20,711 bases of DNA, taken from IMG/VR virus record IMGVR_UViG_3300032223_000711, positions 1 to 20,711 of that record; one strand, written 5' to 3'. Source of the DNA: a virus. This document shows positions 1 through 20,711 of the stretch, in pieces. A model generated the notes under the pieces. It was not told the DNA's origin, did not search any database, and saw nothing but the letters and a program-made list of their open reading frames with translations. The first letter of the stretch is position 1; each line of letters begins with the position of its first letter. Made by a program: the position numbers and the translations under genes.

Positions 1-1064
1 CCCATCACTCCAATAACATAATTTGTCGATTCATTTTCTTGTAGTGCTGTTTGTTTCTTGCTGGTATCACTGTGTTTATTAAACCAAGGGATTGGTGTAC
101 TCTTAGGCGCCGCCTGTTGATATTTGATTCCAATATCTTTGAGCGCACCTGCCGCTGTGTAGTCAACGAAATCTTTCAGGATGCCTGCGTTCAATCCAAT
201 AACCGGCCCTTTTTGGAATAGATAGTCAGCCCATTGTTTTTCTTCGCTGATAACATCCAAATATAATTTATAGACTTCTTGTTCACACTCTTGTTTGGCT
301 TGTGCGAATCTTGGATCTTCTTTGACTACTTGATTGATTAGCCAAGCTGTCCAGCCTTTGTGTAGTAGTTCGTCTTGTAGGATCAAGCTGATAATATTGC
401 CATTCCCAATAAAGATCTTATTTTCAACCATTGCCAATGATGTAGCAAATGATACCATAAAGCGGAATGCCTCTAATGCGTAACTTGCGTGTAAGGCCAT
501 CCAAATTGCTTTGATATAAGTTCCTTCGTTGATCTTTTCTCCTGCTTCTTTACGGCAGTTGATCTGGTGTAGAGCATCGTAGTAGTTTCCCACTGAACTG
601 GCCATATCAACAATCTCTTTAGTATCGTGGATAGTATTAAACACTTCCTTAGGTACGTTATAGATATTACGGATGATATGACTGTAACTACGACTATGAA
701 TGTTAGTTTCAAAGAATGTCCAGTTATAGACTAGAGCTTCTAGTTCCGGAAGACTTACGACCGGAGTAAAGACTTGACTTGGGCCGCGGCCTTGCAGACT
801 GTCAAGAGCAGTTTGCCTAAGCAGGTTACTAGTGAAGATATGTTTAACTGCATCAGATGCTTCCTTAAAATCATTTGCGTCTTTGCTCAGACTGATCTCT
901 TCTGGAACCCAAAAGAAACCACGTGCTGTCTTTTCGAAGTCGGCAATCTTGTTGTACTTAACTTCTTCAAAACGTTGAATAGTAACTGGGCCAGCCGGGT
1001 CCAGAAACATTTTGCGTGACAGATAATCTGTTTTTGTTTTTAAATTGTATTGTGCTTGACTCAT
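1..1064 (-). CDS. nrdB: Ribonucleotide reductase class Ia, small (beta) subunit, 3' end cut by window edge
   Basis: This is the radical-generating subunit that pairs with NrdA to reduce ribonucleoside diphosphates to dNDPs. The frame is open from ATG at 1064 to base 1 (about 354 codons); by comparison with E. coli NrdB only about 20 residues, including the NrdA-binding tail, are missing. Visible ferritin-fold ligands are D88 in LDSLQGR, E119, H123, the Glu of YALEAFRF, and the Glu and His of QDELLH. The radical tyrosine is Y127 in HSRSYSHII. Oddly, the first helix motif reads E-T-N-I-H (ExxxH) where E. coli has E-T-I-H (ExxH), a one-residue insertion. The ATG overlaps the nrdA stop as ATGA, so the two are translationally coupled. 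Family assignment is very sure. Confidence 0.96.
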   Translation of the reverse strand, partial: MSQAQYNLKTKTDYLSRKMFLDPAGPVTIQRFEEVKYNKIADFEKTARGFFWVPEEISLSKDANDFKEASDAVKHIFTSNLLRQTALDSLQGRGPSQVFTPVVSLPELEALVYNWTFFETNIHSRSYSHIIRNIYNVPKEVFNTIHDTKEIVDMASSVGNYYDALHQINCRKEAGEKINEGTYIKAIWMALHASYALEAFRFMVSFATSLAMVENKIFIGNGNIISLILQDELLHKGWTAWLINQVVKEDPRFAQAKQECEQEVYKLYLDVISEEKQWADYLFQKGPVIGLNAGILKDFVDYTAAGALKDIGIKYQQAAPKSTPIPWFNKHSDTSKKQTALQENESTNYVIGVM

Positions 1065-3397
1065 AACTTACAGGCTTCGCAGTCCTCTTCGATTGATGTT
1101 TCGACTTCACGTTCATTGTGAAATCCGTTGTAATGTACTTCTGGTGTTGGTTCAGCTTGCATCTTACTGCCTGCTTTGTTAATCAGGCTGTAGTAGAATG
1201 TTTTCAATCCCCACATATGAGCTTGCATTAGATTTTTAGCAATCAATGTAGTTGGCACTTTACGATCTGCAAAGTGCGCTGGATTGTAAAATGTGTTTGT
1301 TGAAATACTTTGATCAACATAGGCAGCAAGTACTGCCGCTGTCTTTAAGTAACCATCGCAGTCCTTTTGTTCCCACATCATTTGATACTTGTTCTTAAGT
1401 TTATGATACTCCGGAACAACTTGTACAAATGATCCTGCCTTGCTTTCCTTAACACTGATAAGGCTCATTGGCATTTCAATACCGTTGGTACTGTTGATTA
1501 CTACTGAGCTAGACTCTACAGGAGCAATGGCCATTAGTGTGGCGTTGCGGACTCCGTGTATTTTCATTTGGTCACGTAGTGATTCCCAATCGAGCTCTGG
1601 TTTAAAGTCAGCTAGTTCATTAACACCCTTGGCACGATGCTCCCAAGGAAACTCTCCCTTGCCGTATCGTGTATGTGTGCTATGCAGACAAGGACCACGC
1701 TCTCGGGCAAGTTCGACAGTTGCTTCAGTTAGATAAAACGCTTGATGTTCCATCCAGGTCTTAACATCTTGTAAGGCATCTCGATCGCCATACTTGAGTC
1801 CACGCTTGGCGTGCCAATAAGCTAGGTTAGTTACACCGATACCTAATGGCTGTATCTCGTCATTGCTTAACTTAGATTGAATGGATAAGAAATCCTGGTA
1901 ATCAAGTATGTTGCATAGGCTACGCTGTAGAATACGGCAAGCACGGCGCATATCTTCTGGATTACGGAATGCTCCCCAGTTGATCGAGCCGAGTGTACAA
2001 AGAGCAATGCGGCCGTCAGCATCATCAAGACGCTTAAAAGGTTTAGTAGGTAGTAGGATTTCACAGCAAAGGTTACTCTGGTAAATTGTATGATACTCAG
2101 GATCGAATGGGCCTTGGTTCATTACGTTGTCAATAAACACTAGATAGATACGTCCTGTATCAGTACGTTCTTTTAAGATACCACTTTTGAATACTTCTTC
2201 AGCTGACATTGTTTTCTTGCGTAGGTCTTTACGCTTTTCGTATTTGACGTATAGCTGTTCAAACAACTCTGTGTTTTTGTAAAATGCTTCGTATAAGTCT
2301 GGAACTTCATTAGGATCAAAGAAAGTAATCATCTCTTTGTTTTTAAAACGACGCCAAAAGAACGCAGATAGTACAACACCGTAGTCCATATGACGGACTC
2401 TAGTTTCTTCCGTTCCTTGATTATTTTTAAGCACAATAAGATCATCAAACTGATGATGCCAGATAGGGTAAAAAACTGTAGCACTAGCATTACGAATGCC
2501 TCCTTGTGAACAACTTCTTAAATCTCCAAACCACTTCTTCAAGAATGGTATCATACCTGTGTGCATAATCTCACCACCACGGATGGGACTGCCCAATGGA
2601 CGTAGTCGACCAATCTCTAAACCAATGCCAGCACGTTTACTGGCATACTTGGCCATCATCTCACCAGATGCAAATATACTATCCAAGTCGTCATCTGAAC
2701 GAATAAGAACACAGCTACTAAACTGCTTGGTAGGAGTGCCGAGGCCGGCAAGCACAGGAGTAGCAAGAGTAAACAAGCCATCGCTCGCAGCGGTATAGTA
2801 TTCTTTAATAAAACGCATACGGGCTGCGTTTGGTTCTTCTCTGTGGAACACGGTTGCAGCAGCGACCATATAGCGCACTTGAGGGGTCTCATATATCTCC
2901 TTTGTGGCACGATTGCGTACCAAATATTTTTCAATTAATTGTTCAATAGCGGCATAGGAATATGTTTCATCCTTTTCGTGATCTAACATATCATTCATAC
3001 GATTCCAATCGTCTTCGCTATACCATTCAAGTAGTTCTGGTGTGTATAAACCTACGCTGACATTCTTTCTTACAATATCGTAGAGGTGCGGAGGCTCGTA
3101 CTGGCCATATACGTCTTTACGCAACATTGATAAACGTTGCTTGCCTGCTACATATTGATAATTTGTGTGACCGACGTCTGGATTGTGTTCTACGTCGATA
3201 AGGTCTACAATAGCCCTTAGAGTGATACCGTCGATTTCTTCTGTTGTTATGCCATCGTAAAAGTGAGGTTGGGCTTTAATCTCAATCATTGACTGACTTA
3301 CGTCAGCTGTACCTTTACAAACTTTCGCTACCTGTGCTTGCCATTTTTCAATGGTCAACGGTTCTTTACTACCGTCTCTTTTAATTACTGTAATCAT
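1061..3397 (-). CDS. nrdA: Ribonucleotide reductase class Ia, large (alpha) subunit
   Basis: This is the catalytic subunit making deoxynucleotides for phage DNA synthesis; its 778 residues are close to the 761 of E. coli NrdA. Residues 1-95 form an ATP-cone, the allosteric activity domain, starting ITVIKRDG. Active-site residues are all present: C229 (SSCVL), N442, C444 and E446 (SNLCCEI), C467 (ALCTLGS), and the radical-relay tyrosine pair in KTFYYS. The tail ends CEACKL, giving the redox-active C773 and C776. An extra Cys (C445) follows the thiyl-radical Cys, where E. coli has Leu. The start is ATG with GAGG about 7 bases upstream; an out-of-frame ATG lies 4 bases further up. A perfect TATAAATA late-type promoter precedes the gene, which is notable since T4 nrd genes are expressed before late genes. 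Confidence 0.97.
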   Translation of the reverse strand: MITVIKRDGSKEPLTIEKWQAQVAKVCKGTADVSQSMIEIKAQPHFYDGITTEEIDGITLRAIVDLIDVEHNPDVGHTNYQYVAGKQRLSMLRKDVYGQYEPPHLYDIVRKNVSVGLYTPELLEWYSEDDWNRMNDMLDHEKDETYSYAAIEQLIEKYLVRNRATKEIYETPQVRYMVAAATVFHREEPNAARMRFIKEYYTAASDGLFTLATPVLAGLGTPTKQFSSCVLIRSDDDLDSIFASGEMMAKYASKRAGIGLEIGRLRPLGSPIRGGEIMHTGMIPFLKKWFGDLRSCSQGGIRNASATVFYPIWHHQFDDLIVLKNNQGTEETRVRHMDYGVVLSAFFWRRFKNKEMITFFDPNEVPDLYEAFYKNTELFEQLYVKYEKRKDLRKKTMSAEEVFKSGILKERTDTGRIYLVFIDNVMNQGPFDPEYHTIYQSNLCCEILLPTKPFKRLDDADGRIALCTLGSINWGAFRNPEDMRRACRILQRSLCNILDYQDFLSIQSKLSNDEIQPLGIGVTNLAYWHAKRGLKYGDRDALQDVKTWMEHQAFYLTEATVELARERGPCLHSTHTRYGKGEFPWEHRAKGVNELADFKPELDWESLRDQMKIHGVRNATLMAIAPVESSSVVINSTNGIEMPMSLISVKESKAGSFVQVVPEYHKLKNKYQMMWEQKDCDGYLKTAAVLAAYVDQSISTNTFYNPAHFADRKVPTTLIAKNLMQAHMWGLKTFYYSLINKAGSKMQAEPTPEVHYNGFHNEREVETSIEEDCEACKL

Positions 3398-3429
3398 TCA
3401 TCGCCTCAACTTTTTACTATTCGGACTGA

Positions 3430-3437
3430 TATTTATA
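3430..3437 (-). promoter_or_regulatory. T4-type late promoter for nrdA-nrdB
   Basis: The minus strand reads TATAAATA, identical to the T4 late consensus, which lies at -13 to -6. This predicts a start near 3424 and a 27-base leader carrying the GAGG ribosome site. The motif lies inside a perfect palindrome with 6-bp arms, GATATT-ATA-AATATC (3428-3442). No sigma70-like element with good spacing was seen here. Confidence 0.75.
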
Positions 3438-3444
3438 ATATCAA

Positions 3445-3858
3445 CTACTTAGAATACAGAAGGCTGGTTTTATAACCATCCAACTTTTCATAATTAACAA
3501 CGCTAGACCAATCCAGATTCAACACAAATTGATTGTCTACTAAGAGAATGTATTTGGGTTCTTTGTCCCCTGGACGCATTGAAGTATGTATCTCACATTG
3601 GGTATCCATAAACCGACGTGTTAATTTAATAGTGTACAGCATTCCAAGGGCGATTGCAAGATCATCAAGGCGGGAATCTATAACCAAATGCCAAGGATCG
3701 GGCCATTTGGATGGATCGTTTGGGTTTAAGTACGGATTAACGAATGGAGCAGTGCCCCAGAGAGCAGCGACGTCTTTTAACGGGTCATCGCTGGTTTCAA
3801 TGCTATCTCTAAATCTTTTCCATTCTACTAATCTATCGTTGCCGTATAGATTAAACAC
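3445..3858 (-). CDS. Conserved small phage protein, function unknown
   Basis: This 137-residue protein begins MFNLYGNDRL and contains the stretches FVNPYLNPNDPSKWPDPWHL and DDLAIALGMLYTIKL. I recall very similar small proteins in T4-like phages of marine bacteria, but no function is known to me. It is rich in Asp, Trp and Pro, without a signal peptide or membrane segment. It starts at GTG (3858-3856), overlapping the end of the tail-fibre gene by 8 bases, with no clear ribosome site, so it is probably read by translational coupling. Its position between a fibre gene and nrdA, in the same direction, suggests it shares the late transcript of the fibre. A structural or assembly role is only a guess from that location. 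Confidence 0.85.
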   Translation of the reverse strand: MFNLYGNDRLVEWKRFRDSIETSDDPLKDVAALWGTAPFVNPYLNPNDPSKWPDPWHLVIDSRLDDLAIALGMLYTIKLTRRFMDTQCEIHTSMRPGDKEPKYILLVDNQFVLNLDWSSVVNYEKLDGYKTSLLYSK

Positions 3859-5419
3859 CGTAACTTACGTCGAAGGCAATGTTTCCTGTTGCACCTGACG
3901 TAACAGGATTCTGGTATGATAAAACGATAGTGTCAATACCGCTGTCGGCGTTGTTATCTCTTAAATCTGCTGTGAATTTAAAGTTTGTCATACGAGCTCC
4001 TTCTGGTGTGGATATAGATAATGGTGAATAGTGATAGTTATCAGAAATGTTAACTTCACCAAGATAGTCACCGACTGTGAGTGTTAATTGACCAATTCGG
4101 CTGTGTGGACCTAGCTCTAAGAAATAATTTATTACAATGTATTTGTTCAAAGCAGAGAACACTGCCAACGGTCTGTAGCTGTCTGATAGATAGATCATTG
4201 ATGTATTTCTATCTAAGAAACTAACACGTGAACCGTAATGTACTTCTGGTACGGCTGCTAGAGTGTTAGATGATGTAAAGTTTGCTACTTGGTATCTGTT
4301 GCTTGAGCAATCTAATACCAAGTTATTGTTGTTCTCGCCAAAGTAAACGATTTCAGCAACAGGACTAGATGCTGTGTTTGTATCGTTGCCACAGTCTTTG
4401 AATTTGCATCGTTGGATCTTTGTTCCAGAACCCTGTGTGGATCTAAATGCTTGACGAGCGATTTCTTCGAAGTGACAGTCGTTGATCTGCCAGCTGTTTA
4501 CCTGTCCTTGAACACCAGCAATATAGATACCTGTGTGATTGATAAAGAACTTAGAGTTTTCAAAAATTACAGAAGTTTCGAATGTATCAGTTTGCGTACA
4601 TTTAATACCAACGCTAACTGATTCGAACACACAAGATTTGAATTTAACATCAGTTACTCGTGTACCAATTAAGTTGTTCAACCATACTATCGCTGGTAGT
4701 TCGGCAGCAACATCAGGAACTGATGTTCCTAAAATATAGTTGCCTTTGAATCTAACATTGTCAAATGTGCTGTTGGCAACACCTGAGAGAATAACCTGTC
4801 CAGTTGTGCGCTGTATTGTTAGATTCGAAATGTTGATGTTCTGTGGTCTATTCGAACTGTCAAAACTAGAGAACTCAAGACCTGTGGAAGTAACAAATCG
4901 AATGTTATTGGCATTGATTTTAATCACTGCACCAAGCTGTGTTTCACCGCGGATGATAGTACCGCTAGGTAAAGCCAACGCACCGGAAATTAGATATGTT
5001 CCGTTGGGAACCATTAATACTTTTTTATAGTTAGAATTTGAATTTCTAAATAACTGATCGACTGCTGTAGTGAACGCGGCAGTACAGTCTGTGGCACCAT
5101 CGCCTACTGCGCCAAAGTCTGTAACTGAAACATATTCGTCTAGTTTACTTTGTAGGCCGCGAGGTACACTTAATGTAATGCTGGTATCTGTGCTGGCAAA
5201 TTGATAACTAGATGCGAGATCTAATAGATTGTCGTGTTCTGTAAGGATCTTGGTATTGCCTACATAAGGCGCACCTTCAGCTACACTGCCGTTACCAATG
5301 TATAGCTCTTGTGTGTCAATAGCCCAAGCAAATTCCGCCGAGCTTAGTTGTGGAACTCCGCTGTTAGAGTTAGCTTTTCCTCTGCGGACTTGAATTTTCG
5401 ATATTTGTACGACGGCCAT
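3851..5419 (-). CDS. Tail fibre/tailspike with pectate-lyase-like beta-helix
   Basis: This 522-residue protein is a probable receptor-binding fibre or tailspike. Residues 5-60 form a short attachment module of the kind seen in phage fibres (SSAEFAWAIDTQELYIGNG and following). Residues 96-150 match the start of the Pectate_lyase_3 family: YVSVTDFGAVGDGATDCTAA, then VPNGTYLISG and LPSGTIIRGE. The rest is rich in Asn, Ser, Thr and Val in short repeating strands, as in a right-handed beta-helix, ending in a probable beta-sandwich cap. Many such proteins bind or cleave surface polysaccharide; no catalytic pair can be assigned by eye. The ATG at 5419 follows AAGGG by about 11 bases and a GATAAATA late promoter at 5441-5448. 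A virion structural role is likely; enzymatic activity is uncertain. Confidence 0.85.
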   Translation of the reverse strand: MAVVQISKIQVRRGKANSNSGVPQLSSAEFAWAIDTQELYIGNGSVAEGAPYVGNTKILTEHDNLLDLASSYQFASTDTSITLSVPRGLQSKLDEYVSVTDFGAVGDGATDCTAAFTTAVDQLFRNSNSNYKKVLMVPNGTYLISGALALPSGTIIRGETQLGAVIKINANNIRFVTSTGLEFSSFDSSNRPQNINISNLTIQRTTGQVILSGVANSTFDNVRFKGNYILGTSVPDVAAELPAIVWLNNLIGTRVTDVKFKSCVFESVSVGIKCTQTDTFETSVIFENSKFFINHTGIYIAGVQGQVNSWQINDCHFEEIARQAFRSTQGSGTKIQRCKFKDCGNDTNTASSPVAEIVYFGENNNNLVLDCSSNRYQVANFTSSNTLAAVPEVHYGSRVSFLDRNTSMIYLSDSYRPLAVFSALNKYIVINYFLELGPHSRIGQLTLTVGDYLGEVNISDNYHYSPLSISTPEGARMTNFKFTADLRDNNADSGIDTIVLSYQNPVTSGATGNIAFDVSYGV

Positions 5420-5440
5420 AGATATATACCCTTGTTCGAG

Positions 5441-5448
5441 TATTTATC
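5441..5448 (-). promoter_or_regulatory. Late-type promoter for the tail-fibre gene
   Basis: The minus strand reads GATAAATA, 7 of 8 to the T4 late motif. It begins one base after the stop codon of the preceding nuclease gene and predicts a start near 5435 with a leader of about 16 bases. Confidence 0.6.
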
Positions 5449-6180
5449 TTATTGGGTAAGTAGTTGCTTGTACCCTTGTAAGCTAGTTGTATAGTACTCT
5501 TCGACCTTGCTTAACCAGCGATCTTGCCACATATTAAAATCTTTGGGTTCTAGAGTAAACTGCTGATATTGGAAATCTCGACTACACATAAAGATTACAC
5601 CTTTCTTGATGTCTGTGCTGTAGACTTCATTATGTGCTAATATATAGGCCATAAGCTGCATATAGTAATCATCTACCCATTCTGCTTTCTTAGGCTTGTT
5701 GGTCTGCTTGTAATCCATTACCGCAGGCTCGTCTTCGTGTACACCTACTAAGTCTGTTGTACCTGAATACAATCCTGGGAAGTACAAGCTCTGTTCCATA
5801 GCCCATACTTCGGTTACCTTGCTTAGACCGTTTTCGATAATAACATCAGCCATCTTGTTTGCCTGTACGTGTACAGGTGCGTTGCCTGGCTGTCGTTGTA
5901 TACCTGCGATAAAGCGTTCTAGGTTGCCGTGCATCGCAGTACCTACTCCTGCGGCCTCTGTGGTGATCTCTTTGGCTTTGGCTTCTCCTACACGCTTCTT
6001 CCATTCATTCAATGCTGTCATATCTTTGGTAGCACTGAGAATGGTTGTAACGCTAGGGAGGCTTTCGCCATCTGGAGTTTGGTAAACACGTTTGCGTGTT
6101 ACTGGATCGTTTATTTGAACGCAGTTCTTGTATTGAAATCGTTCAATAAACGGTGGTGGTGTTATTAGTTGTTCATTCAT
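5449..6180 (-). CDS. PD-(D/E)XK nuclease, RecB/Cas4-like
   Basis: This 243-residue protein is a predicted metal-dependent DNA exonuclease or endonuclease of the RecB/Cas4 branch. The motifs appear in order: H84 and E88 in GTAMHGNLE, D143 in SGTTDLVG, D156 and K158 in VMDYKQTNK (D-Y-K in place of the commoner ExK), and the QLMAY box near residue 175. The N-terminus carries a PSVTTILS segment common in phage members. The family is used in recombination, host DNA breakdown or DNA-end processing; which applies here cannot be told. A sigma70-like promoter with perfect TTGACA lies immediately upstream and would give an almost leaderless mRNA, and no good ribosome site is present. This differs from the neighbouring late-promoter genes and suggests earlier expression. 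Confidence 0.88.
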   Translation of the reverse strand: MNEQLITPPPFIERFQYKNCVQINDPVTRKRVYQTPDGESLPSVTTILSATKDMTALNEWKKRVGEAKAKEITTEAAGVGTAMHGNLERFIAGIQRQPGNAPVHVQANKMADVIIENGLSKVTEVWAMEQSLYFPGLYSGTTDLVGVHEDEPAVMDYKQTNKPKKAEWVDDYYMQLMAYILAHNEVYSTDIKKGVIFMCSRDFQYQQFTLEPKDFNMWQDRWLSKVEEYYTTSLQGYKQLLTQ

Positions 6181-6189
6181 ATTCTGTAT

Positions 6190-6218
6190 ATATTACAGGA
6201 ATAAGAATCAGTTGTCAA
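6190..6218 (-). promoter_or_regulatory. Sigma70-like promoter for the PD-(D/E)XK nuclease
   Basis: The minus strand has TTGACA (6218-6213), a 17-base spacer and TAATAT (6195-6190). The -35 is perfect, the spacing optimal and the -10 matches 4 of 6. The -35 lies over the end of the gene stopping at 6215. The predicted start near 6183 leaves only about 3 bases before ATG. The -10 sits in the inverted repeat CTGTA-N5-TACAG (6185-6199), which could be an operator or hairpin. Confidence 0.6.
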
Positions 6219-6592
6219 GCCTGAGCGGCTAATTGTTGCGGAGCGGCTGATGCAGCCATAGCATCTACTTTGTCTTGGCTGGTTTCACCTGATGTTTGTG
6301 GGCTTTGTTCTTCTTCGCTGTCTGGAGCGCCTGGAACTTTTAATTCAATACCGTTGGCATCAAAATTCTTTACCAGGCTTTGTAGTATTGGGTATGTATC
6401 AAACATAGATTTAAATGTTTCATAATCAGCACCCATTTCGAACCCTGTATCCTTGCTCATTTGAGCTACGGCATTCCAATTTAGTTTGGCAGGGGTACGC
6501 TTGCTGGCAGCACGACCAATTTGATTTTTAAGGGCAATAATAAATTTATCGATATTGCCATCATCGTCACCAACAAATTCAAAGAATCTCAT
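6215..6592 (-). CDS. Hypothetical phage protein in a three-gene overlapping operon
   Basis: This 125-residue protein starts MRFFEFVGDDDGN and has a helical, basic N-terminal half (ALKNQIGRAASKRTPAKLNW) followed by an FDTYPILQSLV segment. Its tail is low-complexity, rich in Glu, Ser, Gln and Ala. I do not recognise a family with a known function. Its start overlaps the preceding stop by one base (TAATG), making it the third gene of the unit 7940 to 6215. A stop-and-promoter junction follows, since its last codons form the -35 of the nuclease promoter. Being read together with the acidic protein of 6867-7940 suggests a shared virion or prohead role; this is inference from context. Confidence 0.8.
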   Translation of the reverse strand: MRFFEFVGDDDGNIDKFIIALKNQIGRAASKRTPAKLNWNAVAQMSKDTGFEMGADYETFKSMFDTYPILQSLVKNFDANGIELKVPGAPDSEEEQSPQTSGETSQDKVDAMAASAAPQQLAAQA

Positions 6593-6870
6593 TATAGTGT
6601 AGCCAATTGTTTTTGTTTATCTTGTAAAGATTTTTGTAACTCAACGATCTGTTGTTGAGTTTGTTTGATATCATCTTCTATCTGTTTCTTTTGATTCTGA
6701 CGATCAAGTGCCTGTTGTGCCTGCATCTTTGCAGCAGCCTGTGGATCTTGTGTTGCCTGTACAGCACCAGGGGCAGCAGGTGCACCAGGTTGTGGTGCAG
6801 CAGCCGCTGGCTGAGCTCCTGGCGCTACCACCGGAGGAGCTAATTCTCTAACGAGGTCTGTAAATCTCAT
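6592..6870 (-). CDS. Small Ala/Pro/Gln-rich coiled-coil protein
   Basis: This 92-residue protein has three visible parts: a short helix MRFTDLVREL, an Ala/Pro/Gly/Gln-rich linker (residues 11-45), and a C-terminal heptad-like coiled coil with many Gln and Lys residues (QQQIVELQKSLQDKQKQL). Such a linker plus coiled coil suits a scaffold or a small structural adaptor, but no family is recognised. The ATG overlaps the upstream stop as ATGA (6867-6870), and its own stop overlaps the next ATG by one base, so all three genes are probably coupled. The N-terminal MRFTDLVREL resembles the short amphipathic starts of other proteins here, though it lacks a good protease site. Confidence 0.8.
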   Translation of the reverse strand: MRFTDLVRELAPPVVAPGAQPAAAAPQPGAPAAPGAVQATQDPQAAAKMQAQQALDRQNQKKQIEDDIKQTQQQIVELQKSLQDKQKQLATL

Positions 6871-7940
6871 CCTGCTAGGACTTTTAACAAACGATTGCCA
6901 CGTTCAATGCTTTCACGTTGCTCACGTCCAGCTGTTTCCATACCACCAACACCTGGCTCACTGGCTGCGAAATCATCTTCTGGAGCCGCGAATTCGTCAC
7001 CTAGTTCGTCACCACCATTCATTGCATCTGGTGCTGCTGGGCCGCCCATTTCATCGCCCATCTCGCTGCCTGGCTCACCGCCAAGCATTTCTGCTGACTG
7101 TTCTTCACCAGTTAACGCACGAACGCCTGAACTTAGTGTTTCGCGTGTTTGTTTTAGATTTTCTAGAGCTTGTTGAATCGTTGGAGCAACTGCACTGATA
7201 AATGCCTTTGCTTTCTCTTGGCCCATTTCATCACGGATAGAATCACCTAGAGTAAGGAGTGTATCGTTCTCCATACCAGAAAGTTCTTCAATCCAACGAC
7301 CTACTCTGTCAACCATTGTTTTTGCTGTGACGATCGCAGACGCTTGCTGGATTTCACCTTCTCTTAAGTTACTCATACTTTCTCCTATTTGTTCTTCTGT
7401 TGGTTCAACACCTTTTTCGTGTTGGCTGTGCATATAGTCACGTGCTGTGTCTAAGTAGTCTACAGCTTTGGTTATCTTTGCCTGTACCCACTCAGGTATG
7501 TCTTCATTGGCATCTAAAATGCTTTTTAGTTCTTCTGCGGCTTCTTCGGCTGTGGTCAATTCACCTTGGGCCATTTCGCCTTCGTGTCCGTATTCGTTTG
7601 GATCTGGGTCATTGTGGCCATCATCGGCAGGGTCTTGCTGTTCATCGTCACCTTGCCAAAAATCTGTTGGGTTTTCAACGATGCTTTCACGAGCTAGAAT
7701 TTCAGCATTGATAGCATCAAGCATCCATTGAGCCTGTGTAAATGCTTCGTTTTCTAGGTTTTCATTGAAGCCTGAACTGTTACGCACTTGGCTAACTTGT
7801 GTACGTAGTTTGTTACGTGCATCTTCTAGCTGTTTCATATTAAAGGTTTCTAGATTTAGTTTTCTGCCAAAGGTTTTTTCAAGTGTTTCGTTGAGCTTCT
7901 TTGCAGTTCTATTAATCGTAAAAAGATCTGTTGTTTTCAT
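6867..7940 (-). CDS. Acidic, probably structural or scaffold-like phage protein
   Basis: This 357-residue protein has a basic helical N-terminal region (MKTTDLFTINRTAKKLNETL), then very acidic stretches (about residues 95-130, and a Gly/Glu/Asp/Met-rich C-terminus near residues 280-345). The middle is helical. Strong negative charge with helices and a disordered tail is seen in prohead core or scaffold proteins of T4-like phages, and I recall similar proteins annotated as structural in marine T4-like phages. No enzymatic motif is visible. ATG 7940 follows GGGA, and an AATAAATA late motif lies at 7968-7975. It leads the overlapping unit 7940-6215. Expression as a late virion-related protein is well supported; the exact role is not. 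Confidence 0.75.
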   Translation of the reverse strand: MKTTDLFTINRTAKKLNETLEKTFGRKLNLETFNMKQLEDARNKLRTQVSQVRNSSGFNENLENEAFTQAQWMLDAINAEILARESIVENPTDFWQGDDEQQDPADDGHNDPDPNEYGHEGEMAQGELTTAEEAAEELKSILDANEDIPEWVQAKITKAVDYLDTARDYMHSQHEKGVEPTEEQIGESMSNLREGEIQQASAIVTAKTMVDRVGRWIEELSGMENDTLLTLGDSIRDEMGQEKAKAFISAVAPTIQQALENLKQTRETLSSGVRALTGEEQSAEMLGGEPGSEMGDEMGGPAAPDAMNGGDELGDEFAAPEDDFAASEPGVGGMETAGREQRESIERGNRLLKVLAG

Positions 7941-7967
7941 ATTTTTCCCAATCCGGATTTATTGTTA

Positions 7968-7975
7968 TATTTATT
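7968..7975 (-). promoter_or_regulatory. Late-type promoter for the 7940-6215 unit
   Basis: The minus strand reads AATAAATA, 7 of 8 to the T4 late motif, touching the TGA stop of the preceding gene at 7975. The predicted start is near 7962 and the leader about 22 bases, with GGGA before the ATG. Confidence 0.6.
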
Positions 7976-8403
7976 CAGAATGCCGCCAAACTCTGTGCGT
8001 GGTTTCTAGATGATAACGCACGATCCCTGCTTTCACAGTACCTAGCCCACAGCATATCTGCACGATCAAAGTCTTTGTTATTAATCGATCTTTGATATTG
8101 TGTCCTTAATAACTGGCTTTCTGTGAACCAGCGTCCATATTCTTGATCAGCCCTATATAATGCATCGGCCTGTATAGTGCTAGATCTTCTAGCTAAAATG
8201 TTGGCTAGTTTAATAGCCACTGCATTTAGGCTAACATCTTTGTAGATCAACACACCTTTAAAGTATATATGTTTGATGTGACTATCACTGACTATCTTTG
8301 CATCACCTACTAGGATTCCGTCTTCAACCTTAACAGGAAGAATTGGATTCTTTTGGATAGCAGCTCGCAGGGTCTGCTCTAAGCGTCGGGATAAATCAGT
8401 CAT
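7975..8403 (-). CDS. Conserved small phage protein, function unknown
   Basis: This 142-residue protein begins MTDLSRRLEQTLRAAIQKNP, has a short beta-rich central part (VEDGILVGDAKIVSDSHIKH and IYFKGVLIYKD), then a long helical, Arg-rich C-terminus with many Ala and Gln residues. I do not recognise a family of known function, although the pattern resembles small proteins in marine T4-like phages. The ATG at 8403 comes directly after the T-tract of the preceding terminator. A CTTAAATA late-like motif at 8426-8433 overlaps the terminator stem, so transcription seems to restart here. The stop merges with the late promoter of the next gene. No ribosome site is clear apart from the terminator's own GGTCC arm. 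Confidence 0.8.
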   Translation of the reverse strand: MTDLSRRLEQTLRAAIQKNPILPVKVEDGILVGDAKIVSDSHIKHIYFKGVLIYKDVSLNAVAIKLANILARRSSTIQADALYRADQEYGRWFTESQLLRTQYQRSINNKDFDRADMLWARYCESRDRALSSRNHAQSLAAF

Positions 8404-8426
8404 AAAAAAAAGGACCTATGGTCCTT
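8404..8426 (-). terminator. Intrinsic terminator after the coiled-coil membrane gene
   Basis: The minus strand forms AAGGACC-ATA-GGTCCTT followed by a run of T. It ends the transcript of the 8444-8872 gene, 18 bases after its stop. The T-run leads straight into the ATG of the next gene at 8403. Confidence 0.85.
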
Positions 8427-8433
8427 ATTTAAG
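8426..8433 (-). promoter_or_regulatory. Possible late-type promoter overlapping the terminator
   Basis: The minus strand reads CTTAAATA, with TAAATA matching the T4 late motif and the first two bases diverging. The predicted start near 8420 would fall in the terminator hairpin and give a leader of about 17 bases for the gene starting at 8403. The same octamer occurs at 9374-9381. Confidence 0.35.
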
Positions 8434-8443
8434 TGTGTATATT

Positions 8444-8872
8444 TTATAGTCCCAAGAACTTGAGAATATGTGGAAAGCTAACAGAGTTAAGCCAACCAGT
8501 ACCTGCGGCAAATGCCAAAGCTACCATAGCATACATTGTCCACTTGCTTTTGATTTTTTCTAGATCACTGATACGTCCAGCTAATTTGCCGTGTGACTCT
8601 ACATCTTCTGCGTGTAGTTTATCTGTGTGCTCGAAAAACTTTTCACTATTACTACGATATTCTTCTTGCATCTTACTTAGCTCAGTCATAACCTTATCAC
8701 GAGTTTGATCTAAACATTCGTGCATTTCTTTAACATCACCCTTAAGGTCAATCAGCTTTTCATTGATGTTTTCTACTTTTGTTTCAAGTACGCTGACACG
8801 CTCTGGCAGTTGTGCCATTTGCGGGATTACTTCTAAGGTTGTGCGAGATTTTTTCGCTGTTGCTGTGGCCAT
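8444..8872 (-). CDS. Coiled-coil protein with C-terminal membrane segment
   Basis: This 142-residue protein has a basic, Ala/Thr-rich start, then a long heptad-patterned coiled coil (about residues 22-107: ERVSVLETKVENINEKLIDL and onward). One hydrophobic segment, WTMYAMVALAFAAGTGW, follows near residues 111-127. The layout predicts a tail-anchored membrane protein with a long cytoplasmic coil. In phages such proteins can be lysis or superinfection-control components or membrane-bound accessory proteins, but nothing visible picks one. It is bounded by a late promoter (8969-8976), a leader hairpin (8905-8917) and a terminator (8404-8426), so it is probably its own unit. The ribosome site AAAGGAAA lies about 11 bases upstream of ATG. 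Confidence 0.82.
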   Translation of the reverse strand: MATATAKKSRTTLEVIPQMAQLPERVSVLETKVENINEKLIDLKGDVKEMHECLDQTRDKVMTELSKMQEEYRSNSEKFFEHTDKLHAEDVESHGKLAGRISDLEKIKSKWTMYAMVALAFAAGTGWLNSVSFPHILKFLGL

Positions 8873-8904
8873 TATTGGCGATTTCCTTTTATGTTAAGTC
8901 AAGC

Positions 8905-8917
8905 GTCCGCTCCGGAC
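8905..8917 (-). promoter_or_regulatory. Leader hairpin GTCCG-GAG-CGGAC
   Basis: A perfect 5-bp stem with a GAG loop lies in the leader of the 8444-8872 gene. It has no T-run, so it is not a terminator. A near-identical hairpin stands upstream of the 9455-9886 gene, so it may be a 5' stabiliser or processing element. Confidence 0.5.
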
Positions 8918-8967
8918 TATGTGCCTAAGTTAGAAAAATGCCTAAATGTGTTTTGCCTTCTGTAGTA

Positions 8968-9363
8968 TTATTTATCTTCAAATACCCAAATATTTGGTTT
9001 GGGACCTTTGCTGACAAATGCCGAGGGGGTTAAGTCTACAGAATTATTTAGCCCATCTATTACAGGAACACCGTTGAGATCATCCACTAACAGGGCGACT
9101 GCGTCATTGTCTCTCTTGAAAATGTCTTCACGCTCTGTGTCAAACTGCCATTCCCAATATGCTGCCTTTCCGCCAAGACCAAATGGTAATGTGCCCTTGT
9201 CGTATTTGGGATCAGCAGTCCAGGTAATGTTGGCACGTAATCCAATGGCCTGCACCAGGCTATTGAAGTTTGCCTGCTGTTGAATTTTTAGTTGATCGGT
9301 TTCGGACCTCGTGATATTATTACGAGTGATGTCTACCAAAGTGATGATGATGTATCGTGCCAT
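8968..9363 (-). CDS. Conserved T4-like phage protein, function unknown
   Basis: This 131-residue protein begins MARYIIITLVDITRNNITRS and continues with KIQQQANFNSLVQAIGLRAN, EWQFDTEREDIFKRDNDAV and LLVDDLNGVPVIDGL. I recall very similar proteins across T4-like phages of marine bacteria, annotated only as hypothetical. The fold looks alpha/beta, with no membrane segment or catalytic motif that I can name. ATG 9363 has a CTTAAATA motif 11 bases upstream, predicting a leader of about 5 bases and no clear ribosome site. A terminator lies just before it, closing the previous unit. Its conservation in my memory suggests a core virion or assembly role, but this is inference. Confidence 0.85.
   Translation of the reverse strand: MARYIIITLVDITRNNITRSETDQLKIQQQANFNSLVQAIGLRANITWTADPKYDKGTLPFGLGGKAAYWEWQFDTEREDIFKRDNDAVALLVDDLNGVPVIDGLNNSVDLTPSAFVSKGPKPNIWVFEDK
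8969..8976 (-). promoter_or_regulatory. Possible late-type promoter for the coiled-coil membrane gene
   Basis: The minus strand reads GATAAATA. It includes the last codons and stop of the 8968-9363 gene, so coding constraint could explain it, but stop-plus-motif overlap recurs in this window. The predicted start near 8963 gives a leader of about 91 bases that contains the 8905-8917 hairpin. Confidence 0.45.
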
Positions 9364-9373
9364 AATGTGCTGT

Positions 9374-9381
9374 TATTTAAG
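9374..9381 (-). promoter_or_regulatory. Possible late-type promoter for the 8968-9363 gene
   Basis: The minus strand reads CTTAAATA, with TAAATA matching the T4 late core. It lies between a terminator and the ATG at 9363, where a new start of transcription is needed. The predicted leader is about 5 bases, which weakens the case. Confidence 0.4.
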
Positions 9382-9400
9382 TCAAGAAACATCAGCCAAC

Positions 9401-9426
9401 AAAAAAGGACCTTTCGGTCCTTTAAT
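9401..9426 (-). terminator. Intrinsic terminator after the 9455-9886 gene
   Basis: The minus strand forms AAAGGACC-GAAA-GGTCCTTT followed by T residues: an 8-bp stem capped by a GNRA tetraloop. It lies about 30 bases after the stop of the 9455-9886 gene and shares its GGACC/GGTCC core with the other two terminators here. Confidence 0.9.
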
Positions 9427-9454
9427 GCTTCCCATCCCTGAGAATTAACTGCTA

Positions 9455-9886
9455 TTAAGCTAGTGTTGTAGTTGTGATTGTAATATCGCTGTAACCTGTA
9501 GATGCATTGATAGCTGCTTCTACCAAGCCATAACCTGTACCGCTGTCAACTGCGCCACCAGATTTTGTATCGCCGTTTGTAACTGTATCAGCTGAAACGA
9601 TAACACCTAGGTTGTTGTCGTCAATACGTGTTACGAACCATACTTCTGCCATAGTTTGTAGACCGCGGATTGCTTTAGCTGTTGCACTGTCTGCATCACC
9701 AAATGTAGCTGCTGTGAAAGTACCAGCTGCTGCGTGGTTAATTTTCAATAAAGATAATTGACGTGTGCCGAATTGGCTGAATGGGTTTGCTGCTGTTGCT
9801 GAAGCATTTGGGTAATATACTACGTTACGATTAAAGTTAGCTGCTACTGTTGTAGAACCAACTGCTACTGATCTAATATCTGCCAT
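9455..9886 (-). CDS. Probable abundant virion protein, single-gene unit
   Basis: This 143-residue protein is rich in Ala, Thr, Val, Asn and Gly, with short alternating beta-strand patterns (SVAVGSTTVAANFNRNVVYY at the start and YSDITITTTTLA at the end) and no signal peptide or membrane segment. The composition is typical of phage decoration, tail or fibre-associated proteins; I do not recognise a named family. Signals around it suggest high late expression: a late-type promoter (9931-9938), a stable 5' hairpin, the strongest ribosome site on this strand (AAGGAG, 9 bases before ATG), and a strong terminator after its stop. An abundant structural protein is the most economical reading, but virion location is not shown by the sequence. 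Confidence 0.8.
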   Translation of the reverse strand: MADIRSVAVGSTTVAANFNRNVVYYPNASATAANPFSQFGTRQLSLLKINHAAAGTFTAATFGDADSATAKAIRGLQTMAEVWFVTRIDDNNLGVIVSADTVTNGDTKSGGAVDSGTGYGLVEAAINASTGYSDITITTTTLA

Positions 9887-9908
9887 TTTAGTTTCTCCTT
9901 AAATATGA

Positions 9909-9921
9909 TCCCGCTCCGGGA
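9909..9921 (-). promoter_or_regulatory. 5'-terminal leader hairpin TCCCG-GAG-CGGGA
   Basis: A perfect 5-bp GC-rich stem with a GAG loop. If transcription starts near 9925 from the late motif, the hairpin lies at the very 5' end of the mRNA, as in known 5' stabilisers. It shares the CGGAGCG core with the hairpin at 8905-8917. Confidence 0.55.
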
Positions 9922-9930
9922 CCGGCATAT

Positions 9931-9938
9931 TATTTAGC
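9931..9938 (-). promoter_or_regulatory. Late-type promoter for the 9455-9886 gene
   Basis: The minus strand reads GCTAAATA; the last six bases match the T4 late motif. The predicted start is near 9925, followed at once by the leader hairpin and then AAGGAG before ATG 9886. Confidence 0.5.
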
Positions 9939-9969
9939 CATTTTGGATAAAACCGTGGTCTTAGGTGCT

Positions 9970-11085
9970 TTAATCGGCTCTAAATGGTGTCCAACGATCG
10001 CGTGGAACTAGTTTAACACCGTGTTGTGTGTGCATATAGCCTTCACCACCAGGCTTGCCGCCTGTGTGTGCTTGTATGTCGCCACCTGCAGAATCTAGCT
10101 CTGCTATGACTTCGTTCTTGGCTTTCATCAGCTCGCGTACTAGGAAAAACAGCCCATCTAGTGCGCCTGGGGTAGCTTGTGATAGTGCTGCGATCTTCTG
10201 TTGTTTAGGAGCAGATACTTTGCTGGTCTTAAGCCAGGTAAAGAATACATCTGCATCTAGTCCATCTAGTGCTTTGGCTTTGGCCTGTGAGTTTACAAAA
10301 GTATAGATGATGTTTTGTAGATCACTGAGCCCTGCCTGCGGTGCTAGGATTTTGTTGATTCCGGAAGAGTATTGATTTGTGTATTTTTCTATAACTGCTA
10401 GATTATCAGCGTTGACTGCAGGTTGATGACTAACATAAGTCTGCCCAAATACTACCAATGCTGGGGTGTTGTTGAACGCTTCAACATCACTGACATCATC
10501 GCCGTCTTTGTCGCCAAAGGCATCTAGGTGTTTGTGTGAGGCTACTGCTACTTTGGCTTTGCCTAGTCTGCGGCCAACGTCACTGTCGCCACGAACTTCA
10601 TAGGTTGTTTGATTAGGAGTGAATACTATTTTACCATCACGCCCTTCAAAAGGTTTGTTAGGTTGGAATAGTATATCACCGTATAAGTATCCACGGAAGT
10701 CTTTGGGCGTGGCTGATTCAAAGATTGGCCATAGATTAGCCATACCTTCTGCAAATGCTGGTCTCCAGTCTTCACCTTTGCCTCTGCTTAGGATAAACTG
10801 TTTGAGTTCTTCTGGGCTGTTGCTGGCCCCTTCTTCACGTCCCCAGTTGTTCTTGCCAACTAGTCGAAACTGTCCATTGGGTTCACGTCCCCAATACACT
10901 GTAGGATTGCCGTCCCATTTAACTGAAACATCTTTGGCGTCCTGTGCCATACTCTTTAGGATCTGCACAGCACGTTTAGCACCACTGGGTTCTGTAAACA
11001 CTAGATCTTCTAGGTGATTGAACTCACGTCCTACCTTCTTAGGAGCAGGCGCTTCTGCTTCAATTAAAAATTCAAATGCTCTCAT
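9970..11085 (-). CDS. Ligase-like covalent nucleotidyltransferase with capsid-targeting-like N-terminus
   Basis: This 371-residue protein shows motifs in the order expected of ATP-dependent ligases: motif I KWDG (K56-G59, the lysine that would be adenylated), GYLYGDILF (132-140, motif III-like), DGKIVFTPN (150-158, motif IV-like) and KAKVA (176-180, motif V-like). Related marine-phage proteins are, as I recall, grouped in a DUF of unknown function. The C-terminus (about 220-371) is helical and unassigned. Residues 1-10, MRAFEFLIEA, resemble the T4 internal-protein targeting peptide, with a predicted gp21-type cut after E9. The ATG overlaps the stop of the nucleotidyltransferase gene as ATGA. 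Substrate (DNA, RNA or other) is unknown. No obvious late promoter precedes it; it is read with the two genes upstream. Confidence 0.75.
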   Translation of the reverse strand: MRAFEFLIEAEAPAPKKVGREFNHLEDLVFTEPSGAKRAVQILKSMAQDAKDVSVKWDGNPTVYWGREPNGQFRLVGKNNWGREEGASNSPEELKQFILSRGKGEDWRPAFAEGMANLWPIFESATPKDFRGYLYGDILFQPNKPFEGRDGKIVFTPNQTTYEVRGDSDVGRRLGKAKVAVASHKHLDAFGDKDGDDVSDVEAFNNTPALVVFGQTYVSHQPAVNADNLAVIEKYTNQYSSGINKILAPQAGLSDLQNIIYTFVNSQAKAKALDGLDADVFFTWLKTSKVSAPKQQKIAALSQATPGALDGLFFLVRELMKAKNEVIAELDSAGGDIQAHTGGKPGGEGYMHTQHGVKLVPRDRWTPFRAD

Positions 11086-11894
11086 CTAATTCTACTCATC
11101 ATCTTGCGGAACCACTGCGGTGTTCCTGTCTGCGCACTTTCAAATGTAATTGCTTCTGGCAAGGTAACACCTTGACGTCCTAGTGTTTCTCTAGCGGCTG
11201 CAATTAGTTCTTCATAGTTAGGTAACTTTTCGATGTAATTGATAATGCTGTCTACTGTACGGATATCTTTGGTAGTGGCTGTCTGACCTAAAAGTTTCTT
11301 AGCGATAACGTTCCAGTCATCACCGTGTTCTAACGGCTCGCTGGTATCTGCGTGTAGCAGACCAAACTTAGGACTGTACTTTAGTCCTCTAGCACGAGCA
11401 ATACTGGATAACACAATGTGACGATGCTCGCCGCGATAGTCTTTGCTGCCGCCTAACATCGATCCTTGCTGGAACTTGGGATTAGCAGAAAACATAAAGT
11501 CAGCCTGTACAAATCCAAACTTCTCATCACCGTTAATAGGAGTTTTTAAGTGTACACTATCTCCACTTAGTTTAACGCTATCTTTGCCAAACTGTTGGAT
11601 AAGTTTAGCAGCAAATTCTTTTTTATCTACTTCATTGGCATCAACACTTAGGTCAAGATCGCCTGAGCTGTTTAGTTCAAATGTGCCATCTGGATCTTCT
11701 TTGCGTCCTGTAGTGCCTAACCACTTCACTGGCTTTTTATCGTGTGGGTCTAGTTCTTTAGTAAAGTCTAGGCCAGTAACTTGCTCGATCCAAGCGATAG
11801 TAGCGGGTACTTCACTGGTCCTAATACGCTGTGTTAACGGCTGCTTGTCCGGGCCTTTAAAAACATTACCACCCTCTAGTAATACATCACTCAT
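11082..11894 (-). CDS. Pol-beta-like nucleotidyltransferase
   Basis: This 270-residue protein carries the nucleotidyltransferase signature: a GTTGRK turn near residues 60-65, then SSGDLDLSVD (76-85), whose D79 and D81 would bind the catalytic metals. I recall close relatives in cyanophages and pelagiphages, with a GSTGK then SGDLDLAVD pattern, annotated as nucleotidyltransferase. The N-terminus EGGNVFKG is typical of them. The enzyme would move a nucleotide onto an unknown acceptor; tRNA, protein or antibiotic-like targets cannot be told apart. It overlaps the upstream gene by 8 bases and the downstream ligase-like gene by 4, so three proteins are made from one mRNA. The MSDVLLEGG start also weakly fits a gp21-type cleavage site. 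Confidence 0.82.
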   Translation of the reverse strand: MSDVLLEGGNVFKGPDKQPLTQRIRTSEVPATIAWIEQVTGLDFTKELDPHDKKPVKWLGTTGRKEDPDGTFELNSSGDLDLSVDANEVDKKEFAAKLIQQFGKDSVKLSGDSVHLKTPINGDEKFGFVQADFMFSANPKFQQGSMLGGSKDYRGEHRHIVLSSIARARGLKYSPKFGLLHADTSEPLEHGDDWNVIAKKLLGQTATTKDIRTVDSIINYIEKLPNYEELIAAARETLGRQGVTLPEAITFESAQTGTPQWFRKMMSRIR

Positions 11895-12171
11895 CTTTGT
11901 TCTCTAATAGTTTTTTCTGTGTTTTTCTAGCTTCAACAACTTTGCGGATACCGCGAGTAAATTTAGCAGGATCGGCACCTTTGATAGCATTGATAAACCT
12001 ACGCTCTAATTCATCAGCCATTTCGGGCTCGTAGTGCTTATGAATGCTTTCTAATAGGTTAATAGCAGAATTGATAATATTGGTGGCTCTGCTTTCATAA
12101 AGCGAGTCCTTATTACGCACTTCTGCTATTTCATTTAATTCTTGTAATATTGAGCGGGTACGAATTTTCAT
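11887..12171 (-). CDS. Conserved small helical phage protein
   Basis: This 94-residue, wholly helical protein contains SLYESRATNIINSAINLLES and ELERRFINAIKGADPAKFTRGI. I recall near-identical small proteins in many T4-like phages of marine bacteria, always of unknown function. It is the first gene of the operon with the two nucleotidyltransferase-like enzymes, suggesting a linked role, but none is known. The ribosome site is good (AGGAAAGG about 5 bases before ATG). Two promoters appear upstream: a late-like GTTAAATA (12190-12197) and a sigma70-like pair (12216-12244). This would allow expression both early and late. Its stop overlaps the next start by 8 bases. Confidence 0.88.
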   Translation of the reverse strand: MKIRTRSILQELNEIAEVRNKDSLYESRATNIINSAINLLESIHKHYEPEMADELERRFINAIKGADPAKFTRGIRKVVEARKTQKKLLENKDE

Positions 12172-12189
12172 AAGCCTTTCCTGATGTAT

Positions 12190-12197
12190 TATTTAAC
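12190..12197 (-). promoter_or_regulatory. Possible late-type promoter for the 12171-9970 operon
   Basis: The minus strand reads GTTAAATA; TAAATA matches the T4 late core and the first two bases do not. The predicted start is near 12184, with a leader of about 13 bases holding AGGAAAGG. Confidence 0.4.
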
Positions 12198-12215
12198 TCA
12201 AAAGTAACAATAGAT

Positions 12216-12244
12216 ATTATACACGGTTAAGCCTGTTTAATCAA
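12216..12244 (-). promoter_or_regulatory. Sigma70-like promoter for the 12171-9970 operon
   Basis: The minus strand has TTGATT (12244-12239), a 17-base spacer and a perfect TATAAT (12221-12216). This predicts a start near 12209, upstream of the late-like motif, so the operon may have tandem early and late promoters. Confidence 0.6.
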
Positions 12245-12260
12245 ATTGCAATCTCTCCAG

Positions 12261-12287
12261 ACTAAATACTCAGTAGAAACACTGAGT
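12261..12287 (+). promoter_or_regulatory. Late-like motif and leader hairpin before the plus-strand island
   Basis: The plus strand reads ACTAAATA (12261-12268), which shares TAAATA with the late motif. It runs into a perfect hairpin, ACTCAGT-AGAAAC-ACTGAGT (7-bp stem, 12268-12287). Downstream is a CA-rich leader ending in GGAG before ATG 12317. The hairpin has no T-run, so it is not a terminator. Whether the motif is a promoter is uncertain. Confidence 0.4.
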
Positions 12288-12316
12288 TACTACACACACA
12301 TACGGAGAATTATAAA

Positions 12317-12502
12317 ATGAAATACCTATCAAACCAAATGCTATCTCTCGTCGAGAGACTGGCAGAAATGTTCCCTAAGCAAGGTCACCAATCACGCTTA
12401 GAGCAGTACATCAACAGCAAAAATCCAACTAATGCCGCAGAAGTAGACTACTGGCAACGTCAATATGATAGTGAAGCACAATACTGGGGTCGTGGACTAT
12501 GA
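12317..12502 (+). CDS. Small protein, possibly DUF3563-like
   Basis: This 61-residue protein begins MKYLSNQMLSLVERLAEMFP and continues with SRLEQYINSKNPTNAAEVDYW and a Tyr/Trp-rich end. The helix-then-acidic layout resembles DUF3563, a family of short proteins from Proteobacteria, mostly betaproteobacteria in my memory; the match is by eye and weak. No function is known. It has a good ribosome site (CGGAG about 9 bases upstream) in a CA-rich leader, and its stop overlaps the next start as ATGA. It opens a plus-strand set of genes pointing against all the surrounding phage genes, which suggests a separately acquired cassette. Confidence 0.8.
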   Translation: MKYLSNQMLSLVERLAEMFPKQGHQSRLEQYINSKNPTNAAEVDYWQRQYDSEAQYWGRGL

Positions 12503-12618
12503 AAACTATACTAAGCGCAGTTTGGCAAGTATTAGTTTCAGTCGGCGAAGCCCGCCACGCTAGTTATCTTGCTCGCCAAGGTCGAGTAGAAGAAGCCAAA
12601 GCACTTTACGGAGCATAA
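12499..12618 (+). CDS. Very small protein (39 residues), unknown
   Basis: An ORF from ATG 12499 to TAA 12618 encodes MKTILSAVWQVLVSVGEARH, then a helical tail ending EEAKALYGA. It is amphipathic with a moderately hydrophobic N-terminus (ILSAVWQVLVSV), too short and polar to be a sure membrane segment. The start overlaps the previous stop as ATGA and the stop is one base from the next ATG, so it lies inside a tightly coupled set of three small genes. Such packing is the main evidence that it is translated. No family is recognised. Confidence 0.65.
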   Translation: MKTILSAVWQVLVSVGEARHASYLARQGRVEEAKALYGA

Positions 12619-12619
12619 T

Positions 12620-12718
12620 ATGGCGAAAGCACTATTAAAATTTGAATCCAAATATGGACCAACAGTAGCGGCTTGGACTGTTGTTGCTATTGTAGTTTAT
12701 CTACTTATAACACAGTAA
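12620..12718 (+). CDS. Very small single-pass membrane protein (32 residues)
   Basis: An ORF from ATG 12620 to TAA 12718 encodes a basic start, MAKALLKFESKYG, followed by one hydrophobic segment, PTVAAWTVVAIVVYLLIT, and a final Q. This predicts a membrane peptide with a cytoplasmic N-terminus. The TAATATG junction with the upstream ORF recurs at two other gene borders in the window. Peptides of this type in phages can act as lysis regulators, membrane-pore subunits or modulators of a host membrane enzyme; none can be chosen. The hairpin at 12719-12733 follows directly after the stop. Confidence 0.6.
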   Translation: MAKALLKFESKYGPTVAAWTVVAIVVYLLITQ

Positions 12719-12733
12719 TCTTGCGCTGCAAGA
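12719..12733 (+). promoter_or_regulatory. Hairpin TCTTGC-GCT-GCAAGA after the small-gene set
   Basis: A perfect 6-bp stem with a 3-base loop begins on the base after the membrane peptide stop. No T-run follows (GATATATACACACA does), so full termination is doubtful. It may protect the 3' end of the small-gene mRNA or shape the cupin leader. Confidence 0.45.
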
Positions 12734-12762
12734 GATATATACACACACAGGAGGTCTTCTAG

Positions 12763-13179
12763 ATGACTACTAAGTTTTCACACGTTAAAGGTTCAGAAGT
12801 AGAGTTTAAAGGTGGCGGTCTTCGCGACTTTTTTGTCTATAAAGATCTTGGCGTAGCAGATGCAACTAACGGGCGAGTACTTGCCCATATCACCAAAGCT
12901 AATTTGCCGCCAGAAGGTTCGGGCGGTACAGGTTGGCACATACACGTGGCTGAGTTCCAAATCGTTTATATGTTAAAAGGTTGGGCTAAGTTTATGTATG
13001 AAGACAAAATCCATCTAGTCGAAGCAGGCGACTGTGTACAACAACGTCCGGGTATCGTACATTATTTGTATGATTACTCACCAGATATGGAATATCTAGA
13101 AATCATTACACCGGCTGACTACGGAACAGAGCCAGCAGAAGGTCCTTGCGATATACCCGATCCTACTCCTTGGGAGTAA
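12763..13179 (+). CDS. Cupin-domain protein
   Basis: This 138-residue, single-domain cupin has a first motif GTGWHIHVAEFQIVYMLKG (H59, H61 and E64 as likely metal ligands; the Glu comes one or two residues earlier than usual) and a second motif GDCVQQRPGIVH (90s, with H100). The metal-binding beta-barrel could be an isomerase, dioxygenase, sugar-binding or regulatory protein; nothing visible fixes the reaction. The ending DIPDPTPWE is acidic and Pro-rich. The ribosome site AGGAGG is the strongest in the window, suggesting high translation. Only three bases separate its stop from the ATG of the alpha/beta hydrolase, so the two share an mRNA and perhaps a pathway. Confidence 0.85.
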   Translation: MTTKFSHVKGSEVEFKGGGLRDFFVYKDLGVADATNGRVLAHITKANLPPEGSGGTGWHIHVAEFQIVYMLKGWAKFMYEDKIHLVEAGDCVQQRPGIVHYLYDYSPDMEYLEIITPADYGTEPAEGPCDIPDPTPWE

Positions 13180-13182
13180 GTG

Positions 13183-13758
13183 ATGCAGTTAGTTTATATC
13201 CACGGAGCAAGTGCTACTAGCGAAAGCTTCAATTATATTCGAAGCAAGCTGGGTGCGGGTATAGACATCAACTACGACAGCCGTAATGGTTTTGAAAACA
13301 ACCTAGCAGAAATCATAGAGCATTTAAAGTCTGTAAAAGACATAGCATTTATAGCACACAGCCTAGGAGGTATCTATAGCCTACACGTTGCTAACGCTAT
13401 GCCCAAACAGGTATTAGGTGCTGTTACTCTAAGCACACCCTATGGTGGTGCAGAGGTAGCAGAGTATGCCAAATACTTTTTACCATTTAGTCGTTTGATG
13501 CGTGATATTGGTCCTAATAGTTGGGCTTTCAAACAAGCAGATAAGATTAAAATACAGCATCCTTGGACTAATATTGTCACTGTAAAAGGGCAAAGCCCAT
13601 TTATGTTGGCTCACAACGATGGGGTGGTTACAGTTGCTAGCCAGAAACACCACGAGGATATGGAACTAGTAGAAGTAGACTGCAACCATTATGAAGTCGT
13701 TCTTAGTGATCAAGTAGTTGAGTTGATTCAAGAACGGTTAAAAAAGTTCAAGAAATAA
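13183..13758 (+). CDS. Alpha/beta hydrolase (lipase/esterase-like)
   Basis: This 191-residue compact alpha/beta hydrolase has an oxyanion-type HGAS at residues 7-10, the nucleophile elbow AHSLGG with S60, an acid D146 in HNDGVV, and the catalytic H169 in CNHYEVV. All three triad members are in the expected order. The cap domain is minimal, as in small lipases and acyl-ester hydrolases. ATG 13183 is preferred over the overlapping GTG at 13180, since GGGAG is spaced 6 bases from the ATG. No signal peptide is present, so it should act in the host cytoplasm. The downstream phasin-like gene makes a polyester or lipid substrate attractive, but that is inference. Confidence 0.87.
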   Translation: MQLVYIHGASATSESFNYIRSKLGAGIDINYDSRNGFENNLAEIIEHLKSVKDIAFIAHSLGGIYSLHVANAMPKQVLGAVTLSTPYGGAEVAEYAKYFLPFSRLMRDIGPNSWAFKQADKIKIQHPWTNIVTVKGQSPFMLAHNDGVVTVASQKHHEDMELVEVDCNHYEVVLSDQVVELIQERLKKFKK

Positions 13759-13759
13759 G

Positions 13760-13788
13760 TTGCTTTTTTACTTCTAGAGATATATAAT
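13760..13788 (+). promoter_or_regulatory. Sigma70-like promoter for the phasin-like pair
   Basis: TTGCTT (13760-13765), a 17-base spacer and a perfect TATAAT (13783-13788) form a strong host-type promoter. The predicted start near 13795 gives a CA-rich leader of about 47 bases ending in AAGGAG before ATG 13842. Confidence 0.75.
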
Positions 13789-13841
13789 AGTACAACAGCA
13801 GAAGTTGTTGTACACACAAACATACACACAAGGAGAAAAAT

Positions 13842-14057
13842 ATGTTTACATTTGATTCAATCGTTGACACTGTTACAGGTGCTCAAACCAAGTTTGTAGA
13901 TACCTACGTTACAGACAAGAAAGTCAAAGCTGAAGTTACTAAGTTAATTGAAGCACAAGCCGCTTTCACAAAAACCACTTATACTAATACATTGGAACTT
14001 GCTCAATCAGCAGTTAAGAATTTCAATGAACTAGTTTATTCTAAGAAAGGTGCTTAA
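13842..14057 (+). CDS. Short phasin-like protein
   Basis: This 71-residue, helical protein (AQTKFVDTYV, LIEAQAAFTKTTYTNTLEL, AVKNFNELVY) resembles the helical core of phasins, which coat polyhydroxyalkanoate granules in proteobacteria. It is shorter than usual phasins (roughly 110-190 residues), so it may be a minimal core or a look-alike. It has its own sigma70-like promoter and a strong AAGGAG, suggesting early and heavy expression. The TAATATG junction couples it to the next gene. I recall that marine phages carry such small helical protein pairs. A granule-binding role is plausible but unproven; a generic helical DNA- or membrane-associated protein is the alternative. Confidence 0.6.
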   Translation: MFTFDSIVDTVTGAQTKFVDTYVTDKKVKAEVTKLIEAQAAFTKTTYTNTLELAQSAVKNFNELVYSKKGA

Positions 14058-14058
14058 T

Positions 14059-14325
14059 ATGACAGTCGAAGCTCCAAAACTACCAGAAGTTAAATTTAAT
14101 AAAAACGGCTACGAAATCCGTACAGATATCCTTGATATGGCTAAAGGCCTAGTTAGCGAAGAATTCCACGCTAAGTTTCGTGGTTGGGAAATGTCAGTTC
14201 AGAAAGATGAAAAGACAGGTCAAGTAGTTAGCAAAGTTGATATGCCAGAGTTTCCAGGACTTGATAAAGTTCTAGAAGCTGCGGAAAAAATGTACGCATT
14301 TGTTAACATAGGCGCAAAGAAATAA
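14059..14325 (+). CDS. Partner protein of the phasin-like gene, unknown
   Basis: This 88-residue protein contains KFNKNGYEIRTDILDMAKGL, EEFHAKFRGWEMSV and DMPEFPGLDKVLEAAEKMY. I recall similar small proteins in marine T4-like phages, also adjacent to a short helical gene. ATG 14059 is used rather than the in-frame GTG at 14050, since the latter lies inside the preceding gene and AAGG is well spaced from the ATG. It is the last gene of the plus-strand island and is followed by tandem hairpins and a strong terminator. No enzymatic motif is visible. A complex with the phasin-like protein is a reasonable inference from coupling. Confidence 0.82.
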   Translation: MTVEAPKLPEVKFNKNGYEIRTDILDMAKGLVSEEFHAKFRGWEMSVQKDEKTGQVVSKVDMPEFPGLDKVLEAAEKMYAFVNIGAKK

Positions 14326-14332
14326 TATTATA

Positions 14333-14345
14333 GGTGCATAGCACC
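14333..14345 (+). promoter_or_regulatory. Hairpin GGTGC-ATA-GCACC after the island
   Basis: A perfect 5-bp stem with a 3-base loop lies 8 bases after the island's last stop. It has no T-run, so it is probably an mRNA 3' stabiliser or an ancillary hairpin before the strong terminator 20 bases on. Confidence 0.5.
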
Positions 14346-14364
14346 GTTATATATTGGTAGTAAT

Positions 14365-14388
14365 AGAAAGGACCGAAAGGTCCTTTCT
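14365..14388. terminator. Bidirectional intrinsic terminator between converging genes
   Basis: AGAAAGGACC-GAAA-GGTCCTTTCT makes a perfect 10-bp stem with a GNRA loop, followed by TATT on the plus strand and preceded by an A-rich flank for the minus strand. It serves the plus-strand island (last stop 14325) and the minus-strand gene whose stop begins at 14388. Confidence 0.9.
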
Positions 14389-14834
14389 TATTGGCTGGTT
14401 AGTGCGTGATGATCTAGAGCTGCTTTGATCTGCTCTAGTGGAAGATCGTGTTCTCTATATCCTGTGATCATATCTCGGACATAGTCTTTGCTAGGTGGTG
14501 CCATAGTTTTGTAATCAGGATCCATAATGTAGGTAGTCGCTGAAAACGGTTTTCCTTTAGCGTGTACTTCTACAGGAATCCTATTGTAGTGTACGTGATA
14601 GTCTTCGTCTTTGTCTAAATGGATGAGATCGTTGTGGCTAATACTCCACAGAATTCCTGCTACAGATGAATGATCGTTGCTGACAATATCAGCATAGTGT
14701 TTGATCAATAATTGGAAGTTGTGTAATAGGGCAGGTCCTATGAACTTGGCGCTGGGGCAGCGTTCTTTAAAATCTTCGCTTAGGGTATTATGCCCATAGG
14801 CAAAATAATATACTGATAGTTCATTGGCTCGCAT
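14388..14834 (-). CDS. Gamma-glutamylcyclotransferase-like protein (GGCT/AIG2 fold)
   Basis: This 148-residue protein begins with the family motif VYYFAYGHN (residues 8-16; most members have YGSN, here Ser is His). The region LDKDEDYHVHYNRIPVEV (73-90) is the usual second signature with the catalytic Glu, here E77. Members cleave gamma-glutamyl dipeptides or amides to pyroglutamate, or remove gamma-glutamyl groups from other substrates. The His in the glycine-loop motif could change substrate choice. The ribosome site is poor: AAGTGAG lies about 15 bases upstream. A late-like ACTAAATA is only 4 bases from the ATG, too close to serve it well. It is the last minus-strand gene before the plus-strand island, with a terminator at its stop. 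Confidence 0.75.
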   Translation of the reverse strand: MRANELSVYYFAYGHNTLSEDFKERCPSAKFIGPALLHNFQLLIKHYADIVSNDHSSVAGILWSISHNDLIHLDKDEDYHVHYNRIPVEVHAKGKPFSATTYIMDPDYKTMAPPSKDYVRDMITGYREHDLPLEQIKAALDHHALTSQ

Positions 14835-14854
14835 CTAGTATTTAGTGCTCACTT

Positions 14855-14942
14855 CAGGATACCATTCCGGGCACGACTCCGTAATATCCTGCCCAGCAGC
14901 CGGGCACACACTAGTAACGCATAACGTCCTAAGGTAGTGTGT
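14855..14942 (-). ncRNA. Structured intergenic segment with a 23S-like loop, possible ncRNA or leader
   Basis: Three perfect inverted repeats fill this short gap: CAGGATA/TATCCTG (14855-14861 and 14885-14891), TGCCC/GGGCA (14890-14894 and 14902-14906) and ACACACTA/TAGTGTGT (14906-14913 and 14935-14942). The octamer GTGCCCGG (minus strand) occurs twice, at 14867-14874 and 14900-14907, and either copy can pair with the single GGGCA between them, so two folds exclude each other. The loop of the ACACACTA stem, 21 bases, reads on the plus strand GTAAC-GC-ATAACG-TCCTAAGG, close to helix 69-71 of 23S rRNA (GTAACTATAACGGTCCTAAGGTAG). No known riboswitch or RNA family is recognised. Whether it is transcribed is unknown; the flanking genes are on the minus strand. 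Confidence 0.45.
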
Positions 14943-16060
14943 TAGGCTTGACCCTCTTCATCCTGTTTTAGTTTGAATGAGAAGTCATCAATTTTGGCAT
15001 TAGGGTAACGAGCCAGTAGTTTTGCTTTGGCATCTTCTTTGCTGTCTGCTTCAAACTCTGCTTGTTTGCCTGATGGTTTGTGAGTAACAGTATATGTTCC
15101 TGGACCGTCTGCTTCAGCTTCAGCTTCTGGAGCTTCTGATGCATAGGACAATGGGAAACGTTTCTTAATATCTGCTTCAGCTTTGGCAACATCATAACCG
15201 CCGCGCATAATATCTTGACTGTTTTTGTTGATTTCTTCGCCGTTTGCAGCGATAGCTGCTACAATGCGTTTCATCAATCCTGGGAATAGTTCAGAAAACT
15301 TTTCATCACTACGGATAGATTGATTACCGTTGTTTAGCTGATTAGTAGGGGCGTGCATCTGCCATTTACCGTTGACATCATCTGCATTCTGTTTGTCAAA
15401 GATACTAACAATAGGGCCTTCGTCGGCATAACGATTGAACCATTGTAGGCCTTGACTTGATCCTGTACAGAAACTGGCATTGAATCCGTGTGCATTGTTG
15501 AATGTATAGCAACTACCGTAGTTGTATGGAATAACTACCAAGAAGCGATCATCATCAATCAGCACAGTTTCTTTTTTGTCTTTTTTATGCTTTTCGATCA
15601 CCGCAGCATCAGCAATACGTCTTAGTTCGTCTCGGTATTCACGATTTTGAATGATAGCTTGAATCTGTCTAATTGATTTAAACTTATTGAAATCTTGATC
15701 TTTTTGTTGTAGCTTGCCTCGAATACTTAGAGCCTTCCACGCACCTAGTGCATCACCACCTTCACCGTTGACATCTTCGTAGTCTGCTTGGCCAGTGGTA
15801 TATAAACGGAATAGCCATTCATCAAATTTACCGTCTGCTGAAAGGTCACCGTACTTGGTGTTGCTCAATGAGTGATCAATGACTTCGCTCCAGGCCTGAC
15901 CCAGTTCTGCATCTGTGGGTTTAGGTCCTAGTCTAGCAACTATAGTCTTAGGGAACGTGCTGTCGTGTTTGATAGCAATTCCTAGCATTTTTAATTTTTG
16001 TGGATCCTTGGCAATCTTGTTGATGTAGTTTGCTTCGGAGATTAATTGTAAGAGCTTCAT
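14942..16060 (-). CDS. Unknown protein with capsid-targeting-like N-terminus
   Basis: This 372-residue protein starts MKLLQLISEA, which fits the T4 internal-protein pattern with a gp21-type cut after E9. The central part holds NYGSCYTFNNAHGFNASFCTG, then WFNRYADEGPIVSIFDKQN and KWQMHAPTNQL. A similar Cys-Thr-Gly, aromatic-Tyr, GPIV.I then Q.H pattern occurs, as I recall, in several large-phage proteins of unknown role. The C-terminal 70 residues form a small beta domain (GTYTVTHKPSGKQAEFEADS), possibly a duplicated tail module. It overlaps the upstream gene as ATGA. Being cut and packaged in the head would let it enter the cell with the DNA; that is inference from the N-terminus alone. Confidence 0.75.
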   Translation of the reverse strand: MKLLQLISEANYINKIAKDPQKLKMLGIAIKHDSTFPKTIVARLGPKPTDAELGQAWSEVIDHSLSNTKYGDLSADGKFDEWLFRLYTTGQADYEDVNGEGGDALGAWKALSIRGKLQQKDQDFNKFKSIRQIQAIIQNREYRDELRRIADAAVIEKHKKDKKETVLIDDDRFLVVIPYNYGSCYTFNNAHGFNASFCTGSSQGLQWFNRYADEGPIVSIFDKQNADDVNGKWQMHAPTNQLNNGNQSIRSDEKFSELFPGLMKRIVAAIAANGEEINKNSQDIMRGGYDVAKAEADIKKRFPLSYASEAPEAEAEADGPGTYTVTHKPSGKQAEFEADSKEDAKAKLLARYPNAKIDDFSFKLKQDEEGQA

Positions 16061-16932
16061 CCTGAAATTAAACTCCTCTTAAAGAATGCCAACACAGTTC
16101 CAAGTTTAGCTTGATCGCCACCTGAAATATCTTTTAGTATCAAAGATACTCCTTCCTCACTTCTGTTGTTATATCCGCCATAACGACTTGCGCTGATCTC
16201 ACCGGTTTGTTCTGGATAGTAATGTCCAGCGGTCAATGCCAATGCTTGTTGAATAGCACCTTTGATAAAACTAGGAACATCAGTTGAACCAGCTTCAAGG
16301 GCTTCTAGACCGCTTTGTAATGATTTGGCCTGATTGAGCTTCTTTTCTGCTTTGTGGAAAGCATCGTTCTTGATCTGTGTGGCTACCATACCTTTGATAT
16401 CTGCAATAGCAGTATTGATAGATTTAATCCATAATGGACGGAACTTGATCATAATAGCATCTGGATCAAGTTGATTTACTTTTTTTAGTTCTGAGTCACG
16501 TTGTTTTCTAGTAGACTTAACATCTTTGGTGTTGCCAGTGTCTTTACCAACGTAGATAGCTTTGGGGTTACCACCTAGCTCTCCTTTAAGGAAATCTAGT
16601 ATGTTGCCGCCACGATCGTTTTGAAATGTCACAGGATCGCCGCCTGAGCTGGCCACTGCTTCGTAGCTGCCGCTGGTTTGTTTGATAGCACCTACACCCT
16701 TGGGATACTTCATTAGCACCCAACTACCTTTGTAGTGATTCTTTAGTTCGCTCCAGCTGATTTTACCTGCTGGAACATAGGTTTGTTCGTGTCCTAGCCC
16801 TTTTTGTGAATGTAGGAATTTAACTACCTGTGGGCCACCTGGAAGTGATTTTACCACATCCATACTAGAACTAACTTCAAATACTAGTGATTCACATAGT
16901 TGGGCAAATAATTGATATGTTTCTGGCTTCAT
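16057..16932 (-). CDS. Unknown phage protein, helical C-terminal half
   Basis: This 291-residue protein has a mixed beta-rich N-terminal half (SWSELKNHYKGSWVLMKYP, then GGNILDFLKGELGG and KAIYVGKDTG) and a helical C-terminal half. I do not recognise a family. The N-terminus MKPETYQLFAQLCES has a possible LxE-S cleavage site near residue 14, weaker than in its neighbours. A GATAAATA motif at 16938-16945 predicts a transcript start at the ATG itself, so the mRNA would be leaderless; no ribosome site is visible. Its stop overlaps the next ATG as ATGA, coupling it to the gene at 14942-16060. Confidence 0.78.
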   Translation of the reverse strand: MKPETYQLFAQLCESLVFEVSSSMDVVKSLPGGPQVVKFLHSQKGLGHEQTYVPAGKISWSELKNHYKGSWVLMKYPKGVGAIKQTSGSYEAVASSGGDPVTFQNDRGGNILDFLKGELGGNPKAIYVGKDTGNTKDVKSTRKQRDSELKKVNQLDPDAIMIKFRPLWIKSINTAIADIKGMVATQIKNDAFHKAEKKLNQAKSLQSGLEALEAGSTDVPSFIKGAIQQALALTAGHYYPEQTGEISASRYGGYNNRSEEGVSLILKDISGGDQAKLGTVLAFFKRSLISG

Positions 16933-16937
16933 AAGAA

Positions 16938-16945
16938 TATTTATC
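16938..16945 (-). promoter_or_regulatory. Late-type promoter predicting a leaderless mRNA
   Basis: The minus strand reads GATAAATA and contains the TAA stop of the preceding gene. With the usual -13 to -6 placement, transcription would start at base 16932, the A of the ATG. It is either a true leaderless start or a coincidental motif. Confidence 0.45.
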
Positions 16946-17786
16946 TGTCGTGTCCGAGCCTTGGGGCGTTACGATCGCGTCCTAGTTCTCGTGTGTTTTG
17001 TGGATCTGTGCTGTCTTGTTCTGGCCAGCTATAGATATAGTTACCAAACTCGTCACGCACTAATAACCAACGAATACCTGCTGCTGTATACTGTCTAATA
17101 TCAGCGTTGTATCCTGGAATAGTTGTGTCAAAATCAATGTTGCCGTCACCTAGATCGTCACCGTGATTTCTTACCCAATTAGCCACAGCATTAACTTCCT
17201 GTGTGCTGTTAGGGCCTTGACCGCCTAGATTAGCAATCATCCAGATATCATCTGTAGGAGTGCGTGTCATACTGCGGAATAGCTGTCTGCCTAGTGTACG
17301 GATAGCACGGCTCATATTGCCAGGTAGGTTAGCTACCTGATGGAACTCTGGATTCTGCACACCTGCATTAGCTAGTGCATCTCCTGCGACCCTAGGAAGG
17401 TTTTGATTATCTACACGGATAGCAGGAACATCTGCATCTTCCGGCTCTGGATATCCAGGATCATCTGGATCTACATCAATATCACGCATACGACCTAGTA
17501 GGTCACGCATACGCTGATTAGGTTCAACACGACCTGCTGCTCGTTGTGTGTCACGTTGACTGGCTCGTCTCATTTCTGGACGATCAGCACCCGGCTCTTG
17601 TTCAGGCTCTTGGTGCTGTTCTGGTTCTTTTTTGGCTAGAGGATTATCTGAAGGTGTGTTGAATAGATGATCTAAATCATCCCAAGGACTTTTTTCTTTG
17701 TCCTTGGTTGGCTTAGGTGAACCTTCGTTTTCTTCTGGTTTTCTTTTACGCTCTGCTTCCTGCAGATAATCTCTAAAGGTTTTCAT
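16941..17786 (-). CDS. Disordered, Glu/Pro/Arg-rich protein with capsid-targeting-like N-terminus
   Basis: This 281-residue protein begins MKTFRDYLQEAE, nearly identical in pattern to the T4 internal-protein start MKTYQEFIAEA, with a predicted gp21-type cut after E10. Residues 12-100 are low-complexity, rich in Lys, Glu, Pro, Asp, Gln and Arg, as in packaged basic internal proteins. The C-terminal half looks folded (PTDDIWMIANLGGQGPNS, then TAAGIRWLLVRDEFGNYIYS). No enzyme family is recognised. It is joined to the nuclease gene by TAATATG with one base between them, so both come from one mRNA. Head packaging is inferred from the N-terminus and composition. Confidence 0.78.
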   Translation of the reverse strand: MKTFRDYLQEAERKRKPEENEGSPKPTKDKEKSPWDDLDHLFNTPSDNPLAKKEPEQHQEPEQEPGADRPEMRRASQRDTQRAAGRVEPNQRMRDLLGRMRDIDVDPDDPGYPEPEDADVPAIRVDNQNLPRVAGDALANAGVQNPEFHQVANLPGNMSRAIRTLGRQLFRSMTRTPTDDIWMIANLGGQGPNSTQEVNAVANWVRNHGDDLGDGNIDFDTTIPGYNADIRQYTAAGIRWLLVRDEFGNYIYSWPEQDSTDPQNTRELGRDRNAPRLGHDR

Positions 17787-17787
17787 A

Positions 17788-18621
17788 TTAGTCTACTGAT
17801 GCGTTAGCGCCACATAATTTACGTTTGGCGTTTGTTAATGCACCAAAGTCCACTGGCCATTCTTGTCCAGGCTGTAGCTCTTTAGCATTTGCTGGGAAAG
17901 CAAATTTTACACCAGCTTGCTGTTCAATCTGTGCGATTGGCAAACGGAACTTGGTTAGGTCATTGCCTAGGTTTGGATATGGTGCATTATGCGGGAACAT
18001 CCAACCTGCTACAGCACCTGTGTTTTGATCAACTACGATCTTATAGAAAGCGTGTGGAACAACTACGCCAGCACCAATCTTCTTGTCTTGTGCGTTGTAA
18101 ACACCGCCTGAGATAACGTTGAAGTTATGATTGCCTTGGAATGCCCAACCGCGTACTGAAGTTTCTAATAGTTTCCAAATGCCACGATTCAATGAACCAG
18201 CCTGTGGACTCATATTTGTCATTAGGAATGACTCATACTCTACCTGTTGATCCCAGCTTTGGTCTCCGTCTGGAGCCATATGTCCTTTGTCGTAGCCTGT
18301 GCCAGCATAGTCATCTGGACGAGCGCCACCTTGGATGCTTTGGTCAGCTACGAAAGCATTTGAACGTGCTACACAACCTAATGCGTGGCCTGGTGTTAGT
18401 GTCCACATAACAAAACGTGGTAGTTTTGCAGGAGCATCATAGCCAACTAGATATGCTTCACGGCAAATTGGTTGTACTGCGCCCTGTACCTGCGGCATAC
18501 CGTATGGTGCGTGTGCTTGACATTGTTGAACTGTACCTGGAGCCCGTTGTGTCCAAGCAAACGACTGTGTGCTTGTTAGTGCTGTTAAAGCCATAACTAG
18601 CCCTGCTAATAATTTTTTCAT
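17788..18621 (-). CDS. Secreted DNA/RNA non-specific endonuclease (NUC1 family)
   Basis: This 277-residue enzyme belongs to the Serratia-nuclease (NUC1, beta-beta-alpha-metal) family that cuts single- and double-stranded DNA and RNA. The family DRGH motif appears as DKGH (D111-H114, H114 the general base), and LNRGIW gives the metal-binding N146. The start is set at ATG 18621, since MKKLLAGLVMALTALTSTQS and FA form a clear Sec signal peptide with a cut after residue 22, and AAAGGG is well placed; a longer frame from 18666 lacks this. Cysteines (C34, C53, C83 and one near the end) fit disulfides outside the cytoplasm. An AATAAATA late motif lies upstream (18654-18661). It should act in the periplasm or after lysis. 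Confidence 0.93.
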   Translation of the reverse strand: MKKLLAGLVMALTALTSTQSFAWTQRAPGTVQQCQAHAPYGMPQVQGAVQPICREAYLVGYDAPAKLPRFVMWTLTPGHALGCVARSNAFVADQSIQGGARPDDYAGTGYDKGHMAPDGDQSWDQQVEYESFLMTNMSPQAGSLNRGIWKLLETSVRGWAFQGNHNFNVISGGVYNAQDKKIGAGVVVPHAFYKIVVDQNTGAVAGWMFPHNAPYPNLGNDLTKFRLPIAQIEQQAGVKFAFPANAKELQPGQEWPVDFGALTNAKRKLCGANASVD

Positions 18622-18653
18622 TTTGTAACCCTTTGTGTAGTTAAGTTGTAGTA

Positions 18654-18661
18654 TATTTATT
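18654..18661 (-). promoter_or_regulatory. Late-type promoter for the secreted nuclease
   Basis: The minus strand reads AATAAATA, 7 of 8 to the late motif, overlapping the TAA of the preceding gene. The predicted start near 18648 gives a 27-base leader with AAAGGG before ATG 18621. Confidence 0.65.
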
Positions 18662-19292
18662 GCCAAGCGACCATTTTAAAGCGTTCTTCAGGAATGCCAA
18701 AGTAACGACATTTCCAGCGACTCTGCGCAAAAAAGTCTAGATGATGCCACTCTTGCTTGCGTTGTAGTATCTGCTGTGCAGCATCTCGCCAATCTATGCT
18801 GGATAGCACGGGCTCCACAGTTTCTTTAACTGCGCATATTTCTTCATAGTCAAAGCTGTCCCATTCCCAGTGTAAGACTTCAAATGCTCTGCCCTCACGA
18901 TCAGCATAGTCCATTGAAAAGTCCAGACCCCATTTAGGACGAAGTGCTATAATCTTGTTGACTAAGGGTATTGTGCGAGCCCAATACTCTAGTTCTTCTA
19001 GAGCAGCACCTGTGTAGCCCTTGCGTTCAAATAGTAAACTGTGATTGAGATGTGCGCCTTCTATCTTGGGCTGTTGAGTGAACCAATCTTCTTTTAAGGC
19101 TCGTAGATGTTCTCTGTGCTTCTTAGGTTTAGCTCTGTTGCCGTAGGCAAAATGTTGTTCTAGGGGAGTAAGATCGTAGCCATTTTGATCAAATAGATCC
19201 AGATCGTCTATGGTGGGTTGATATAATATCTTTGCTATGGGCTGGTCCCAATAACCATTAGCATCAAACTGATTGTCAGTCAGCGTGATCAT
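18657..19292 (-). CDS. Unknown phage protein
   Basis: This 211-residue protein has the start set at ATG 19292 (MITLTDNQFDANGYWDQP), one base after the TAA of the previous gene; the frame extends to 19352, but that part overlaps the fibre-like gene. It contains HLNHSLLFERKGYTGAALEE, RPKWGLDFSMDYADREGRAF and EVLHWEWDSFDYEEI, a Trp/Tyr/Glu-rich pattern without a motif that I can name. I recall no family of known function. No signal peptide or membrane segment is present once the longer start is rejected. Translation is probably coupled to the upstream fibre-like gene, and its stop overlaps the nuclease promoter. Confidence 0.75.
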   Translation of the reverse strand: MITLTDNQFDANGYWDQPIAKILYQPTIDDLDLFDQNGYDLTPLEQHFAYGNRAKPKKHREHLRALKEDWFTQQPKIEGAHLNHSLLFERKGYTGAALEELEYWARTIPLVNKIIALRPKWGLDFSMDYADREGRAFEVLHWEWDSFDYEEICAVKETVEPVLSSIDWRDAAQQILQRKQEWHHLDFFAQSRWKCRYFGIPEERFKMVAWQ

Positions 19293-19293
19293 T

Positions 19294-19929
19294 TTACTGA
19301 CTACCAAATATCCAAACACCGCCAATGGAACTAGTGGTTGAAAGTACTTCAATCATCATACTACTCTGTGCTACGCCACCGCCACCTAATACATAGGTAA
19401 TGCTACCGTTACTACACTGACTGGATGTGACTCCGGTAAATGTGAATGTGTTATTATTTGCGTAAGGAGTAATAAAGATTTTAACTCTGCGTCCTGCTGT
19501 AAAGTTGCTGAGTGTAATATCTCTATTACCGTCGGCACTAGGTTGCCAAAATATCATAGTTGGGCCTGTGGTCATATCAACTGCCAATGTGGTAATCTGA
19601 GTGGTAACTAGAGAAGTAAAACTATCAATACCAGTTGGAGTTGAGTTAGGTATGGCTGTTACCCAATTGCCTTCGTAGTAGACAAACAAGTCACCACTGA
19701 CGCTGTCCCACCATAGCCACCCTGCTTCGGGATTGTCTGGAGGTGTTGGACCTTCGTAGACTGTACTACCCATTCCGCTTCCGCTGACAATTTTACCGCC
19801 TGGGTTACCGTCGCTGATGCGAATGGTGTTGGTGTTTGAATCGTACCAAAGACGATTTATTTCTCCGATGAGAGTTTCACCGTCAGTGCGGTCTTTGTAA
19901 CTGGAAAAGAATTTTTGTATGAAAGCCAC
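19294..19929 (-). CDS. Fibre-like structural protein, GTG start
   Basis: This 211-residue protein has an N-terminal module (about residues 14-50: RTDGETLIGEINRLWYDSNT, ending ISDGNPGG) of the type seen at the start of phage fibre or tropism-determinant proteins. A glycine-rich linker and a GWLWWDSVSGDLFVYYEGNW segment (about 69-88) follow. The C-terminus is a beta-rich, Thr/Ser/Asn-rich domain (ITLSNFTAGRRVKIFITPY and onward). No catalytic motif is visible. It begins at GTG 19929 with AAGGAG upstream; that GGAG can pair with a CTCC just before the GTG (GGAG-TAA-CTCC), which may hold back translation. A tail fibre or attachment protein is the likely role. Confidence 0.8.
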   Translation of the reverse strand: MAFIQKFFSSYKDRTDGETLIGEINRLWYDSNTNTIRISDGNPGGKIVSGSGMGSTVYEGPTPPDNPEAGWLWWDSVSGDLFVYYEGNWVTAIPNSTPTGIDSFTSLVTTQITTLAVDMTTGPTMIFWQPSADGNRDITLSNFTAGRRVKIFITPYANNNTFTFTGVTSSQCSNGSITYVLGGGGVAQSSMMIEVLSTTSSIGGVWIFGSQ

Positions 19930-19940
19930 GGAGTTACTCC

Positions 19941-20222
19941 TTAGCCTTCGTATGGTTCGTCTTCGTCTGCTATTGCGGCTGTAGTAGTGTCCGCTTGATT
20001 AGGCAAACCAGCTAGCTTTTTCATTATTTCTAGCTTTTGCTGTAGTGGAGGAACCATTGTTGGATCATCGTCTAATCCTTGTTCTTGTTCAGGATTGATC
20101 GGTGCAGGAGCCGCAGCATTACCGCCGTTGACGTTTACGATAACAGGGGCCTGTGCGGGCTTGTCATCTTCTATAGCAGATAACATATCTGCCAAACCTC
20201 TTAAAAATTCTGCTGCTCTCAT
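19941..20222 (-). CDS. Small Pro/Ala/Gln-rich phage protein
   Basis: This 93-residue protein starts MRAAEFLRGLADMLSAIEDD, followed by a Pro/Ala/Gln/Asn-rich linker with VIVNVNGGNAAAP, then a helical segment (LQQKLEIMKKLAGL) and an acidic tail. The amphipathic start resembles other proteins here but lacks a good gp21-type site. I do not recognise a family. A late promoter (20241-20248) and AGGA ribosome site precede ATG 20222, and the fibre-like gene follows after 11 bases. The layout (helix, linker, helix, acidic tail) would suit a small scaffold or adaptor for the neighbouring fibre proteins; this is inference. Confidence 0.8.
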   Translation of the reverse strand: MRAAEFLRGLADMLSAIEDDKPAQAPVIVNVNGGNAAAPAPINPEQEQGLDDDPTMVPPLQQKLEIMKKLAGLPNQADTTTAAIADEDEPYEG

Positions 20223-20240
20223 AATTTTATCCTGTTTCTA

Positions 20241-20248
20241 TATTTATC
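20241..20248 (-). promoter_or_regulatory. Late-type promoter for the 20222-18657 genes
   Basis: The minus strand reads GATAAATA, 7 of 8 to the T4 late motif, three bases after the TAA of the LamG gene. The predicted start near 20235 leaves a leader of about 13 bases with AGGA before ATG 20222. Confidence 0.65.
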
Positions 20249-20251
20249 GGC

Positions 20252-20711
20252 TTATGTTGGGAAGTCTAAACTACTGGTTGTTGTGCCAGTATTAGTGATT
20301 GTGTGTGCGCTGGCGCTACGATCTACCAGGTTACCATCTAATGCCAGCTTAGTGTTGGCATCAGTTACTAATGTTGTAGGCGGTGTAAATGTAGTTGAAT
20401 AGCGTGGTGTGTTACTGATTCTAATATTAGTAAGTTTACCGTTGAAATACTGGAAGTTGTTGTTGCCGCGGCGTCCAATCCATAAGTCATAGGCAGTAAA
20501 TGGTGCAATACTTTGCCCGCCAGCAGTAATACCAGAAACACTAACACCGTTGTAGTAAACTTTTGTACCACCAGCACCTGCGGCTGTGGTTACTATGGCA
20601 ACGTGAGTCCACACACCCGGAGTAGGTTCAGCACACAGAGTTGTGCCGTTGTTGAATGATAGATAACCATTTTGATAGTATAGGTCAATAAAAGGATTGT
20701 CAGGCGCTTGA
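20252..20711 (-). CDS. LamG/concanavalin-A-like adhesin, 5' end cut by window edge
   Basis: The frame is open from the right edge of the window (20711) to TAA at 20252, so at least 152 residues are the C-terminal part of a larger protein. It shows the typical LamG_3 pattern: DLYYQNGYLSFNNG, PGVWTHVAIV, KVYYNGVSVSG, DLWIGRRGNNNFQYFNGKL and NIRISNTPRY in order, giving a complete jelly-roll domain near the C-terminus. In phages these domains sit on tail fibres or on virion surfaces and bind sugars. A GTG inside the frame (20614) is not the true start, since the domain clearly continues upstream of it. Its specific ligand is unknown. Confidence 0.9.
   Translation of the reverse strand, partial: QAPDNPFIDLYYQNGYLSFNNGTTLCAEPTPGVWTHVAIVTTAAGAGGTKVYYNGVSVSGITAGGQSIAPFTAYDLWIGRRGNNNFQYFNGKLTNIRISNTPRYSTTFTPPTTLVTDANTKLALDGNLVDRSASAHTITNTGTTTSSLDFPT

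What the first reader, a model, noticed from the sequence alone, without database searches (positions are those of the whole stretch)
17788..18621. Phage-encoded secreted non-specific nuclease
A NUC1-family enzyme with a clear signal peptide and likely disulfides is encoded among late phage genes. Sent to the periplasm it could destroy DNA of competing phages on entry, degrade DNA released at lysis, or recycle nucleotides along with RNR. An exported nuclease is uncommon in T4-like phages.
Basis: partly seen in the sequence, partly recalled or inferred. Interest (0 to 1): 0.55.

Follow-up and report, generated by a model that had tools for sequence, protein, structure and literature searches.

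The report
Swappable secreted nuclease of freshwater phages
This virus of bacteria carries a gene for a DNA-cutting enzyme that the infected cell would export out of its cytoplasm, and related freshwater viruses keep such an enzyme in the same place even when it comes from an unrelated enzyme family, which suggests that cutting DNA outside the cytoplasm matters to them.

Summary
Window 18621..17788 (-) encodes a 277-aa PF01223 (DNA/RNA non-specific) nuclease with a signal peptide, an intact active site and four cysteines. 'Uncommon in T4-like phages' does not hold: it is rare among isolates but common in uncultured, mostly freshwater phages (284 confirmed IMG/VR stretches).

Three further results. 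(1) The gene is under strong purifying selection (median dN/dS 0.08). It often carries its own T4-type late-promoter core, so it is probably made late. (2) Its slot is swappable. In a scan that used only the neighbouring gene g222, 46 of 79 evaluable loci have an exported nuclease directly downstream, of one of three kinds: this DKGH type (20), a divergent DRGH type (4), or a structurally unrelated staphylococcal-nuclease type (22). (3) In 51 large records no record had both folds; among the 35 not chosen by nuclease, 13 had a NUC1, 15 an SNase and 7 neither.

Best reading: a late-made exported nuclease acting on DNA outside the inner membrane, most likely DNA of co-infecting phages, with DNA released at lysis as close rival. 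Export and catalysis are inferred from sequence; the target is untested. Recycling linked to RNR is not supported.

The parts
17788..18621 (-). Exported NUC1 (PF01223) nuclease, 'type A', 277 aa; signal peptide about residues 1-22; DKGH motif 111-114; N145, E153, R157; C34, C53, C83, C270
18654..18661 (-). Late-promoter-like AATAAATA (one mismatch to TATAAATA), its first base 40 nt upstream of the nuclease ATG; it overlaps the end of g222
18657..19325 (-). g222: conserved cytoplasmic protein of unknown function directly upstream; anchor of the nuclease slot (start codon uncertain)
   Evidence: no Pfam match, no isolate match, no fold match
16941..17786 (-). g281: unknown protein directly downstream; present in some relatives, absent in others (slot boundary)
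16057..16932 (-). g291: unknown protein, conserved downstream flank of the slot
14942..16060 (-). g372: unknown protein, conserved downstream flank of the slot

Best explanation
The gene encodes a Sec-exported, probably disulfide-stabilised, sugar-non-specific (Serratia/NucA/EndoG-type) nuclease. It is transcribed late, often from its own phage late promoter. Export separates it from the phage's own replicating DNA and lets it build up in the host envelope, where it cuts DNA outside the inner membrane. Related phages generally carry at most one such enzyme and can replace it by a divergent NUC1 or by an exported staphylococcal-type nuclease in the same slot, so what is selected is the activity in that compartment, not a particular fold. 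The most likely use is destruction of DNA that reaches the periplasm from co-infecting phages, the role that host endonuclease I is reported to play in T4-infected E. coli (recalled). Shown at sequence level: family, conserved active site, signal-like N-terminus, purifying selection, slot sharing, non-overlap. Inferred: activity, export, timing. Conjectured: the target.
For: PF01223 match and fold. Catalytic and Cys residues identical in 67 of 67 rows. Signal-like N-termini in 67 of 67 type A, 58 of 58 type B and 59 of 59 type C unique sequences, against 126 of 867 control ORFs. Median dN/dS 0.078 over 162 pairs, maximum 0.18. Late-promoter core TAAATA at -42..-20 in 29 of 64 distinct upstream regions, against a Markov mean of 2.3 (maximum 8 in 200 repeats), 0 in a distal control stretch and 1 on the other strand; weaker but present for types B (11 of 47) and C (18 of 55), Markov means about 2. 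g222-selected scan: A 20, B 4, C 22, other 33, edge 1 of 80. abh-selected scan: of 79 loci, 8 carry g222 and all 8 have a nuclease next to it (A 2, B 3, C 3). No record with both folds: 0 of 25 and 0 of 26.
Against: No experiment on any member. Activity, location and timing are inferred. DKGH replaces DRGH in type A. A late promoter fits a lysis-time role at least as well as exclusion, because T4's own exclusion proteins act early (PMC7677548 passages call Spackle an early product). In 33 of 79 evaluable loci something else sits after g222, and one 345-kb record (G045) has none of PF01223, PF00565 or PF04231, so the function is not essential. 35 of 64 upstream regions lack the promoter core at that place. 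Imm was not found in 12 records, but that search had no positive control. Many records are fragments, which weakens the non-overlap test.
Confidence: 0.48

Rival explanations
1. Lysis helper: the enzyme is stored in the periplasm and released at lysis, where it chops host and unpackaged DNA, lowers viscosity, frees virions and removes DNA that would trap progeny. The target is DNA in the lysate.
For: Late-promoter core; interchangeable non-specific nucleases of different folds suit a bulk clearing task; export prevents self-damage before lysis.
Against: No consistent linkage to lysis genes was seen in the neighbour clusters, though holins and endolysins were not searched for specifically. A burst-wide benefit would predict near-universal presence, yet some phages lack it.
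Confidence: 0.34
2. Nutrient scavenging: the infected cell degrades environmental or periplasmic DNA for phosphate and nucleotides.
For: Many carriers appear to come from freshwater metagenomes (my reading of IMG sample numbers, not checked by a call); extracellular nucleases serve such a role in bacteria (PMC4372405 introduction passage).
Against: Late expression leaves little time; no linkage to RNR (nrdA near the nuclease in 5 of 240 loci); uptake genes were not looked for.
Confidence: 0.08
3. Virion-associated or envelope-passage enzyme, for example one that degrades extracellular DNA around cells during adsorption.
For: It sits near tail-fibre-like and structural genes in the window and several relatives.
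Against: An N-terminal signal peptide does not fit cytoplasmic virion assembly; in other phages it lies beside DNA polymerase, terminase or Dps-like genes.
Confidence: 0.05
4. Passenger gene: a selfish or recently captured host gene with no role in the phage.
For: Varied neighbourhoods; in 14 of 36 record pairs the nuclease is 67-74% identical while the terminase is only 31-34%, suggesting movement between phages.
Against: dN/dS 0.08, invariant active site, own late promoter, replacement by analogous enzymes in the same slot.
Confidence: 0.05

Closest known systems
PF01223 secreted nucleases (Serratia marcescens nuclease, Anabaena NucA) and mitochondrial EndoG/EXOG
   Same: Profile match, predicted fold, His-Asn-Glu active-site positions, signal peptide as in the secreted bacterial enzymes
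   Different: Phage-encoded, 19-26% identical in the structural comparison, DKGH instead of DRGH in the type A clade, probable late phage promoter
'Periplasmic DNA/RNA non-specific endonuclease' of Klebsiella phages K64-1/RaK2, Yersinia phages GN1/YerA41, Xanthomonas phage XaC1, Sinorhizobium phage Phosso
   Same: PF01223-type; signal-like N-termini in GN1, K64-1, XaC1 and Phosso; phage-encoded. The localisation is therefore already on record as annotation
   Different: About 31-35% identical, different phage groups, no late-promoter or slot data known to me
Campylobacter prophage/island DNases CJE0256 (dns), CJE0566, CJE1441
   Same: CJIE4 nucA appears in the homology search; predicted exported; CJE1441 disruption shows extracellular DNA degradation and the three are reported to block natural transformation (PMC4372405, PMC3995785 passages)
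   Different: Carried by integrated temperate elements and act in the lysogen; about 25% identical; the present ones are in T4-like, apparently lytic phages
Exported SNase (PF00565) of Rhizobium phages RHph_TM30/Y65 and relatives
   Same: About 46% identical to the type C occupant of the slot, with a signal-like N-terminus in RHph_TM30
   Different: Lies close to nrdA/nrdB there; different fold from the window's enzyme
T4 superinfection exclusion (Imm, Spackle; host endonuclease I in the periplasm, recalled)
   Same: Possible logic: incoming DNA held up in the periplasm is destroyed
   Different: T4 relies on inhibitors plus a host nuclease; here the phage would bring its own nuclease, made late

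Membership tests
PF01223 DNA/RNA non-specific endonuclease | Profile match above the curated cut-off over the domain | tested here: met
   136.5 bits against a cut-off of 23, profile 12-217 of 223
PF01223 DNA/RNA non-specific endonuclease | D-R-G-H motif with catalytic His, plus metal-binding Asn and conserved Glu | tested here: met
   DKGH at 111-114, N145, E153 identical in 67 of 67 rows; R is replaced by K, a noted deviation. Functional roles are recalled from Serratia nuclease
PF01223 DNA/RNA non-specific endonuclease | Beta-beta-alpha metal nuclease fold | tested here: met
   Foldseek and VIA matches to EndoG, NucA, Serratia nuclease; the model is weak around residues 113-144
PF01223 DNA/RNA non-specific endonuclease | Mg-dependent cleavage of DNA and RNA | not testable with these tools
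   No assay
Exported (periplasmic or secreted) protein | Signal peptide conserved across the family | tested here: met
   Home-made filter, 67 of 67 type A against 126 of 867 controls; no SignalP run
T4-type late gene | TATAAATA-like late promoter upstream | tested here: met
   Met for the family as an enrichment (TAAATA core in 29 of 64 distinct upstream regions); the window has AATAAATA at -40; 35 of 64 lack the core there
Phage superinfection-exclusion system | Blocks or destroys DNA of a second phage | not testable with these tools
   Needs infection experiments
Phage superinfection-exclusion system | Linked Imm-type protein | tested here: inconclusive
   PF14373 in 0 of 12 records, with no positive control

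The most novel reading that the evidence does not exclude
A broad group of T4-like aquatic phages carries a dedicated one-per-genome 'exported nuclease' function, filled interchangeably by structurally unrelated enzymes in the same slot and switched on late, that destroys competitor phage DNA in the envelope: a fold-independent, phage-encoded counterpart of host endonuclease I in exclusion.
Probability: 0.38. Interest if true: 0.75.

Novelty: new variant of a known kind. Interest (0 to 1): 0.6.

Why it matters
Phage-encoded exported nucleases have been annotated one at a time and left without a role. The repeated use of one slot by NUC1 and SNase enzymes, and the absence of records with both, indicate selection for nuclease activity outside the cytoplasm in an abundant group of environmental phages. 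That makes an old question, what happens to the DNA of a second phage in an infected cell, testable, and cultured phages that encode homologues of both folds exist.

Tried and rejected
RNR-linked recycling: rejected as a linkage argument. Vertical inheritance: disfavoured by identity comparison, but the tree test did not reject one terminase clade on the nuclease tree (p-AU 0.905; the quick search missed the better tree), so gene transfer rests on identities and neighbourhoods only. Host gene just captured: the only close hit in genome contigs (L082, 42%) lies on a 10-kb contig binned as Actinomycetota whose 1060-aa ORF looks rIIA-like to me with an intein-like stretch (my reading), probably phage; that scan used two short patterns only. 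g222 as nuclease inhibitor: no fold or family match; it also sits beside other genes, so not supported. A fourth exported nuclease in the seven nuclease-less records: not found with PF01223, PF04231 or PF00565, with controls ringing. Imm: inconclusive. Host prediction was not achieved.

Corrections on the way: the first signal-peptide filter excluded Pro and mis-chose starts (A 65 of 66, B 41 of 55, C 45 of 57) and was replaced (which allows any start codon in the first 60 codons; controls rose from 82 to 126 of 867). The first slot count (other 33, C 18, A 16, none/edge 11, B 2) missed genes through ORF choice and was replaced by tblastn. One search stopped at the display step and was redone. 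In one search alignment rows were read in as if DNA (warnings shown); per-type locus counts there are by best query and include outer relatives.

Print: phage exported nuclease with superinfection was looked for (listings only; 0 papers). No paper proposing this was noticed in those listings; subscription journals are mostly not held. T4/endonuclease I exclusion is recalled, not found in the passages read.

Full report
What is there. The ORF at 18621..17788 (-) begins with ATG, has 277 codons and is a clear PF01223 nuclease. The nearest solved relatives are Anabaena NucA, EndoG, EXOG and Serratia nuclease. The predicted model (mean pLDDT 73.9, weak around residues 113-144) finds the same proteins by structure. 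The N-terminus reads as a signal peptide ending before W23.

Relatives. A scan of IMG/VR with the protein gave 284 confirmed stretches; the best 80 were kept, 67-94% identical. In 67 distinct rows (window included) D111, K112, G113, H114, N136, N145, R146, E153 and the four cysteines never vary, while the signal sequences differ freely in letters but not in character; R157 is invariant among the 22 rows. dN/dS between pairs at least 85% identical has median 0.078 and maximum 0.18 over 162 pairs. Among isolates the match is rare and distant: 39 of 50,697 records, none at 60% identity or more, including phages where the product is already named a periplasmic nuclease.

Which phages. Of 12 records behind the loci 4 have a gp23 capsid gene, and of 28 records 9 have a T4-type terminase; most records are fragments. 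The genes next to the nuclease differ: DNA polymerase B, T4-type terminase, a ferritin/Dps-like protein, HNH endonucleases, an AlgH-like protein and others. In nine records with both genes, 14 of the 36 pairs (L057 or L075 against the other seven) have terminases 31-34% identical but nucleases 67-74% identical, and the pair L057/L075 shows the reverse (terminase 80%, nuclease 70%). This suggests exchange between phage lineages, but an AU test did not reject the vertical grouping.

Timing. Upstream of the start codon the late-promoter core TAAATA occurs at -42..-20 in 29 of 64 distinct regions; random sequences of the same make-up give 2.3 on average, a distal stretch gives 0 and the other strand 1. 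The exact octamer TATAAATA is found in only 6 of 64 within 110 nt. The same enrichment, weaker, is seen for the two other nuclease types described below: 11 of 47 and 18 of 55.

The slot. A scan with an unrelated window gene (alpha/beta hydrolase, 13180-13755) brought 79 sister loci. Eight of them carry g222, and all eight have an exported nuclease next to it: two like the window's (type A), three a 33%-identical PF01223 enzyme with DRGH (type B), and three a 144-145-aa PF00565 staphylococcal-type nuclease with a signal peptide (type C). Directly 3' of g222 lie type A in 20, B in 4, C in 22, something else in 33, and one is at a contig edge. Grouped at 90% g222 identity these are 15, 4, 16, 13 and 1 of 49 groups. 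The other occupants include, by my reading of the translations, a dCMP-deaminase-like protein, epimerase-like proteins and periplasmic binding proteins, so the place takes cargo in general but nucleases dominate. The g222 alignment used as query was itself built from loci that carry nucleases, which may bias the scan towards such phages.

Type B and C relatives. Type B: 104 confirmed stretches. All unique sequences with enough upstream DNA pass the signal filter: A 67 of 67, B 58 of 58, C 59 of 59, controls 126 of 867. Catalytic positions are kept: B D104-R105-G106-H107, N138, E146; C D36, D38, R58, D63, E66, R110 in at least 98% of rows (roles recalled).

One per phage. In 25 large records (105-367 kb) 13 have A, 3 B, 8 C, 1 none, and none has two. 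In 26 further records chosen through g222 or the hydrolase, 8 have a NUC1, 12 an SNase, 6 neither, none both. Taking the 35 records not chosen by nuclease, the chance of no overlap is 5e-5, or 5e-4 after I removed 11 near-duplicates by hand (24 left); records are fragments of unequal length, so these numbers are indicative only. Some phages without a nuclease after g222 have one elsewhere (G037, G038, G041), and seven have none of the three families tested, among them a 345-kb record.

How it most likely works. Export, late synthesis and an unspecific nuclease whose fold can be changed but whose compartment cannot point to DNA outside the inner membrane as substrate. Candidates are DNA of a second phage and DNA set free at lysis. 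I prefer the first because the gene behaves as an accessory, exchangeable trait, but the late promoter fits both and only infection experiments can decide. Precedent exists for exported nucleases of this family on mobile elements keeping other DNA out: the Campylobacter prophage DNases reported to inhibit natural transformation (PMC4372405 and PMC3995785, passages read).

Novelty. The enzyme family and the idea of a periplasmic phage nuclease are known. What I did not find in print (listings only) is its frequency in aquatic T4-like phages and its replacement by an unrelated exported nuclease in the same slot.

Noticed in passing
window 12763-13758 (+): A cupin gene followed directly by an alpha/beta hydrolase, on the strand opposite to the structural genes; the hydrolase is conserved in at least 79 IMG/VR stretches and the cupin is 93-99% identical where present.
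   Followed up: partly
window 13842-14057 (+): Small 71-aa protein that looks phasin-like to me (no Pfam or PHROG match); present in only some relatives.
   Followed up: no
window 14388-14834 (-): Gamma-glutamyl cyclotransferase-like protein (PF06094) in a phage.
   Followed up: no
L071:7559-7999 and similar loci: A ferritin/Dps-like gene lies directly or one gene upstream of the nuclease in about a dozen type A loci (cluster 11).
   Followed up: partly
L058:6364-6912, L021:4867-5304: AlgH-like (DUF179) and DUF454 genes, typical bacterial genes, beside the nuclease in several phage contigs.
   Followed up: no
L403-L418: In one phage group the slot after g222 holds dCMP-deaminase-like and cytidylyltransferase-like genes (by eye) instead of a nuclease.
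   Followed up: partly
L394, L435: Slot occupants resembling periplasmic solute-binding proteins (TctC-like, TRAP-like by eye).
   Followed up: no
L082: Contig in an Actinomycetota MAG carries a rIIA-like protein with an intein-like insert and an exported nuclease; probably a misbinned phage.
   Followed up: partly
L437:957-4354: In Rhizobium phage RHph_TM30 the exported SNase gene follows nrdB-nrdA with one small gene between.
   Followed up: no
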